A DNA stretch of 64,000 nt from Opitutaceae bacterium (GTDB taxonomy: Bacteria > Verrucomicrobiota > Verrucomicrobiia > Opitutales > Opitutaceae), in assembly GCA_027482185.1 (NCBI GenBank), contig JAIXWF010000017.1:1-64000 (forward strand). Direction: 5' to 3'. A program made the translations under genes and the position numbers. This document shows, piece by piece, positions 1 to 64,000 of this stretch. The notes beneath the pieces are model-generated. The model searched no databases. It worked only from the letters and a program-made list of their open reading frames with translations, and was not told where the DNA came from. Every line of letters begins with the position of its first letter. Position 1 is the first letter of the stretch.

Positions 1-2391
1 TCAGCGGCGGCCGGGGTTCCGGTTGAGCGAGTAGGTGAAGAAGATCGCGCGCTTCTCGCCGATGAGGCGGTTGACGCGGAGGTAATCGAGATCGAACAGA
101 TTGTTGATGTTGATCGCGACGTTGTGGTCGTAGTTGCCGCTGCTCGGGAGACGGTAGCGCGCGCCGAGGCTCCAGACCGTGAAGGACGGCACGCTGAGGC
201 GCCATTGGTTGGTGGAGCGGGTCACGATGCGCTGGCCGGTCGCGGTGGTGACGTAGGTGTCGCCGGCGTTGGGCGCCTCGGTGGGCGTGCGCGCGACGTG
301 GGTGACGCCGAGGTTGGCGGAGAAGTTCTTGAAGGCGGTCGGCGTGTACTTCGCGTAGAGGCTGCCGTTTTGCGGCGAGATGCCGTTGACGCGGCGGCCG
401 ATGGCGGCGGGGAAGGCGGAGCCGAAGTCGGTGTAGATCGAGTAGACGTGGCCCCAGCTGCCGCCGGCGGACCATTCGTCGGTGACGCGCCAGTTGACGT
501 CGATCTCGTAGCCGCGGACGAGTTGGTCGCCGTCGCGGCGGGAGATCTGGACGAAGTTGCCGGAGCCGAGGGGAGTTTCCTCGATCTCGGTGACGCTGAC
601 GTTGTTCCGGATCGCGTAGAAACCGCTGACGGTGTAGCTCAGGCGATCGTTGAAGGCGGAGCCCTTGAAGCCGTAGTCGTAGCCGGAGGCGACCTCGGAC
701 TTGTAGGTCGGGTCGAAGTGGGCCTGGGCGTTGTCGTTTTGGGAGACGAAGTAGCTCTCGCTGTAGCTGGCGAAGACGCGGAAGCCGGGCGTGATCTTGT
801 AGTTGAAGCCGAGGTTGGGCTTCGTGAGGTTGACCTTCTTGTCGACCATCGAGCCGGTCACGTAACCGGTGAAGCCGATGAAGTCGCGGTCGCGGAAGCG
901 GACGTCGTCGAAGCGGGCACCGGCAAACGTGAGCAGGCGGCCGTCCATGAACGAAGTCTGGTGGCGGAGCAGGCCGCCGAAGACGGTGGTGCGGCGCTTC
1001 TGGTGGCGGGTCTTCACGGTCTGCGACGAGTCGAACCACTTCGGGAAGTAGGAAATCGGGCCGAGCGGCGTGAGCGTCTTGGGATCGAGGGCGACGGTGC
1101 GGACGGCGTTCCAGGCAACGATGTCGGGATTGGCGGTCCCGGAGTAGTTGAGGGACGGGTCCCAGCGGTAGTAATCGTTGATGTCGAGCGTCAGCAGGGT
1201 GCGGTGCTCGAGCTTGCGGTTGTTGGTCCAGTAGTGGGCGAGGAGGTCGCCCTGGAAGCCGCCGCCGTCCTCGATGATGCGGGTGGTGTTGGGCATGTTG
1301 CCGCGGGCGGAAACGGTCGCGGGGACGGTGCCGTTGGCGGCGGGGGCGGGGTTGATGCTGATGGCGCCCCAGCCGGTGTTCTGGTTGTAGTCCCAGCGGC
1401 GGGCCAGGTAGTAGTTGGCGGCGACGCGGGTGCTCCAGACGGTGGAAATCTTCTTGTCGTAGACGGCGTTGAAGCCGGTGTTGCCGCGGTCGAGTTGGCT
1501 GTTCGGGCCGAAGGCGTTGTACTTGGCGAGATTCACCGCGTAGCCGATCGCCTCGTCGTCGAGGTTGCTGGCGGTGCCCTTGAGGTCGGTGATGAGCGGG
1601 GCGGCGCTGTTGGGCGCGTGGCGCATCTGGAGGAAGTACTCGGCGCTGAGGAAGAGGTTGGAGCCGTCGTTGAAGGTGTGGCTCAGGGCGAGGTAGTACT
1701 CCTGGTTGCGGTTCCGGGCGTACTCCATGTCGAACTCCTTCTGGTAGTGGGAGGCGGTGAGGATGTAGTCGGTCTTGCCGAGGTGGCCGCGGACGGCGGG
1801 GCCGGTGGTTTCGAAGGTGACGCGCTCGGTGCCCTCGTCGCCGTAGTTCAGGGTGAGCTTCTGGCCGGCGCGGGCTTTCGGGCGCTTGGAGACCATGTTG
1901 AGCATGCCGCCGGGCGAGGTGCGGCCGTAAATGGCGGCGTTGGAGCCCTTGATGATCTCCATGCGGTCGACGTTGGAGGAGCCGTAGCGGCCGAGGCGGA
2001 AGAAGCCGTCGCGCAGCTGGGACGAGGAACTGAAGCCGCGGAGATTGAAGCCGCCGCCGACATCGAGGCCGGTGAAGCCGCCGATCTGGGTGACGTTGTC
2101 GCTGAGTTCGAAGATGCCGAAGTCCTCGAAGAACTCGGCCGTGAGGACGTTCACGGTGTACGGCAGGTCGATGATCTTGGTGGCGACGCGCGAGCCGGTC
2201 ATGGTCTCGGACGGGGCGTAGCCGTTGAGGGATTCGGCGCGGACGTTGAATTCCGACAGCTGAAGGATGTCCTCGCCGGCGCGGGGGGCCGGCGCGGCGG
2301 GGGCGGTCGGGGCGGTCTGGGCGCCGGCGACGGCGGCCAGCAGGGCGCCGGCGGCAAGCGACAGCGCGGTGAGGCGGGTGGGCAGGGTCAT
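1..2391 (-). CDS. TonB-dependent receptor (siderophore-receptor-like)
   Basis: Outer-membrane beta-barrel receptor for TonB-driven uptake of a bulky ligand such as a siderophore or oligosaccharide. The 796-residue product starts with a signal peptide (about residues 1-24, ending AGAQ), followed by a Pro/Ala linker and the segment EDILQLSEFNV, which is in the place of a TonB box and is typical of Opitutaceae receptors. The plug domain spans roughly residues 55-170, and the rest is barrel. The stop codon is the reverse complement of the first three bases of the window, so the gene is complete. It is divergent from a LacI regulator gene 143 bp away. With araFGH beyond that, a sugar ligand is possible, but the plug resembles the siderophore subfamily, so the ligand is unresolved. 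Confidence 0.93.
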   Translation of the reverse strand: MTLPTRLTALSLAAGALLAAVAGAQTAPTAPAAPAPRAGEDILQLSEFNVRAESLNGYAPSETMTGSRVATKIIDLPYTVNVLTAEFFEDFGIFELSDNVTQIGGFTGLDVGGGFNLRGFSSSSQLRDGFFRLGRYGSSNVDRMEIIKGSNAAIYGRTSPGGMLNMVSKRPKARAGQKLTLNYGDEGTERVTFETTGPAVRGHLGKTDYILTASHYQKEFDMEYARNRNQEYYLALSHTFNDGSNLFLSAEYFLQMRHAPNSAAPLITDLKGTASNLDDEAIGYAVNLAKYNAFGPNSQLDRGNTGFNAVYDKKISTVWSTRVAANYYLARRWDYNQNTGWGAISINPAPAANGTVPATVSARGNMPNTTRIIEDGGGFQGDLLAHYWTNNRKLEHRTLLTLDINDYYRWDPSLNYSGTANPDIVAWNAVRTVALDPKTLTPLGPISYFPKWFDSSQTVKTRHQKRRTTVFGGLLRHQTSFMDGRLLTFAGARFDDVRFRDRDFIGFTGYVTGSMVDKKVNLTKPNLGFNYKITPGFRVFASYSESYFVSQNDNAQAHFDPTYKSEVASGYDYGFKGSAFNDRLSYTVSGFYAIRNNVSVTEIEETPLGSGNFVQISRRDGDQLVRGYEIDVNWRVTDEWSAGGSWGHVYSIYTDFGSAFPAAIGRRVNGISPQNGSLYAKYTPTAFKNFSANLGVTHVARTPTEAPNAGDTYVTTATGQRIVTRSTNQWRLSVPSFTVWSLGARYRLPSSGNYDHNVAININNLFDLDYLRVNRLIGEKRAIFFTYSLNRNPGRR

Positions 2392-2534
2392 GGTGTGGGT
2401 GAGGGTCTGGACCGGCGGCGCGGGTCGGGGTTGCGCCTGCCGGAAAGGAAACTGACGCAGGACAAACGGGGAAAGGGCAAGATTTGGATTTGCGCCGGAG
2501 TTAAGAAGCCCTCTCTTGCTTTCATCCTTAAGCG

Positions 2535-3584
2535 ATGAGCCACGGCATCACCATGAAAACCATCGCCACCCAGGCCGGGGTGACCCAGGCGACGGTGTCG
2601 ATGTGCCTGGCGAACAACCCGCGGATCCCGCCCGCGACGCGCGAACGCATCCAGGCGATCGCGCAGCGGCTCGGGTATCGGCCGAATCCGTACGTCTCGA
2701 CGCTGATGCGGATGCGCCGCCAGGGAAAGCCCCTGCGCAGCAAACCCGCGCTCGCGCTGGTCTGCGCGCAGCGCACGCCGCAGGGCTGGCGGGACCACCC
2801 GTCCGCGATCATCCGGCAGATGCGCGAGGGGGCCTTCGCCCGCGCGACGCTGCGCGGCTACCGGGCGCAGGAATTCTGGCTCTACCGCGACGGGATGTCG
2901 GCGGAGCGGTTTTCCGAGGTCCTGCACGCGCGGGGCATCCAGGGGCTGCTGATCAGCCCGCTCGCGGAAGGCGATCCCGTGCCCGCCCTGGCGTGGCAGC
3001 ATTTCGCGGCGGTGAGCCTGACGGTGCCGCAGCCGGCGCTGACCGTGACGACCGTCTGCAACGACCACTACTTCTCGAGCCTGCAGATCCTGCGCGAGTG
3101 CCACCGGCGCGGTTACCGGCGGCCCGGGTTGGTGCTGCGGCCCGCGCACCAGCTGCGTTTCCAAGGGCGCTGGGAAGGCGGCTTTCTCGTGGCCGGGCGC
3201 CTGTGGCCCGAGCTGAAGCTGCGGGCGCCGTTGTACGCCGACGTGGCGGAGACGCCGGAGGCGCTGCTGAAATGGGTGCGCCGGGAAAAGCCCGACGTGA
3301 TCGTGACGCCGACGCTCGAGCCGGTGCGGCGGACGCTGGTCGCGGCGGGGCTGCGGGTGCCGGAGGACGTCGGCGTCGCGCTCCTGTCCTGCCCGGAACC
3401 GGGCGACGAAGGCACGGGCATTTTCCAGAACGGCCGGCTCGTCGGTGCGCTCGCCGTGGATACGCTGATCAGCATGGTGGAGCGGCACGAGCGCGGCCTG
3501 CCGGACCAAGCGACGACCGTCATGGTCGAGGGCCAATGGAACGAAGGCCGCACGCTGCGTGCCGCCGCGGGCGGCGGCCGTTGA
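2535..3584 (+). CDS. LacI-family transcriptional regulator
   Basis: DNA-binding repressor or activator that responds to a small sugar-type ligand. The N-terminal helix-turn-helix is clear at about residues 7-30 (IATQAGVTQATVSMCLANN), followed by the hinge region (RLGYRPNPYVSTLMRRM-like) and a periplasmic-binding-protein-like sensor domain to residue 349. An ATG six codons downstream (position 2553, MKTIATQ) is an equally good start. The gene is divergent from the TonB receptor gene and convergent with araFGH, so it could control either or both. No convincing palindromic operator was found in the 143 bp in front of it. The ligand is inferred, not visible. Confidence 0.92.
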   Translation: MSHGITMKTIATQAGVTQATVSMCLANNPRIPPATRERIQAIAQRLGYRPNPYVSTLMRMRRQGKPLRSKPALALVCAQRTPQGWRDHPSAIIRQMREGAFARATLRGYRAQEFWLYRDGMSAERFSEVLHARGIQGLLISPLAEGDPVPALAWQHFAAVSLTVPQPALTVTTVCNDHYFSSLQILRECHRRGYRRPGLVLRPAHQLRFQGRWEGGFLVAGRLWPELKLRAPLYADVAETPEALLKWVRREKPDVIVTPTLEPVRRTLVAAGLRVPEDVGVALLSCPEPGDEGTGIFQNGRLVGALAVDTLISMVERHERGLPDQATTVMVEGQWNEGRTLRAAAGGGR

Positions 3585-3661
3585 AAGTCGAAGGCTGAAA
3601 GTTGAAAGACCGGACCGCGCAGCCGGCTCCGGGTTGGTTCTTTCAACCTTCAACTTTCAGC
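3581..3661. repeat. Purine/pyrimidine inverted repeat at a convergent gene border
   Basis: Starting at the LacI stop codon there is a run of GTTGAAAG/GCTGAAAG units. Further on come the complementary CTTTCAAC units. Arms 3594-3606 and 3649-3661 are perfect 13-base inverted repeats separated by 42 bases. It fills the gap between two converging genes and could act as a bidirectional terminator, although there is no U-tract. It belongs to the same style of low-complexity repeat found at other borders in this window. Confidence 0.6.
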
Positions 3662-3676
3662 TATGCGTCCCCAGGC

Positions 3677-4633
3677 TCAGCGGCCGCGCTTCCAGCGGTC
3701 GAAGAGGACGGCCCCGAGGAGAATGCCGCCGCGGGCCACGTACTGCCAGAAGGGTTCGATGTTTTTCAGGTTCATCGCGTTTTGCACGATGCCCATGATG
3801 AGCACGCCGGCGACGACGTAGGCCATGCTGCCGACGCCGCCGGTGAGCGAGACGCCGCCGAGCACGCAGGCGGAGATGACCTCGAGTTCGAAACCGAGCG
3901 AGGTGCCCGGCTGTCCGCTCGTCATGCGCGAGGCGAGCACGACGCCGGCGAAGGCCGCCATCGCGCCCTGGGCGGTGAAAATGAGCAGCTTCACCCGCGC
4001 GACGGAAATGCCGGCGAGGTGGGCGGCTTCGGGATTGCCGCCGACGGCGAGCGTGTCGCGGCCGAACACGGTGCGGTTGAGCACGAGTCCGCCGAGCGCG
4101 AAGCAGGCGAGCGTGATCCAGACCGGCGTCGGGATTCCGAGAAAGGCGGAGTTGCCGAGCGCGAAGAACGCCTCGTGCGCGATGCCCACGGCTTTGCCGT
4201 CGGACACGATGTAGGCGAGGCCGCGCACGATCTGCATGGTGGCGAGCGTGGCGATGAGGGCGTTGATCTGGAGCCGGGCGACGACCCAGCCGTTGACCAA
4301 GCCGACGGCCGTGCCGAAGGCGAGCGCGGCCGCGATACCCGCGCCGATGCTGCCGGTGCGGTTCATGACCACGGCGGCGAGCACGCCGGCGCCGGCGACG
4401 ACGGCCCCGACCGAGAGGTCGAAGTCGCCCGCCGCGAGGCAGAACAGCATCGTGCTCGCGACCATGCCCGTCATCGAGACGGCAAGCGCGAGGCCCTGAA
4501 GGTTGCGCCACGACAGGAAGTTTTCGACCCCGAGGGAGCAGGCCGCGAACAACACGACGAGGACGACGAGCATGCCGGCGCGGTCGAGGAAATCGGCCGC
4601 GCGGCGGGACGGTGACGAGGCGGGGGCGGTCAT
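3677..4633 (-). CDS. araH: L-arabinose ABC transporter permease AraH
   Basis: Membrane permease that forms the channel for L-arabinose import. The 318-residue protein has about eight to ten hydrophobic segments and follows the enterobacterial AraH sequence closely from memory: LAVSMTGMVASTMLFCLAAGDFDLSVG, INALIATLATMQIVRGLAYI, VSDGKAVGI, RMTSGQPGTSLG and ISACVLGGVSLTGGVG all have near-identical counterparts. It is the last gene of araFGH, with only four bases between the AraG stop and its start. It converges on the LacI gene. A related pentose or galactose substrate cannot be excluded, but AraH-specific stretches make arabinose the best call. Confidence 0.93.
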   Translation of the reverse strand: MTAPASSPSRRAADFLDRAGMLVVLVVLFAACSLGVENFLSWRNLQGLALAVSMTGMVASTMLFCLAAGDFDLSVGAVVAGAGVLAAVVMNRTGSIGAGIAAALAFGTAVGLVNGWVVARLQINALIATLATMQIVRGLAYIVSDGKAVGIAHEAFFALGNSAFLGIPTPVWITLACFALGGLVLNRTVFGRDTLAVGGNPEAAHLAGISVARVKLLIFTAQGAMAAFAGVVLASRMTSGQPGTSLGFELEVISACVLGGVSLTGGVGSMAYVVAGVLIMGIVQNAMNLKNIEPFWQYVARGGILLGAVLFDRWKRGR

Positions 4634-4637
4634 GGGA

Positions 4638-6137
4638 TCAGCCGGCGACGGCGGCCGAAACGGGCAGGGCGAGCCGGAGCAGGGATTCTTCGGTGGCCTC
4701 GGCCCGCGGCACGACGGCGACGAGGCGGCCCTCGCGCATGACGGCGATGCGGTCGGAAATGCCGAGGACCTCGGGGAGTTCGCTCGAGACGACGACCACG
4801 CAGACGCCGCCGCGGGCGAGGTCCTGCAAAATCGCGTAGATCTCGCTCTTCGCGCCGATGTCGATGCCGCGTGTGGGCTCGTCGCAGAGCAGCACGGCGA
4901 CGGGTTCGGCGAGCCAGCGGCCGAGCACGACCTTCTGCTGGTTGCCGCCGGAGAGATGGCGGATCTGCTGGGCGGGCGAAGGCGTGCGCACGCGGAGCTG
5001 CGCGATGCGTTCGGCGGCGTTGCGGTGTTCCCAGCCTTCGGAGATGAAGCCGGCCCGGGCGCGGCGGCGGCGCGCGCTGAGGTTTAGGTTTTCGAGGACG
5101 GATCGGACCGGCACGATGCCTTCTTTTTTCCGGTCTTCCGGGCAGAGCACGACGCCTGCGGCGATGGCGTCGCGCGGCGAAGCGATGTCGAGTTCCTTGC
5201 CCGCGACGGCGACCGTGCCGGCGGTGCGCGGTGTCGCGCCGAAAATCAGCCGGAGCAATTCGCTGCGGCCGGCGCCGACGAGCCCGAAGCAGCCGAGGAT
5301 CTCGCCGGCGGCGGCGGCGAAGGAAACGGGTTCGGCGAGGCCGGGGCCGGCCAGCGCGCGCACCTCGAGGCCGGGGCCGCGGGGCGGGCGCGGCGCGTAG
5401 TTGTAGATGTCGGCCAACGTGCGGCCGACCATGTGGCGGATGACGGCGGCGCGGTCGAGGTCGGCGAGGGCGGCGGTCGTCACGTGCCGGCCGTCGCGCA
5501 GGATGGTGATCGTGTCGCAGAGGGCGAAGATCTCGTCCATCCGGTGCGAAACATAAAGAATCGCGCGGCCCTGGTCGCGCAGTTCGCGGATGATGGCGAA
5601 GAGGCGCTGCACCTCGCGGTCGGAGAGGCTGCTGGTGGGTTCGTCGAACGCGATGATGCGCGCGCCGCGGGTCAGGGCTTTCGCGATCTCGACCATCTGG
5701 CGCTGCGCGAGCGGCAACCGGCCGACGCGGGTGTCGGGATCGATCGACTCGCCGATGCGTTCGAGTTGGCGGCGCGCGGCGGCGCGCAGTTCGTCGCGGC
5801 GCACGAAGCCGGCGCGCTGCGGCAAGTGGCCGAGGAAGAGGTTCTCCGCGACCGACATGCCCGGCACGAGATGCAGCTCTTGGTAGATCACCGCGATGCC
5901 GGCGGCGAGGGCGCCGGCGGTGCCGGCGAAGTCTGCGGGGCGGCCCGCGAGCTCGACCGTGCCGGCGGTGGCGCGTTGGGCGCCGCTGAGAATCTTCAGG
6001 AGCGTCGATTTGCCGGCGCCGTTTTCGCCCATGAGCGCGTGGATGGAGCCGGCGCGGACCCCGAACGAGACGTCGTCGAGGGCCTTGACGCCGGGGAACT
6101 CCATCGAGACGCCGCGGAAGGCGAGGGCGGAAGTCAT
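4638..6137 (-). CDS. araG: L-arabinose ABC transporter ATP-binding protein AraG
   Basis: Cytoplasmic ATPase with two fused nucleotide-binding domains, the layout of sugar importers of the CUT2 class. NBD1 (about residues 1-240) has Walker A GENGAGKST, signature LAQRQMV and Walker B IIAFDEPTSSL. NBD2 (about 250-495) has a degenerate Walker A (GLVGAGRSELLR), signature LSGGNQQKV and Walker B LLCDEPTRGID. This asymmetry is normal for the class. The linker MVGRTLADIYNY matches the AraG linker rather than RbsA. Its stop lies four bases before the araH start and 34 bases separate its start from the araF stop, consistent with one araFGH transcript. Confidence 0.93.
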   Translation of the reverse strand: MTSALAFRGVSMEFPGVKALDDVSFGVRAGSIHALMGENGAGKSTLLKILSGAQRATAGTVELAGRPADFAGTAGALAAGIAVIYQELHLVPGMSVAENLFLGHLPQRAGFVRRDELRAAARRQLERIGESIDPDTRVGRLPLAQRQMVEIAKALTRGARIIAFDEPTSSLSDREVQRLFAIIRELRDQGRAILYVSHRMDEIFALCDTITILRDGRHVTTAALADLDRAAVIRHMVGRTLADIYNYAPRPPRGPGLEVRALAGPGLAEPVSFAAAAGEILGCFGLVGAGRSELLRLIFGATPRTAGTVAVAGKELDIASPRDAIAAGVVLCPEDRKKEGIVPVRSVLENLNLSARRRRARAGFISEGWEHRNAAERIAQLRVRTPSPAQQIRHLSGGNQQKVVLGRWLAEPVAVLLCDEPTRGIDIGAKSEIYAILQDLARGGVCVVVVSSELPEVLGISDRIAVMREGRLVAVVPRAEATEESLLRLALPVSAAVAG

Positions 6138-6171
6138 GGCGGGAATCCGGGCCGCGCGGCGCGGGGCGCGG

Positions 6172-7218
6172 TCAGTCGCGCACGCCCTGTTCGCGAAGGA
6201 CCTGGCGGAAATTCTCGCGCGTGATCAGCACGCCGACGGTGCGGGTGTCGAGGGGCGGCTCGACGCCGTCCTTGATCCACCGATACATCATTTCCGCCGT
6301 GCGGTAGCCGTGTTCCCGGGCGGAGAGGAGCATCGAGCCGTGGAACGACGTGGGCTTCGCTTTCTCGAGTTCGACGATGCAGTCGGTGCCGTTGATGCCG
6401 ATGGCGACGGCATTTTCCGCGGGGATTTGGCGGCCCTCGAGGGCGCGGACGGCGCCGAGCACGCCGTTGTCGTTGTTGCCGCAGACGAGCCAGTACTTCA
6501 CGTCCGGCCGGCGGGTCAGGAGGGTGGTGGCCGCTTCGAGTGCGCCGGGGATGTCGGTCGTGCGCTGCGGCGCCTTGTGGATGCGGTCGCGCGGAAAGCC
6601 GGCGGCGACGAGGGCGTCGATCGCGCCGTCGGTGCGTTCCTTCGCGGTCGCAAGTTCGTCGTAGGTCATCGCGAGCACGGCGGTCTCGGCGGCGGGCCAG
6701 CCGCGGCGCTGCATTTCGGCGGCGAGAGTTTGGCCGACGCTCTCGCCGATCTTGCGGGCGGAGATGCCGAGGTAGTGGACCTGGGCCATCGGCTGGCCGT
6801 CGGGGCCGACGAAGCGGTCGTCGACGGCGAGGAGTTTCAGGCCGGCCGCCTTGGCTTTGGCGACGATGGCGGGGCCGAGGCGGGTATCGGGCGTGCAGAT
6901 GACGAAGCCCTGGGCGCCGTTGGCGGCGAGGTTGTCGATCGCGGCGAGGACCTTTTCGCCGTCGGCGGCGCCGGTCTTGATGAGGGTGAAACCGAGATCT
7001 TTGGCGGCGCGGTCGGCGAATTTCCACTCCAGCTGGAACCACGGCTCCTCGGGTTGCTTCACGAGGAAGCCGATGCGGATCGCGCCGGGGGCGGGGGCTT
7101 TGGCGGCCGGGGCGGCGGTCTCGTTCTTCGGCCCGCAGCCGGCGGAGGCCAAGGCGAGGAGCGCGAGCAGACCGAGGGCAACGGAGCGACGCGACGCGGG
7201 CAGGGACGGTAAAATCAT
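6172..7218 (-). CDS. araF: L-arabinose-binding lipoprotein AraF
   Basis: Substrate-binding component of the arabinose importer. The ATG at 7218 gives a 348-residue product with a lipoprotein signal peptide (LASAGC lipobox), so the protein is probably tethered to a membrane rather than free in the periplasm as in E. coli. The mature part tracks AraF closely: GFLVKQPEEPWFQLEWKFAD, GFVICTPD, IVAKAKAAGLKLLAVDD, DIPGALEAA and VLITRENF have direct counterparts. A longer reading frame extends upstream to 7743 but covers the divergent permease gene and lacks a signal peptide, so it was rejected. First gene of araFGH; its promoter should lie in the 126 bp shared with the divergent permease gene. Confidence 0.94.
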   Translation of the reverse strand: MILPSLPASRRSVALGLLALLALASAGCGPKNETAAPAAKAPAPGAIRIGFLVKQPEEPWFQLEWKFADRAAKDLGFTLIKTGAADGEKVLAAIDNLAANGAQGFVICTPDTRLGPAIVAKAKAAGLKLLAVDDRFVGPDGQPMAQVHYLGISARKIGESVGQTLAAEMQRRGWPAAETAVLAMTYDELATAKERTDGAIDALVAAGFPRDRIHKAPQRTTDIPGALEAATTLLTRRPDVKYWLVCGNNDNGVLGAVRALEGRQIPAENAVAIGINGTDCIVELEKAKPTSFHGSMLLSAREHGYRTAEMMYRWIKDGVEPPLDTRTVGVLITRENFRQVLREQGVRD

Positions 7219-7344
7219 GGGGCGGGGCGGAGAGCGTTCCGAAGGAGCGCGCGGCCGGCCGGAGTGGCAACTGCGAAAACCGCGCGCGGGCCACGCCGGC
7301 TTTGCCGCTTGCGCGGGGCGGGCGCATCCGTTCGCTGGGCCGCC

Positions 7345-8484
7345 ATGGCCGCCCCAGCCGATCCCCTGGTCCAGGCGCCGCCGCCTCCGGAAGAGCGCGG
7401 CATGCTTTCGCCGTGGGCGCTGATCCGGCGCCGGTTCCGGCGGCACCGGCTGGCGATGGCGTCGCTTTACGTCCTCGCCGTGCTGTATGTGCTGGCGGCC
7501 GGGGCGGAGTTCTTCGCCCCGCAGACGCCGCATTGGCGGGACCTGAGCCACGCCTACTGCCCGCCGCAGCTGCCGCGCTTCACCTGGAAGGACGGGCTGC
7601 ACGTGTTGGCGCTGCGGGTGGAGGTCGACCCACTGACCTTCAAACGCAACTACCGCGAGGATCGCGGGCGGCCGCTGGCGCTGGGATTTTTCGTGCGCGG
7701 CGAACCGTACCGCCTCTGGGGCCTGATCCCGGCGGACCGGCACTTCTTTGGGTTGCGCTCGCCCGCGGCGGCCGGCGGGGCGGGGGCGACGTTCTACTTT
7801 CTCGGGGCCGACGAATACGGCCGCGATCTGTTCAGCCGGCTGGTGTACGGGGCGCGGATCAGCCTCTCGGTCGGGCTGGCGGCCATCGGCGTCACGTTCG
7901 TCCTCGGCGTCGCGATCGGCGGCATTTCCGGCTATTGCGGGGGCGCGGTGGATACGGCGTTGCAGCGCTTGATCGAGATCGTGAATGCGTTTCCCCAGAT
8001 CCCGCTGTGGTTGGCATTCGGCGCGGTGCTGCCGGCGGACTGGCCGCCGCTGACGGCGTACTTTGCGATCACGCTGGTGCTGAGTCTGCTAGGCTGGACC
8101 GGCCTCGCCCGCGTGGTGCGGGGCAAGATTCTGGCGCTGCGCGAGGAGGATTACGCGGTGGCGGCCCGGCTGCTGGGCGCGAGCCACGCGCGGGTGCTGT
8201 TTCGCCATCTGCTGCCGGGGTTTTCGAGCCACATCATCGTCGTGCTGACGATGAGCGTGCCCGCGATGATCCTCGGCGAAACGTCGCTGTCGTTCCTCGG
8301 GTTGGGCCTGCGCAATCCGATCGTGAGCTGGGGCGTGATGCTGCAGGACTGCCTGAGCATCCAGACGGTGGCGAATTATCCTTGGCTCCTGATGCCCGTG
8401 ATCCTGGTCGTCATCACCGTGCTCGGCTTCAATTTTTTGGGTGACGGCCTGCGGGACGCAGCCGATCCTCATTCTACCCCATGA
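7345..8484 (+). CDS. Oligopeptide-type ABC transporter permease (OppC/YejE-like)
   Basis: Inner-membrane permease of a peptide/nickel-class importer. The 379-residue protein (ATG at 7345; an alternative ATG is at 7402) has one N-terminal membrane segment, a long extracytoplasmic insert of about 120 residues, then five membrane segments. The insert ends in the family hallmark GADEYGRDLFSRLVYGARISL. The EAA loop for ATPase contact is YAVAARLLGASHARVLFRHLLPG, and the C-terminal block SLSFLGLGL is typical of OppC/YejE. Its stop overlaps the start of the next ATPase gene by four bases. The usual partner permease (OppB) and a binding protein are not encoded nearby, which is unusual. Confidence 0.88.
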   Translation: MAAPADPLVQAPPPPEERGMLSPWALIRRRFRRHRLAMASLYVLAVLYVLAAGAEFFAPQTPHWRDLSHAYCPPQLPRFTWKDGLHVLALRVEVDPLTFKRNYREDRGRPLALGFFVRGEPYRLWGLIPADRHFFGLRSPAAAGGAGATFYFLGADEYGRDLFSRLVYGARISLSVGLAAIGVTFVLGVAIGGISGYCGGAVDTALQRLIEIVNAFPQIPLWLAFGAVLPADWPPLTAYFAITLVLSLLGWTGLARVVRGKILALREEDYAVAARLLGASHARVLFRHLLPGFSSHIIVVLTMSVPAMILGETSLSFLGLGLRNPIVSWGVMLQDCLSIQTVANYPWLLMPVILVVITVLGFNFLGDGLRDAADPHSTP

Positions 8485-9341
8485 ACTACCCGACCGAGGC
8501 GCCCCTCCTCGATGTCCGCAACCTCCGCGTCGCCTTCGACACGGCGGAGGGCACCGTCGGCGCGGTGCAGAACATTTCGTTCACGCTCGAGCGGGGCCGC
8601 ACGCTCGCGCTGGTCGGCGAATCCGGGAGCGGCAAGAGCGTGACGGCGTACTCGCTTCTGCGGCTGATCCAGCCGCCGGGGCGGATGGTTTCGGGCCGGA
8701 TCATTCTGCGCTCGCGCCGCATCGGCGAAATCGACGTCGCGCACCTCGACGAAAAATCGGGCCTGCTCTATACCGTGCGCGGCGGCGTGATGAGCATGAT
8801 TTTCCAGGAACCGATGACGGCGCTGTCGCCCGTGCACACCGTGGGCAGCCAGGTCGACGAGGCGATCCTGACCCATCAGGACGTGAGCCCGGCGGCGGCG
8901 AAACGGCAGACCCTCGAGATGCTGCACAAGGTCGGCATCGCGGACGCGGAGGCCTGCTACCGCCGCTACCCCCACGAACTTTCCGGCGGCCTGCGGCAGC
9001 GCATCGTGATCGCGATGGCGCTGGTTTGCCGGCCCGAGCTGCTGATCGCCGACGAGCCCACGACGGCGCTCGATGTCACCATCCAGGCGCAGATCCTCGG
9101 GCTGATCCGGAAACTGCAGGGCGAGATCGGCTGCGCGGTGCTGCTGATCACGCACGACTTCGGCGTCGTGGCCCAGATGGCGGACGACGTCGCGGTGATG
9201 CAGCGCGGCGAGATCGTGGAGCGCGGGGCCGTGCGCAGCGTGCTCAAGCAGCCGCAGCATCCCTGCACGCGAATGCTGCTCGATTCCCTGCCGAGTCGAC
9301 GGGCGGCGCGGCTGGCGGCGAAGGCCGCCCCGGCGTCCTGA
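8481..9341 (+). CDS. Peptide ABC transporter ATP-binding protein (OppD-like)
   Basis: ATPase that powers a peptide-class importer. The 286-residue protein shows Walker [10 protein letters not shown] (about residues 48-56), Q-loop [15 protein letters not shown], signature LSGGLRQRI, Walker [15 protein letters not shown] and H-loop [10 protein letters not shown]. The C-terminal stretch [14 protein letters not shown] is the family's substrate-class signature region. It overlaps the permease gene by four bases (ATGA) and sits six bases before the second ATPase gene, so the three are one transcription unit. Confidence 0.92.
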
Positions 9342-9347
9342 GGCGCG

Positions 9348-10262
9348 ATGGCGGACACCGCCCAGATTCCCGGCCCGGCGGCGTCGCGCCGGCCGCTCCT
9401 CGAGGTCCGCGGTTTGGCGAAACATTTTCCCGCGGCGCGGTCGGGTTTCGGCCGGACCCCGGCGGAAGTGCTCAAGGCGGTGGACGACGTGAGTTTCGAG
9501 CTCGCTTCCGGCGAGTCGCTGGGCCTCGTCGGCGAGAGCGGCTGCGGCAAGACCACGACGGCCCGTTGCATCCTGCGCGCGATCGACCCGACCGCGGGCG
9601 AAGTGCGCTTCCGCATGCCGGACGGTCGCGTGCTGGACCTCGTGCAACTGGACGCACGCGAATTGAAACCCGTGCGGCGGCACGCGCAGATGGTTTTTCA
9701 GGATCCCTATTCGTCGCTGAACCCGCGCATGACGGTGCGCGACCTCGTCGGCGAACCGCTGGTGATCCACGGGCTGGCGCGCGGGGCGGAGCTGGACGAC
9801 CGGGTGGCGGACGTGCTGCGGCGCGTCGGCCTGCGGCCGGAGCACCGCGACCGTTATCCGCACGCGTTTTCCGGCGGCCAGCGGCAGCGCATCGGGATCG
9901 CGCGCGCGCTCATTCTGCGCCCTTCGCTGCTCGTGTGCGACGAAGCGACTTCGGCGCTCGATGTCTCCGTGCAGGCCCAGGTGCTGGACCTGTTGAAGGA
10001 CCTGCAGCGGGACTTCGGCCTGACCTACCTGTTCGTGGCGCACAACCTCGAGGTCGTGCGCGGTTTCTGCGACCGTGTCGCCGTGATGCGCCGCGGCAAG
10101 ATCGTGGAAACGGCGCGGACGCCCGAGATCTTCTCCGCCCCGCGGCACCCGTACACGCGGATCCTGCTGTCCGCGGTGCCGTCGCCGGATCCGGACGTGA
10201 AGATGAACTTCGACGTCGCGGACGAGCTGGCCCGGCTCGATGCGGCGGGTCCGGCGCCGTGA
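9348..10262 (+). CDS. Peptide ABC transporter ATP-binding protein (OppF-like)
   Basis: Second ATPase of the peptide-class importer, expected to form a heterodimer with the preceding OppD-like subunit. In 304 residues it has Walker [11 protein letters not shown]-loop [14 protein letters not shown] (the OppF-type DPYSSLNPR motif), signature FSGGQRQRI, Walker [15 protein letters not shown] and H-loop [10 protein letters not shown]. The Walker B tail reads DEATSAL, a mild change from the common DEPVSAL or DEPTSAL. Last ATPase of the cassette; a small Dabb gene follows 73 bp later and may be cotranscribed. Confidence 0.92.
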
Positions 10263-10335
10263 GCCCGCCGCGGCGCAGGATTGAGATTGCGGTTGCCGCC
10301 GGACGCCGGCGCGGGCCAATTCCCTGTTTTCCACC

Positions 10336-10635
10336 ATGCTCGTCCACACCGTTTACTTCTGGCTGAAACCCGAACTGACCGCCGCGCAGCGCGCCGACTT
10401 CCGCAAGGGCGTCGAATCGCTCGGCGGCATCAAGGCCGTCGCCCAACTCTTCGTCGGCACGCCGGCGAAGACGGTGAAGCGCCCGATCATTGACGATTCC
10501 TACTCGTTCGCGCTGACCGTGATCGTGAAGGACATCGCGGGCCACGACGCCTACCAGATCGATCCGATCCACCTGGCTTTCGTCGAGCGCTTCAAGACGT
10601 ACTGGTCGAAGGTGCAGATTTACGACGCGGAGTAA
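10336..10635 (+). CDS. Dabb (stress-responsive alpha/beta barrel) protein
   Basis: Small 99-residue protein of the Dabb family (ferredoxin-like dimeric alpha/beta barrel). It opens with the family's LVHTVYFWLKPELT strand and ends HLAFVERFKTYWSKVQIYD, the usual dimer strand and helix. Some relatives are enzymes (olivetolic acid cyclase type), but most bacterial members have no known reaction, so only the fold can be named. It follows the peptide ABC cassette, which gives no firm hint of its role. Confidence 0.85.
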   Translation: MLVHTVYFWLKPELTAAQRADFRKGVESLGGIKAVAQLFVGTPAKTVKRPIIDDSYSFALTVIVKDIAGHDAYQIDPIHLAFVERFKTYWSKVQIYDAE

Positions 10636-10676
10636 TCCCCTGCCGGGCCGGGGAACGGAGCCCGGAATCCGTGCCC

Positions 10677-10709
10677 AAGGGTGCTTAGGCACCCTTCCCC
10701 GAGGCGGGG
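10677..10709. terminator. Possible terminator hairpins after the Dabb gene
   Basis: AAGGGTGC (10677-10684), loop TTAG and GCACCCTT (10689-10696) form an 8-bp stem. This is followed directly by a short CCCC-GAGGC-GGGG hairpin. There is no T-tract, so termination is inferred from position alone: it separates the ABC/Dabb unit from the signalling operon. Confidence 0.4.
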
Positions 10710-10718
10710 AGACATTTC

Positions 10719-10733
10719 TAGGGGATTCCCCTA
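10719..10733. promoter_or_regulatory. Perfect palindrome upstream of the signalling operon
   Basis: TAGGGGATTCCCCTA has perfect 7-base arms around one central base and sits about 190 bp before the response regulator start. It is a plausible dimeric operator, for example for the operon's own LuxR-type regulator. No known site was matched with certainty. Confidence 0.4.
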
Positions 10734-10867
10734 CCGCAAATTTGCCCGGTAACGAACCCCGGCGAGAGCCCCGGGGGCGCCCCTGCCGGAAGCGGTATTT
10801 CTATAAGACTCTGCACGCGGACGGCTTCCGGTCCAAACGGATCGGGTGATTGGAGCCCGCAAATTGG

Positions 10868-10888
10868 GGTACTTTGACAAGAAGTACC
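10868..10888. promoter_or_regulatory. Second palindrome overlapping a TTGACA box
   Basis: GGTACTT (10868-10874) and AAGTACC (10882-10888) are perfect 7-base arms with a 7-base spacer. The sequence TTGACA at 10874-10879, a consensus -35 hexamer, lies within it, about 50 bp before the chosen start codon. No good -10 box is seen at the usual spacing, so the promoter reading is weak; the palindrome is directly visible. Confidence 0.4.
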
Positions 10889-10925
10889 TATTCACCAAGT
10901 GGGGTTAAATGCCGTAGGGTGGGGT

Positions 10926-11612
10926 ATGGACGCAACTCACCCCGCCGAAGCGGAAAAGACCGGAGTACTTATCGTCGAGGATCAGACCGCCATCCGGCAG
11001 ATGCTCGCTACTTTCATCCGGGCCATGCCCGGGTTCAACGTCATCGGCGAAGCCGGCAATGTGCAGGACGCCCTTGATCTCGCGCACAAGTTCCGGCCGA
11101 AGGTCGTCGTGCTCGACTGGATGCTGCTCGGCGGCATGGGCCTCGATTTTCTGCGCCAGGTCCGCGTCACGCCCAGCCCGGCCGTGCTCGTTTTCTCGGC
11201 CAACACCACCGAACTCGCCGTGCGCGAGGCGCTTTCCGCCGGGGCCCGCGGCTACATCGAGAAAACCGCCAGTTTTGCGGAGTTCACCCAGGCGCTCAAC
11301 GCCGTCGCCAGCGGCCAGACGTTCCTCGGGCCCGCCGTGGCGCGCGCCGTCCAGCGCATCGTCAGCCAACCCGACCGGCTGGAGAGCAACATGGAGTTGT
11401 CCGCCCGCGAGCGCGACGTCCTGCGTTTCCTCGCCGAAGGCATGTCTTCGAAAGAGATCGCCGACGTGCTCGGCCTCAGCATCCGCACGGTCGAGAACCA
11501 TCGCGCCAACATCACGCGCCGCACCGGCCTGCGTTCCGTCGCCCAGTTGACGCTGCATGCCGTCCGTCTTGGTCTGATCCAGCCGCCGGACCGCCCGCTC
11601 GAAAACTCATGA
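10926..11612 (+). CDS. NarL/FixJ-family response regulator (receiver plus LuxR-type HTH)
   Basis: Phosphorylation-controlled transcription factor, the only DNA-binding output in this signalling operon. The 228-residue product (ATG at 10926, preceded by a purine-rich AGGGTGGGG) has a receiver with acidic pocket E18/D19 and phospho-acceptor Asp64 in VVVLDWMLL. The C-terminal LuxR HTH (about residues 160-222) contains LSARERDVLRFLAEGMSSKEIA and SIRTVENHRANI. An in-frame ATG nine codons upstream (10899) is possible. Its stop overlaps the start of the next gene by four bases (ATGA), so translation is probably coupled. It is the natural target of the kinases encoded behind it. Confidence 0.93.
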   Translation: MDATHPAEAEKTGVLIVEDQTAIRQMLATFIRAMPGFNVIGEAGNVQDALDLAHKFRPKVVVLDWMLLGGMGLDFLRQVRVTPSPAVLVFSANTTELAVREALSAGARGYIEKTASFAEFTQALNAVASGQTFLGPAVARAVQRIVSQPDRLESNMELSARERDVLRFLAEGMSSKEIADVLGLSIRTVENHRANITRRTGLRSVAQLTLHAVRLGLIQPPDRPLENS

Positions 11613-13078
11613 GCGACCGCAGCCGCATTCTCGTCATCGACGACGACCTCAGCGTCCGCCTCCGCCTCTCCGAACTCCTCACGGCGAACGGCGACTTCAA
11701 CGTGGCCGAGGCCGACAACGGCACCGACGGGCTGCGGCTCGTCTCCGAGTTTTCGCCCGACCTCGTGCTGCTCGATCTGATGATGCCCGGGATCAGCGGC
11801 CTCGAGGTCTGCACCCGCGTGCGGCAGGATCCGGTGGCGCGCGAAGTCCCGATCATCGTGCTGTCCGCCGCGGACGAATCCGACGCCATGATCGCGGCGC
11901 TCGACGCCGGCGCCGACGACTACCTGCGCAAACCGTTTTCCTCCGCCGAACTCCGCGCGAAGGTGCGGACGATCACGCGGCTCAACCGTTTCCGCGGCCT
12001 GGCCGGGGAACGCGACCGTTTCCGCTGGCTGCTCGACCATTCGCTGGAACCGCTGGTCATCGTCGACGGCGACGGCCGGTTGGTGCGCGCGAATGCGCGG
12101 GCGCAGGAAGTCTTCGGCCTCCCGGCCGAATCCGGCGCCGAGAAACTCGAGCTGGCCGCGGCGGTGTCGCGGCATTTCCGCGCCGACCCGCCCGATGCAT
12201 GGGAGGCCTGGCGCGAGGGCCGGCTGCCCGACGGCACCGGCTTCGCGATCTACCAGCCGGAAACCCCGCAGGTGGCGCCGCGCTGGTTCGAGGTCGAGCG
12301 CCAGGCGCTCGAGGGCACGACGAAGCAGACGCTGCTCAAGTTCACGAACCGTTCCGGCTGGGTGCGCCGCGAACTCGAGACGTTCACTTTCCAGAGCCTG
12401 ATCGCCCACAAGATCCGCACGCCGCTCAACGGACTCGGCCCGATCCTGTCGTTTCTCGAAGAGTGCGGCTCTTTCGAGGGCGATCCCGAGGTGAGCGAAA
12501 TGCTCCGCCTCGCGCGGAAGAGCGCCGAGCGCCTCGAGGAGACACTGCTTTCCATTCTCCGCCACCACGAGGCGGTGTTCCAACCCGAGCGCAGTCAGAC
12601 GCCGGCGCCGTTGCAGTCGCTGGCCGAGATCGCCCAGGCGGCCGCGCAATCCGCCGGTCTGGCCGCCGGCCTCGTCTGGACCGGCCCGCGCTGCTCGGTC
12701 GCGCATGCGGCGGTGCTCGAGGTCGTCTTCAACGAATTGCTCGGCAACTACGGCAAGTTCAGCGAGGCGCCGCGGCTCGGCATGAATCTCGCGGTCCGCG
12801 CGGGCGCCGACGGCGGCGGCGAGATCCGCCTCTTCGCTCCGGGCGTCGGGTTGCCGCCGGATGTCGTCGCCCAGCTCGGGCGGCCGTTCTGGCAGCTCGA
12901 AGGTCGCTTCAGCGGCGAAGTCCCCGGCATGGGACTCGGGCTCGCCACCGCGCGGATGTTGCTGCGGAATGTCGGCGGCGACCTCACCTTCGCGAACAGC
13001 GCCGAGCCCTCCGGCCTGGTCAGTACCCTCTTCCTCCCCGCCGGTTCCCTCCAAGTCGATTTGGTCCATGCCCTCTGA
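11609..13078 (+). CDS. Receiver-PAS-histidine kinase, ATP site degenerate
   Basis: Signal-transduction protein of 489 residues with the order receiver (1-125, Asp56 in LVLLDLMMP), PAS-like region (about 130-250), HisKA dimerisation domain (His267 in IAHKIRTPLNG) and an HATPase domain (about 370-480). The N box is recognisable (NELLGNYGKFSE), and so is the G2 box (GMGLGLATARML). In the G1 box, however, the nucleotide-binding Asp of DxGxG is replaced (FAPGVG). It could be a weak kinase, a phosphatase or a pseudokinase partner. The H box HKIR also departs from the usual HELR/HEIR. Its 3' end overlaps the next gene by 11 bases. Confidence 0.85.
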   Translation: MSDRSRILVIDDDLSVRLRLSELLTANGDFNVAEADNGTDGLRLVSEFSPDLVLLDLMMPGISGLEVCTRVRQDPVAREVPIIVLSAADESDAMIAALDAGADDYLRKPFSSAELRAKVRTITRLNRFRGLAGERDRFRWLLDHSLEPLVIVDGDGRLVRANARAQEVFGLPAESGAEKLELAAAVSRHFRADPPDAWEAWREGRLPDGTGFAIYQPETPQVAPRWFEVERQALEGTTKQTLLKFTNRSGWVRRELETFTFQSLIAHKIRTPLNGLGPILSFLEECGSFEGDPEVSEMLRLARKSAERLEETLLSILRHHEAVFQPERSQTPAPLQSLAEIAQAAAQSAGLAAGLVWTGPRCSVAHAAVLEVVFNELLGNYGKFSEAPRLGMNLAVRAGADGGGEIRLFAPGVGLPPDVVAQLGRPFWQLEGRFSGEVPGMGLGLATARMLLRNVGGDLTFANSAEPSGLVSTLFLPAGSLQVDLVHAL

Positions 13079-14159
13079 AACCGCCTGCCCGCCTGTCTCC
13101 GCCGCTCCCGGCGTCGAAGCCCTGGTGCCGGCCGTTTTCACGGCCGACCGGAACGGAAACTGCACGGCCGCGAACGCCGCGGCCCGCGCTTTGCTGCCGG
13201 GCGGCGCGGACGGTCGCGCCGGGCGGTCTTGCCTGCGCGCGGTGTTCCCGGCCGACCGGAGCGCGGTCCTCGCGGCGTGGCGCGAGCTGCGGACGGGCGC
13301 CGACCGGAGCCGCGCCGAGTTCCGGCTCCGCGGCGCCGACGGCTCCGCGATGTGGCACCTGGCCGAATTCTCGGTCGCCGAAGGCGGATCGCGGGTGGCC
13401 GCGGTGGTCACGGACATCGGTTTCCTCAAACAACGCGAAGCCGCGCTGCAGGCCCGTCTGGCGGCTGCGGCCGCGGAGCTGCAGGGCCGCAGCGATTTTC
13501 TGGCGGGCCTGAGCCACGACCTGCGATCCCCGTTGAACGCCGTCATCGGCCTGACCGAATCCCTGATCGAAACCGGCGCGCCCTTCGACTCGGTGCGGAC
13601 GGACAAATACCTGAAACTGGTCAACGCGAGCGGACGCCAGCTGCTCGGGCAGCTCAACGAAGTCATCGACCTCGTCCGGATCGACGCCGGCCGCACGGTG
13701 CCGAACCGCTCAGCCGTGGATGTCGGTTCCGCGGTGCGGGCCCTCGGCGAAGCGGCGCGCAAGGAAGGCGCGGCCAAAGGCGTGGAGGTCGCGGTCGAAC
13801 GGCCGGCCGCCCCGCTCGTCATCGCCACGGACGAACGCCTGCTGTGGCAGGTGCTCCAGATTCTGCTGCACAATGCCGTGAAGTTCACGCCGTCCGCGGG
13901 CCGCGTGACCGTGTCCGCGGCGGCCGGCGCCGCCGGGGTGGTCCGGGTCGAGATCCGCGACACCGGCGCGGGGATGCCCGCGGAAAAGACGGCGCGGATT
14001 TTCGCCCCCCATGTGCCGGGCGGCGCGGGCAAACGCACCGGCCCCGGGGTCGGCCTCACATTGGTGGGCCGGATCGTACCGCTGCTGGGCGGCCGGATTT
14101 CCGTCGCGAGCACGCCCGGGGCGGGCTCGGTTTTCGCGCTCGAACTTCCTCCCGCCTGA
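13068..14159 (+). CDS. PAS-domain sensor histidine kinase
   Basis: Cytoplasmic sensor kinase of 363 residues. A PAS domain (about residues 15-130, ending in the PAC-like VAAVVTDIGFLKQREAAL) is followed by a short coiled coil, HisKA with His150 in LSHDLRSPLNAVIG, and HATPase (about 235-363) with N box LLHNAVKFTPS, G1 IRDTGAGMP and G2 GPGVGLTLVG. All catalytic motifs look intact. No membrane segment is seen, so it senses an internal signal or is driven by partner proteins. The ATG at 13068 lies inside the end of the preceding gene (11-base overlap); a longer frame starting upstream was rejected because it overlaps the previous gene heavily. Confidence 0.88.
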   Translation: MPSETACPPVSAAPGVEALVPAVFTADRNGNCTAANAAARALLPGGADGRAGRSCLRAVFPADRSAVLAAWRELRTGADRSRAEFRLRGADGSAMWHLAEFSVAEGGSRVAAVVTDIGFLKQREAALQARLAAAAAELQGRSDFLAGLSHDLRSPLNAVIGLTESLIETGAPFDSVRTDKYLKLVNASGRQLLGQLNEVIDLVRIDAGRTVPNRSAVDVGSAVRALGEAARKEGAAKGVEVAVERPAAPLVIATDERLLWQVLQILLHNAVKFTPSAGRVTVSAAAGAAGVVRVEIRDTGAGMPAEKTARIFAPHVPGGAGKRTGPGVGLTLVGRIVPLLGGRISVASTPGAGSVFALELPPA

Positions 14160-14166
14160 TCCCCCC

Positions 14167-15708
14167 ATGAAGCCGAAAATTCTGATCGTCGACGACGAGC
14201 CGCTGAACCAAGCCACGCTCGAAGGCTTCCTCGGCGGGGACGGCTACGAGCTGTTCTTCGCCGGCAACGGCCTCGAGGCCTGCGCCCAGGCGCACGTGGT
14301 GCAGCCCGACCTGATTCTGCTCGATGTCATGATGCCGGAGATCGACGGCTTCGATGTCTGCCGCCGGATCCGCAGCGACCCGGTGATCGGCCGGATCCCG
14401 ATCATCATGATCACGGCGCTGGACGACGACCGCTCGCGGCTCGAGGGCTTGCGGGCCGGGGCCGACGATTTCCTGACCAAACCCTGCCGCCGCGACGAAC
14501 TGCGCGCGCGCGTGCGCACCGTGGCCTCCCTCAACCGCTTCCGCGAGATCGCAGAGCAACGGGCGCGTTTCGAGCTGCTGCACGAACTCTCGCCTTCGCC
14601 CATTTTGCTCGTGCAGGCGGACGGCACCGTGCTCACGGCCAATCCGGCGGCGGAGAAACTGCTCGGCGCCGGGGCGGGCCGGCGGCTCGCCGGCGACACG
14701 CTTTTCTCCCGCTTCGCCGGACCCGCCGACGCGACGCTCCGCCGGCTCGTGGCCGCGGCCCATGCCGGCGCGCCCGAGCCCGGGCAGGAATTGCGCCGTA
14801 CCGCCGGCGAGCTCTGCCAGGTGCTGCAGGTGCGGGCGAGCGCCGTGCCGGAAGGCGGGGCGCGGCTGGTCCTGATCGTGCTCGACGATGTGACGGCCGA
14901 GGTCGGCGCCCGCGAGGCCCTCGAGAAGATGAACACCGAGCTCGACGGCATGGTGCGGGCGCGCACGCGCCAGCTCGAGGACGCAAACAGCCTCCTGATG
15001 TCGTACGCCAACTTCGTTTCCCACGACCTGCGTTCGCCGCTCACCGTGATGAAGGGCTACCTTTCGATGATCCAGGAGGGACTGGTGCCGCTGGCGGAAT
15101 CCGCCTCGCTGGTCGAGCAGGCGTACAACGCGACGCTGATCATGCAGGAACTGGTGCAGAACATCCTGCAGCTGGCGCAAGACGAGCACGACGGCGCCAA
15201 TGCCCAGACCATCAAGCTGGTCGAGCCGACGCCGATCGTGACGCGGCTCTACCGGCATCTCAATTCGATGTTCCCGCACCCGGCGCGGCGCTTCGCCTGC
15301 GGCGAATTGCCGATCGTCGGCGTCAGTCCCTTCGTGTTGGAGCGCGTTTTCTACAACCTGATCGGCAACGCCATCAAATACTCGGACCAGCGCGAGCAGC
15401 CGAGCATCGAGATCGGCAGCCAAACTTCGCCCGAGGGGCCGGTGCTGTATGTCCGCGACAACGGCGTCGGCTTCGATTCCCGCCAGGCCGACAAACTCTT
15501 CCGCGAATTCTCGCGGCTCGACACCGCCGGGAGCGCCGACGGGTTCGGGCTCGGACTCTCGCTGGTGGCCCGGCTGGTCAAAGGTCATGGCGGGCGCCTG
15601 TGGGCCGAAGGCGTGGTCGGCGAGGGTGCGACCTTCTACGTCCAATTTCCGCCGCCGGGCCCGATGCCGGATTTCGGCGCGACGGGCCTGGTGGAAACGA
15701 CGCGCTGA
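14167..15708 (+). CDS. Receiver-PAS-histidine kinase (hybrid, receiver first)
   Basis: 513-residue signalling protein with receiver (1-125, DD9-10, Asp53 in LILLDVMMPEID), PAS domain (about 135-250), a coiled-coil linker (about 255-280), HisKA with His286 in FVSHDLRSPLTVM, and HATPase (about 390-500). The HATPase motifs are intact: N box FYNLIGNAIKYSD, G1 VRDNGVGFD and G2 GFGLGLSLV. Receiver-first kinases are often controlled by phosphotransfer from another kinase, so this one may act downstream of a neighbour. It starts 7 bases after the preceding stop and ends 9 bases before the next gene. Confidence 0.9.
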   Translation: MKPKILIVDDEPLNQATLEGFLGGDGYELFFAGNGLEACAQAHVVQPDLILLDVMMPEIDGFDVCRRIRSDPVIGRIPIIMITALDDDRSRLEGLRAGADDFLTKPCRRDELRARVRTVASLNRFREIAEQRARFELLHELSPSPILLVQADGTVLTANPAAEKLLGAGAGRRLAGDTLFSRFAGPADATLRRLVAAAHAGAPEPGQELRRTAGELCQVLQVRASAVPEGGARLVLIVLDDVTAEVGAREALEKMNTELDGMVRARTRQLEDANSLLMSYANFVSHDLRSPLTVMKGYLSMIQEGLVPLAESASLVEQAYNATLIMQELVQNILQLAQDEHDGANAQTIKLVEPTPIVTRLYRHLNSMFPHPARRFACGELPIVGVSPFVLERVFYNLIGNAIKYSDQREQPSIEIGSQTSPEGPVLYVRDNGVGFDSRQADKLFREFSRLDTAGSADGFGLGLSLVARLVKGHGGRLWAEGVVGEGATFYVQFPPPGPMPDFGATGLVETTR

Positions 15709-15717
15709 CCATCGCCG

Positions 15718-18480
15718 ATGCCGATCCAGCATCCATGGCGGGTGATCGCGCTGGCCGCGGCGGCGGCGGCGGCGAACTGCATCCGGGTCGAATTGCCCGG
15801 CAACACGAACCTGCTGCTGGGCGTGCTGATCTACATGCCGCTCGTGCTGACGCTGCCGTGGCAGTGGGGCACGCTGGCCGCGGGCGTCGCGCTGGCGGCC
15901 ACGGTGGAGCGTTACGGGCAGCCGTTTCCGCTGCTCGTCGGGATGGCGGAGGCGCTCTGGCTCGGCCTCTGGTTGCGCCGGAGCCAGCGTTCGCCGGTCC
16001 TGATGGATCTGATTTTCTGGGGGGCGCTCGGCGTGCCGCTGGTCTTTGCCTTTTGCCTCGGCGCGGCGGACCAACCGGCGGTCATCGCGGGGCTCTCCGC
16101 CGCCAAGTACGTGCTCAACCACGTCGTGGCCGTGGCGTTGGCCGCGCTGGTGCTGCGGCACTCCGACCTTGGCGGCTGGCTCGTCGGACGCGTGAGCCGG
16201 CGGGCGCGCATGCGCGAGGTGGTGTTCCATCTGGTGATCGTCCTCGCCCTGGTGCCGCTGGTGCTTCTGGGGCTCGGCGCCAGCGCGCTGCTGAGCAGCT
16301 ACCATCGCCAGGAAAACCGCGAGCTGCTGACGCAGACGTCCCGCCGCGTGGCGCAGCAGATGGATCTTTTTCTCGAGCACCATGAGTCGGTGCTCCGTTC
16401 GATGGCCGGGCAGCTCAACCGGGGCGGTGTCGACGCGCAGGCCATGATGAACGAGACCCAGCGGGCGCATCCGGAATTCATCACGATGCTGCTCACGGAT
16501 GCCTCGGGCCGCATCCGCCAGGCCGCGCCGGGGCGGATGCTGGACACGGTCCGGGCGACATCCGTCGCGGACCGCGATTATTTCATCGAGGCGCGGGACC
16601 GGCAGGAGCCGTTCATTTCGCCGGTGTTCCGGGGCCGCGGCTTCGGCCGCGACACGATCGTCGCGATCAGCGCGCCGTTTTACGACGCGAGCGGCAAGTT
16701 TGCCGGGGTGATCGAAGGATCGCTGGAGGTCGAGCGCTTCGCGCAGCAGATCATCGGCAGCGACCTGCACGGCGACGTCGATCTGATCCTCTGCGATCGG
16801 ACGGGGCGGGTGATCCGGGCGGATCCGGAGACCGGGTCGGTTTCGCTCGACCGGATCGTCCATCACCCGCACGGGGCAATTTGGGCGAATCCGGAGCAGG
16901 GGATGGAGTTCGACTTCGATTCCGGTTCCGGCAAGACGCGCTTCATGGCGTTCGGCGCGCGGGCGCCGGGCAACGGCGTCGTCGTCTTCGCGCAACGGCC
17001 GGCGCTTGCCGGGGTACGCGGCGCCGCGCCGATTTTCGTCTACTTCGCGGTGCTGGCGGCGGGCATCTGCCTGACGGCGTTCTGGGTCTCGCACCTGGCC
17101 CGCCGGCGAATGGCCAAGCCGTTGGAGGATTTCGCCCGCAATGCGAGCCGCCAGGCCGCGATGCGGACGGTGGAGCCGATCCCCGACCAGTCGGCGGAGG
17201 CGACCGTCGAGATCGCGATGGTCTATTCCGCGTTCAACCAGCTGGCGATCCAGCTGCAGGGCACGTACGCGATGCTCCGGCAGCAGAACCGCGAGCTGGA
17301 CGCGCGCGTCGCGGAACGCACCCGCGAGCTCGAGCAGGCCCGCCAGCATGCCGAGGCGGCGAGCCGCTCGAAGAGCGATTTTCTCGCCATCACGAGCCAC
17401 GAAATCCGCACGCCGCTCAACGCCATCATCAGCCTGTCCGAAGCTGTCTCGCTGAAGGCGACGGACCCGCAGTCCGTCGACCAGCTGCGCCTGATCCGCA
17501 ACTCCGGCACGCGCCTGCTGAACGTCGTCAACGACCTGCTCGATATTTCGCGCGCCGAGGCGGGCCGGCTCGAGCTGCACCTTGCCCCGGTGGAACTCGG
17601 CGCGCTGGTGCAGGAGGTCGGCGCGTTGTTCCAGCTGCGCGCCCGCGACCTCGGCGTCGGCCTGCGGCTCGAGCTCGAGCCCGCGCTGCCGCTTTGGCTG
17701 CGCGCGGACGGCCCGCGCCTCCAGCAGGTCCTCATCAACCTGATGGGCAATGCGCTCAAGTTCACCAAGGTCGGCGAAGTGGCGCTGCATGTCGCCGCGG
17801 GCGCCGCCGAGGCGGGCCGGCTGCGGCTGCGCTTTGCGGTGACCGACACGGGCCCGGGAATCTCTGCGGACGAACAGGCGCGGCTGTTCCAACCCTATGT
17901 GCAGCTGCCCGGGGCCTCCGCCAGCGCGGTGCCGGGCACGGGACTCGGCCTCTCGATCTCGCGCCGGTTGGTCACGCTGTTCGGCGGCGACCTCGGCGTG
18001 CGCAGCGAAGTCGGCCGCGGTTCCGAGTTCTTCTTCACATTCGAGGCCGAGCTGGCCGAGCCGCCGGCGCAGGCGATCCCGGCGCCCGCACCGGCGCCGA
18101 CGCAGGCCCTCCGCGTCCTCGCGGTCGACGACAACGAGGCCAACCAGGAGGTGCTGCGGGTCCTCCTCGAGACGCATTGCCGCCGGCTGGAGATCGTCGG
18201 CGCCGCGGAGACCGCCCTGGAATTAGCGCAGCGCGAGACTTTCGATCTGGCCCTGATCGATCTCGAAATGCCGGAGATGGACGGCTTCACGATGGCGCGC
18301 CTGATGCGGGCCCCCGGCTCCAAGGCGCAGGCCTGCCGCCTCGTCGCCATCTCGGCCCACGCCGAGGACGAAATGTGGCACCGCTGCGCCGAGGCCGGCT
18401 TCGATGGCTACCTCGCCAAGCCGATCGACCGGAAGCGGCTGGCCGAGGTCCTGCAGGGCCGGGGCGCGGCGCCCGTCTGA
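15718..18480 (+). CDS. Membrane-bound hybrid kinase: multi-TM N-terminus, Cache-like sensor, HisKA, HATPase, receiver
   Basis: 920-residue hybrid kinase. Residues 1-190 carry several hydrophobic segments resembling a MASE-type membrane sensor. A further membrane segment (about 165-190) leads to an extracytoplasmic Cache-like domain (about 200-430, with DRDYFIEARDRQEPFISP and VAISAPFYD typical of dCache). Another membrane segment (about 440-462) and a HAMP-like linker follow. The kinase core has His561 in TSHEIRTPLNAI, N box LMGNALKFTK, G1 VTDTGPGIS and G2 GTGLGLSIS. The C-terminal receiver carries Asp848 in LALIDLEMPEMDG. It is the only clearly membrane-anchored kinase of the operon and could add an external signal. 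30 bases separate it from the H-NOX gene. Confidence 0.9.
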   Translation: MPIQHPWRVIALAAAAAAANCIRVELPGNTNLLLGVLIYMPLVLTLPWQWGTLAAGVALAATVERYGQPFPLLVGMAEALWLGLWLRRSQRSPVLMDLIFWGALGVPLVFAFCLGAADQPAVIAGLSAAKYVLNHVVAVALAALVLRHSDLGGWLVGRVSRRARMREVVFHLVIVLALVPLVLLGLGASALLSSYHRQENRELLTQTSRRVAQQMDLFLEHHESVLRSMAGQLNRGGVDAQAMMNETQRAHPEFITMLLTDASGRIRQAAPGRMLDTVRATSVADRDYFIEARDRQEPFISPVFRGRGFGRDTIVAISAPFYDASGKFAGVIEGSLEVERFAQQIIGSDLHGDVDLILCDRTGRVIRADPETGSVSLDRIVHHPHGAIWANPEQGMEFDFDSGSGKTRFMAFGARAPGNGVVVFAQRPALAGVRGAAPIFVYFAVLAAGICLTAFWVSHLARRRMAKPLEDFARNASRQAAMRTVEPIPDQSAEATVEIAMVYSAFNQLAIQLQGTYAMLRQQNRELDARVAERTRELEQARQHAEAASRSKSDFLAITSHEIRTPLNAIISLSEAVSLKATDPQSVDQLRLIRNSGTRLLNVVNDLLDISRAEAGRLELHLAPVELGALVQEVGALFQLRARDLGVGLRLELEPALPLWLRADGPRLQQVLINLMGNALKFTKVGEVALHVAAGAAEAGRLRLRFAVTDTGPGISADEQARLFQPYVQLPGASASAVPGTGLGLSISRRLVTLFGGDLGVRSEVGRGSEFFFTFEAELAEPPAQAIPAPAPAPTQALRVLAVDDNEANQEVLRVLLETHCRRLEIVGAAETALELAQRETFDLALIDLEMPEMDGFTMARLMRAPGSKAQACRLVAISAHAEDEMWHRCAEAGFDGYLAKPIDRKRLAEVLQGRGAAPV

Positions 18481-18510
18481 TTTCCCAACCCCAACCCCCG
18501 GAAAAATCCT

Positions 18511-19053
18511 ATGTACGGCATGGTCAATCGTTCGGTCGAAGACATGGTGAAATCCGCCCACGGCGAGTCCGTGTGGCTCGAAATCAAACGGCGCGCGGGC
18601 GTGACGGAAGACATCTTCATCAGCAACGCCGGCTATCCCGACGAAATCACCTACCGGCTGGTCGGCGCCGCCAGCGAGGTGCTGCAGCTGCCCGCGGACA
18701 AGATCCTCCACGCCTTCGGCGAGCACTGGGTGCTCAACACCGCGCGCAAGGGCTACGGCCCCATGATGGCGATGGGCGGTTCCACATTGCCGCAGTTTCT
18801 CGAAAACCTGCCGGCATTCCACGACCGGGTCGCGCTGCTGTACCCGAAACTTGTGCCGCCGCGGTTTGCGGTCAGCGACCGTACCGAGCGTTCGCTGCGG
18901 CTCCATTACCACACCGACCGGCCCGGACTGACGCCGTTTGTCGAGGGGCTGATCCACGGCCTCGGCAAGATGTTCGACACGGCGGTGCAGGTGACCCTGC
19001 AGGAGAACCGCGGCACGGGCCACGATCACGACGTGTTTTTGGTCGCATGGTAA
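18511..19053 (+). CDS. H-NOX haem nitric-oxide sensor (HNOB domain)
   Basis: Stand-alone haem sensor of 180 residues, the same fold as the NO-sensing domain of soluble guanylyl cyclase. The proximal haem ligand is His104 (LPAFHDRVALLYPKL context), and the propionate-binding YxSxR motif appears as Y133-x-T135-x-R137, a Ser-to-Thr variant. The distal position that holds Tyr140 in oxygen-binding H-NOX proteins falls on Pro142 here, as in NO-selective members. The protein contains no cysteine, so the zinc/thiol redox switch of some H-NOX proteins is absent. Its last 7 bases overlap the next gene, a kinase with the matching HNOBA domain, which strongly implies that the two products bind each other. 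Confidence 0.95.
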   Translation: MYGMVNRSVEDMVKSAHGESVWLEIKRRAGVTEDIFISNAGYPDEITYRLVGAASEVLQLPADKILHAFGEHWVLNTARKGYGPMMAMGGSTLPQFLENLPAFHDRVALLYPKLVPPRFAVSDRTERSLRLHYHTDRPGLTPFVEGLIHGLGKMFDTAVQVTLQENRGTGHDHDVFLVAW

Positions 19054-21653
19054 ACTCCGGTCCAGTGCCGCTGGCGGTCTCCCCGGGGGAGCTCGACACG
19101 CTGTTTCCGTTCCATTTCGGCCTGGCGCCGGACGGAACGCTGACGCGCGTCGGCCGCGGGCTGCTACGTATGTCGGAAGCGGCGGCGACGGGGGATTCAC
19201 TGGCCCGTTGGTTCGAGCCGGTGCGGCCGGCGGAGCCGTTCGACGCGGCGCGGTTGCGGGCGACCGCCGGCCGCCTGACGACGATCCGCGAGCGGCGTCG
19301 CGGCACGATCCTGCGCGGGCAATTCCAGGTGCTCGGCGGCGAACTGCTGTTCGTCGGTTCGCCGTGGCTCACCAATGTCGACGACCTGCGGAACGTCGGT
19401 CTGACCATGTCGGACTTTGCCGTGCACGACCCGACGCTCGACCTGGTGCAACTGCTCCAGCTGCAGAACCTCGCGGTCGAGGATCTGCACCGGATGAACG
19501 ACCGGCTGGTCGTGCAAAGCAACCAGCTCGCCGAAAAGGAAGCGCAGGAACGGAAACTTTCCCTCGTGGCGGCGCGGACGGACAACGCCGTCGTCATCAC
19601 CGACGCGGACCGGAAAATCGAATGGGTCAACGAGGCTTTCACCCGCATCACGGGCTACACGCTCGCAGAGGTCGTCGGGCGCAAGCCGGGCGCGTTCCTG
19701 CAGGGCGAGGAAACCGACCCCGCGACGGTCCGGCGGATGCACGAGCATCTCGAGCGCGGGGAGAGCTTCCGGGTCGAGGTCGCCAACCACAGCCGCACCG
19801 GCGATCCCTACTGGATCGAGCTCGAGGTGCAGCCGATCCGCGAGCCCGGCGGCCGGCTCACCCATTTCATGGCGATCGAGACCGACGTCACGGCCCGCCG
19901 CCGCGCCGGCGAAAACCTGCGCGCCCAGGTCGGTGTGGCCGAAGTGCTTTCGGGTCAGGCCGAGGCCGGCGAGGCGCTGGCGCAGGTCGCAGCCGTGATC
20001 GGACGGGAGATGGCCTGGGATGTCGCGCTGGTCTGGACCGCGGAAGGCACGGAGACCCTGCGGTTGGCCGCGAGCCGGGCCGAGCCGCGCGCGGGCGCCG
20101 CCGAATTTTGCCGGGAGATGGCGGAGCTTCGGCTTGCCCCGGGACAGGATTTTCCGGCCCGGGCCTGGGCCGACGCGCAACGCCTGGTTGTGCCGGAGCT
20201 GGGTGCGCACCCCGAATTCCGCCGCAGGCCCGCGGCCGCGGCGGCGGGCCTCCGCAGCGCCGTGGTGCTGCCGGTGCGGGAAAACGGCCGCGTCGTGGCG
20301 GTGATCGAGCTGTTCTCCCGGTGGCGCGGGGCGCCGGACGAGGCGCGGCTCGATGTGCTGGCGACCGTGGCCAGCCAGCTGCAGCAGTTTCTCGAGCGCC
20401 TGCACGCCCGCGCGGCGCTGCGCCAGCGCACGGAGGAGCTGACCCGGGTCAATTCCCGCCTCGCCGAGGCGATGCGGCTGAAGGACTCGTTCCTTGCGAG
20501 CATGAGCCACGAGCTGCGGACGCCGCTCACGGGGATCCTCGGGCTTTCGGAGACGCTCATCGACCAAGTCTACGGTCCGGTGAACGAGAAACAGCTGAAG
20601 TACCTGCGCATCGTCGAAAGCAGCGGCCGGCGCCTGCTGGCCCTGATCAACGACCTGCTCGACTTGGCGAAGATCGACAGCGGCCAGGACAAGATCGAGA
20701 AGAGCGAAGGCCGGCTGGACGACATCTGCGATTCCGCCGTGCGGCTGGTGCGGTTTGCGGCGAACCAACGCCGGCAGGAATTCGACTACCGCAACGAGGT
20801 GCCCGGCCTGCAGGTGAATCTCGACCGGCGCCGTCTGGGCCAGGCCTTGGTCAACCTCCTCAACAACGCGTCGAAGTTCACCCCCGAAGGCGGCAGTCTG
20901 GGACTCCGGGTCTACCGGCGCGACGCGGAGCTCGTCTTCGACGTGTGGGATCGCGGCATCGGGATCGCGGCCCCGGACCAGGCGCGGCTGTTCCAGCCGT
21001 TCGTGCAGCTCGATGGCCGGCTCGCGCGCCAGTACGAAGGCACCGGCCTCGGCCTCGCGCTGGTGAAGCAGATCGTGACCCTGCACGGCGGACGCGTCGA
21101 CGTGGTCAGTGCGCCGGGCGAAGGTTCGACCTTTTCGATCGTGCTGCCCTGGACCGGCCAGGATGCCGGAGCGCCGGCGGCGGGTCCCGGGCGAACGATC
21201 CGCGTGCTGCTGGCCGAGGACAATCCGACCAACGTGATCGCGATCCGCGACTATCTCGAGCAGAAGGGCTGCGAGGTGACGGTGGCGGAAAACGGCGCGG
21301 TCGCCGTGGAACGGACCGCCGCGTGGGCGCCCGATGTGATCCTGATGGATGTGCAGATGCCGGAAATGGACGGGCTCGAGGCGACCCGCCGGATCCGGTC
21401 GCTGCCCGATCCGGCCCGGGCGGCGACGCCGATCGTGGCGGTGACCGCACTCACCTTGGACGGCGATCGCGAGCTCTGCCTGCGGGCGGGGGTCAACGAT
21501 TACCTCGCCAAGCCGGTTTCCCTGCGGACGCTTTGGTCCACCGTGCAGGAGTTGGCCGCGCCGCCGACGCCGCCGACGGCCGGATCGTTCGCCCCTTTCG
21601 CCGCCCATGGGCCGGCGGCGAAACTGAGTAGAACTGCTCCTGTGATCGGGTAG
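19047..21653 (+). CDS. H-NOX-associated hybrid kinase: HNOBA-PAS-GAF-HisKA-HATPase-receiver
   Basis: 868-residue partner kinase for the H-NOX protein. The N-terminus (about 10-160) matches the HNOBA domain, including ELDTLFPFHFGLAPDG and the VGRGLLRM turn, as in guanylyl cyclase and H-NOX-linked kinases. Then come a coiled coil, a PAS/PAC domain (about 185-305, TDADRKIEWVNEAFTRITGY), a GAF domain (about 320-455), HisKA with His488 in SMSHELRTPLTGI, HATPase (N box LLNNASKFTPE, G1 VWDRGIGIA, G2 GTGLGLALV) and a receiver with Asp768 in VILMDVQMPEMDG. The ATG at 19047 overlaps the H-NOX stop. The longer reading frame upstream lies across other genes and was rejected. NO binding to H-NOX most likely changes this kinase's activity. 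Confidence 0.93.
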   Translation: MVNSGPVPLAVSPGELDTLFPFHFGLAPDGTLTRVGRGLLRMSEAAATGDSLARWFEPVRPAEPFDAARLRATAGRLTTIRERRRGTILRGQFQVLGGELLFVGSPWLTNVDDLRNVGLTMSDFAVHDPTLDLVQLLQLQNLAVEDLHRMNDRLVVQSNQLAEKEAQERKLSLVAARTDNAVVITDADRKIEWVNEAFTRITGYTLAEVVGRKPGAFLQGEETDPATVRRMHEHLERGESFRVEVANHSRTGDPYWIELEVQPIREPGGRLTHFMAIETDVTARRRAGENLRAQVGVAEVLSGQAEAGEALAQVAAVIGREMAWDVALVWTAEGTETLRLAASRAEPRAGAAEFCREMAELRLAPGQDFPARAWADAQRLVVPELGAHPEFRRRPAAAAAGLRSAVVLPVRENGRVVAVIELFSRWRGAPDEARLDVLATVASQLQQFLERLHARAALRQRTEELTRVNSRLAEAMRLKDSFLASMSHELRTPLTGILGLSETLIDQVYGPVNEKQLKYLRIVESSGRRLLALINDLLDLAKIDSGQDKIEKSEGRLDDICDSAVRLVRFAANQRRQEFDYRNEVPGLQVNLDRRRLGQALVNLLNNASKFTPEGGSLGLRVYRRDAELVFDVWDRGIGIAAPDQARLFQPFVQLDGRLARQYEGTGLGLALVKQIVTLHGGRVDVVSAPGEGSTFSIVLPWTGQDAGAPAAGPGRTIRVLLAEDNPTNVIAIRDYLEQKGCEVTVAENGAVAVERTAAWAPDVILMDVQMPEMDGLEATRRIRSLPDPARAATPIVAVTALTLDGDRELCLRAGVNDYLAKPVSLRTLWSTVQELAAPPTPPTAGSFAPFAAHGPAAKLSRTAPVIG

Positions 21654-21675
21654 GCGCTTCCGTTATTCTCGGGCC

Positions 21676-21888
21676 ATGCAGATTGCGCGCGCCACGGCCA
21701 TTTCGAGCTATATCGCGGGGGCGGCGCAGCCTTTTCGGGCGCGCGATCCGGCGGCGCCGGCGGCGGCGGAAGCGCCCGCGCGTGCGCCCGCCGGGAGCCG
21801 CGAACTCGAGAGTTTTGTGCGCCGGCTCAACGATGCCGCCGTCCTCGGGGCCACGCCCCGCGGGCCGCGCGCCCGGCCCGGTGTTTGA
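21676..21888 (+). CDS. Possible small hypothetical protein
   Basis: A 70-codon frame (MQIARATAISSYIAGAAQPF...) begins 22 bases after the HNOBA kinase stop and is read in the same direction. The product is Ala/Pro/Arg-rich after residue 22, with one predicted helix (SRELESFVRRLNDAAVLG). The first 20 residues look protein-like, but composition alone could produce this in 70% GC DNA. No family is recognised. The rest of the 370-bp gap up to the chemoreceptor gene shows nothing else. Confidence 0.35.
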   Translation: MQIARATAISSYIAGAAQPFRARDPAAPAAAEAPARAPAGSRELESFVRRLNDAAVLGATPRGPRARPGV

Positions 21889-22023
21889 GGCCGGCGGACC
21901 GTAGTTTTCGCCGGCGGATTTGAGCGGATCCGCTTTCCAGACAAAAGCGGCGGCGATCGGTAGAGTTACGGGACGAGGACGGCCGGCGCATTTGCCGGCG
22001 CGGTCCCGTGACGAAACCGACCG

Positions 22024-23571
22024 ATGAAATCGCTGACCATCCAACGCCGCCAATATCTCACCACCGCGCTCCTTGTGGCCGGTGTCCTCGCCGTGGGAGG
22101 CCTGCTCCTGCAGGACAGCCGGAAGCGGGATGCGCAGCACCTGCGGCGGGCGGAACTGGTCGGGGAAATCGGCCGCCTGCAATTGGCCCTCGGCGAAATG
22201 GAGTCGGCCACCCGCGGCGTGCTGATCGATCCGGCCGGCCGCGCCGAGCGGAGCCGGAAAGAAAAGGCCGACGAAACCGCCAAGGATGCGTTGGCGGCGC
22301 TGAAGCGCTGGGCGGGAGACGAGCCGGAACTCCTCCGCCAGGTGGACGCGATCGAACGGGCCGACGAGGAACGCTTGAATCCCGCGGAAGACCGGCTGCT
22401 GGCCCTCGCCGGCACCGCGTCGGCGACGGAAGTCCGCGAGTACTACCAGGGCCGCTTTGTGCCGGAGCGCGCGGCGCTGAACGCGTTGATCGCCGGGTTT
22501 CTGTCCGATGTCGCCAAGGTGGATGCGCAGCGTGCCGCCGATTTGGAGGCGCGGCGCCGCATCGAACTGTCGTTGCTCGGCCTCGGTTTGATCGCCGGGG
22601 TGGCCGTGGCGGTCTGGCAGGCGCGCAAGGTCTACCGTCTCATGCACGAAGCGGTGGAGCCCATCGCGCCGGCGCTGGCGGACATTGCCGCGGCGGCGAA
22701 CTACATCTCGGGCTCGAGCCAAGCCCTGGCCCGCGACTCCAGTTCCCAGGCCGCGTCGCTCGAGGAAACGAGCGCTTCGCTCGAGGAAATGAACTCCATG
22801 GCGAAGCGGACGGCGGAGAGCGCCCACCGCGCCCGCGAAGAGGCGGGCGAAACGCGCTCGGCGGCGGAGCAGGGCACGGCCCAGATGGCCGCCATGCAGG
22901 CCGCGATGGCGGCGATCCGCAATTCCAGCACCGAAATCGCCAAGATCCTCGGTACGATCGACGAGATCGCCTTCCAGACCAACCTGCTCGCGCTCAACGC
23001 GGCGGTCGAGGCGGCGCGGGCCGGCGAGGCCGGCGCGGGCTTTGCGGTCGTGGCGGACGAGGTCCGGGCCCTGGCGCGGCGCTGCGCCGAAGCGGCCCGC
23101 GAAACCGCGGGCAAAATCGAAATCGCGACGCGCAGCAGCCGCGAAGGGGCGGACCTCAGCGCGACGGTGGCGACCGGCTTTGCGGACATCAGCCGGCGGG
23201 TCACGACCCTGGAGAATCTCATTGCCGAAATCTCGACGGCCGCCGCGGAGCAGAACCAGGGCATCGCCCAGATCACGTCGGCCGTGGGCGATATGGACCG
23301 CCTGACGCAGGGGCATGCTGCCTCCGCCGAGGAAGGTGCCGCTGCCGCCGAGGAACTGAGCGCGCAGATCGTGACGGTGGACCATTCCGTCCGCGAATTG
23401 CGCCTGTTGCTCGACGGCAACGATGCCAGCCCGTCGGTGGCAGCCTTGGCCGCGACCGAACCGGTGGTCCGTCCCGCGATCACGCCGCGGCAGCCGGAAG
23501 GAATCCGCACTCCGCTCCGGCCCCCGGTGCGCCCGGCCGGTCGTCGTCCCCTGGAGTTCGCCGGCCGCTGA
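22024..23571 (+). CDS. Methyl-accepting chemotaxis protein
   Basis: Chemoreceptor of 515 residues. It has an N-terminal membrane segment (about 13-29), a CHASE3/4HB-like helical extracytoplasmic domain (about 30-175), a second membrane segment (about 180-198), and a cytoplasmic coiled-coil signalling domain. The hairpin tip [23 protein letters not shown] is the universal CheA/CheW contact. Methylation-helix sequences ([15 protein letters not shown] and EQNQGIAQI) are present. There is no recognisable HAMP after the second membrane segment. No CheA, CheW or flagellar genes are in the window. The position behind the H-NOX operon, same direction, suggests but does not prove a shared stimulus. 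Confidence 0.92.
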
Positions 23572-23592
23572 GCCCGGCCACGGCGGGGGAAC

Positions 23593-24885
<1,293 letters not shown>

Positions 24886-24903
24886 TCGTCACTCCGGCAG
24901 GAG

Positions 24904-26331
24904 TCAAACGACGAGGCCGGGCGCGGACGCGGGGGCCGACGACTTCGGCGCCGGCAAACGCACCGTGAAACGGGCACCGCCGCCGGGGGCGGAATCGACG
25001 CCGACCGTGCCGCCGTGGGCTTCGACGATGGCCTTCACCATGCTCAGGCCGAGCCCGAGGCCGCGCTGCGAGCGGCTGCTGTCTCCGCGGTAGAGGCGCC
25101 GGAAAATCGCCGTGCGCTCGGCCTCGGGGACGCCGGGACCGTTGTCGCTGACGACGATGACCGCCTCTGCGCCTTCGCTCCGGACGGAGAGCGCGACCCT
25201 TCCGCCCGCGGGCGTGTACTTGAGGGCGTTGTCGACAAGGTTGTTGACCGCTTGGCCCAGGCGGATCGCGTCCGCCGGGCACAGCACCTCCGTCGGTTGG
25301 TCGAGGACGACGGCGATGCGTTTCTCCTCCGCGACCTCGCGGTAGAGATCGGCGGCGCGGTCGGCGAGGGAGCGGAGATCGACAGTGTCGAGGTCCAGCT
25401 TGAGCGCGCCGGCCTCGGCGGCGGAAATATCCAGCAACGCTTCGAGCAGGTGGAGGAGGCGGTCGGATTCGTCGATGCAGTCGGCGAGGGCGGCTTTGGC
25501 CTCGGCCGGATCGCCGCCGTCCTGCAGGGCGAGTTCGGCTGTGCCGCGCAGGCGCGTGAGCGGCGTGCGCAAATCGTGGGCGAGATTGTCGAGCGTCTCG
25601 CGCAGAACGCGGACGTGGGCGGCGTTTTTGTCGAGGAGGGTGTTGAGCTGGCGGACGAGTTCGACGAGTTCGCCGCGTCCGCCCGGGCCGGGCACCCGCG
25701 CCGCGAGGTCGCCGGTGGCGAGGATGCGTCGGGCCGTTTCGGATACGAGCCGGAGCGGCCGGGTGGCGCGCCAGCCGAGGACGATGCCGGCGCCGAAGGA
25801 CAGGACGAGGGCGGCGGCGCCGGCGAAGCCGAAAGCCCGCTGCAAAGGCGCGAGCAGAACGGCGCGGCTGTCCATCAGGCGCCCGACCTGCAGCTGCCAG
25901 CCGCTGCTCCATTGGTAGGAAGCGATCGAGTAGTCGCGCAGCGCGTTCTGGGGGACGCGTTCGGTGCGCACCTCCTGGCTGAGTGTGTAAGGACCGAAGG
26001 GAATGGATTTCACCTGCGTCTCGATCCAGTCGTCCGGCAATTTCTGGAAGACGACGGTGTTGTCCGGCGCGATCAACCGGATGAACGACGCGCGCATCTC
26101 GGGCGACGAATCGCGCTGCACGCGGGCGACGACGTCGCCCGGGATGCCCCGCGCAAACGACCCGGCGAGGGAGCGCACCTGCGCCTCGAGGGCGGCGAGT
26201 TCGCGGCGGTTCAGGGTCTCGGCGAGGGTCCAGTAGAGAAAACCGAAGAGCACCCCGGTGCAGAGCGCGAACACCAGCGCGTACTGGAGCGCGAGGCGGA
26301 GGGCGAGAGACTGGCGCAGGCGGTCAAGCAT
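24904..26331 (-). CDS. Sensor histidine kinase (CusS/IrlS-like)
   Basis: Inner-membrane sensor kinase of 475 residues. Two membrane segments (about 12-35 and 170-192) flank an extracytoplasmic domain of about 135 residues. HAMP follows (about 193-250), then HisKA with the H box NLAHDLRTPLTRLRG, and HATPase with N box NLVDNALKYTPAGG, G1 VSDNGPGVP and G2 GLGLGLSMV. The H-box and HAMP layout match the CusS/CopS/IrlS class of envelope or heavy-metal sensors. It overlaps the response regulator gene by 8 bases and is its cognate kinase. The stimulus is unknown; the htrA neighbour suggests envelope stress. Confidence 0.92.
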   Translation of the reverse strand: MLDRLRQSLALRLALQYALVFALCTGVLFGFLYWTLAETLNRRELAALEAQVRSLAGSFARGIPGDVVARVQRDSSPEMRASFIRLIAPDNTVVFQKLPDDWIETQVKSIPFGPYTLSQEVRTERVPQNALRDYSIASYQWSSGWQLQVGRLMDSRAVLLAPLQRAFGFAGAAALVLSFGAGIVLGWRATRPLRLVSETARRILATGDLAARVPGPGGRGELVELVRQLNTLLDKNAAHVRVLRETLDNLAHDLRTPLTRLRGTAELALQDGGDPAEAKAALADCIDESDRLLHLLEALLDISAAEAGALKLDLDTVDLRSLADRAADLYREVAEEKRIAVVLDQPTEVLCPADAIRLGQAVNNLVDNALKYTPAGGRVALSVRSEGAEAVIVVSDNGPGVPEAERTAIFRRLYRGDSSRSQRGLGLGLSMVKAIVEAHGGTVGVDSAPGGGARFTVRLPAPKSSAPASAPGLVV

Positions 26332-26995
26332 GCGGACGGAAGGTGTAGCCGACGCCGCGGACCGTTTCGATGCGGAGGTGGTCGGGGTCGAGCTTGGCGC
26401 GGAGGCGGGACATCACGACGTCGACGACATTCGTCTGGGGATCGAAGCTGTAATCCCAGACATGCTCGAGGATCATCGTCTTGCTGACGGGGCGGCCGGC
26501 GTGGCGGAGCAGGAACGCCAGGAGGGAAAACTCGCGGGGTTGCAGGTCGACGGGTTGGCCGGCGCAGGTGACTTCCCGGGAGACGAGGTCGAGGACGACA
26601 TCGCCGGCGACGAGCCGCGTGGTCTCGGGGGCAGAGGTGGCGCGGCGGATCAGGGCCTGGACGCGCGCGAGCAATTCGGAAAACGCGAACGGCTTCGTGA
26701 GGTAGTCGTCGCCGCCGGCCTGGAGGCCGCGGACGCGGTCGTCGACGGAGCTCTTGGCGCTGAGGAAGAGCACGGGGATGGGGCGGCGGGCGGCGCGGAG
26801 CCGTTTCACGAGGCTGATGCCGTCGAGCTTGGGCAGCATGACGTCGACGATGGCGGCGTCGAAATCCGTGGCGTCGGCCAAGGCGAGGCCGGTCTCGCCG
26901 TCCGGCGCGTGATCGACCGCGTAGCCGGCCTGTTTGAGGCCGCGCACGACGAACGAGGCGATCTTGGCATCATCTTCAACGACGAGGACGCGCAT
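26324..26995 (-). CDS. OmpR-family response regulator (CusR/CopR-like)
   Basis: DNA-binding response regulator of 223 residues. The receiver (1-115) starts MRVLVVEDDAKIASF and has its phospho-acceptor Asp in the AAIVDVMLPKLDG block, about residue 51. The winged-helix effector domain (about 128-222) includes LQPREFSLLAFLLRHAGRPVSK and the family tail NVVDVVMSRLRAKL...VRGVGYTF. The overall wording matches the CusR/CopR/IrlR subgroup. It overlaps the kinase gene by 8 bases. A strong terminator separates it from the upstream htrA gene, so it probably has its own promoter in the roughly 70 bp between that hairpin and its start. A palindrome in front of htrA may be its binding site. Confidence 0.94.
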   Translation of the reverse strand: MRVLVVEDDAKIASFVVRGLKQAGYAVDHAPDGETGLALADATDFDAAIVDVMLPKLDGISLVKRLRAARRPIPVLFLSAKSSVDDRVRGLQAGGDDYLTKPFAFSELLARVQALIRRATSAPETTRLVAGDVVLDLVSREVTCAGQPVDLQPREFSLLAFLLRHAGRPVSKTMILEHVWDYSFDPQTNVVDVVMSRLRAKLDPDHLRIETVRGVGYTFRPHA

Positions 26996-27060
26996 GGCGG
27001 AAGGGTGGCGGGGGCCGGGGCGGCGGGTCGAGGGACAAAAGCAGGGGCGATCGGCGAACG

Positions 27061-27092
27061 AAAAATCCCCGGCCGCACAACCGGCCGGGGAT
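27061..27092 (-). terminator. Intrinsic terminator of htrA
   Basis: ATCCCCGGCCG (27065-27075) and CGGCCGGGGAT (27082-27092) form a perfect 11-bp stem with a 6-base loop. On the minus strand the stem is followed by a T-run (complement of 27061-27065 AAAAA). It lies 53 bases past the htrA stop and stops transcription before the two-component genes. Confidence 0.88.
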
Positions 27093-27144
27093 CGCGTTCA
27101 CTGTGACACAACCAAATTCGGGCGTAATCCGAAAAAGAGATCGC

Positions 27145-28671
27145 TTACTGGCCGGCGCGGTCGGCGGCCGATTCGTCGACCACCACGAAGGCGCGGTTGC
27201 CGCGGGACCAGACCCGCACCAGCGCCTTCTTGCTTTCGGCCTTCGTGCTGAGTTCGGCCGCTTCCTGGGCGGAGGTGACGGGCTGTTTGTTGATTTCGAG
27301 GATCACGTCGCCGGGCCGGAGGCCGGCCTTGGCGGCGGCGGATTGCGGATCGACGTTGGTGATCACGGCCCCCTTGAGATTCGCGGGCAGGTTGAGCTGG
27401 TTGCGGAGCTGCGGGCGGATGTCGTCGACGGCGACGCCGTTGAGCACGCCCTCGTCGCCGGCGCCGGCATGGAGTTCGCCGTCTTCGCCGTCCGCGAGAA
27501 TGCGGTTCTTGCGGCTGTTCGGGTGCGCGGCGGCGACGGCCTTGAGTTTCTGTTCCTTGCCGTCGCGGATGACGGCGAGGTCGAGCTTCGTGCCCGGCGC
27601 GATGGCGCCGACCGTGAAGGACAGGCGGTGCGAATCCTCGACCGGCTGGCCGTTGACCGCGACGATGACGTCGCCGTTTTTCAGGCCCGCTTTGGCCGCG
27701 GGGCTGTCGGGCTGGACTTCGGCGACCAGCGCGCCCCGGCGGCTCGGCAGTTCGAGCGACTCGGCGAGGGCGGCGTTGAGATCCTGGGTGCTGACCCCGA
27801 GGAAACCGCGGACGACCTTGCCGTTCTTCACGAGGCTGTCGACGACCTGGCTGACGAGGTTGGCGGGGACGGCGAGGCCGACGCCCTGGAAACCGCCGCT
27901 GCGGCTGAGGATGGCGGTGTTGATGCCGACGAGGCGGCCCTCGACGTCGACCAGCGCGCCGCCGGAATTGCCGGGATTGATGGCGGCGTCGGTCTGGACG
28001 AAGTCCTCGTAATCGAGGCCGAGGCCCGGGCGGCGGCCCTTGGCGCTGACGATGCCGGTGGTGACCGTTTCGCCGATGCCGAAGGGATTGCCGATGGCGA
28101 GGACGCGGTCGCCGACCTCGATCTTGGTGCTGTCGGCGAACGTGATCGCGGGCAGGTCGTCGGCGTCGACCTTGATGACGGCGATGTCGGTCTGCGGATC
28201 GCGGCCGACGACCTTGGCCTTGAGCTCGCGGCCGTCGTCGAAGGAGACGAGGACCTCGTCGGCGCCCTGGATCACGTGGTTGTTCGTGGCGATGTAGCCG
28301 TCGGCGCTGAGGATGACGCCGGAGCCGAGGCCGGCCTGGGGCGGAGTCTGGATTTCGGGCACGCGGCCGCCGAAGAATTGGCGGAAAGCGGGATTGTCGA
28401 AGCCCGGGAACTGCGTCTGGGCGACGCGGCGGGACTTCGTCGTGGTGGTGATCTTCACGACGCTCGGCGCGACGCGTTTGACGACGGCGGAGAAGCTGCC
28501 GGTTTCGAGCGGGCCGCGGTTCACGGGATCGGCGTCGCGCTTGAGCGTGACGGCGGACTTGGCGGCGGAGGCGGATTGCGCGCCGGCGGCAAACGCGCCG
28601 GTGACGGCGAGGATGCACGCAACCCAGAGGGTCTGCCGGCGGTTAAAGGGAAGGAAACGGTTTTGGTTCAT
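27145..28671 (-). CDS. Do-family serine protease (HtrA/DegP-like)
   Basis: Periplasmic protease-chaperone that degrades misfolded envelope proteins. With ATG at 28671 (MNQNRFLPF) the product has 508 residues and a clear signal peptide (AGAQSASA). An in-frame upstream ATG at 28704 adds 11 residues without a signal-like character. The trypsin-like domain has the triad His (ATNNHVI), Asp (TDIAVIK) and Ser (NPGNSGGAL). Two PDZ domains follow (about 290-390 and 410-500, with GFLGVSTQDL and VITNVDPQSAAAKAGLRPGDVI). It has its own terminator and a candidate regulatory palindrome upstream, and lies beside an envelope-type two-component system. Confidence 0.95.
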   Translation of the reverse strand: MNQNRFLPFNRRQTLWVACILAVTGAFAAGAQSASAAKSAVTLKRDADPVNRGPLETGSFSAVVKRVAPSVVKITTTTKSRRVAQTQFPGFDNPAFRQFFGGRVPEIQTPPQAGLGSGVILSADGYIATNNHVIQGADEVLVSFDDGRELKAKVVGRDPQTDIAVIKVDADDLPAITFADSTKIEVGDRVLAIGNPFGIGETVTTGIVSAKGRRPGLGLDYEDFVQTDAAINPGNSGGALVDVEGRLVGINTAILSRSGGFQGVGLAVPANLVSQVVDSLVKNGKVVRGFLGVSTQDLNAALAESLELPSRRGALVAEVQPDSPAAKAGLKNGDVIVAVNGQPVEDSHRLSFTVGAIAPGTKLDLAVIRDGKEQKLKAVAAAHPNSRKNRILADGEDGELHAGAGDEGVLNGVAVDDIRPQLRNQLNLPANLKGAVITNVDPQSAAAKAGLRPGDVILEINKQPVTSAQEAAELSTKAESKKALVRVWSRGNRAFVVVDESAADRAGQ

Positions 28672-28730
28672 GGTTGGAAAAACGATGCGGCTACTGTCGC
28701 ACACCGGATTTTCCGGATCCTTTCCCGGGC

Positions 28731-28746
28731 ATTACAGAATTGTAAG
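28731..28746. promoter_or_regulatory. Palindrome in the htrA upstream region, candidate response-regulator box
   Basis: ATTACAGAATTGTAAG contains the inverted repeat TTACA-GAAT-TGTAA (28732-28745). It is centred about 68 bp upstream of the htrA start and 38 bp before the divergent gene at 28777. Its form resembles boxes described for CopR/CusR-type regulators, the subgroup encoded at 26324-26995. Binding is inferred. Confidence 0.55.
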
Positions 28747-28776
28747 GTGGCGGCGGGCGGCTAGCCACGAGGCGGC

Positions 28777-29484
28777 ATGAGACTTCTCCTCTGGGCCGCG
28801 ATCTTGGCCGGGTGTTGGTCCGGGCGGGCCGCGCCGGCGGAACGGCCGCCGTTTGCGCATGCGCCGCTCGGCGTGGGCAACGGCTGCTTCGTCGAGTCGG
28901 TGATCCTGCTCGACCGTTGGACGGAGCAGGGCGGCGGGGAAAGATGGACGCGGTTGCTGCAATGGGGGGCGCGCGAGGAGGAAGAAATTGTCGCCGGCCA
29001 CGCGGTGGCGGTGGGCGAGCACCGCGGAAAACTCTGGTGCTGGGATGTGAACCGCGGCTGGGCGGCGCTGCCGGTCGAACCGGCGGCGCGCGAAGACGCC
29101 GCGGCGGTGGCCGCGCCGGTGCTGCGCCACTACCCGCGGATCGAGGCGCGGTATCCGGTTTTTCGGCACGACTTCCCGCAGGCCGCGGGGCGGCCGCCGG
29201 CGCTGCCGGAGGGCGCCGGGGCGGCGGTGCGGGACGCGGTGCGCGCCGGGGAGCAGCTCGGGCGGAGGCGGCCCGTCAACGTCGTGCGTTTCGTCCACGG
29301 TCCGGCCGAGGCGCCGCTGGAATCCGCGGCCGCCGTCTTCGTTTTCCACGGCCGCTACTGCGTCTATCTGCCCGAGCGCGGCACGGTGCCATTCCGGTTG
29401 CGCGGCGATGTTTCCAATTTGCGGCTCATCCAGGACCTCCTGCGGCGCAGCCTGCCCGGGGCGCGCGACCTGCGCCGACTGTGA
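28777..29484 (+). CDS. Secreted hypothetical protein, possible transglutaminase-like Cys-His-Asp fold
   Basis: 235-residue protein with a signal peptide (about residues 1-20, GRAAPA). No family is recognised with confidence. The mature N-terminal half places Cys37 (NGCFVES), His75 (VAGHAVAV) and Asp90 (LWCWDVNRGW) in the order and spacing of a compact papain/transglutaminase-type triad, including the aromatic-rich strand around the Asp. The C-terminal half (about 120-235) has no visible motif. It is divergent from htrA and shares its palindrome-bearing upstream region, so it may be induced with it. The enzymatic reading is an inference from residue pattern only. Confidence 0.7.
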   Translation: MRLLLWAAILAGCWSGRAAPAERPPFAHAPLGVGNGCFVESVILLDRWTEQGGGERWTRLLQWGAREEEEIVAGHAVAVGEHRGKLWCWDVNRGWAALPVEPAAREDAAAVAAPVLRHYPRIEARYPVFRHDFPQAAGRPPALPEGAGAAVRDAVRAGEQLGRRRPVNVVRFVHGPAEAPLESAAAVFVFHGRYCVYLPERGTVPFRLRGDVSNLRLIQDLLRRSLPGARDLRRL

Positions 29485-29553
29485 ACCGACCGGCGGCCGG
29501 CAGACGCAGGTTGAGGGAGAGGGAGGCGTGTACCTGCGGCGCCTTCGCGCCGA

Positions 29554-30345
29554 CTAGCGGTCGCTGCGTTCGTACGAGTCGTGCCAGTGACGGAGGGCGA
29601 GCCAGGCGATGGTGAGGACGATCGCGTTGAGCACGAAACCGAGGACACAAGTGGTCGCGGCGGTGGCGAAGAGGGCGGGGTACTTGGCTTGGCTGGAATA
29701 GATGACGGCCTGGAAACCGAGGCCGCCGCCGTCGCCGGCGGAGGTACCGGCGTTCATGTCGGCCACGACGGCGCCGATCGGCGCGAGGGTCGCGGCGATG
29801 CGCAGGCCGGTGAAGAAGTACGGCAGGGCGGCGGGCACGCGGAGCAGAAAGAGCTGCTGGAAACGGCTGGCGCGGTAGAGGCCGAAGAGTTCGACGAGGT
29901 GGCGGTCGGTCGAAATGAGGCCCTGGGTCGTGTTCACCACGAGGGGGAAGAAGGCGATGACGAAGGTGAGCAGCGAGACGCTGGGCAGGCCGGCGCCGAA
30001 CCAGATCACGCAGATCGGCGCGAGAACGGGCAAGGGCGTCATCTGCAGCGCCATCAAAAACGGATACAGGCTCTGGCGGACGAGAGCCGAGAGGGAGAGG
30101 ATGATCGCGAGCGTGAAGCTCACGACGATGGCGAGGCCGAAGCCGAGGAGGGCGCCCTGCGTCGTGTTCCACGCGGCGCGGGCGAGGGACGGGCCGTGGG
30201 TGGAGAAGGCGTCGAGGACGGCGCCGGGCGTCGGAAGCAAGAAGCGCAGTTCTTCGTCGAGCCAGAAGTGCACGCCGTACCAGACCGCGACCAGCAAAGC
30301 GCCGGCCGCGGCGGGGAGCAGAATGCGGAGCCACGGGCGGTTCAT
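29554..30345 (-). CDS. NitT/TauT-type ABC transporter permease
   Basis: Inner-membrane permease of 263 residues (ATG at 30345, overlapping the ATPase stop by four bases). Six membrane segments are visible. The EAA-type loop reads ELFGLYRASRFQQLFLLRVPAALPYFFTGLRIA, the signature of SsuC/TauC/ThiX-class permeases for sulfonates, nitrate, riboflavin or thiamine precursors. The frame continues upstream to 30573, but that part is antisense-like within the ATPase gene. No binding protein gene is adjacent, so the substrate cannot be named. Confidence 0.9.
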   Translation of the reverse strand: MNRPWLRILLPAAAGALLVAVWYGVHFWLDEELRFLLPTPGAVLDAFSTHGPSLARAAWNTTQGALLGFGLAIVVSFTLAIILSLSALVRQSLYPFLMALQMTPLPVLAPICVIWFGAGLPSVSLLTFVIAFFPLVVNTTQGLISTDRHLVELFGLYRASRFQQLFLLRVPAALPYFFTGLRIAATLAPIGAVVADMNAGTSAGDGGGLGFQAVIYSSQAKYPALFATAATTCVLGFVLNAIVLTIAWLALRHWHDSYERSDR

Positions 30346-31124
30346 GGGCGGGCGGCCGGATCGGCGGCCTTCTCGACGGAACGGAGGATCCGGGAAACGT
30401 CGGCGACGAGGTCGTGGTAGGCGCGGGAGAGGCGCGTGTCCTCGGTGCGCGGATACGGCAGCGGGACGGGGATCTCGGTGTGGATGCGGCCGGGGTTGGC
30501 GGCGAGGACGAGAATGCGGTTGGACAGGAAGACGGCCTCGGCGACGGAGTGCGTGACGAAAAAGGCGGTCCACGCGGCCTGCTGGCGGATGGCGAGCAGT
30601 TCCTCGTTGAGGTGTTCGCGGGTCATTTCGTCGAGGGCGCCGAAGGGTTCGTCGAGCAGCAGCAGTTTCGGCGCGAGCGCGAGGGCGCGGGCGAGGGAGA
30701 CGCGCATCTTTTGGCCGCCGGAGAGCTGGCGCGGGTAGGCGGCGGCCTTTTCGGAGAGACGGACGAGCTCGAGGACGCGCGTGCGGGTGGCGGTACGGAC
30801 GGCGGCGTCGACGCCGCGGAGGCGCTGGGGGACCTCGACGTTTTGCGCGACGTTGAGCCAGGGCAGGAGCGTCGGTTCCTGGAAGACGAAGGCGATCTCC
30901 GCGGCGGCGTCGGCGGGCGCGCGGCCCTCGACGAGCAGGCGGCCTTCGGTGACCGGGCTGAGGCCGGCGAGCAGCCGGAGGGCGGTGGATTTGCCGCAGC
31001 CGCTGGGGCCGATCAGGGAAACGAAGTCGCCGGCTTCGGCGCGGAAGGAAACGCGGTCGAGCACGACCGGTCCGGCGCCGAAGCGCTTGGTGACCTCGTG
31101 GAACTCAACCAGCGGAGCGGGCAT
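30342..31124 (-). CDS. NitT/TauT-type ABC transporter ATP-binding protein
   Basis: 260-residue ATPase partner of the following permease. Motifs are Walker A GPSGCGKST, Q-loop FVFQEPTLLPWLNVAQNV (the PWL after the Q-loop is characteristic of SsuB/TauB/ThiZ), signature LSGGQKMRV, Walker B LLLLDEPFGALDEMTR and H-loop FFVTHSVAEAVFL. First gene of a two-gene unit. The third expected component, a periplasmic binding protein, is missing here and must be encoded elsewhere if the system works. Confidence 0.92.
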   Translation of the reverse strand: MPAPLVEFHEVTKRFGAGPVVLDRVSFRAEAGDFVSLIGPSGCGKSTALRLLAGLSPVTEGRLLVEGRAPADAAAEIAFVFQEPTLLPWLNVAQNVEVPQRLRGVDAAVRTATRTRVLELVRLSEKAAAYPRQLSGGQKMRVSLARALALAPKLLLLDEPFGALDEMTREHLNEELLAIRQQAAWTAFFVTHSVAEAVFLSNRILVLAANPGRIHTEIPVPLPYPRTEDTRLSRAYHDLVADVSRILRSVEKAADPAARP

Positions 31125-31138
31125 GGAAGGACGGATAG

Positions 31139-31400
31139 GAAAAGGCGAAAGGCGAAAGGCGGAAGGCGGAAAACTTGGGAAAGCGGGAAAGCTGAATGCG
31201 GGAAACGGAGGAGGGCAGAAGGTGGCGAGACAGGAGGGACAGGACGACGGATGAGGATTAACCGGAAAGAAGGCGGAAGGAGAAAGGCGAAGACCAGTGA
31301 AGAAAGGGGGAAAGAAGCAGGAAGAAACGGGGCCAAAGGCGGGGGACAGGATGGACAGGAAGGAGGAGGTGGATGAACAGGACGGAAGGCGAACGCGGCT
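31139..31400. repeat. Polypurine low-complexity repeat tract
   Basis: A long purine-rich stretch between the ABC ATPase gene and the next gene. Units seen include GGCGAAAGGCGAAAGGCGG, GGGAAAGCGGGAAAGC and several GACAGGA(C/T)GGACAGGA copies with changing endings. No convincing gene is present. The same unit types recur at other gene borders in this window. The remaining 75 bp to the next gene show nothing further. Confidence 0.75.
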
Positions 31401-31475
31401 CGGTCGAGGAGGCGCGGACGTCGTCCCAGGACTGATACGCTTGAGGCTGCGCCTTCGATTCGCGGGGGCCCTCGG

Positions 31476-32774
31476 TTAATGAATCGGGGCGGATGCCGGG
31501 AGTTGGAAGATCCGGACGGTGTGGGCGGGCGGGACCTTGGCTTTGGCGGGGTCGAAGAGGTCCCAGCCGGCGCCGGCGATGACGGTGGGCAAATCGTTCA
31601 CGAGGGCGATCAGGGACAGATCGGTGAAGTTCGGCAGGCCGGCGGCGAGGACTTGGACGGAGGTGATCGTCTCGGCGGCGGGGTCGAGGTTGATTCGGAG
31701 CACGCGCTGCGGGACGACACCGTTCTGGACGGCGACGAGGCTGTCGGGGAGGGCGACGAGGCCGTCGACGCCGAGCAAAGTGGTGCCGGGCGGGGCGGCG
31801 AGGGGGCGGACGGAGCCTCGGACGGGATCGACGACAAAGAAACCGTTGCTGTAGTCGGAGACGACGAGATCGCGGCGCCAGGCGACGACGCCTTGCAACG
31901 AAGCGAAGGCGGGGGATTCGGCGACCTTGATCCATTCCTCGGCGCCGGCGGGCAGGCGCCAGAGGATCGGGGCGCGGGAGTCGGTGGCGACGAGGGAGCC
32001 GTCCTCGAGCAGCAGAAGATCGCCAAGGAAGTGGTCGCGGCCGTCGCCGGGGAGCAAGACGACGCGGCGGAGCTCGCTGGTGGCGAGGTTGAATTCGGCG
32101 ACGCCGGTGACGCCCTTCATTTCGGCGGTGTAGCCGGCCATCTCGGGGGTGGCGGTGGTGACGGCCCAGAGGGTGTTGCGGGCTTCGTCGATCGCGAGGG
32201 CGAAGCAGCCGAAGAGCTCCTCGTCTTCGGCGGAGAAGCGGTGGACCTGGCCGTCGCGGTCGCGGCGCCAGATGCAGCGGTGGTGGACGTCGCCGAGAAA
32301 GAGGTCGCCGGTGCGCGGGCGGAAGGCGAGGCCCTCGAGGATGCCGGTGCGGCCGGGGAGTTCGGCGACGACGTCGGCGGCGCCGTGCGGTTCGCGGTGG
32401 GCATCGAGCTGGCGGACGAGGCGGCGGAAATCGGGATCGCCCTGGAGGGAAGCGAAGTCCTTGTCGCGTTCGGCGGGCAGATAGACGCCGAGGGCGGCGA
32501 GCCGGCCGAGGGCGCGGAGGGCCTCGTCGCGGGCGCCGAGCAGCGCGTGCATCGCGGCGAGGTTGTAGAGGTAGCGCGGCGAGTCGGGCCGGAGTTCCAG
32601 GGCGGCCCGGGTGGCCGCGAGGGCGGCGGCGTAGTCCTGCTTTTGATACGCGGCGGCGGCCTCGGCGCGGAAGTCCCGGTGCGTCTTTTCGGCGGCGGTC
32701 GCGGCGGGGACGGCCGCCGCCAGCAGCAGGACCAGACCGAGGCGGCGCGGACGGGAACCGGAAGAAATTCGCAT
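31476..32774 (-). CDS. Secreted TPR plus beta-propeller (SMP-30/NHL-like) protein
   Basis: 432-residue exported protein. ATG at 32774 gives a signal peptide (LVLLLAAAVPAATAAEK). Residues about 30-130 contain tetratricopeptide helices (AYQKQDYAAALAATRAALEL, YLYNLAAMHALLGARDEAL). The rest looks like a six-bladed propeller of the SMP-30/gluconolactonase or NHL type (LEGLAFRPRTGDLFLGDVHHRCIWR, FALAIDEARNTLWAV, LLLLEDGSLVATDSRAPILWRL). No catalytic metal site could be assigned, so an enzyme name would be guesswork. A longer upstream frame to 33083 lies antisense to the MacB-type permease and was rejected. Confidence 0.85.
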   Translation of the reverse strand: MRISSGSRPRRLGLVLLLAAAVPAATAAEKTHRDFRAEAAAAYQKQDYAAALAATRAALELRPDSPRYLYNLAAMHALLGARDEALRALGRLAALGVYLPAERDKDFASLQGDPDFRRLVRQLDAHREPHGAADVVAELPGRTGILEGLAFRPRTGDLFLGDVHHRCIWRRDRDGQVHRFSAEDEELFGCFALAIDEARNTLWAVTTATPEMAGYTAEMKGVTGVAEFNLATSELRRVVLLPGDGRDHFLGDLLLLEDGSLVATDSRAPILWRLPAGAEEWIKVAESPAFASLQGVVAWRRDLVVSDYSNGFFVVDPVRGSVRPLAAPPGTTLLGVDGLVALPDSLVAVQNGVVPQRVLRINLDPAAETITSVQVLAAGLPNFTDLSLIALVNDLPTVIAGAGWDLFDPAKAKVPPAHTVRIFQLPASAPIH

Positions 32775-32910
32775 TGCCGCAGCATGGCCGTTCGCGGGAC
32801 GGCTAGCCAGCGGGTTTGCCGGATTTTCGGCGGAGGAACCGGTGCGGCGGGCGGGGCGGTCCACTCGCCGGCGCTCGCGGTTACGCTGCGGCGGCGGGCG
32901 GCCGCAGCGC

Positions 32911-34119
32911 TTACTCGTAGCGGAGGGCGTCGATCGGGTCGAGCTGGGCGGCTTTGTAGGCCGGGTAGAAGCCCGAGAGGATGCCGACGAAGGCGGAACC
33001 GGCGACGGAGATAAAGATCCAGACGGTGGGCACGACGACGGGCCAGCCGTTGTAGTTGGATATGAATTGGGAGGCACCGACACCGGCGGCGACGCCGATG
33101 ATGCCGCCGAGGGAGCTGAGCAAGATGGCCTCGATGAGGAATTGGGTGAGGACGTCGCCGCTGTGGGCGCCGATGGCGAGGCGGATGCCGATCTCGCGGG
33201 TACGCTCGGTGACGGACACGAGCATGATGTTCATGATGCCGATGCCGCCGACGATGAGGGACACACCGGCGATGCCGGCGAGGAGACCGGTCATGGTCTT
33301 GTTGGCCTGGGTGGCGGCGGTGGCGAGTTCTTCCTGGGTGCGGACGGTGAAGTCGGGCTCGCGGCCGCGGCGGCGCTGGGTGAGCAGGTCCTCGACGCCG
33401 AGTTTGACGGTGTCGATTTTCTCGGGGGAGGCCGCCTGGATCCGGATCATGCTGATGTTGGTGCGGCGCGAGACGCGGCGCATGTGCGAGGAATAGGGGA
33501 TGATGACGGTGTCGTCTTCGTCGGAGCCGAACACGCTGAAGCCCTTGGGGGTGAGCAGACCGACGATGCGGAAGGGCAGATTGCGGATGCGGATGGTCTG
33601 GCCGATGGGATCTTCGTTGGGGAAGAGTTGGTCGGCGACGGTCTTGCCGATGACGGCGACCTTGGCGAGGGACTTGACGTCCTGGTCGGTGAACATGGCG
33701 CCGGAGGCGAGGGGCCAGTTGCGGACGTATGGGTAATCGGGGCCGACGCCGTTGACGTTGGTGGACCAGTTGAGGCCGTTGGCGAGGACCTGGGTGCGGT
33801 CGCGGACCTCGGGGCTGAGGCCGTCGATGTTGGGCACTTCGGCGGCGATGGCGTCGGCGTCCTCGGGCGTGAGGGTGGTGGCGGAGCCGAAGCCGCCGCG
33901 CATGCCGCCGCTGCTGAAGCTGCCGGGCATGACGGTGATGAGGTTTTGGCCGAGGGAGGCGACCTGGGCCTCGACCTGGACCTTGGCGCCGTTGCCGATG
34001 CTGACCATCGTGATGACGGCGCCGACGCCGATGATCATGCCGAGGGCGGTGAGCATCGAACGCATCGTGTTGCGCATGAGGGCGCGGAGGGCGACGCGGA
34101 GGGTGTTGGAGAAACGCAT
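32911..34119 (-). CDS. MacB-type ABC transporter permease (FtsX/MacB fold)
   Basis: 402-residue membrane subunit of a tripartite efflux or lipoprotein-type ABC system. Start chosen at ATG 34119 (MRFSNTLRVALRAL), which matches the family N-terminus. One membrane segment (about 20-42) is followed by a large periplasmic MacB core domain (about 45-270) and three C-terminal membrane segments with the FtsX motif GGIGIMNIMLVSVTERTREIGIRLAIGA. The protein ends AAQLDPIDALRYE, as in MacB permeases. Here the ATPase is a separate gene (34133-34909), unlike E. coli MacB, in which both are fused. It belongs to an operon with a MacA-like adaptor. Confidence 0.93.
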   Translation of the reverse strand: MRFSNTLRVALRALMRNTMRSMLTALGMIIGVGAVITMVSIGNGAKVQVEAQVASLGQNLITVMPGSFSSGGMRGGFGSATTLTPEDADAIAAEVPNIDGLSPEVRDRTQVLANGLNWSTNVNGVGPDYPYVRNWPLASGAMFTDQDVKSLAKVAVIGKTVADQLFPNEDPIGQTIRIRNLPFRIVGLLTPKGFSVFGSDEDDTVIIPYSSHMRRVSRRTNISMIRIQAASPEKIDTVKLGVEDLLTQRRRGREPDFTVRTQEELATAATQANKTMTGLLAGIAGVSLIVGGIGIMNIMLVSVTERTREIGIRLAIGAHSGDVLTQFLIEAILLSSLGGIIGVAAGVGASQFISNYNGWPVVVPTVWIFISVAGSAFVGILSGFYPAYKAAQLDPIDALRYE

Positions 34120-34132
34120 GGGGGGACGGGGC

Positions 34133-34909
34133 TCAGGCGGCGGGCGCGGCGGTGAGCTTGGCGGCGGCTTCGGCCTGTTTGAGTTTCCCCATTTCCTGTT
34201 CGGCAATCAGGCGGTCCTTGACGGCTTCGTCGCGGACGACGACGCCGTCACGGAGGATGAGGTTGCGCTTGCAGTAGTGGGCGATGTCGAGCTCGTGGGT
34301 GACCATCACGATGGTGATGCCCTGCTCGTTGAGTTTCTGGAAAACGCCCATGACTTCGACGGAAGTCTTGGAGTCGAGGTTGCCGGTGGGTTCGTCGGCG
34401 AGGAGGACCTGCGGGGAATTGACGAGACCGCGGGCGATGGCGACGCGCTGCTGTTGGCCGCCGGAGAGCTGGTTGGGGAAGTGGTCGAAGCGCTGGGAGA
34501 GGCCGACGATGTCGAGGCAGTGCATGGCGCGCTCGCGGATCTCGGCGGTCGAGACTTTGCGGTGGCGGCCGTAGAGCATGGGGAGCTCGACGTTTTCCAG
34601 GGCGGTCGTGCGGGAGAGCAGATTGAAACCCTGGAAGACGAAACCGAGCTTCTGGTTGCGCAGATCGGCGAGCTCGTTGCGGTCGAGTTTGTCGATGTCG
34701 ATGCCGTCGAGGAGGTAGGTGCCCTTGGTCGGCCGGTCGAGGCAGCCGAGCATGTTCATGAGCGTCGACTTGCCGGAACCGGAGGCGCCCATGAGGGCGA
34801 CGAATTCGCCCTTGTGGATGTCGAGGGAAACGCCGCGGACGGCGTGGACCGGGATTTCGCCGGAATCGTAGATTTTGTGGATGTCCTTGATTTGGACAAC
34901 GGGAGGCAT
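34133..34909 (-). CDS. MacB/LolD-type ABC transporter ATP-binding protein
   Basis: 258-residue ATPase for the adjacent permease. Motifs are Walker A GASGSGKST, Q-loop FVFQGFNLLSRTTALENV, signature LSGGQQQRV, Walker B LLADEPTGNLDS and H-loop IVMVTHELDIA. These are typical of the MacB/LolD mechanotransmission class. It sits between the adaptor gene (40 bp) and the permease gene (13 bp), all read on the minus strand, forming an adaptor-ATPase-permease operon. No TolC-like outer-membrane channel is encoded nearby. Confidence 0.95.
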   Translation of the reverse strand: MPPVVQIKDIHKIYDSGEIPVHAVRGVSLDIHKGEFVALMGASGSGKSTLMNMLGCLDRPTKGTYLLDGIDIDKLDRNELADLRNQKLGFVFQGFNLLSRTTALENVELPMLYGRHRKVSTAEIRERAMHCLDIVGLSQRFDHFPNQLSGGQQQRVAIARGLVNSPQVLLADEPTGNLDSKTSVEVMGVFQKLNEQGITIVMVTHELDIAHYCKRNLILRDGVVVRDEAVKDRLIAEQEMGKLKQAEAAAKLTAAPAA

Positions 34910-34949
34910 GGCGCGTGATTCGAAGGTGACGGGGATCGGGCGGATCGGC

Positions 34950-36512
34950 TCAGCGGCCGCCGCGGGAACTGCCGCCCATCGGCGGGCCGCCCATGCTGCT
35001 GCGGCCGGAGAACGGATTGGAGGCGGAGCTGGCCGCGGCGGCGGCGGGGGCGGCGCCGGGCATGATCACGCCGGTGACGACGGTGTCGCCGTCGGCCAAA
35101 CCTTCGAGGACCTCGGTGTAGAAACCGTCGGAGATGCCGAGTTTGACCTGGATCGGGACGAGTTTCTTGGCGAGGGCGTTGGGGTCTTCGAACTTGTAGA
35201 GGGTGCGGGTGACGACGGTGTTGTTGAAACCGCGTTCGCCGGCGCCGCCGGCGCTGGTGGGTCCGCCGCGGCGGCTGCCGCCGCTGAAACCGCCGCTGCC
35301 GCCGGGGCCGCCGCCGCCCTTGCGGCCGCCGGGGGTGGCAAGACGGGCGGCGAGGAGGTCGGGATCGAGGCCCTTTTCCTTGGCGAGGGCCTTGGCCTTT
35401 TCGATTTGCTCGGGGGTGGCGGGGGCGCCGCGTTCGTAGCCGATTTCGCGCATGATGGCCATGGTGGCGGTCATGCGTTCCTCGTCGGTCATGGTGGAGG
35501 CGCCTTTTTCGGCGGCCTTTTCCGCGCCCTTGGCGTCGGGGGCCTTGGCGGCGGCGGGGGCTTCGGGGGCCTTGGCGAGGAGGTCCTGCGGGACGCGGAC
35601 GCGGAGGGCGCCGTTGGCGACGCGGACGACGCCGGGTTTCTGGGCGACGATGATGGAGACGTTGGCCGTCATGCCGGGCTTGAGCTTCAGGTCCTCGTTC
35701 ACGACATCGATGATGGTGGCGTAGGAGACGACGCTTTGGTTGGCGGAGGCGGCGTTGCGGACCTGACGAATTTTGCCGGCGAAGGTGCGGTTGGGGAAGG
35801 CGTCGACGCTGAACTTCACGTCCTGGCCTTCGGAGATGTTGCCGATGTCGGCTTCGGCGACGGCGGCGTTGATCTGCATCCGGGTGAGGGTGTTGACCAA
35901 GGTGAACAGCACGGGGGCGTTCATGTTGGCGTTCACGGTGCGGCCCTTGTCGGTCTTGCGGTCGAGGACCATGCCGTCGATCGGGGCGATGATGGTGCAG
36001 CGCTCGAGGTCGACCTTGGCGTTGTTGACCGTGGCGATGCGGGTGAGGAGGCCGGCGTTGGACTGGGCGAGCTGGGCCTCGGCGGTGTCGAGTTCCTGCT
36101 GGGAAACGAGCTTCTTGCCGAAGAGTTCGCGGGTGCGCTCGACGTTGATCTTGATGAGTTGGTTGGAGGCCTTGGCGGACTCGAGGTCGGCCTCGGCTTG
36201 GCGGAGGCGTTGCGTGGGCGTGGCTTCGTCGATGCGGGCGAGGACATCGCCGGCCTTCACGATGCTGTTATAGTCGACGAGGACCTCCTTGATCTGGCCG
36301 GAGACTTGGGCGCCGACGTCGACGACGACGACGGGCTGGAGATCGCCGGTGGCGGTCACGGCCTGCACAATGTCGCCGCGGGCGACCTTGGTGGTCTGGA
36401 ATTCGGGCGCCTTCTCGGTCTTGTCGCGGAAGAAGTACCAGCTGCCGCCGCCGGCGGCGCCGAGGACGACGAGAAGGGCAATGAGACCACCGTAGCTTTT
36501 CGATTTGGCCAT
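34950..36512 (-). CDS. MacA-like periplasmic adaptor with a long inserted segment
   Basis: 520-residue membrane-fusion protein of a MacAB-type efflux system. It has an N-terminal membrane anchor (about 8-27), first half of the lipoyl domain, a coiled-coil hairpin (about 100-170), second lipoyl half (CTIIAPIDGMVLDRKTDKG) and a beta-barrel domain up to about residue 310. Residues about 312-430 interrupt the usual membrane-proximal domain: an Ala/Lys-rich helix, a charged helical stretch (MTDEERMTATMAIMREIGYE) and a Gly-rich run (GGRKGGGGPGGSGGFSGG). The domain then resumes and ends in a Gly/Ser-rich tail. MacA proteins are commonly near 370-400 residues, so this is a sizeable insertion. First gene of the efflux operon. 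Confidence 0.9.
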   Translation of the reverse strand: MAKSKSYGGLIALLVVLGAAGGGSWYFFRDKTEKAPEFQTTKVARGDIVQAVTATGDLQPVVVVDVGAQVSGQIKEVLVDYNSIVKAGDVLARIDEATPTQRLRQAEADLESAKASNQLIKINVERTRELFGKKLVSQQELDTAEAQLAQSNAGLLTRIATVNNAKVDLERCTIIAPIDGMVLDRKTDKGRTVNANMNAPVLFTLVNTLTRMQINAAVAEADIGNISEGQDVKFSVDAFPNRTFAGKIRQVRNAASANQSVVSYATIIDVVNEDLKLKPGMTANVSIIVAQKPGVVRVANGALRVRVPQDLLAKAPEAPAAAKAPDAKGAEKAAEKGASTMTDEERMTATMAIMREIGYERGAPATPEQIEKAKALAKEKGLDPDLLAARLATPGGRKGGGGPGGSGGFSGGSRRGGPTSAGGAGERGFNNTVVTRTLYKFEDPNALAKKLVPIQVKLGISDGFYTEVLEGLADGDTVVTGVIMPGAAPAAAAASSASNPFSGRSSMGGPPMGGSSRGGR

Positions 36513-36840
36513 GACGTAGGGTAGGGTGCGGAAACGAAGGTGAGGAAGGGAAGCGGAACCGGGCGGCCGTTCGGCAGTCAGCAGGACAACCTAGAGGCTA
36601 CGGTCGGCGCGGGCGCAAAGACGCAGCGATGACCGAAAGGTGACGGGATTTCTCCGGGGGAATTTCGGGGCAACAAAGGACGGGGACAGGGCATACCAGC
36701 GTGGAAGAGGGGCCGACGCGGGAGAAGCTCCAATTGTTGCGAAGAATCGATTTTTCGGGGGCCGGACGGTCCGGGCGGTGGCGGAGGGGGAGTTCCTCGG
36801 ATCCAATCGCGCCCGCTCGCGGCTACCGCTTGCGGCCGGA
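36513..36840. other. Intergenic region without a recognisable gene
   Basis: 328 bp between the 3' end of the octaheme cytochrome gene and the 5' end of the adaptor gene, both on the minus strand. It should hold the terminator of the former and the promoter of the latter. Short GC inverted repeats are present (around 36763-36775), but none has a convincing T-run. No RNA gene was recognised. Confidence 0.5.
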
Positions 36841-39156
36841 TCAGCGGGCGCCGGAGAGGAATTGGCGGGCGCCGGCGTGATTCGGGTCGAGGGCGAGGGC
36901 CTGGCGGGCGGCGGCGACGGCGGCGGCGCGTTCGCCGCGTTGCCACAGGACGGTGGCGCGGGCGTACGGGTAGTCGGCGACGCCGGGCGCGGCCTGCGCG
37001 GCGGTATCGAGGGCGGCGAGGGCGTCCGCGGGGCGGCCGGTTTGCGCCAGGAGGAGGCCGAGGTTGTACCAGGCGCGGTCGAAACGCGGGTTGCGGCGGA
37101 CGGTTTCCCGCAGGGCCAATTCCGCATCCGGCAATTTGCCGGCGCCGGCGAAGGCGAGGGCGGCGTTGAAGGCGAGGGGCGCTTCCGTCGGGGCCAACTG
37201 GGCCGCGCGCCAGAGCGAGGAGGCGGCTTCGGCGCTGCGGCCGACTTCGTTGAGCATGAGGCCGAGGGCTTCGTGCAGACCGGCGGAATTGGGATCCCAT
37301 TGCACGGCGAGGCGGAGTTGTTTTTCCGACTCGGCGGTTTGGCCGCGGTTGAAAAGATCCTGGCCGATCCGGAGACGGCCGGTGGGTTGGTCGGCGCTGA
37401 CGGCGAGGTAGGCGTCGAGTTCGGCGCGGAGCGGCGAGCCGGCGGGCAACTCGGGGGACAGCGGCCAGGCGGCGTCGAGGCGGACGAGGCGGGACGAATC
37501 CTGGAGCAGCGGGCGGAGATTGGCGGCCTCGGCGGGCGCGGTGGACAGCACTTGGGCGGCGGCGGAGCGGACCATCGGGTCGGCGTCGCTGCGGGCGGCG
37601 CGGGCGGCCTCGAGCAGGCGCGGGTGCTGCGCGGCGAAGGGGCGGGCGACGAGGAGGAGGGTGGCGCGCCACGCGGGAACATCTTCGGTCGCGAGGGTGG
37701 CGAGGAGGCGGTCGGGGGCGTCGGCCGCGCCGGCCTGGGCGGCGGCGATGACGCGGGTGCGGGCGCGCTGGCGGGAATCGAGTTTGGCGCCGTACCAACG
37801 GTCGGCGTGGCCGATGGCCCAGTCCGTATCCTTGTCGGCATGACAGCGGTTGCAGGCGTTGGGGATGCCGAGCTCCTTGGTCAGCAGCGGATCCGGTTTC
37901 GTGAAGCCGTGGTCGTGGCGCGGGTCGCGCTGCATGTAGGTCGTCGTCGGCATATGGCACGAGACGCATTGGTTGCCGGTGCTGCCGGCGGCGTGGTGCG
38001 AATGCGCGAGCGGATCGATGACGGGGGCGTTGAGCCGGCCGCCGGGGCTGTGGCATTGCATGCACAGCGCGTTGTTGGACGCGGGCAAAATGGTTTTGCC
38101 GGAATGCGGATCGTGGCAGTCGAGGCAGGTGACGCCGGCCTTGCCGCCCATGCGCGACGTGAGGATCGAGGTGAAGTTGAAGTCTTCGTCGCGGACCTGG
38201 CCGTCGGGGTAGAAGATGTTGGCCTCGGTCGGGAGGGTGAGGCGGAAGTGGTCGTGGTAGGGGAGGTCGGCGCGGAGTTCGCCGGTGAGCAATTCGTTGC
38301 GGGCGTGGCAGGGGGCGCAGGTTTCCTGGGCGCGTTGGCGCTGGGCGAAGACGGCGGCGGGGGCGGGCGCGGGGCGGGCGGCTTTCTGGCCGGTCTTGGC
38401 GGTGGCGGCGTGGTCGGCGGGCATCGCGTGGCATTGCGCGCAGCCGACGCCGTGTTCGGTCCAGGTGGTCGCGTAGGTGTCGGCGACGGCGTCATAGTTT
38501 TTCCGATACCCCGTCATGTGGCAGTGGGCGCACATGGCGTTCCAGTTCATGCCGCGGCCGCGCCAGTGGCCCCATTCGCCGGGCTGGCGGCGTTCGTCGC
38601 CGAAGACGTTGAACCATTCCTTCTTCGCGGGATCGAAGGCGAGTTCGGCGGCCTGGTAGCGGCCGCCGCCGATGGGCACGATGTATTGGCGGAGCGGCGT
38701 GTGGCCGAGGGCGAATTCGGCGATGTAGGTTTCGAGGGCGGAGCTGCCGGCGCGTTTCTCGGTGAAGGTCGGTTTGCCGTCCTTCCATTCGACGCGGTAG
38801 GCGATGCCGTGGGCCTCGAATTCCTGGACGCGGCCGAAGGCATCGGCGTCGGCCTGCGCGTCGACGGGGCGGTTGGCGAGGGCGTGGTGCGAAGCGGCCC
38901 AGCTCTTGTAGATATCCTCGTGGCAGGAGCGGCAATCGGACGAGGGCGGGACGCGCGCGGGCTGGGCGGCGACGTTGGCGGCAGCGGAATTGCCGGCAGC
39001 GGATTTCGGCGCGGCAGTGGCGGCGGAGGACGACGAAGAGGAGGTGTTTTCCGCGGAATTGCGTTTCGCGCAGCCGCCGGCGAGCGCAAGGGCGGCGCAG
39101 GCGAGGAGGACGCGGAACGGGGAAAACGGGACGAACACGGCGTCAACGCGTGCCAA
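36841..39156 (-). CDS. Octaheme c-type cytochrome lipoprotein with C-terminal TPR repeats
   Basis: Exported electron-transfer protein of up to 771 residues. A lipoprotein signal (LALAGGC, Cys29) is followed by a Ser/Ala-rich linker. Eight CxxCH haem-binding motifs occur at about residues 75, 209, 239, 280, 344, 365, 397 and 435, in the cytochrome c554-like arrangement with distal His candidates such as SHHALANRP and HDPHSGK. After residue 450 come HEAT-like helices, then TPRs (from about 600, AVQWDPNSAGLHEALGLMLNEVG onward). The 39156 start is TTG inside the galM end; a GTG at 39138 gives a more typical signal peptide. The partner and redox substrate are unknown. Confidence 0.9.
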   Translation of the reverse strand: MARVDAVFVPFSPFRVLLACAALALAGGCAKRNSAENTSSSSSSAATAAPKSAAGNSAAANVAAQPARVPPSSDCRSCHEDIYKSWAASHHALANRPVDAQADADAFGRVQEFEAHGIAYRVEWKDGKPTFTEKRAGSSALETYIAEFALGHTPLRQYIVPIGGGRYQAAELAFDPAKKEWFNVFGDERRQPGEWGHWRGRGMNWNAMCAHCHMTGYRKNYDAVADTYATTWTEHGVGCAQCHAMPADHAATAKTGQKAARPAPAPAAVFAQRQRAQETCAPCHARNELLTGELRADLPYHDHFRLTLPTEANIFYPDGQVRDEDFNFTSILTSRMGGKAGVTCLDCHDPHSGKTILPASNNALCMQCHSPGGRLNAPVIDPLAHSHHAAGSTGNQCVSCHMPTTTYMQRDPRHDHGFTKPDPLLTKELGIPNACNRCHADKDTDWAIGHADRWYGAKLDSRQRARTRVIAAAQAGAADAPDRLLATLATEDVPAWRATLLLVARPFAAQHPRLLEAARAARSDADPMVRSAAAQVLSTAPAEAANLRPLLQDSSRLVRLDAAWPLSPELPAGSPLRAELDAYLAVSADQPTGRLRIGQDLFNRGQTAESEKQLRLAVQWDPNSAGLHEALGLMLNEVGRSAEAASSLWRAAQLAPTEAPLAFNAALAFAGAGKLPDAELALRETVRRNPRFDRAWYNLGLLLAQTGRPADALAALDTAAQAAPGVADYPYARATVLWQRGERAAAVAAARQALALDPNHAGARQFLSGAR

Positions 39157-40204
39157 AGCGGTAGACCGTGGTCGAGGTCAACGTGCGGCCGGGGCGCAGA
39201 ATCACGGAGGGGAAGGCGGGCTGGTTGGGCGAATCGGGGAAGTGCTGCGTCTCGAGGCAGAAGCCGCTGCGCCAGGGGTAGGCGGAGCCGGTTTTGCCGA
39301 CGATGGTGCCGGCGAGGAAATTGCCGGTGTAGAATTGGAAGCCGGGCTCGGTGGTGAGGAGGTCGAGGGTGCGGCCGGAGGTAGGGTCGTAAACGGAGGC
39401 GGCGGGGGCGAGCGGGGCGGGGCCGCGGTCGATGACGAAGTTGTGGTCGTAGCCGCCGGCGAGACGGAGTTGCTCGTGAGGCGCGTCGATGCGCGCGCCG
39501 ATGCGGTGCGGCGCGAGGAAATCGAGGGGCGTGCCGGCGACGGGGGCGAGTTCGCCGGTGGGGATGAGGCCGGCGTCGACGGGCGTGTAGCGGGAGGCGC
39601 GGAAAACGGCTTCGTGATCGAGAATCGTGCCGCGGCCCTCGCCGGCGAGGTTGAAGAAGGAATGGTTGGTGAGATTGACGGGCGTCGGGGCGTCGGCGAC
39701 GGCGGTGTAGTCGATCTGGAGGGCGTGGTCGGCGGTGACAGTGTAGACGACGGTGACGTCGAGATTGCCCGGGTAGCCTTCGTCGCCGGCGGGGCTGCGG
39801 TGGCGGAGGCGGAGGGCGGGGCCGGCGGCGGAGACGAAGGATTCGGCGGCCCAGACATAGCGGTCGAAGCCGCGGACGCCGCCGTGGAGGTGGCAAGGGA
39901 TGCCGTTGGGCGTGTTGTTGCGGGCGAGGTCGTAGGTGCGGCCGTCGAGGGAGAAACGGCCGTGGGCGATGCGGTTGCCGACGCGGCCGACGAGGCAGCC
40001 GAAGAACGAACCGTGGGTGGCGTAGGCGGCGGCGTCGGGGCAGCCGAGGACGACATCGGCGAGGCGGCCGGCGCGGTCGGGGGCGAAGAGGCGGACGACG
40101 GCCCCGCCGTAGTCGGTGATCTCGGCGCGGAAACCGGCGGCGTTTTCGAGGACGAAGAGTTGGGTCGGGGTGCCGTCGGGTAGGAGGCCGAAGGGGGTGG
40201 GCAT
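39143..40204 (-). CDS. galM: Aldose 1-epimerase (mutarotase)
   Basis: Interconverts alpha and beta anomers of hexoses and pentoses. The 353-residue protein (ATG at 40204) carries the GalM fold motifs: substrate-binding GCLVGRVGNRIAHGRF, catalytic acid His in NLTNHSFFNLAGEG and catalytic base Glu in LTTEPGFQFYTGN. No signal peptide is present, so it is cytoplasmic. A longer frame to 40657 crosses the divergent gene and the repeat tract and was rejected. It slightly overlaps or abuts the cytochrome gene behind it. Physiologically it fits the sugar-uptake genes elsewhere in the window. Confidence 0.94.
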   Translation of the reverse strand: MPTPFGLLPDGTPTQLFVLENAAGFRAEITDYGGAVVRLFAPDRAGRLADVVLGCPDAAAYATHGSFFGCLVGRVGNRIAHGRFSLDGRTYDLARNNTPNGIPCHLHGGVRGFDRYVWAAESFVSAAGPALRLRHRSPAGDEGYPGNLDVTVVYTVTADHALQIDYTAVADAPTPVNLTNHSFFNLAGEGRGTILDHEAVFRASRYTPVDAGLIPTGELAPVAGTPLDFLAPHRIGARIDAPHEQLRLAGGYDHNFVIDRGPAPLAPAASVYDPTSGRTLDLLTTEPGFQFYTGNFLAGTIVGKTGSAYPWRSGFCLETQHFPDSPNQPAFPSVILRPGRTLTSTTVYRFGTR

Positions 40205-40205
40205 G

Positions 40206-40390
40206 GGCGGGATAGAAGGCGGAAGGCGGAAGGCGAAAATCGGAAAAGGCGGAAATCGGAAAAGCGGGAAACGGAGGATCAAAGAAGAAAGAGGGGAAAG
40301 AAGAAGGAAGAAACAGGGGCGGAAGGCGGTCGGCGGAAATTGGAAAATTGGGAAATTGGAAGACTGGGAAACGAAGGCCGGTGGGCGGAG
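40206..40390. repeat. Polypurine low-complexity repeat tract
   Basis: Purine-rich stretch between divergent galM and a flavin reductase-like gene. It holds units such as GAAGGCGGAAGGCGGAAGGC, GGAAATCGGAAAAGCGGG and AATTGGAAAATTGGGAAATTGG. Any promoter for either gene must lie within or at the edges of this tract. Confidence 0.75.
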
Positions 40391-40433
40391 GTCGGGGGAT
40401 TGCTTCAGGAGCGGGCAATGCCACGGTGGAGGG

Positions 40434-41039
40434 ATGGAAATCGATTTTTCGGCGCTGAAGGCGCGGGACGCGTATGCGTGGATGATCGCGACGATTTTGC
40501 CGCGGCCGGTGGCGTGGGTGGCGACGGTGTCGCCGGACGGGAAAACGAACCTGGCGCCGTTTTCGTTTTTCCAAGGCGTGACGGCGAATCCGCCGACGCT
40601 GATGTTCGTGCCGGTGAACACGCGCGAGGGCGCGAAGAAGGACACGGTGCGCAACATCGAGGCGACGGGGGAATTCGTCGTGAACCTCGTGCCATTCGCG
40701 CTCGTCGAGGCGATGAGCGCAACGTCGGCGAGCCTGCCCTACGGCGAGAGCGAATTCGAAAAGTTCGGCATCGCGGCGGCACCGAGCACGACGGTGAAAC
40801 CGCCGCGCGTGGCGGCGGCGCCGGTGGCGTTCGAGTGCAAGCTCGACCGGATCGTGACGATCGGCGAGGGGCCGCTGGCGGCGAATGTCGTATTCGGAAG
40901 AATCCTACGCGTGCACGTGGCGGATGCGGTGCTCGGGGCGGACGGCAAACCGGACGCGGGCAAACTCGATCTCATCGCGCGCCTCGGCGGCGACGGCTAC
41001 GCGCGGACGACGGATCGGTTTGAATTGGAGAGGCCGTAG
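40434..41039 (+). CDS. Flavin reductase-like FMN-binding protein
   Basis: 201-residue protein of the flavin reductase-like (DIM6/NTAB, split-barrel FMN) family. The typical start is visible: LPRPVAWVATVSPDGKTNLAPFSFFQGVTANPP, then NIEATGEFVVNLVP. Members bind FMN and reduce flavins or small substrates with NAD(P)H; the substrate here is unknown. ATG at 40434 follows a GGTGGAGGG ribosome-binding stretch. It converges on the AraC-type gene with a 67-bp purine-rich gap. Confidence 0.9.
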   Translation: MEIDFSALKARDAYAWMIATILPRPVAWVATVSPDGKTNLAPFSFFQGVTANPPTLMFVPVNTREGAKKDTVRNIEATGEFVVNLVPFALVEAMSATSASLPYGESEFEKFGIAAAPSTTVKPPRVAAAPVAFECKLDRIVTIGEGPLAANVVFGRILRVHVADAVLGADGKPDAGKLDLIARLGGDGYARTTDRFELERP

Positions 41040-41106
41040 GCGGAAAAGCGGAAAAGCGGGAAACGGGGAAATTGGAAAAGGGGAGATTGGGAAAACGGGA
41101 AACGGG
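41040..41106. repeat. Polypurine tract at a convergent border
   Basis: GGCGGAAAAGCGGAAAAGCGGG, GGGGAAATTGG and GGGAAAACGGG units fill the gap between two converging genes. Same style as the other tracts. Confidence 0.7.
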
Positions 41107-41997
41107 TCAGCGGGGGCGGACGGGGACGAGGTATTCGAACTCGCAGGATTCGCCGCCGTCGCCGAAGCGTTCGTCCTGTCGGTCGAGGTTGGGGCTGTCG
41201 CGGTGGACGTAGCCGGAGCGGGGCAGCCAGGAGCCGAAGGCGTAGTTGATCGTTTCGGCCAGCCGGGCGACGGGACCGCGGTGCGTGAAGCAGGCGTAGG
41301 TGCCGGCGGGGATGGTCCAGTGGACGAAGGGGGCCTTGGGAGTGTGCCCGGCGGGCAGATTGACGGCGGCGAGGTACTCGAGCTCGTCGGGGTGGCGGCG
41401 GACGCCGTCGGTAGGGCAACGCGCGGCGCCGTAGATGCAGCGTTCCACGGGTTCCGGCAACTGCGGGATGAGCGGGCAGAAGCGCGCGTACAGTTTCGGG
41501 ATGACGTCGAGGTTGTCGGCGTCGGGGGACATCGGCCCGATGAAGCGGGCGGAAAGACCGTGGAGTTGGAGGGCGGGCAGGTGGATCAGTTTGGGTTCCA
41601 TGGAAGTCCGGCGGGGGAGACGTTGCAGGCGTTGCAGGGTGAGGCGGGGGCGGGTGCGGTTCCAAGCGAGGCCGCCTTGGCGGCGGAAGGCGCTCGGGGT
41701 CGTCCCGAAGGCGGCGCGGAAGGCGCGGGTGAACGCCTCGTGGGACTCGAATTGGTAGTCGAGGGCGACCTCGAGGATCGAGCGGCGCGAGGCGCGCAGG
41801 TCGTCGGCCGCGGCGGTGAGCCGGCGGCGCCGGATGTAGGCGCCGAGCGATTCGCCGGTGAGCTCGGCAAAGAGGCGATGGAAGTGCCAGAGCGAGAAGC
41901 CGGCGCGGCGGGCGACCGTATCGAGCGAGATGCGTTCGCGCAGGTGCCGCTCGATCAGATCGGCGGCGCGGAGAACGGCTTCACGGTAGCGTGGCAT
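41107..41997 (-). CDS. AraC-family regulator with GyrI-like ligand domain
   Basis: 296-residue transcription factor of the Rob/SoxS-plus-effector type. The N-terminal AraC HTH pair (about 5-105) contains ISLDTVARRAGFSLWHFHRLF and SILEVALDYQFESHEAFTRAF. A short Arg-rich linker leads to a GyrI-like/BacR small-molecule-binding domain (about 135-296, with ending GGESCEFEYLVPVRP). Such proteins usually bind amphipathic compounds and activate efflux or detoxification genes. Upstream, a polypurine tract separates it from the methyltransferase gene. No target can be named. Confidence 0.9.
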   Translation of the reverse strand: MPRYREAVLRAADLIERHLRERISLDTVARRAGFSLWHFHRLFAELTGESLGAYIRRRRLTAAADDLRASRRSILEVALDYQFESHEAFTRAFRAAFGTTPSAFRRQGGLAWNRTRPRLTLQRLQRLPRRTSMEPKLIHLPALQLHGLSARFIGPMSPDADNLDVIPKLYARFCPLIPQLPEPVERCIYGAARCPTDGVRRHPDELEYLAAVNLPAGHTPKAPFVHWTIPAGTYACFTHRGPVARLAETINYAFGSWLPRSGYVHRDSPNLDRQDERFGDGGESCEFEYLVPVRPR

Positions 41998-42049
41998 CGG
42001 AAAACAGCCCGCAGCTTAGCAGACGTCCGCGCCCGGGGGCTTGATCTTC

Positions 42050-42288
42050 TGTGCGATTTTTCGGTGGGCGCCGGGGAAGACGCGGAAGACGGGAAGACGC
42101 GGAAGACGGGGAAGACGCGGAAGAGGAGAAAGACGGGGAACGGGATTGGCGGGAAAGGCCGAGGGTATGACGTGTCGATCCCGTGGATTTTGATCCTGTC
42201 CATCCTGTCCCGGATCGGGGGGAGGGATTGCAAGGCAGAGACAGGATCGGACAGGACGACGGAGACAGGAGGGACAGGATTTGGGGGA
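42050..42288. repeat. Polypurine repeat tract with CCTGTCC/GGACAGG units
   Basis: Between the AraC-type and methyltransferase genes. First part: GAAGACGCGGAAGACGGGAAG units. Second part: CCTGTCCATCCTGTCCC followed later by GACAGGATCGGACAGGACG and GACAGGAGGGACAGG, which are mutually complementary and could fold into a hairpin. No gene in the tract. Confidence 0.75.
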
Positions 42289-43233
42289 TCAGGTTTTCCG
42301 GTTTTTCGCGGGCGCGATTTTCGGAGTCTCCCGCACGGCGGACCAGAAACGGCATTCGTCGGAGAAGTCGCGGACGGCGCGGGATTCCTTCGCGACCTCG
42401 GGCCTCAGGGCGTCGAAGGTGTGCGTCCAGCCGGTGGCGGCGAGATCCTCGAGGATCTCGCGGCGGTCGGGCAGGTGCATGAAGGTGCGGCCGGCTTCGT
42501 CCTCGAAGTAGCGGTCGCCGAACTCGACGAGCCGCGGGTCCTGTTCGCCGCGCGTCCAGCGGATCGTCTCGAGCCGCCAAAGGGCGCGTTCGGTGGGCGT
42601 GGCGTCGCGGTCGTGGGTCGTGAAGAGCAGCGGCGCGCCGGGCGCGCAGACCGCGGCGAGCCCGCGCAAGGCTTCGCGCCGGTGCGCGCGGCCGGGGATC
42701 TGCATGAGGCCGTTGAAGGGGAAGAGGGCGCCGCCGAAATAGCCGCGCGGGTCGGTGCAGCCGCGCGGGCGCGCGCGGGTGAAGTGATCGGCGAGCGGGC
42801 AGCCGGGGGCGAGGAGGGCGGTGGCGTCGGCGTGGAGGAAGGTGAGAGGGGCGGGGGCTATGGGTCCTGTAGGTCCTATGGGTCCCATGGGACGGATGGG
42901 ACTTATGGGAGTGATATCGGCTGCGGGAGCGGGAGGGGAATTTTCCGGGAGGCGTTCGGCGGCGAGGCTGCGGGCTTGGTCGACCAACTCTTCGGCGAAG
43001 TCGAAGGCGACGAGCTCGCGGTAGCCGAGCGCCCAGAGGCCGAGGGTCACGCGGCCGGCGCCGCAGCCGGCCTCGATCAACGGCGCGGTGCGATCGGGTA
43101 AGAAGCGCTCGATCAGGATCCGCTCCGAGGCCCACAGCCCGAGCTCGTGCGCGGCGCGCGTGTAGTGCACGACGGCCGGGAGATCGTTGAAATCGGCCCG
43201 GACCGTGGCGGCGGTGATCTTGCCGGGGGGCAT
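42289..43233 (-). CDS. SAM-dependent methyltransferase with in-frame repeat insertion
   Basis: 314-residue class I methyltransferase. The SAM-binding motif I is LIEAGCGAGRVTLGLW (about 52-67), with acidic loop VAFDFAEELVDQA. Residues about 106-128 are a Pro/Ile/Gly/Met repeat (SPIRPMGPIGPTGPIAP) placed between the SAM-binding acidic loop and the following LTFLHADATALL motif; it is encoded by a GGGTCCTATGGG-type DNA repeat. Such an insert is not part of the fold, so it is probably a surface loop. The later part (RPRGCTDPRGYFGGALFPFNG, LLFTTHDRD) does not identify the substrate. Confidence 0.85.
   Translation of the reverse strand: MPPGKITAATVRADFNDLPAVVHYTRAAHELGLWASERILIERFLPDRTAPLIEAGCGAGRVTLGLWALGYRELVAFDFAEELVDQARSLAAERLPENSPPAPAADITPISPIRPMGPIGPTGPIAPAPLTFLHADATALLAPGCPLADHFTRARPRGCTDPRGYFGGALFPFNGLMQIPGRAHRREALRGLAAVCAPGAPLLFTTHDRDATPTERALWRLETIRWTRGEQDPRLVEFGDRYFEDEAGRTFMHLPDRREILEDLAATGWTHTFDALRPEVAKESRAVRDFSDECRFWSAVRETPKIAPAKNRKT
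42850..42918. repeat. Short tandem repeat inside the methyltransferase gene
   Basis: ATGGGTCCTGTAGGTCCTATGGG-like units: CTATGGGTCC, TGTAGGTCC, TATGGGTCCC, ATGGGACGG, ATGGGACTT and ATGGGAGTG follow each other. Their 9-base period keeps the coding frame. Confidence 0.8.
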
Positions 43234-43240
43234 GGAGGTG

Positions 43241-43300
43241 GAGCTTTCGGCGATCAGCGATCAGCTTTCAGCTCCCGGTGGTTTAAGATCAGCCAGAGCT
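43241..43300. repeat. Short GATCAGC/TTTCAGC repeat near the methyltransferase start
   Basis: CGATCAGCGATCAGCTTTCAGCTC followed by AAGATCAGCC and GAGCTTGAGCTGAAGG, lying between two minus-strand genes. It resembles the CTTTCAGC unit of the tract at 3581-3661. Function unknown. Confidence 0.4.
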
Positions 43301-43326
43301 TGAGCTGAAGGCGGGCGAGCTTGGGC

Positions 43327-44466
43327 TTACCGCTTTCTCTTCCAAGCGGCGATGAACATGCCGTTGGCGTCGAGTTCGTGGGGCCAGAGGGTGACGCGCG
43401 GGTCGGCGTCGAAGAGCGGGTGCGGTTCGAATTCCGGATGGGCGGCGGCGAAGGCGTCGGCGATCGCGGTCGTCTCGCTGCGTGTGAGCGTGCACACGGC
43501 GTAGACGAGGCGGCCGCCGGGTTTCAACGAGCCGGCGACCTGGTTGAGGAGGCCGAGCTGGATGGCGGCGAGTTCCTGCACGTCGGCGGGCGTGGTGGTC
43601 CAACGGGCCTGCGGGTTGCGCTGCCAGGTGCCGACGCCGCTGCAGGGGGCGTCGAGGAGGACGCCGTCGAATTTGGCCTTGGTCGGAAGTTTGGCGGTGC
43701 CGTCCCAGACCGCGGTGCGGTAGTTGAACAGCTGGGCGCGGGAGGCGCGGCGTTTGAGCGTATCCAGTCGCTTGGTATGGCGGTCGGTGGCCCAGATCAG
43801 GCCCTTGTTGGCCATGAGGTCGGCGAGGTGGAGCGTCTTGCCGCCTTCGCCGGCGCAGGCGTCCCACCAGGTTTCGCCGGGCTTGGGCGCGCAGGCGTGG
43901 CCGACGAGCTGGGAGGCGAGATCCTGGATCTCGAAGTCGCCGTGTTTGAATTCCTCGGTGCGGAAGAGATCCTGGCGGCCCTTGAAACGCAGGGCGTCGG
44001 GGGCGCGCTGCGAAAAGTCGCAGTCGCGGAGGGCGGCGGCGAGTTTCGCGCCCTGGTTGGGGCGGGCGCGGAGCCAGAGGGCGGGGTCGCGCTGGAGCTG
44101 GCGGAGGTAGGCGGCCTTGGCGGCGGCGGCCGCGGCGGGATCGGCCGGGAAATCGAGTTCGGTCCAGAGCCATTCCGGGACGGCGCGGACGGCGAGGGCC
44201 TCGGCCTTGACGGATTTCTCGTCGGCGGCGAAGCGCGCGTGGAGGGTGCCGGCCTGTTCGACGCGCTTCTGCGGGGAAGACTTGGGGTCGAGCCAGGAGA
44301 GCCAGCGGAAGTAGGAGAATACGGCGTGGCTGATCGCGCGCTTGGCCGGCGGCTGCAGGTAGCGGTGGGTCTCGAAATAGAAACGGAGGGCGGAGTCCGC
44401 GCGCTGTTCGGCGGAGATCGTCGAGATCACCTGGGCGGCGTGGTTGAGCGTGGCGGCGAGGTCCAT
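43327..44466 (-). CDS. RsmB/NOP2-family RNA (cytosine-5-) methyltransferase
   Basis: Transfers a methyl group to C5 of a cytidine in RNA using SAM. The 379-residue protein has an N-terminal NusB-like helical part (about 1-130) and a C-terminal Rossmann domain. SAM-binding motif I is WWDACAGEGGKTLHLADLM. The two catalytic cysteines are in motif IV (LLDAPCSGVGTW) and motif VI (VYAVCTLTRSET). Thr replaces the Ser of the common CSxxxxE wording, which is tolerated in the family. RsmB (16S C967) is the closest guess, but a different RNA target is possible. It starts next to a polypurine tract. Confidence 0.9.
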   Translation of the reverse strand: MDLAATLNHAAQVISTISAEQRADSALRFYFETHRYLQPPAKRAISHAVFSYFRWLSWLDPKSSPQKRVEQAGTLHARFAADEKSVKAEALAVRAVPEWLWTELDFPADPAAAAAAKAAYLRQLQRDPALWLRARPNQGAKLAAALRDCDFSQRAPDALRFKGRQDLFRTEEFKHGDFEIQDLASQLVGHACAPKPGETWWDACAGEGGKTLHLADLMANKGLIWATDRHTKRLDTLKRRASRAQLFNYRTAVWDGTAKLPTKAKFDGVLLDAPCSGVGTWQRNPQARWTTTPADVQELAAIQLGLLNQVAGSLKPGGRLVYAVCTLTRSETTAIADAFAAAHPEFEPHPLFDADPRVTLWPHELDANGMFIAAWKRKR

Positions 44467-44654
44467 GGAAATGCGGAATTCGGAAACCGGAGACCGGAGA
44501 CGGAAAGGCGAAAGGCGAAAGGAGAAAGGCGGAAGGAGAATTCCGGCATGCGGAGACCGGACACCGGAAACAGAAAGATGGATACGGAGCCGGACGGGAG
44601 AAGGCGAGGCCGGCGTTTGTTTCCGGTCTCCGGTTTCCGCATTCCGGTCTTATC
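44467..44654. repeat. Polypurine repeat tract
   Basis: Between dnaE and the RNA methyltransferase gene. Units: GGAAACCGGAGACCGGAGACGG, AAAGGCGAAAGGCGAAAGG, GCATGCGGAGACCGGACACCGG and, at the end, TTTCCGGTCTCCGGTTTCCGC, which is complementary to the first unit. It contains no gene. Confidence 0.75.
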
Positions 44655-47600
44655 CTAGGCGCGTTTTTTCCAGCGGCGGTCCTCTTTCAGCTCGAGGGCG
44701 CGGGTTTCGACCTGGACGCCGGCGACGGCGGGGTGGGCGCGGAGGGTCTGGAAGGCGGGGGCGTTGAGTTTCCAGGACAGGGCGTTGCTGGCCTCGGCGA
44801 CGGAGGCGATGCGGTTTTCGAAGACGAAGCCGAGGCTGACGCGCGTGTCGCCGGCCTGTTTGTCGAGGGTGGAACGCAGCTGCTGCAGAAAGGCGGGGAC
44901 GCCGGGGTGCTCCGGATGGAGGAGCCAGGTGACGCGCTTCACGAGACCGGCGACCTGGCCGTCGAGCGGGTAGATCTCCTTCACGTTGATGCGCGGACCC
45001 TCCTGGTTGACGATGATGTTGCCCTGGACGAGCACGAGGGCGTTTTCCGCGAGGCTCTTGCCGTAGGCCTCGTAGCCGTCGGCGAAAATGTTGAGGCCGA
45101 TGGAGCCCTGCTTGGTCGCGAGGGTGAAGGCGGCCCAGGGGCGGTTGTCCTTTTTCGAGAGGCGTTTGACGATGTTGGCGGCGATGCCGCAGAGGCGGAA
45201 TTCGACGCGGTCGCCCTGCAGGAGAAGTTCGTCGATGGCGTAGGTGTTGATCGCGTCGGCGAGCCCCACGTAGGCGTTCATCGGGTGGCCGGAGACGTAG
45301 AAACCGAGGAGTTCCTTCTCGAACTGGAGGACGTTGGCGGAGGTCAGGCGGCGCTCGACCGCTGCCGCGGCAGTCGGTTTTGAGTTTTGGGTTTTGGGTT
45401 TGGAGTTGGTCTCCAGGTCGAACATGGCGTCGTCGGATTTGGCGGCGACGGCGGCGGCGACGGGGGCGCGGCGGGTGTGGCGGAGGAAGTTGGCGAATTC
45501 GTCGCGCAGGACCTGGCGGTCGGGGAGGGCGGCGGGGGTGTCGGCGGCGGCCATGTCGAAGAGCATGGACTCGGCGGGTTCCTCGGCCTTGGCGGCGGGG
45601 GCGTCCTTGCGGAGGGCGGGGTATTTGCGCTGGAGCTCGCCGAGGGCGGAGATGGCTTCGTCGAGCTGGGCGAAGAGTTCCTCGCGCGGGGCGCCGCTGA
45701 AATCGAAGGCGCCGGTGGCGACGAGATTCTCGAGGACGCGTTTGTTGATCGCGCGGGAGTCGGCGCGGATCATGAAGTCGCGAAAATCGACGTAGGGCCC
45801 GTGGCGTTCGCGTTCCTCGAGGATCTTGGCGGCGGCCTGTTCGCCGACGCCCTTAATTCCTGCCAGGCCGAACCTGATGCGGCCGGCGGGCATCGAGGGG
45901 GCAGGAATCGGGTTCGGGGTTTCGGGTTTGGGGTTTGGAGTTGCCGAACTCCGAACTCCGAACTCCGAACCCGCGGCGTCAGCCGCCGCCACCGGCGTGA
46001 ACATCTCGCGGGATTCGTTCACGTCGGGGCCGAGGACGACGATGCCCATGGCTTCGGCTTCGGCGATGAAGTGGGAGACTTTTTCCGCGTTGCCGAGCTC
46101 GGCGGTGAGCACGGCGGCCATGAACTGGACCGGGTAGTTGGCTTTCAGATACGCGGTCTGGTAGCTGACGAGGGCGTAGGCGGCGGAGTGCGATTTGTTG
46201 AAGCCGTAGGCGGCGAACTTGTTGAGCAGGTCGAAGATCTCGTTGGCTTTCTTCTCGTCGATGTTGTTCACGCGCTTGGCGCCCTCGACGAACTTGATGC
46301 GCTCCTTGGCCATGGCTTCGGCGTCCTTTTTGCCCATGGCGCGGCGGAGCATGTCGGCGCCGCCGAGCGTGTAGCCGGCGATGATCTTGGCGCACTCCAT
46401 CACCTGCTCCTGGTAGACGATGATGCCGTAGGTTTCCTGCAGGGATTGCTCGAGGAGCTTGTGCGGGTAGCTGACGGAGGAGGGGTCCTTCTTGCCGCGG
46501 GCGTAGTCGGGAATGAACGCCATCGGGCCGGGGCGGTAGAGGGCGCAGATGGCGTTGATGTCGTCGATATTGGAGACGCCGACCTGCTTGCAGGCGTTCT
46601 GCATGCCGGGCGATTCGAGCTGGAACACGCCGACCGTCTTGCCGGCGTTGAGGATCGTGTAGGTCTTCGGGTCGTCGAGGGGGATGGTCTCGATGTCGAA
46701 TTTCGGATCGGCGGTGCGGCGGACGTTCGCGACGGCGTCGGAGATGACGGTGAGCGTCTTGAGGCCGAGGAAGTCCATCTTCAGCAGGCCGAGTTTGCCG
46801 ACGGCGTTCATGTCGAACTGCACGGTGACGTCGCCTTCCTGCAGGGTGAGCGGGACGAATTCGTCGAGCGGTTTGTCGGTGATGATGATGCCGGCGGCGT
46901 GTTTGCCGGTGTTGCGGACCATGCCTTCGAGGACGCGGGCCTGGTCGAAGATTTTCTTGGCGACGGGGTTTTTGTTCACCTCGTCGCGGAGCTCGGCGGA
47001 CTTGGTGACGGAGTCCTCGAGCGTGATGTTGAGCTCGTCGGGGATCATCTTCGCGAGGCGGTCGGCGTCGGCGAAGGCGAGGTTGTGGACGCGGGAGATG
47101 TCGCGGATGACCATCTTGGCGCCGAGGGTGCCGTAGGTGATGATGTTGGCGACGCAGTCGCGGCCGTACTTCTCGCGCACGTAGTTGATGACCTCCTCGC
47201 GGCGCCGCATGCAGAAATCGATGTCGAAGTCGGGCGGCGAGACGCGCTCGGGGTTGAGGAAACGCTCGAAGAGGAGCTTGAAGCGGATGGGGTCGAGATT
47301 GGTGATGCCGAGGAGGTAGGCGACGAGGCAGCCGGCGCCGGAGCCGCGGCCGGGGCCGACGGGGACGCCGTGGGCTTTGGCCCAGGCGATGAAGTCCCAG
47401 ACGACGAGGAAGTAGTCGACGAAGCCGGTGACGTTGATGATCGCGAGCTCGTAGCCCATGCGGACTGCGAGTTCCTCGGCGAGAGGGAGGCCGGAGTAGT
47501 CGGGGGCGGAGGGTTTCTGGCCGGGCGGAAGATCGGTGAGTTTGGCGAGACGTTCGGCGACGACGGGGCGGAGACGGACCTCCTCGAAGTCGAAACCGTA

Positions 47601-48563
47601 GCGTTGCTTGAGACCCTGGACGCAGAGTTCGCGCAGGTAGGCGGGCGGCGTGAACTGCGTCTTGATCTCGGGCGGGAGCGGGTAGCGCGGGTAGCGTTCG
47701 CTGCCTTTGGGAAACGGGATCGCGAGCTCGCACATCTCGGCGACGAGCTGGGTGTTGGTGACGGATTCGGGGACCTCGGCGAAGAGCTTGGCCATCTCGT
47801 CGCGCGACTTGAGGTAGAATTGGTTGCCCGAAAAACGCATGCGTTTCTCGTCGTCGATCTTCGAGCCCGTCTGGATGCAGAGCATCGCGTCGTGGGGGCC
47901 GGAGTCGGAGTTGCGGACGTAGTGGACGTCGTTCGAACAGATGACCTTGAGGCCGAATTCCTCGGCGAGCTTGAGGAGGCCGGGGATGATCTTGAGCTGT
48001 TCGGGGATGCCGTGGTCCTGAATTTCGACGAAGTAGTTTTCCTTGCCGAAGATCTCGACGAAACGGCCGCAGGCCTTGCGCGCTTCCTCGTAGCGATCGT
48101 AGAGCAGGTGCTGGGGGACGAGGGAGGCGAGGCAGCCGGTGAAACCGATGAGGCCGCCGGCGTACTTGGCGAGGGTCTCGAGGTCGGTGCGCGGCTTGTA
48201 ATAGAAGCCGTTGATGTGGGCGTCGGAGACGAGTTTGAGGAGATTCTGGTAGCCGGTGAGATTCTTCGCGAGGAGACCGAGGTGGAAGATGGATTTCCCT
48301 TCGTCGGAGCGGCCGTGTTTCTCGAGGCGGGAGGTTTCGACGAGGTAGAGTTCGCAGCCGATGAGGGGTTTGATGCCCTTGGTCTTGGCCTGGTTGTAGA
48401 ATTCGATGGCGCCGTAGAGGTTGCCGTGGTCGGTGAGGGCCATGGCCTTCATGCCGAGTTCGTGGGCGCGGTCCATCAGCCGGTCGATGCGGCAGCAGCC
48501 GTCGAGGAGGCTGTAATCGGTGTGGACGTGCAGGTGGACGAAGTTGGAATCGGCGGTGGCCAC
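44655..48563 (-). CDS. dnaE: DNA polymerase III alpha subunit
   Basis: Replicative polymerase catalytic subunit, 1302 residues from a GTG start at 48563 (VATADSNFVHLHVHTDYSLLDG). It has the PHP domain (about 5-280), palm with acidic site PDFDIDFCMRRREEVINYV, fingers (GPGRGSGAGCLVAYLLG; IDDINAICALYRPGPMAFIPDYARGKKD), tandem HhH (IRFGLAGIKGVGEQAAAKIL), and an OB domain (about 1080-1200). Two low-complexity inserts interrupt it at about residues 857-895 and 1049-1064, encoded by repeat DNA like that at gene borders. This explains part of the excess over the roughly 1160 residues usual for DnaE. No ATG fits the start, because the frame upstream runs antisense to rpsU. Confidence 0.94.
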   Translation of the reverse strand: MATADSNFVHLHVHTDYSLLDGCCRIDRLMDRAHELGMKAMALTDHGNLYGAIEFYNQAKTKGIKPLIGCELYLVETSRLEKHGRSDEGKSIFHLGLLAKNLTGYQNLLKLVSDAHINGFYYKPRTDLETLAKYAGGLIGFTGCLASLVPQHLLYDRYEEARKACGRFVEIFGKENYFVEIQDHGIPEQLKIIPGLLKLAEEFGLKVICSNDVHYVRNSDSGPHDAMLCIQTGSKIDDEKRMRFSGNQFYLKSRDEMAKLFAEVPESVTNTQLVAEMCELAIPFPKGSERYPRYPLPPEIKTQFTPPAYLRELCVQGLKQRYGFDFEEVRLRPVVAERLAKLTDLPPGQKPSAPDYSGLPLAEELAVRMGYELAIINVTGFVDYFLVVWDFIAWAKAHGVPVGPGRGSGAGCLVAYLLGITNLDPIRFKLLFERFLNPERVSPPDFDIDFCMRRREEVINYVREKYGRDCVANIITYGTLGAKMVIRDISRVHNLAFADADRLAKMIPDELNITLEDSVTKSAELRDEVNKNPVAKKIFDQARVLEGMVRNTGKHAAGIIITDKPLDEFVPLTLQEGDVTVQFDMNAVGKLGLLKMDFLGLKTLTVISDAVANVRRTADPKFDIETIPLDDPKTYTILNAGKTVGVFQLESPGMQNACKQVGVSNIDDINAICALYRPGPMAFIPDYARGKKDPSSVSYPHKLLEQSLQETYGIIVYQEQVMECAKIIAGYTLGGADMLRRAMGKKDAEAMAKERIKFVEGAKRVNNIDEKKANEIFDLLNKFAAYGFNKSHSAAYALVSYQTAYLKANYPVQFMAAVLTAELGNAEKVSHFIAEAEAMGIVVLGPDVNESREMFTPVAAADAAGSEFGVRSSATPNPKPETPNPIPAPSMPAGRIRFGLAGIKGVGEQAAAKILEERERHGPYVDFRDFMIRADSRAINKRVLENLVATGAFDFSGAPREELFAQLDEAISALGELQRKYPALRKDAPAAKAEEPAESMLFDMAAADTPAALPDRQVLRDEFANFLRHTRRAPVAAAVAAKSDDAMFDLETNSKPKTQNSKPTAAAAVERRLTSANVLQFEKELLGFYVSGHPMNAYVGLADAINTYAIDELLLQGDRVEFRLCGIAANIVKRLSKKDNRPWAAFTLATKQGSIGLNIFADGYEAYGKSLAENALVLVQGNIIVNQEGPRINVKEIYPLDGQVAGLVKRVTWLLHPEHPGVPAFLQQLRSTLDKQAGDTRVSLGFVFENRIASVAEASNALSWKLNAPAFQTLRAHPAVAGVQVETRALELKEDRRWKKRA
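45375..45415. repeat. Low-complexity repeat inside dnaE (second insert)
   Basis: GGTTTTGAGTTTTGGGTTTT-type units on the plus strand, read on the minus strand as NSKPKTQNSKP just before the conserved EKELLGFYVSGHPM block. The same GTTTTGGGTTTT unit occurs outside genes at about 50336-50360. Confidence 0.85.
45895..45980. repeat. Low-complexity repeat inside dnaE (first insert)
   Basis: GGTTTCGGGTTTGGGGTTTGG followed by three GAACTCC units. The minus strand encodes SEFGVRSSATPNPKPETPNP between the conserved NESREMFTPV and RIRFGLAGIKG blocks. The length keeps the frame. Confidence 0.85.
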
Positions 48564-48740
48564 GGGTCGCGTTGAAACAACCGCCGGCCCCGGGCCGCGC
48601 AAGGGCGAATGCCGGAGGGCGGCGGCGGAGGCGGACGACGCAAAGGAAAACGGCCAAAAATGCCATTGACGCCGGCGACGCGGCCCGGCTTGTTCGTTTC
48701 TTTTCCTCTTTCTCCAACCGGTCCCGACACGCCTGCATCC

Positions 48741-48938
48741 ATGTCCATCGAAATCAAGATTCGCAAAAACGAGCCCATCGACCGTGCGCTTCGCCGCATG
48801 AAGAAGAAGCTCGATCGCGAGAACATCATCAAAGGCACCCGCGCGAAGCGCTACTACGAGAAGCCGTGCGAAAAGCGCCGCCGCAAGGAGAAGGTCCAAG
48901 CCTTCACCCAGATGCTGCGCCGCCGTTACGCCGAGTAA
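48741..48938 (+). CDS. rpsU: Small ribosomal subunit protein bS21
   Basis: 65-residue basic protein of the 30S subunit, near the anti-Shine-Dalgarno region of 16S rRNA. The sequence begins MSIEIKIRKNEPIDRALRRM and continues with the Arg/Lys-rich helices KPCEKRRRKEK and MLRRRYAE, diagnostic for bS21. ATG at 48741 was chosen over a longer frame from 48609 that extends into the dnaE 5' region. It is divergent from dnaE and has its own strong terminator. Confidence 0.97.
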   Translation: MSIEIKIRKNEPIDRALRRMKKKLDRENIIKGTRAKRYYEKPCEKRRRKEKVQAFTQMLRRRYAE

Positions 48939-48960
48939 GGCGACGGTTCCGTCAATTTTG

Positions 48961-48995
48961 ACCGCGCTCCCTCTTCGGAGAGGGCGCGGTTTTTT
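48961..48995 (+). terminator. Intrinsic terminator of rpsU
   Basis: ACCGCG...CCCTCT, loop TCGG, AGAGGGCGCGGT forms a long GC stem with a two-base bulge, then TTTTTT and CG. It lies 22 bases after the stop codon. Confidence 0.9.
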
Positions 48996-49014
48996 CGTGC
49001 CCGGCGGGCGGGGC

Positions 49015-49197
49015 GGGGAAGACCGGAAGATGGGAAGACCGGAAGATGGGAAGATGGGAAGACGGGAAGATGGGAAGACGGGAAGACTTGGAAGACCGGA
49101 TACCGGAGATTCGGAAACCGGAAGCCGGAGTGCCGGCGCCGGGGAGGAGAGATTGGGAATCGGGAAATCTGACATCGTAAATCCGACTTCGTAATTC
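49015..49197. repeat. Polypurine repeat tract (GGAAGATG units)
   Basis: GGAAGACCGGAAGATGGGAAG and variants in which GACC, GATG and GACG alternate at about an 8-base period for over 70 bases, then GGAAACCGGAAGCCGG. It fills the space between the rpsU terminator and the next gene. The end of the gap (49198-49292) holds no recognised promoter. Confidence 0.8.
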
Positions 49198-49292
49198 CCA
49201 GGTCGGCGGGCACAGGGGCGGGTAATTTTCCCGCGGACTGTTTTTCGGCGTGCAACCCGTTGGCCCTGCGCTTCGTCTCTGCGGATTCCTGC

Positions 49293-50234
49293 GTGAAGCC
49301 GATCCTCGCTCTCTCTTCCAGTTGGTGTTCGCACCGGCATCAGGACGGTTACGCCATGCTCAAGGAGATGGCGGACCTCGGTTTCGAGTACGTGGAGCTG
49401 AGCCACGGCGTCCGCATCACCCTCGTGCCGGGCATCCTGCGCGGGGTCGAGGAGGGCGTGGTGAAGGTCAGCTCGACGCACAATTTCTGCCCGTTGCCGA
49501 CGGGCGTGGTGCAGGCGGCGCCGAATCTGTTCGAGCCGTCGGCGTCGGAGCACCGCGAGCACGACCAGTGGCTACGGCATACGAAGCGGTCGATCGATTT
49601 TGCGGCGCAGGTGAAGGCAAAGGTGCTCGTCTGCCACCTTGGGAGCGTGAGTTTCTTCTGGTTCAATCCGGCGCGGGCGATCCGCAATTACCTGCGCGAC
49701 CATCCCGAGGCGGGGCGCAATCCGGACGACAAGGCGTATGCGGCGCTGGTGAAGAAATCCGTCGCGAAGCTGCGGAAACGCATGCCGAAATTCTGGGATC
49801 AGGTGAAGGCGAGCATCGCCGAGGTGCTCGACTACGCGAAGCAACGCGGGATCAAGCTGGGCTTCGAGAACCGGGAAAAGTTCGAGGAGCTGCCGATCGA
49901 CGCCGACTACGCGGACTTCGTGGGCAGCTATGCGCCGGACGCGCCCGTCGGTTACTGGCACGACACGGGGCATGCCGACATCAAGGAAGGCATGGGTCTG
50001 CTGCAGCACCGCGAGCACCTCGAGAAACTGGCGCCGCGGACGATCGGATTCCACCTGCACGACGTGAACGCCGCCGGCAGCGACCACCAGCCGATCGGCA
50101 GCGGCCATATCGATTTCAAGATGATCAGTTCCTTCTGGCGGCCGGAACACCTGCTGACCTTGGAATTCGGCCCGCGGCTGACAGTCGCGGATGTGGTTGC
50201 GTCAAAGCAACGCATCGAGGCGCTGATGCGCTGA
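49293..50234 (+). CDS. Xylose isomerase-like TIM-barrel protein
   Basis: 313-residue protein of the AP endonuclease 2/xylose isomerase-like barrel superfamily, which includes sugar epimerases, isomerases and inosose dehydratases. Visible elements are the N-terminal strand ILALSSSW, the metal-ligand-type motifs LGFENREKFEELP, VGYWHDTGHADI and IGFHLHDVN, and a C-terminal LTLEFGPRLT strand with Glu. These give the Glu-Asp/His-His-Glu metal site of the superfamily. No ATG fits: GTG at 49293 (MKPILALSSSW) is preferred over TTG at 49260. The substrate is not identifiable. Confidence 0.85.
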   Translation: MKPILALSSSWCSHRHQDGYAMLKEMADLGFEYVELSHGVRITLVPGILRGVEEGVVKVSSTHNFCPLPTGVVQAAPNLFEPSASEHREHDQWLRHTKRSIDFAAQVKAKVLVCHLGSVSFFWFNPARAIRNYLRDHPEAGRNPDDKAYAALVKKSVAKLRKRMPKFWDQVKASIAEVLDYAKQRGIKLGFENREKFEELPIDADYADFVGSYAPDAPVGYWHDTGHADIKEGMGLLQHREHLEKLAPRTIGFHLHDVNAAGSDHQPIGSGHIDFKMISSFWRPEHLLTLEFGPRLTVADVVASKQRIEALMR

Positions 50235-50236
50235 GG

Positions 50237-50619
50237 GTATAAGACCGGAGTTGGGAAACCGGAGACAGGAAAGCGGAGAGTTGGGAAAGCGGGAAATTGG
50301 AAAACGGGGAAACGGGAGGCGCAAGAAAAGCGTTCTGGGTTTTGAGTTTTGGGTTTTGGGTTGGTGCGGCCCGGAGCGCGTTGGTCCGAAGGAATTCCGT
50401 CCCGTTAATCCTGTGGTCGCATCCTGTCCGTCCTGTCCTTGGATCGGGAAAGGGCCGGAGGTGGGGACAGGATCGACAGGACGCGGGGAGAGGATGAACA
50501 GGACGGGGAAATAGGATTTACGGGATGGGGTTTGGGATCGGCCCGATGGTTCACGCGGAAGGTGCGCCGTGCCGTCCTGTTCATCCGCTTCCCTCGTCCT
50601 GTCCTTCCTGTCCCCGGGC
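50237..50619. repeat. Composite low-complexity repeat region
   Basis: Four unit types in a row: GGAAACCGGAGACAGG and GGGAAAGCGGGAAATTGG; then TTTTGAGTTTTGGGTTTTGGG; then CCTGTCCGTCCTGTCC, GGACAGGATCGACAGGACG and GAACAGGACGG; and finally the complementary GTCCTGTTCATCC and GTCCTGTCCTTCCTGTCCCC just before the mutY stop. The last two blocks can pair as long hairpins. It contains no credible gene and occupies the border between converging genes. Confidence 0.8.
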
Positions 50620-51669
50620 TCACGTTTCGCGCGCGAGCAATTCCGTGACCCAGCGGCGGTGGGGGCCGGAGAGGGTGAGCTGCGGGAGTTCGGCGAGCGG
50701 GACCCAGACGAGACCGGCGGCGAGTTTGGTTTTCGCGGCGGGCGCGGGGGCGGCGTGAATCGACTCGGTGATCTGGAAACGCGTGATGCCGCGGCGCTTT
50801 TTCGCGAGGAGGGCGCCGGCCTGCGCGGCCGTCTCGGTCAGACCGAGGTGTTCCGCCAGCGGCAGTTCGTGGACGTTCGCGAGGCGGCGCGCGTCGCCGG
50901 CGGTGCGGTGCAGGAGGAGCGCATCGCCGCGGCGGCACCACACGCGCACGACGGCGCGCTGTTCGATGACCTTGGCGGCGAGGCGCGGGAAGGCCTCCGG
51001 TTCGCCGCGCGCGGCGGCGGCGCAGAAGCCGCGGACCGGGCAGGTGAGGCAGAGCGGTTTCTGCCGGAAGCAGACGGTGGCGCCGAGTTCCATCATCGCC
51101 TGGTTGTGGTCGCCGGGATGGCACGCGGGGACGAGGGCGTCGGCCAGCGGGGCGAAGGCTTTCGAGGCGGAAGCCGAGTCGCGGTAAGGCGTGGCGTCGG
51201 CCGTCAGGCGGGAGAGGATACGGACGACGTTGCCGTCGACGCAGGCGACGGGCGCGCCGAAGGAAATGCTGGTGATTGCCGCGGCGGTGTAGGGGCCGAC
51301 GCCGGGCAGTTCGCGCCAGGCCTCGGGCGCGCGCGGGAGGGCGGGCAGGGCCGCGACGGCGCGGGCGAGGCGGTGCAGATTGCGGGCGCGGGAATAGTAG
51401 CCGAGGCCTTCCCAGAGTTTCAGCACGACGGCCTCGTCGGCGGCGGCCAGGGCGGCGAAGTCGGGCAGGGCATCGAGCCAACGCGCGAAGTAGGGCAAAA
51501 CGGTTTTCACCTGCGTCTGCTGCAGCATGAATTCGCTGACGACCGTTTTGTAGACGGAAGGGGCGGTGCGCCACGGCAGCACGCGGGCGTGGGTGCGGTA
51601 CCAACCGAGGAGGGCGGCTTGGAATTCCGGCGCGCGCCGGGTCAGGGAAACGGAAGCGGAGGAGGCCAC
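50620..51669 (-). CDS. mutY: A/G-specific adenine glycosylase
   Basis: Base-excision repair enzyme that removes adenine mispaired with 8-oxoguanine. The 349-residue product starts at GTG 51669 (MASSASVSL). The glycosylase domain has catalytic Glu in SEFMLQQTQVKTVLPYF, helix-hairpin-helix LPGVGPYTAAAI and catalytic Asp in PVACVDGNVVRIL. The 4Fe-4S cluster Cys pattern C-x6-C-x2-C-x5-C is complete (CFRQKPLCLTCPVRGFC). The C-terminal third is the NUDIX-like domain that reads 8-oxoG. It is divergent from rnhC and ends against a repeat region. Confidence 0.95.
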   Translation of the reverse strand: MASSASVSLTRRAPEFQAALLGWYRTHARVLPWRTAPSVYKTVVSEFMLQQTQVKTVLPYFARWLDALPDFAALAAADEAVVLKLWEGLGYYSRARNLHRLARAVAALPALPRAPEAWRELPGVGPYTAAAITSISFGAPVACVDGNVVRILSRLTADATPYRDSASASKAFAPLADALVPACHPGDHNQAMMELGATVCFRQKPLCLTCPVRGFCAAAARGEPEAFPRLAAKVIEQRAVVRVWCRRGDALLLHRTAGDARRLANVHELPLAEHLGLTETAAQAGALLAKKRRGITRFQITESIHAAPAPAAKTKLAAGLVWVPLAELPQLTLSGPHRRWVTELLARET

Positions 51670-51752
51670 GAAAAGCCGACACTGGGCGCAATTTGCCCGC
51701 GGCCGCCAGAATCGTTTTGTGCTGCGGCGGCGTTTTGTGGCCAACTCCCGGG

Positions 51753-52757
51753 ATGTCCAAGTTTGCCGACGAACCCGAAGCGCCGAAGAAGCTCGCGTCC
51801 TACACCGTGAAGCTCGACGCGGCGCAGATCGCGAAACTGCGCGGCATCCTCGAGGAGCGCGGGTGGACGCCGTTCGAGGTCGGCTACACGCACTATGCGT
51901 TCAAGGCCGACCACCTGAAGGTCAACGTGTCCGCCTACACGAGCGGCAAGATCGTGATCGCCGGCAAGGGCACGGAGGACTTCGTGCGGGACGTGCTCGA
52001 GCCCGAGGTGACGGGGGCGGCGAAGTTGGGCTACGACGACGTGCTGCACCCGGATTGGTTCGAGTCGCACGCGGGGCTCGACGAGAGCGGCAAGGGCGAC
52101 TTCTTCGGCCCGGTGGTCGCGGCGACGGTGATCGCCGACCGGGGGGCGATCGAAGGCTGGATCAAGGCCGGGGTGAAGGATTCGAAGAAGATTTCGGAAC
52201 AGCAGATCTTCAAGTTGGAGGACACGATCCGCAACACGCGCGGCGTCGCGGTGCGGACCTGGTTCTGCGGCATGCCGCGCTACAACGAGCTGATGGCGCG
52301 GCCGCGGGCCAACCTGAACCTGCTGCTCGCGTGGATGCACGCGTCGGCGCTGAAGGAAGCGCTGGCGCTCAAGCCGGTGCCGTGGGGGCTGCTCGACCAA
52401 TTCACCGAGCAGCCGCTGGTGCAGAAGGAATTGGCGAAGAAGGGCGTGACCGGCTTCGAGCTGCGCATGCGGACGAAGGCGGAAGAGGATCCGGTGGTGG
52501 CCGCGGCGTCGGTGATCGCGCGGGCGGAATTCCAGCGGCAGATCGTGCTGCTCTCGAAGCAACTCGGCGAAAAACTGCAGAAGGGCGCGGGCCCGTTGGT
52601 GAAGGAGCAGGCGTCGCGCATCATCGCGCAGCACGGGGCGCGGGCGCTGACGGAGTTTGCCAAACTGCATTTCCGGACGGCGTACGAAGTGGTTTCCGCC
52701 GCGGGCAAGCTGGACGAATTGCCGCTGAAGGAACCGAAGGCGAAGATCGAGTGGTGA
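51753..52757 (+). CDS. rnhC: Ribonuclease HIII
   Basis: Cleaves the RNA strand of RNA:DNA hybrids. The 334-residue protein has the TBP-like N-terminal domain special to RNase HIII (about 15-95), then the RNase H fold with the opening GLDESGKGDFFGPVVAATV, where the DEsGkG motif supplies Asp and Glu of the active site. Later acidic residues occur in VKDSKKISEQQI and EEDPVVAAASVIARAEF. Start ATG at 51753; a longer frame from 51693 is less likely. It is divergent from mutY with an 83-bp spacer. Confidence 0.95.
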   Translation: MSKFADEPEAPKKLASYTVKLDAAQIAKLRGILEERGWTPFEVGYTHYAFKADHLKVNVSAYTSGKIVIAGKGTEDFVRDVLEPEVTGAAKLGYDDVLHPDWFESHAGLDESGKGDFFGPVVAATVIADRGAIEGWIKAGVKDSKKISEQQIFKLEDTIRNTRGVAVRTWFCGMPRYNELMARPRANLNLLLAWMHASALKEALALKPVPWGLLDQFTEQPLVQKELAKKGVTGFELRMRTKAEEDPVVAAASVIARAEFQRQIVLLSKQLGEKLQKGAGPLVKEQASRIIAQHGARALTEFAKLHFRTAYEVVSAAGKLDELPLKEPKAKIEW

Positions 52758-52771
52758 GGCAGGAGTGGCGC

Positions 52772-52863
52772 AGGGGCGCGGCTCGTCCGCGCCTTGGGGA
52801 CAATGTACAAACGGGCGCGGGCGGGCCGCACAGACCATAAGGGCGCGGGCGAGCCGCGCCCCT
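52772..52863. repeat. Large inverted repeat between rnhC and the ECF sigma gene
   Basis: The 22-base arms 52772-52793 and 52842-52863 (AGGGGCGCGGCTCGTCCGCGCC and its complement) match with one mismatch. A partial third copy, GGGCGCGGGCGGGCCGC, sits between them. It could be a rnhC terminator-like structure or a REP-type interspersed element. Confidence 0.7.
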
Positions 52864-52907
52864 ACGTGGAGTGGACAAATCGCGGAAACGGCGCAGACCT
52901 TTTCCCC

Positions 52908-53453
52908 GTGCCCCCCGAGAATTCCGAACCGGCCCGTTGGTTCGCCGAGCACCTGCAGCCGCACGAGGCGATGCTGCGGGCGTGGCTGCGCGGGCAGGTG
53001 GCGAGCGCGGACGAGGTGGACGACATCGTGCAGGAGGCGTACGTGCGCGTGCTGCAGGCGCGGGAGACGCAGGCGCTGGATTCGCCGAAAGCGTTCCTCT
53101 TCGCGACGGCACGAAACCTGGCTTTGGGCCGGTTGCGGCATCGGCGGGTGACGGAGAATTTTGCCTTAGCGGAATCGTCCGCGCCGGGCGTCTTGGAGGA
53201 CGAGACCGACGTGCCCCGGGCGGTGGCCCGCGCGCAGGAACTCGAACTTTTGACCCAGGCCATCCAGTCCCTTCCGACCCGCTGCCGGCAGATCCTCACG
53301 CTGCGCCGCATCTACGGGCTTTCGCAGAAGGAAGTCGCCGCCCAATTGGGCATCTCGGAACACACCGTCGAGGCGCAGGGCACGATCGGGTTGCGCAAAC
53401 TGGCGGAGTATTTCGAACGGATCGAACGACAGGGGCCGCGCCGTCATGGATGA
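52908..53453 (+). CDS. ECF-type RNA polymerase sigma factor (FecI-like)
   Basis: Alternative sigma factor of 181 residues from GTG 52908; an ATG at 52794 would add 38 residues that run through the inverted repeat and are less likely. Region 2 is seen in EVDDIVQEAYVRVLQ and SPKAFLFATARNLALGRLRH. Region 4 is seen in LPTRCRQILTLRRIYGLSQKEVAAQLGISEHTVEAQ. Wording and gene order match FecI-type factors controlled by a FecR-like anti-sigma protein. It overlaps the FecR-like gene by 8 bases. Expected target: the receptor gene directly downstream. Confidence 0.9.
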   Translation: MPPENSEPARWFAEHLQPHEAMLRAWLRGQVASADEVDDIVQEAYVRVLQARETQALDSPKAFLFATARNLALGRLRHRRVTENFALAESSAPGVLEDETDVPRAVARAQELELLTQAIQSLPTRCRQILTLRRIYGLSQKEVAAQLGISEHTVEAQGTIGLRKLAEYFERIERQGPRRHG

Positions 53454-54486
53454 CCGGGGCCGAGGGGATGCCGGCGCGGAACGCCGGGCCGACGAGGCGG
53501 CGGCGTGGGTGCTGCGCCAGGACCGCGGGCTGACGGCGGCGGAGCAGGATGCGTTTTCCCAATGGCTGGCGCAGGATCCGAGGCACGGCGCGGAACTGGC
53601 GAGGTTCCGCCGGCACTGGCAGCGGCTTGATCCGTTGGCGGACTGGCGGCCGGAACACAGCGCGCGGCCCAACCCCGATCTGCTGGCGCCCAAGACCGCG
53701 CCGGTGCGTCGCGCGCCGGCCTGGAGTCTGATCGGCCTCGCGGCGGCGGCGACGATCGCACTCATGGTGTGGCGGCATCCGGGCGAAAGGGCTTCGAATG
53801 CCGCCGCCCCGGCCGCGACGGTGGCCGACGCGGCGGTGCTGCGCCGGGTGCTGGAGGACGGCACGGTCGTCGAGTTGAACCGCGGCGCGGTGCTGACCGA
53901 GCATTTTACGCCCGGCGAACGCCGTGTGCGGCTGACCGCGGGCGAGGCGCATTTCACGGTGACGAAGAACCCGGCCCGCCCCTTCGTGGTCGCCGCCCAG
54001 GGTATGGACGTGCGGGCCGTGGGCACGGCGTTCAACGTCCGGCTCGGCAGTGCGGCCGTCGAGGTCCTGGTCACGGAAGGCCGTGTGCGCGTCGACGATG
54101 TCCGCCCCGGTCCGGCGGCCGCCGAGCCGAAGACCGCGCTCGTGCCCGAGTTGGCCGCGGGGGAACGCGCGGTCGTCTCGCTGGCGCCGCAACCCGAACC
54201 GGTGCGGATCGCGGTCCTGACGGCGGGCGAGATCGAGCGCGTGCTGGCGTGGCAGCACCGGTTGCTGGAATTCAACGCCGTGCCGCTGGCCGAGGTCGTC
54301 GCGGAGTTCAACCGCCGGAACGCGGTCCAGCTGGTGGTTGCCGACGCGGAGCTGGCGGCGGTGCGGATCACGACGTCGTTCCGTTCCGACAACGTCGACG
54401 GATTCGTGCGCCTGCTCGAACTGGGCTTCGGCACCGCGGCCGAGCGGCGCGGCGACCTGGAAATCGTGCTGCGCAAGGCGCGTTGA
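53446..54486 (+). CDS. FecR-family anti-sigma/sigma regulator
   Basis: Inner-membrane regulator of 346 residues that relays ligand occupancy of the receptor to the sigma factor. The N-terminal cytoplasmic DUF4880-like domain (about 10-65, AAAWVLRQDRGLTAAEQDAFSQWLAQDP) binds sigma. One membrane segment follows (about 85-105, SLIGLAAAATIALMVW). The periplasmic FecR domain (about 125-225) includes LNRGAVLTEHFTPGERRVRL and GTAFNVRL. The end (about 265-340) resembles a short secretin/STN-like domain, which in such systems touches the receptor's signalling domain. Translationally coupled to the sigma gene; the receptor gene starts 9 bases after its stop. Confidence 0.92.
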   Translation: MDDRGRGDAGAERRADEAAAWVLRQDRGLTAAEQDAFSQWLAQDPRHGAELARFRRHWQRLDPLADWRPEHSARPNPDLLAPKTAPVRRAPAWSLIGLAAAATIALMVWRHPGERASNAAAPAATVADAAVLRRVLEDGTVVELNRGAVLTEHFTPGERRVRLTAGEAHFTVTKNPARPFVVAAQGMDVRAVGTAFNVRLGSAAVEVLVTEGRVRVDDVRPGPAAAEPKTALVPELAAGERAVVSLAPQPEPVRIAVLTAGEIERVLAWQHRLLEFNAVPLAEVVAEFNRRNAVQLVVADAELAAVRITTSFRSDNVDGFVRLLELGFGTAAERRGDLEIVLRKAR

Positions 54487-54495
54487 TCCAAAGTC

Positions 54496-57400
54496 ATGCG
54501 GATGAGCGGCGAAGAATGCGCCGGGGGAGGACTTTTTTTTAACGGAAAGCGCCGGCTGGCGCATCTTGCCGGGAAGTCCGCTTCCCCTTGGCGTATTCCT
54601 GCGTTTTCCCCATCCCAACCCTCGTCCCTGCCGGCCGGCCTTTGGCGCCGGCTCTGGGTGTGGGCTGCGCTCGGATGGGCCTTGGCCGCGGGCCTGCCGG
54701 GATTGCGGGCGGATCCCGAAAACCGGACTTTCGACCTGCCGGCCGGCGAAGCGGGCGAAATCCTGAAGCGCTTCGGCCAGCAGGCGCAGCGCGAAATCCT
54801 GTTTCCGGCGGAGGCCGTCGCCGGCGTGAAAACCCATGCCGTCGCCGGTGACTATACCCCGCGCGCAGCCCTCGACCGGCTGCTGGCGCATTCGGGGCTC
54901 AGTGTGGTCGAGGATGCCCGCAGCGGCGCGCTGATGATTTTCCGCGCCGCCGCCGCGCCCCCCGCGGGTGCGGCGCCGCCGGCGCCCCGAAAGACGGAAA
55001 CCCAAACCACCGAACCACGCAAAACCATGAACCGCAAAACTCCTCTCGCCGTGCTGGGCGCGATGCTCGGCTTCGGCGCCGCCGAAGCCCAGACGCCGCC
55101 GCCCGCCCCGGCCGCACCCGCCAAGGAAACGCCGATCGTGCTTTCGGAATTCCGCGTCGATACGACGAAGGATGTCGGCTACCGGGCAACCAACGCCACT
55201 TCCGGCACGCGGCTCAACACGCCGATCAAGGACATCCCGATGCCGATCAACGTCGTCACGAAGGAATTCATCGACGACATCGGCGCCTATGATTTCAAAG
55301 AGGCGCTGATCTACGAAGCCGGCATCACGCAGGACTTCATCCAGACCGGAAACAACTTCCTCTTCTCATCCTCGGGCACGGGCCAGGCCGGGCAGGGACT
55401 GGGCGACCGGTCGAGCACCACGATCAACATCCGTGGCTACAATTCGCGCCGCCAGCTGCGCAACGGGTTTGTGACGACCTCCGTCACCGACAACGTCAAC
55501 GTGAGCCGCGTCGAAGTCGCCAAGGGCCCGCAGTCGCTGCTCTACGGCGTTGCCGTGCTCGGCGGCGTGGTGAACATCATCCCCGACTACCCGCTCAGCG
55601 TGCCGCGCTACGAGACGAAGGTCGTGGTCGGCTCCGACGACTTCCTGCGTTTCGAACTCGATGCGACCGGCCCGCTGGTTCGCATCGCCGACCGCCAGAT
55701 CAACTACCGCCTGGCCGGCGCCTACCAGCGCTTCGACGGCGACCCGATCCGCGACGGCGACGACCGCACGCGCAAATTCCTCTCGGCCCTTTTCGAGACG
55801 AAACTCTTCCCCAACACGAACCTGCTCCTCGACGTCGAAGGCGGCATTTTCCGCACCGAGGCGAACGGCTTCCGCGACCTCAGCGACACCAACAACGCAG
55901 CCGAGAACACGCTCAATTTCTACGGTGAAAACAACGCCAACACCGTCTTCGGCGACGCCCCGCAGGTCGCGCGCGACTGGTATGGCTCCGGCGAGGCCTA
56001 CCGCCTGAGCGGCGACGATCCGTTCAGCGAGACGCGCTACTACAACGTGATGTTCGAGGTCACGCAGAAGATCTTCGACGGTCTCTCGCTCATCGGCGGC
56101 ATCAACTACTCGCGCACCGACGTGGAGAATCTCTCCATCGGCGGCGGTGTCGATTACCAGCGCGTGTTCAACGCCGGCAACCCGCTGACCGCCGCGCAGC
56201 AGGCCACCCTCGCCAATCTGCGCGCCCAGCCGACTTACTTCGAGCAGACCGGCCTCAGCTTCAATAACGTGCTCTTCTCCCGGAATTACACCGGCGCGAA
56301 CGACTTCAGGTTCCGCCGTATCCAATACAATTGGACGCGGCCCTCGAGCGACAACGAGAACCGCCAAGCCCGGCTCGACCTTAACTACAACTTCGACCTG
56401 CTCGGCGCGAACCACAACTTCCTGATCGGCTACCACGACCGGAAGACGTGGTCCAAGAGCCTCGGCAGCGCGTCGCTGCCGGTGGGCGCGACCGGGTCGA
56501 CAAATGTCTTCAAGAGCTTCTCGCGCGACAGCGTGCTGACCCCGATCGAGTATGCGGGCGAGGGCTCGCGCACCTCCGGCCGCACCTCGAACGAAGAGTG
56601 GAACGCCGGCTCCTACGCAGTCTACCAGGGCAAATACTGGAAAGACCGCGTGCTGCTCATCGGCGGCCTGCGCCGCGACCGTTTCATGGTGCGCAACCGC
56701 ACCTGGAATTACTCGCTCGCGCCGGGCGCCGACCCTGCACTCGCCGCCAGCTACGTGCGCAACGCCGCGCCCAATGCCGCGGCCGGCACGACGCGCGCCG
56801 ACTTCTACCGTTTCAAGGGGGAGACCCAATACAAGAACAGCCCTACCGTTGGCGTGAGCTTCAAGATCGACGAAGCGCTCTCCATCTACGGGCTCACCGC
56901 CACTGGCCTCTTCCCCGATGCCGGCCAGCAGGATGGCGCCGGCAACGCGGTGAAACCCGAATACGCCAAGAGCCGCGAAGTCGGCGCAAAGTTCGACCTC
57001 TGGAAAGACGATGACGGCCGCACCGTCCTCTCCGGCGCCATCGCCGGCTACAAGATCCGCCGCGAAGACGCCGTCTACAACGTATTCTGGGCGCCGCAGC
57101 CGCGCAGCAACAACGGCACCGGTCTGGGCAACGTGAATGTCCCGAACAGCTGGACGAGTTTCCAGACCAACCAGCCGCAGAGCTACCTGCTCCCGATCCA
57201 GTATATCGCGGCCGGCGATCTCGCGACGTACCGCAATTCGCCCGCCTTCCGCGGCGAGCGGAACAACCTGGTCCTCGTGGACTACCGCTCGCTCGGCACC
57301 GCGGCCGCCGATCCGCTGCGCCGCGGCATGGAGGCCATTGCCGCGGCCTCGATGGCGCAGGGCTCGCAGACCCTCCTCCAGACGTCCGCCACTGGCAATA

Positions 57401-58098
57401 CAGCGGACGATCTCTACGCCAATCTCGCTTACGAGAACCGCAACGCGAACGTGAACTACGCCGACGAATCGTCCGGCTTCGATGTGAACTTCCTCTATAC
57501 GCCGAACCGCAGCTATTCGGCGACGTTCTCCTATGCCTACCAGAAGCAGCAAGTCATCGGCGGCTTCGGCCTCGTCGACCAGCCCAACAGCACCGAATAC
57601 GATTCGTGGTGGCGCTACATGGGCTTCACCACCCAGCAGGCGCTCGCGGCGAACCTCGACGAGTCGTCGGTCGATTTCAACTCGAGCGTCAAGGGCGTCC
57701 GGCTCATCGACAACCCCGAGCACTCCGCCAACGTATGGAACAAGTATACGTTTACCGACGGAGCCATGAAGGGCTGGGACCTTGGTCTTGGCATCAACTG
57801 GTTCGGCAGCCGCCAAGCGGAGGCCGCGATCGACAACGGGCTCCGGCGTCGTGTCACCGGCCGTTTCAAGGCCGACTTTTCCCAGCGCTTCGTTGTCAAC
57901 ACCGCGGTCGGCTTCAAGCGGAAGATCGCGGGTCGGGATTGGAACTTCCGGCTCAACGTCAACAACCTGTTCGACGACCAGAAGGACGAGCGGATCGTTT
58001 ACAACGGCATCGTTGGCACCTCGACGGCTGCTCCCGCCCGCTCCGTGGTATACTACAACCCGCGGACGTGGCAGTTCTCGGTCGGGACTAAGTTCTGA
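54496..58098 (+). CDS. FecA-type TonB-dependent receptor with STN domain and internal signal peptide
   Basis: 1200-residue receptor and signal transducer. The first 55-70 residues contain a hydrophobic export signal (LWVWAALGWALAAGLPGLRA). The STN signalling domain follows (about 73-150, RTFDLPAGEAGEILKRFGQQAQREILF). After a Pro/Thr linker there is a second Met (residue 178, base 55027) that opens a full signal-peptide-like segment (NRKTPLAVLGAMLGFGAAEAQ), then the TonB-box-like IVLSEFRVD, a plug domain (about 220-340) and a barrel ending RTWQFSVGTKF with the expected terminal Phe. It completes a FecI-FecR-FecA unit. Ligand unknown; iron chelate or glycan are both possible. Confidence 0.9.
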   Translation: MRMSGEECAGGGLFFNGKRRLAHLAGKSASPWRIPAFSPSQPSSLPAGLWRRLWVWAALGWALAAGLPGLRADPENRTFDLPAGEAGEILKRFGQQAQREILFPAEAVAGVKTHAVAGDYTPRAALDRLLAHSGLSVVEDARSGALMIFRAAAAPPAGAAPPAPRKTETQTTEPRKTMNRKTPLAVLGAMLGFGAAEAQTPPPAPAAPAKETPIVLSEFRVDTTKDVGYRATNATSGTRLNTPIKDIPMPINVVTKEFIDDIGAYDFKEALIYEAGITQDFIQTGNNFLFSSSGTGQAGQGLGDRSSTTINIRGYNSRRQLRNGFVTTSVTDNVNVSRVEVAKGPQSLLYGVAVLGGVVNIIPDYPLSVPRYETKVVVGSDDFLRFELDATGPLVRIADRQINYRLAGAYQRFDGDPIRDGDDRTRKFLSALFETKLFPNTNLLLDVEGGIFRTEANGFRDLSDTNNAAENTLNFYGENNANTVFGDAPQVARDWYGSGEAYRLSGDDPFSETRYYNVMFEVTQKIFDGLSLIGGINYSRTDVENLSIGGGVDYQRVFNAGNPLTAAQQATLANLRAQPTYFEQTGLSFNNVLFSRNYTGANDFRFRRIQYNWTRPSSDNENRQARLDLNYNFDLLGANHNFLIGYHDRKTWSKSLGSASLPVGATGSTNVFKSFSRDSVLTPIEYAGEGSRTSGRTSNEEWNAGSYAVYQGKYWKDRVLLIGGLRRDRFMVRNRTWNYSLAPGADPALAASYVRNAAPNAAAGTTRADFYRFKGETQYKNSPTVGVSFKIDEALSIYGLTATGLFPDAGQQDGAGNAVKPEYAKSREVGAKFDLWKDDDGRTVLSGAIAGYKIRREDAVYNVFWAPQPRSNNGTGLGNVNVPNSWTSFQTNQPQSYLLPIQYIAAGDLATYRNSPAFRGERNNLVLVDYRSLGTAAADPLRRGMEAIAAASMAQGSQTLLQTSATGNTADDLYANLAYENRNANVNYADESSGFDVNFLYTPNRSYSATFSYAYQKQQVIGGFGLVDQPNSTEYDSWWRYMGFTTQQALAANLDESSVDFNSSVKGVRLIDNPEHSANVWNKYTFTDGAMKGWDLGLGINWFGSRQAEAAIDNGLRRRVTGRFKADFSQRFVVNTAVGFKRKIAGRDWNFRLNVNNLFDDQKDERIVYNGIVGTSTAAPARSVVYYNPRTWQFSVGTKF

Positions 58099-58118
58099 AC
58101 GAAACGGAGGCGCCGGGC

Positions 58119-58973
58119 GTGCGGTGGGAAAGATTCATGGCACGATGCCCCCATTCCACGGCCGGCTTCGGCCGGTCGCGGGTAGCCGGACTCGCATTGG
58201 CGTTTGGCGTGCTATCCTGCGAAGCCGCGCCCGCTCCGGTCGTGCACGCGGTCGCGGTGGCGCCGGGAGCGACGCTGGAATTCGTGGCCCTGCCGCCGGG
58301 CACCTACGAGCGCGGCAGCGCGGAAACCGAGGCCGGACGCGACCGCGACGAGGGGCCGCGGCACCGCGTGACGCTGACGCGCGGCTTTTGGCTCGGGCGC
58401 CATGAAATCACCCAGGCCCAATGGACGGCCGTGATGGGCACGAACCCGGCGGTGTTCAAACAGGGTCCGGACGCCCCGCGGCGGCCGGTGGAGTCGGTGT
58501 CGTGGGACGATTGCGCGCGCTTCATCGCCCGCCTCAATGCGCTGGGCGTCGGCCGGTTCCGGCTCCCGACCGAGGCGGAGTGGGAATATGCCGCGCGCGC
58601 CGGCACGACGACGCGTTTCCCTTGGGGCGACGACCCGAAGGATTTCGAGACGCACCGTTTCGCCTGGGCCAACAGCCGTTCCTACGCGGTGACCCATCCG
58701 GTCGGCGCCAAGCCGCCGAACCCGTGGGGGCTGTACGACCTGCACGGCAACGTGTGGGAGTGGTGCAGCGATTGGTACGGGCCGTATCCGGCGGGGCCGT
58801 TGACGGATCCCGCGGGCCCGGCCGAGGGACGGGAGCGCGTGTTCCGCGGCGGCAGCTGGTACGATTTCCCGCCGAGCCTGCGCTCGGCCAACCGGCACCG
58901 CCACGTGCCGGATCGCCGCTACACGGCCGTCGGCCTGAGGCTTGCGTGGGAGCCGGAGGCGCCTGCGCCATGA
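58119..58973 (+). CDS. SUMF1/FGE-fold protein lacking the catalytic cysteines
   Basis: 284-residue exported protein of the formylglycine-generating-enzyme-like superfamily. GTG at 58119 lies 8 bases after a strong GGAGG ribosome-binding site; an ATG at 58137 is an alternative. A signal peptide ends near CEAAPA. The fold's landmarks are present: GTYERGSAETEAGRDRDEGPRHRVTL, FWLGRHEITQAQW, RLPTEAEWEYAARAG, NPWGLYDLHGNVWEWCSDWY and RVFRGGSWYD...ANRHR. True FGEs have a Cys pair after the GGSW motif; here it reads GGSWYDFPPSLRSANRHR with no Cys, so sulfatase activation is unlikely. Overlaps the next gene by four bases. Confidence 0.92.
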   Translation: MRWERFMARCPHSTAGFGRSRVAGLALAFGVLSCEAAPAPVVHAVAVAPGATLEFVALPPGTYERGSAETEAGRDRDEGPRHRVTLTRGFWLGRHEITQAQWTAVMGTNPAVFKQGPDAPRRPVESVSWDDCARFIARLNALGVGRFRLPTEAEWEYAARAGTTTRFPWGDDPKDFETHRFAWANSRSYAVTHPVGAKPPNPWGLYDLHGNVWEWCSDWYGPYPAGPLTDPAGPAEGRERVFRGGSWYDFPPSLRSANRHRHVPDRRYTAVGLRLAWEPEAPAP

Positions 58974-61468
58974 AGGCGGCGTGGATTCTGGGCTTCGCGG
59001 CGGCGCTGGCGCTGCGCGCGGCGCCGGCGGAACGCACGGTGACGCTGGCCGACGGCACGGCTTTTGTGTTCGTCGCCGTGCCGGCGGGAACGTTCACGCG
59101 GGGCAGTCCGGAAACCGAGGCGGGCCGGGCGCGGGACGAAGGGCCGCGGCGCGAGATCGCGATCCCGCGGCCGTACTGGCTGGGCAAGTACGAGGTGACG
59201 CAGGCGCAATGGCGCGCGGTGACGGGGGAGAATCCGGCGACCTTCCGCGAATTCGCGGCGTCCGACGTCCATCCGGTCGAGGGAATTTCCTGGGACGACG
59301 CGCAGGCTTTCGTCGCGCGGCTGAACGCCCGCGGCGTCGGCCGCTTCCGGCTGCCGACGGAAGCGGAATGGGAGTACGCGGCGCGGGCAGGCACGGACAC
59401 GCGTTTCCCGTGGGGCGAGGATTTGGCGCACCGCGAGTTGCCGCGGCACGCCTGGTTCTACCCCGGGGCGGAAGGGCGCAGCCACCCGGTGGGGACGAAG
59501 CAACCGAATGCGTGGGGCCTGCACGACCTGCTCGGCGGCGTGTGGGAATGGTGCGAGGACCGCTTCGCGCCGTACGGGGCCGAGACGACGGCGTCGGGGG
59601 TGGAGCGCGTGATCCGCGGCGGCAGCTGGTTCAACGAGCCCGAGGCGTTGCGGCCGGCCAACCGCCACCGCCATCCGCCGGATTCGCGGCAGACCAATGT
59701 CGGCCTGCGGCTGGTGTGGGAGCCGGCGGACGACGGCGCGGCGATCCAGCGCCGGCCCGACGGCTCCGTGCCCTACGGCTACCGGGCGATGACTTCGCCG
59801 CACCCCGGCCCGTGGTGGGTGCCGGTGCCGGGCCACGTCGCGCCGGCGCCGGGCGAGCACCCGCGGCTGCTGTTCCGCCGGGCGGACCTGCCGGCGTTGC
59901 GGGCCAAGGCGGCGACGCCCGAGGGCCGGGCGATTTTGCAACGGTTGCGTTTCCTCCTCGACGGCGCCGACGGCGAGACGATGACGGTGCGTTTCAATCC
60001 GGCGACGCGGTTCGACCAGGGCGCCGCGACACCGCCGCCCGTCGGCACCTACACGCTCGGGCACGCCGCGGGTTACGGGTTGCTGTATCAGCTTACCGGC
60101 GACCGGAAATTCGCGGAGTACGGCCGGGAGAGTTTCGAACGGGCGTTGGCCGGCGTGCGCGACCGCGACAGCCGCTACAGTTTCCGCCAGCCCGGCGGCG
60201 CGCTCCGGGCCGGACCGCCACTCGGGTGGATGGCCGTGGGCTACGACCTCTGCTACGACGGTTGGGACCCCGCCGTACGCGAGCGTCTCGGCCGCGCGCT
60301 CTGGGAGTATCGCGAGACGCTGGAGAATCCGCGGCCGGACAAGCGGGAGATCGATCTGCCCGGCCTCGCACGAGGCACCATGCCGCCGTACAGCAACCAC
60401 TTTTCCATGCAAGTCGGCGGCGCGGCGCTCGTGCTCCTGGCGCTCAAGGGTGAAGCGTGGCTCGAATCCGAGCGGCTCGACCCGCTGCTCGACGCCGCGG
60501 CCCACAGCATGGTCCGCAACCTCGACGAAGGTTTCGGCGACGGCGGGTTTTTCGCCGAAGGCGACGGCACCGGCTCGATGGCCTCGCAGATTGTGTTTCT
60601 TTCCGCGCTCCAGGCGTGGCGGCAGGCGGCCGGTCTCGACTTCGTCAACAGTCCCCGGCCCAACGCCCGGATGCTCACGCTGAAGTGGATCTACCAAACC
60701 GTGTTTCGCGACGGGCAGCCGGTCTTCTGGCCGATCCGCGGCGGCTACGGACCGAACGTGTGGTCCCGTTCCGGCCAGAGCGGCGCGGCCTATTTCGCGC
60801 TTGGTCTCGGCGCCGTGCCGCCGGCGGACCGGCCCGCGCTGCAGTGGTGCTACGACCGTTTTCTCGCGACCGCCGATGCTGCGGCCGGCACGCCGTTCGA
60901 TACCGCGAGTCTTTATCCGCAGTTCGCCGTCAGCGCGTTCGTGAATTGGCCGGTCGGCGAAGCCGCCCGCGACCCGCACGGACTCCTGCCGCGGACTTAC
61001 CGCGATGCCGTGGCGGGATTCTATTGCTGGCGCGACCGCTGGGCCGACGGCGACGACACCGTGATCACCGTACTGACCAACGAAGTCCGCGGCTACATGG
61101 GCGCGAAACCGGATCCGGGCCTGATGATCCACTCGCGCGGCCGCCGGCTCACATGGGGGACAGTGGTCCCCGGGCCGGTGCGGCGTTGGGAGACGACGCC
61201 GCAGGGGGAGACGAGCGTGTTGGAATTGGCCGACGGCACGGTGTTCGGTGTGGATTTGTCCGGGGCCGGCGGGGCCGGGATCATATTGGTGACGACCGGG
61301 GCCGCGGACGGGCAGAGCGTCGAGGTCGGAGGGCGGCGGCTGACGTTCTACTTTCCGACGGCGGCAACGCCGCCAGCGATTGCCGTGGAAGGCGGCGGCG
61401 TGCGCATCGGCGCGCAGACCGTCGCGTGGGAAGCGGGCCGGTTGGTGTTCGGTCGACCCGGCCGCTGA
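58970..61468 (+). CDS. SUMF1-fold domain fused to a heparinase/alginate-lyase-like toroid
   Basis: 832-residue exported protein. It has a signal peptide (about 1-21), then a SUMF1/FGE-like domain (about 25-255) closely related to the preceding protein, again without the catalytic Cys pair (GGSWFNEPEALRPANRHR). A linker leads to HPRLLFRRADLPALRAKAAT (about 297), the usual start of heparinase II/III-like lyases. The alpha/alpha toroid runs to about residue 690, with Asn/His/Tyr-rich segments such as PPYSNHFSMQVGGAALVLLALK and YGPNVWSRSGQSGAAYFALGLG. A beta-sandwich follows at the C-terminus. An acidic-polysaccharide lyase function is inferred; substrate unknown. ATGA overlap couples it to the gene before. 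Confidence 0.9.
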   Translation: MKAAWILGFAAALALRAAPAERTVTLADGTAFVFVAVPAGTFTRGSPETEAGRARDEGPRREIAIPRPYWLGKYEVTQAQWRAVTGENPATFREFAASDVHPVEGISWDDAQAFVARLNARGVGRFRLPTEAEWEYAARAGTDTRFPWGEDLAHRELPRHAWFYPGAEGRSHPVGTKQPNAWGLHDLLGGVWEWCEDRFAPYGAETTASGVERVIRGGSWFNEPEALRPANRHRHPPDSRQTNVGLRLVWEPADDGAAIQRRPDGSVPYGYRAMTSPHPGPWWVPVPGHVAPAPGEHPRLLFRRADLPALRAKAATPEGRAILQRLRFLLDGADGETMTVRFNPATRFDQGAATPPPVGTYTLGHAAGYGLLYQLTGDRKFAEYGRESFERALAGVRDRDSRYSFRQPGGALRAGPPLGWMAVGYDLCYDGWDPAVRERLGRALWEYRETLENPRPDKREIDLPGLARGTMPPYSNHFSMQVGGAALVLLALKGEAWLESERLDPLLDAAAHSMVRNLDEGFGDGGFFAEGDGTGSMASQIVFLSALQAWRQAAGLDFVNSPRPNARMLTLKWIYQTVFRDGQPVFWPIRGGYGPNVWSRSGQSGAAYFALGLGAVPPADRPALQWCYDRFLATADAAAGTPFDTASLYPQFAVSAFVNWPVGEAARDPHGLLPRTYRDAVAGFYCWRDRWADGDDTVITVLTNEVRGYMGAKPDPGLMIHSRGRRLTWGTVVPGPVRRWETTPQGETSVLELADGTVFGVDLSGAGGAGIILVTTGAADGQSVEVGGRRLTFYFPTAATPPAIAVEGGGVRIGAQTVAWEAGRLVFGRPGR

Positions 61469-61569
61469 ACGCGGGCGGGGTGCGATCGAGCTCCGGCAGC
61501 CGATCGCGTCCGATTGAAAGCCGGGGACGGAGCCAACTACCGCCAATGCTTCCGTGCCGTCACGACGGG

Positions 61570-61612
61570 ATCGCGGATCGATCTCTCAACCCTCAACTTT
61601 CAACTCCCAACT
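61570..61612. repeat. Polypyrimidine repeat at a convergent border
   Basis: CTCAACCCTCAACTTTCAACTCCCAACTGC lies between the lyase-like gene and phoD, which converge. The units match the CTTCAACTTTCAGC block of 3641-3661. Confidence 0.6.
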
Positions 61613-61628
61613 GCAGGGGCTTTTGGGC

Positions 61629-63209
61629 TCAGGCGCGCTGGAGTTCGGGTTTGCCGGACTCGACGACGAAGGTGGCGCGGGTCAGCAGGGGGGCGCCGGG
61701 TTTCTCGACGTAGGGGACGGTGCGGTAGTCGGTGCGCCATTGCCGCGGGGTGACCTCGCAGCGGACGTAGCCGCGCTCGCCGTTGAGGAATTTGACGAAG
61801 GGGTTTTCCTCGAGCGTGCCTTCGCGGCCTTTGGGCACGGGCGAGCCGTCGCCGCCCGAAGAGATCGAAGTGCCGACGAACTCGACGCCGACGGGCTTGG
61901 CGTCCGGGCGGTCGAAGTCGGCGACGAGGTTGTTGGCCCAGTGGGTGTGGATGTCGCCGGTGAGGACGACGGGATTCTTCACGTTCCGTTCGAGGCAGTG
62001 GTTCAGGACGCGGCGGCGTTCGTATTCGTAGCCGGGCCACTGGTCCATCGAGTGGAGGACGGGGTTGCCCGGGGCCAAGTCGACGCGGGCCATCATCACC
62101 TGCTGGGCGAGGATGTTCCACTCCGAGCGCGATTGCGCGAGGTGGCCGAAGAGCCAGTCGCGCTGGCGGTGGCCCATCAGCGTGCCCTGCGGGTCCATGA
62201 GGACGGGGGACGGCGGTTTGCGGCCGTCGCCCTGGGGCTGGTCGGTGCGGTACTGGCGCGTGTCGAGGACGTTGAAACGGGCGAGGCGGCCGTACTCGAG
62301 ACCCCGATACAGCAGCAGGTCGGGCCCCGTCGGCAGCTGGGCGCGGCGCAGCGGCATCATCTCGTAGTAGGCCTGGTAGGCGGCGGCGCGGCGGCGGAGG
62401 AATTCCTCGCGGGTGGCCTTTTTGTCGGGAATGTCGCCGGCGTAGTTGTTGGCCACCTCGTGGTCGTCCCAGGTGACGAGCCAGGGCGCCATCGCGTGGG
62501 CGGCCTGCAGGGCGGGATCGGATTTGTAGAGGCCGTACCGCGCGCGGTAGTCGTCGAGGGTGAAGATCTCGGGGCTGTTGTGGCGGCGGACCTGTTTGTC
62601 GCGGGCGGCGCCTTCGTAGATGTAATCGCCGAGGTGGACGACGAGATCGAGGTCCTCGCGCGCCATGTGCTGGTAGGCGGTGAAGAGACCGGCCTCGTAG
62701 TGCTGGCAGGAGGCGAAGGCGAAGCGCAGTTTCTCCGGCAGGCTGGCGGCGGCGGGAAAAGTGCGGGTGCGGCCCTTGGGACTGAGCTCGGCGCCGGCCT
62801 TGAACCGGTACCAGTACCAACGGTCGGGGCGCAGGCCGGCGACCTCGACGTGGACGGAATGGCCCCATTGCGGGGAGGCGACGACTTTGCCGGATTGTAC
62901 GCCGCGCGAGAGACCTTCGTCCTCGGCGATCGTCCAGGAAACTTCGATGGGCTCGGGCGCGAGGCCGCCGCCGGGCTCGAGGGGTTTGGGCGCGAGTTTG
63001 GTCCAGAGGACGACGCCGTCGGGCGTCGGATCGCCGGAAGCGACGCCGAGGGAAAACGGATAGGCGGAAAAGACGGGCGCGGACGCGACGGCGCCGCCGA
63101 GGCGCGAGGACGAGAGCAACGCGGCGGCGGCGAAGGAGGCCGAGCCGCCGAGGAAGGCGCGGCGGCTGAGGGGGCGGTCACCGGCCAGGGGGAAAAGAAG
63201 CGGGGCCAT
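61629..63209 (-). CDS. phoD: PhoD-type alkaline phosphatase/phosphodiesterase
   Basis: Exported metallophosphatase of 526 residues that releases phosphate from organic esters. A Tat signal (LSRRAFLGGSASFAAAALL) heads the protein, as expected for PhoD, which binds its Fe/Ca cofactor in the cytoplasm. An N-terminal fibronectin-like PhoD domain (about 50-150, YPFSLGVASGDPTPDGVVLWTKL) is followed by the metallophosphatase core with FASCQHYEAG, VVHLGDYIYEG, WLVTWDDHEVANNYAG and VLTGDIHTHWANNL. These contain the Asp, Cys, Asn and His metal ligands of the family. It is divergent from the oxidoreductase gene; no Pho box was recognised between them. Confidence 0.95.
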   Translation of the reverse strand: MAPLLFPLAGDRPLSRRAFLGGSASFAAAALLSSSRLGGAVASAPVFSAYPFSLGVASGDPTPDGVVLWTKLAPKPLEPGGGLAPEPIEVSWTIAEDEGLSRGVQSGKVVASPQWGHSVHVEVAGLRPDRWYWYRFKAGAELSPKGRTRTFPAAASLPEKLRFAFASCQHYEAGLFTAYQHMAREDLDLVVHLGDYIYEGAARDKQVRRHNSPEIFTLDDYRARYGLYKSDPALQAAHAMAPWLVTWDDHEVANNYAGDIPDKKATREEFLRRRAAAYQAYYEMMPLRRAQLPTGPDLLLYRGLEYGRLARFNVLDTRQYRTDQPQGDGRKPPSPVLMDPQGTLMGHRQRDWLFGHLAQSRSEWNILAQQVMMARVDLAPGNPVLHSMDQWPGYEYERRRVLNHCLERNVKNPVVLTGDIHTHWANNLVADFDRPDAKPVGVEFVGTSISSGGDGSPVPKGREGTLEENPFVKFLNGERGYVRCEVTPRQWRTDYRTVPYVEKPGAPLLTRATFVVESGKPELQRA

Positions 63210-63343
63210 GGGGCGAGCAAGCGAGGCGGGGAAAGGAGCGTCAAGCGGCCGGACGCGGATGGATATGCAGGGAGGTGAAATTCAGGTGACGACGGGCGAA
63301 CTCCCGCTCGACAGGCCCGGGCCCGGGCCGCATTCCAGAGCGC

Positions 63344-64000
63344 ATGGAATACCCCAAATTCGGTCGGTGGCTGGCGGCGTTTTGCCTCGGAGCGGTCGGG
63401 CTGCGCGCCGCGGAGTTCGATGTGGTGGTCTACGGCGGCACGAGCGCGGGTGTGATCGCGGCAGTGCAGGCGAAGGCGATGGGCAAGAGCGTCGTCGTGG
63501 TCGGCCCGGACAAGCACCTGGGCGGCCTGACGAGCGGCGGTCTCGGTTGGACGGATACGGGCAACAAAGCCGTGATCGGCGGGCTGGCGCGCGAGTTCTA
63601 CCAGCGGGTCTGGAAGCATTACGACGGCGAGGGCGCGTGGCGTTTCCAGAAGAAAACGGAGTACGGCAACAAGGGCCAGGGCACGCCGGCGATCGACGGC
63701 GCGCAGCGCACGATGTGGATTTTCGAGCCGAGCGTGGCGGAGAAGATTTTCGACGACCTGGTGCGCGAGCGCGGGATTCCCGTGCATCGCGACGAGTGGC
63801 TGGACCGCGCGAAGGGCGTGAAGAAAACGGGCGGCCGGATCGCATCGATCACGATGCTGAGCGGGAAGACCTACGTCGGGAAGATGTTCATCGACGCGAC
63901 GTACGAGGGCGACCTGATGGCGGCGGCGGGCGTGTCCTACCACGTGGGCCGCGAGAGCAAGGCGACCTACGGGGAGGATTGGGCGGGCGTGCAGACGGGC
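63344..64000 (+). CDS. FAD-dependent oxidoreductase, exported (5' part only, cut by window end)
   Basis: The first 219 codons of a larger gene. A signal peptide (about 1-23, FCLGAVGLRAAEF) is followed by an FAD-binding Rossmann motif VVVYGGTSAGVIAAVQAKAMGKSVVVVGPDKHLGGLTSGGLGW, typical of the FAD_oxidored family. Further blocks are RTMWIFEPSVAEKIFDDLV and IDATYEGDLMAAAGVSYHVGRES, the second of which is a hallmark of this family. Secreted members are common in Planctomycetota and Verrucomicrobiota, often beside sulfatase or polysaccharide-degradation genes. Substrate unknown. The reading frame stays open to base 64000. Confidence 0.9.
   Translation, partial: MEYPKFGRWLAAFCLGAVGLRAAEFDVVVYGGTSAGVIAAVQAKAMGKSVVVVGPDKHLGGLTSGGLGWTDTGNKAVIGGLAREFYQRVWKHYDGEGAWRFQKKTEYGNKGQGTPAIDGAQRTMWIFEPSVAEKIFDDLVRERGIPVHRDEWLDRAKGVKKTGGRIASITMLSGKTYVGKMFIDATYEGDLMAAAGVSYHVGRESKATYGEDWAGVQTG

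Follow-up and report, generated by a model that had tools for sequence, protein, structure and literature searches.

What does a run of seven genes built around an H-NOX gene do, and is the sensing of nitric oxide (NO) the trait that defines it? The question is raised by the window, a 64,000-nucleotide stretch of contig JAIXWF010000017.1 of Opitutaceae bacterium GCA_027482185.1, in which the seven genes lie on the + strand between positions 10926 and 21653 (Table 1). An earlier note on this DNA had described seven genes in one direction, including those for a NarL-type regulator, an H-NOX protein and an HNOBA-containing hybrid kinase, and the open reading frames (ORFs) and Pfam matches bear this out. 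The gene boundaries likewise agree with the spacing that it gave, with overlaps of 4 (g1/g2), 11 (g2/g3) and 7 nt (g6/g7) and gaps of 7 (g3-g4), 9 (g4-g5) and 30 nt (g5-g6), the last being the largest. Given the three overlaps and gaps of no more than 30 nt, the seven genes probably form one operon and would be co-transcribed.

Table 1. Genes of the cluster and the block upstream of it (positions in the window).
Feature	Position	Strand	Basis
g1, NarL/LuxR-type response regulator (REC+GerE), sole DNA-binding output	10926..11612	+	Pfam Response_reg 74.1, GerE 62 bits
g2, REC-PAS-DHp-CA hybrid response regulator, predicted kinase-dead	11609..13078	+	Pfam REC+PAS+weak HisKA+HATPase; motifs; AF2 model
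g3, PAS histidine kinase without receiver or predicted membrane segment	13068..14159	+	Pfam PAS+HisKA+HATPase
g4, REC-PAS-HK hybrid response regulator, kinase motifs intact	14167..15708	+	Pfam REC+PAS+HisKA+HATPase
g5, membrane dCache hybrid histidine kinase, C-terminal REC	15718..18480	+	Pfam dCache+HisKA+HATPase+REC
g6, H-NOX protein, Alr2278-like	18511..19053	+	Pfam HNOB 169.1 bits, cut-off 25.5
g7, HNOBA-PAS-GAF-HK-REC hybrid kinase, predicted H-NOX partner	19047..21653	+	Pfam HNOBA 63 bits, cut-off 23.4
Upstream block GACAAGAAGTACCTATT with NarL-type heptamer (TACYYMT), candidate operator or promoter element	10876..10892	+	function predicted

The domain content confirms that an H-NOX/HNOBA kinase pair is joined with PAS, GAF and Cache inputs in a compact cluster and that g1 alone provides a DNA-binding output. 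The receivers number five (g1, g2, g4, g5 and g7) rather than the three or four counted previously, and of the five kinases proposed, four (g3, g4, g5 and g7) are predicted to be active, while g2 is predicted to be kinase-dead. Both g2 and g4 have the layout of a hybrid response regulator, with an N-terminal REC and a C-terminal DHp/CA; the HisKA match of g2 is weak (21.6 bits, under the cut-off of 26.9). The dCache match of g5 reached 52.7 bits against a cut-off of 45, and g5, with five hydrophobic stretches, is the only one of the seven proteins with stretches of membrane-segment length. Among the best 25 NCBIfam models per protein, none reached its own cut-off for any of the seven. For the phosphorelay that the earlier note had proposed, the HPt domain usual in a classical relay was absent from all seven proteins in the Pfam comparison; six HPt matches were found elsewhere in the same genome, all on other contigs, and these proteins could act in trans.

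The product of the only HNOB gene in its genome, g6 has Nostoc Alr2278 as its nearest PDB match (E 1.8e-57) and contains the proximal haem His104, Trp73 and Y133-x-T-x-R137. The usual H-NOX haem motif is Y-x-S-x-R; that of g6 is YHTDR, with Thr for Ser, and Thr is likewise found in L020, L021, L022, L025, L029, L032 and L124. A distal Tyr marks the O2-binding members of the H-NOX family. Met144 of Alr2278 aligns to Phe143 of g6, and because no Tyr is found in the distal stretch, g6 is predicted to be an NO sensor that would bind haem and NO. HNOB genes were found in 27 of 252 family genomes, at 29 sites, and the proximal His is kept in all 29 rows. At 20 of these sites an HNOBA gene directly follows the H-NOX gene. 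Trp occupies the Trp73 column in 19 of the 20 HNOBA-linked proteins (Cys in L032), and the column is a gap in all nine H-NOX proteins that are not linked to HNOBA. In g7, the HNOBA domain and an HK core adjoin the H-NOX gene in the same manner. Searching 286 class genomes for HNOBA returned matches in 31, many of them weak and covering the profile end only, and in two of the four HNOBA regions tabulated (L087-L090) the H-NOX gene adjoins the HNOBA gene. Kinases of several lineages carry the HNOBA domain: for the ten other HNOBA rows, six changes are required, of which at least two are forced by well-supported branches.

A scan of named genomes, covering close relatives only, returned one locus. 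The complete gene order recurs at L020 (Opitutia bacterium Tous-C1TDCM, Verrucomicrobiota), where the H-NOX protein is 93% identical and which is identical over 4461 bases to G733, a genome of the window's genus, and at L029 (G129), which belongs to another, distant genus and has a g2 that is 58% and an H-NOX that is 73% identical. The g7 of L029 is shorter, being an HNOBA-HK protein without PAS, GAF or REC, and this locus also has a second NarL-type gene. Because the order is conserved in relatives, including the distant L029, chance clustering was rejected. All genes but g3 are found at L030 (G170), the g7 of which has no REC. L027 (G066) lacks g1-g2 orthologues and has the order g4-g5-H-NOX-HNOBA kinase; next come the gene of a REC-PAS-HisKA_3 kinase and a further NarL-type gene. 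L121 (G748, with 8% contamination) has g5-H-NOX-HNOBA kinase, with a g7 that ends early; at the place of g4 are a REC ORF and a kinase ORF, for which homology to g4 is not implied. Conservation of the gene order across genomes, which the earlier note had offered as a check, therefore holds in full at L020 and L029 and in all but g3 at L030, but most g2 loci are without H-NOX/g7.

Orthologues of g2 were found in 14 of the 252 family genomes, with up to six candidates scored per genome and all 14 contexts inspected, some of them on short contigs. At these loci, g4 is present in 13, g1 in nine, g5 in seven, g3 in six and H-NOX/g7 in four; wherever g4 is found, it is next to g2 or separated from it by g3. 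Of the five loci at which g1 was not found, one (L108) is truncated by the end of its contig. The six genomes of genus g44 all contain g2-g4 and a downstream hybrid kinase without HNOBA, and g1 is found in four of them; an intervening gene (L081 and L102) is lipoprotein-like, with a sub-threshold Cache match at L081 (26.8 bits, cut-off 45). G140 and G123 have g2-g5 only, and the locus of G140 (L103), as judged by eye, has the same flanks as the window, with ORFs that resemble transporter and HflX genes. A chemoreceptor gene directly follows g5 in G023; in the window, where a chemoreceptor gene lies downstream of the cluster (22024-23571), H-NOX/g7 comes between. Since H-NOX occurs in just four of the 14 g2 loci, NO sensing was rejected as the defining trait of the cluster, contrary to what had been proposed earlier, and to judge by gene content the cluster is a cassette built from modules and not an NO operon of fixed composition.

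On trees rooted at their midpoints, the H-NOX loci require two changes on the g4 tree, a number as low in 12 of 500 shuffles, and are thus clustered; on the g5 and g2 trees they require two and three changes, respectively (175 of 500 shuffles each), and are not clearly clustered. G023, which lacks H-NOX, is nested among the H-NOX loci. One gain and one loss of H-NOX is the simplest reading of the g4 tree, which is no proof of it. The H-NOX and g7 genes might also form a self-contained plug-in pair whose signal goes elsewhere and which has only its transcript in common with the cluster, a reading compatible with any role of g2. It would agree with the absence of the pair from ten of the 14 g2 loci, with the 14 of 20 HNOBA-linked sites that have no g4-g5 alongside (some on short contigs) and with the placement of H-NOX and g2 on different contigs in G749, G750 and G753. 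We nevertheless regard it as unlikely, if worth some weight, given that six genomes (window, L020, L027, L029, L030 and L121) keep H-NOX/g7 directly after a g5 gene and that the g7 kinase cores of these six form one group with a support of 86/89.

The H-box of g2 is H-K-I-R-T, compared to H-(E/D)-x-x-(T/N) in active HisKA proteins, and its G1 box has Ala-Pro-Gly where Asp stands. Lys is found at His+1 in all 14 g2 orthologues and in the four distant homologues compared. These four were from the eight distant ones among the 12 of 372 order genomes with a match at 1e-60, the matches in the other four exceeding 430 bits. None of the 14 orthologues has the G1 Asp, which two of the four distant homologues retain, and all 18 rows show the acceptor His, Thr+4 and GxGLG. 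The catalytic acid is kept in every row examined of g3 (6/6), g4 (14/14), g5 (9/9) and g7 (6/6), as scored by pattern, or by alignment for g7 of L030 and L121 and g5 of L103 and L104, with the terminal kinases of genus g44 left out. In its own genome, the Lys-type H-box pattern matched only g2 and the acid-type pattern matched 26 times, the two patterns being unequally strict. The g5 proteins of G140 and G123 have Gly at +4, and the G006 copy of g2 has no REC. An AF2 model of g2, made from a ten-sequence alignment, has the order REC-PAS-DHp-CA (mean pLDDT 81.3, pTM 0.47).

The HisKA acid is required for kinase but not phosphatase activity, according to the available part of a study in which CrdS and three other HisKA proteins were mutated, and Thr/Asn at +4 is required for phosphatase but not kinase activity; the acid was changed to Ala or Asp, and Lys is not among the substitutions in that part (Willett and Kirby 2012, PMC3510030). 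Combined with this mutagenesis, the motif pattern suggests that g2 is kinase-dead but may be phosphatase-capable. The reading of g2 as an ordinary kinase was dropped, as Lys replaces the acid and the G1 Asp is absent in all orthologues. It should be noted that Lys+1 in the distant homologues, two of which have the G1 Asp, implies that the change partly predates the operon and might be compatible with activity. The 4-nt overlap of g1 and g2, found in nine of the nine loci with both genes, points to g1 as the likeliest substrate of g2.

Spo0B and ChpT are phosphotransfer proteins in their own relays, and g2 might take the place of an HPt in a similar manner, its His receiving phosphate from the REC domains at the C-terminal ends of g5 and g7 and passing it to g1. 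A His carrier would be expected where g5 and g7 end in receivers, the acceptor His is invariant in the 14 orthologues, and the only HPt matches lie outside the cluster; HqsK of Vibrio reaches LuxU solely by His-Asp-His transfer, as stated in the accessible part of that work (PMC6759604). Against these points stand the Lys in place of the acid beside the His and the g7 copies of G170, G129, G066 and G748, which have no C-terminal REC in the sequence covered (that of G748 ends early), so that a relay via the g7 REC cannot be general. We consider phosphotransfer by g2 rather improbable. Equally improbable, in our view, is that g2 is a DivL-like reader, which would transfer no phosphate itself but would bind the phosphorylated receiver of g1 or g4 and direct an active kinase, for example g4. 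Among the Foldseek matches of g2 are LvrB, a REC-HK protein (8vc9, rank 3 and others), and DivL (4q20, rank 44), and g2 and g4 share a cluster in 13 of 14 loci, but DivL has Tyr for His (PMC4211667) and LvrB has autokinase activity (PMC5863495), as far as the parts of these papers covered here go. That g2, unlike DivL, keeps the His and Thr+4 in all 14 orthologues suggests that chemistry is retained.

We tentatively propose, at a little short of an even chance, a modular many-to-one two-component network in which g2 is a receiver-controlled phosphatase of g1 and H-NOX/g7 is one exchangeable input. NO-loaded g6 would act on the HNOBA region of g7 and alter its kinase activity, g5 would respond to an extracytoplasmic Cache signal, and g3 and g4 would respond to cytoplasmic PAS signals. 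The four predicted active kinases may phosphorylate the receivers of the cluster, chiefly those at the N-termini of g2 and g4, and the signals of these kinases would converge on g1. No longer a kinase, g2 would dephosphorylate g1 through its His-containing DHp domain under receiver control and so set how strongly the kinases can charge g1, which in turn would regulate at least its own operon. The model builds on gene content, spacing, motif losses, conservation and the presence or absence of H-NOX/g7, all read from the sequence; predicted are every step of phosphate transfer, the direction in which NO acts and the operator of g1. Counted in its favor are the lack of HPt in the cluster, the HNOBA genes that follow H-NOX genes in the family and the Vibrio precedent of an H-NOX with a hybrid kinase, in the part of the source covered (PMC6759604). 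Counted against it are that g3, g4, g5 or g7 could pass phosphate straight to g1 with g2 uninvolved, that g1 is beside g2 in only nine of 14 loci, that the H-NOX loci lack clear clustering on two of the three trees, and the Lys+1 of the distant homologues, the Gly+4 of g5 in G140 and G123 and a DivL that is neither kinase nor phosphatase.

A heptamer matching TACYYMT, which we take to be the NarL-type consensus, lies 35-42 bases ahead of the g1 start in five of eight upstream stretches (window, L020, L029, L101 and L030); by eye, the block was not seen in the three upstream stretches of genus g44. Autoregulation by g1 via this block is predicted, and a whole-genome scan for the block with up to one mismatch returned a single match, the operon itself, and no further sites. 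Between positions 10200 and 22100, no sigma-70-type promoter was found by a scan (0.6 expected), and the 15 terminator-like sites (7.7 expected) are uninformative. Two ORFs that by eye resemble ABC transporter ATPases (8481-9341 and 9348-10262) and a Dabb gene lie upstream of the cluster.

It is possible, though we hold it with some doubt, that g1, g2 and g4 form the core of a signalling cassette of a new kind. At its centre would be a hybrid response regulator that is kinase-dead, carries a Lys-type H-box and is dedicated to a NarL regulator as its hub, either as a phosphatase or in phosphotransfer; around it, exchangeable sensor kinases (H-NOX/HNOBA, Cache, PAS and lipoprotein-Cache) would have been plugged in during evolution. 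Such a natural many-to-one system, with its parts together and its inputs differing among relatives, makes the integration of NO with other signals testable by comparison or removal of modules, and the Lys-type H-box of g2 offers a test case for whether evolution can turn a HisKA protein into a hub for phosphatase action or phosphotransfer alone. The parts of the cluster belong to known families; their combination and the conserved, predicted kinase-dead g2 look new. Consistent with the earlier note, no H-NOX system with this gene set or architecture was found in the full-text literature searched, mostly without subscription papers.

HNOB/HNOBA pairs were reportedly described by Iyer et al. 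in 2003; the present locus resembles such pairs, as recorded in Pfam, and Nostoc Alr2278 in that Alr2278 is the PDB protein nearest to g6 and an HNOBA gene directly follows g6. HnoC also belongs to the HnoX/HnoK system of Shewanella. With that system and its HnoB and HnoD the cluster shares an H-NOX-controlled kinase and more than one downstream protein; its output, in the parts of the reports covered, is cyclic-di-GMP turnover (PMC8738867, PMC8846402), whereas the present cluster has a transcription regulator, together with four more kinase-like proteins. The available part of the Vibrio work describes an H-NOX that inhibits a hybrid kinase passing phosphate to an HPt, and the H-NOX/HqsK-LuxU-LuxO system is similar in having H-NOX and hybrid kinase in one operon and several kinases acting on one regulator (PMC6759604). 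The Vibrio quorum-sensing kinases meet at the separate HPt LuxU (same part of PMC6759604), in contrast to a single cluster without HPt but with a NarL-type output, an HNOBA kinase and a predicted kinase-dead REC-HK. The LvrA/LvrB pair, as covered in part (PMC5863495), also has a REC-HK without DNA-binding output and branched signalling, and g4 scored 195.1 bits with the LvrA model, under its cut-off of 1200; LvrB autophosphorylates, whereas g2, which is coupled to a NarL regulator, is without the residues for catalysis. Finally, DivL, a pseudokinase described in the portion of PMC4211667 covered as neither kinase nor phosphatase, resembles g2 in its HisKA-type fold without kinase function and differs from it in its Tyr, where g2 retains the His and adds an N-terminal receiver.

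The other operon genes were absent from the 20 kb examined around the lone copy of g2 (a hybrid response regulator gene) in G006, a genome of the same genus as the window. Comparison of the upstream stretches revealed that the palindrome preceding g1, the NarL-type regulator gene, is retained only in part in L020, a near relative's locus with all seven genes in order.

Features of the cluster's surroundings and of related loci
Feature	Location	Remark
g2 copy without REC	L082 9477-10544	isolated; G006
g5 (dCache hybrid kinase), Gly at H-box +4, altered G2 box	L103 10859-13840	locus without H-NOX
g5, same changes	L104 7405-10371	locus without H-NOX
Palindrome TAGGGGATTCCCCTA	window 10719-10733	upstream of g1
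H-NOX, then kinase split over several ORF pieces	L032 9403-12017	
Chemoreceptor gene	window 22024-23571	downstream of cluster
Chemoreceptor gene	L101 7933-9624	directly after g5; G023

In the H-NOX protein of L032, Cys replaces Trp73 and His replaces the motif Arg; these substitutions, together with the fragmented kinase, may reflect decay or sequencing error. The G023 chemoreceptor is accompanied by two ORFs that, judged by eye, resemble CheW.
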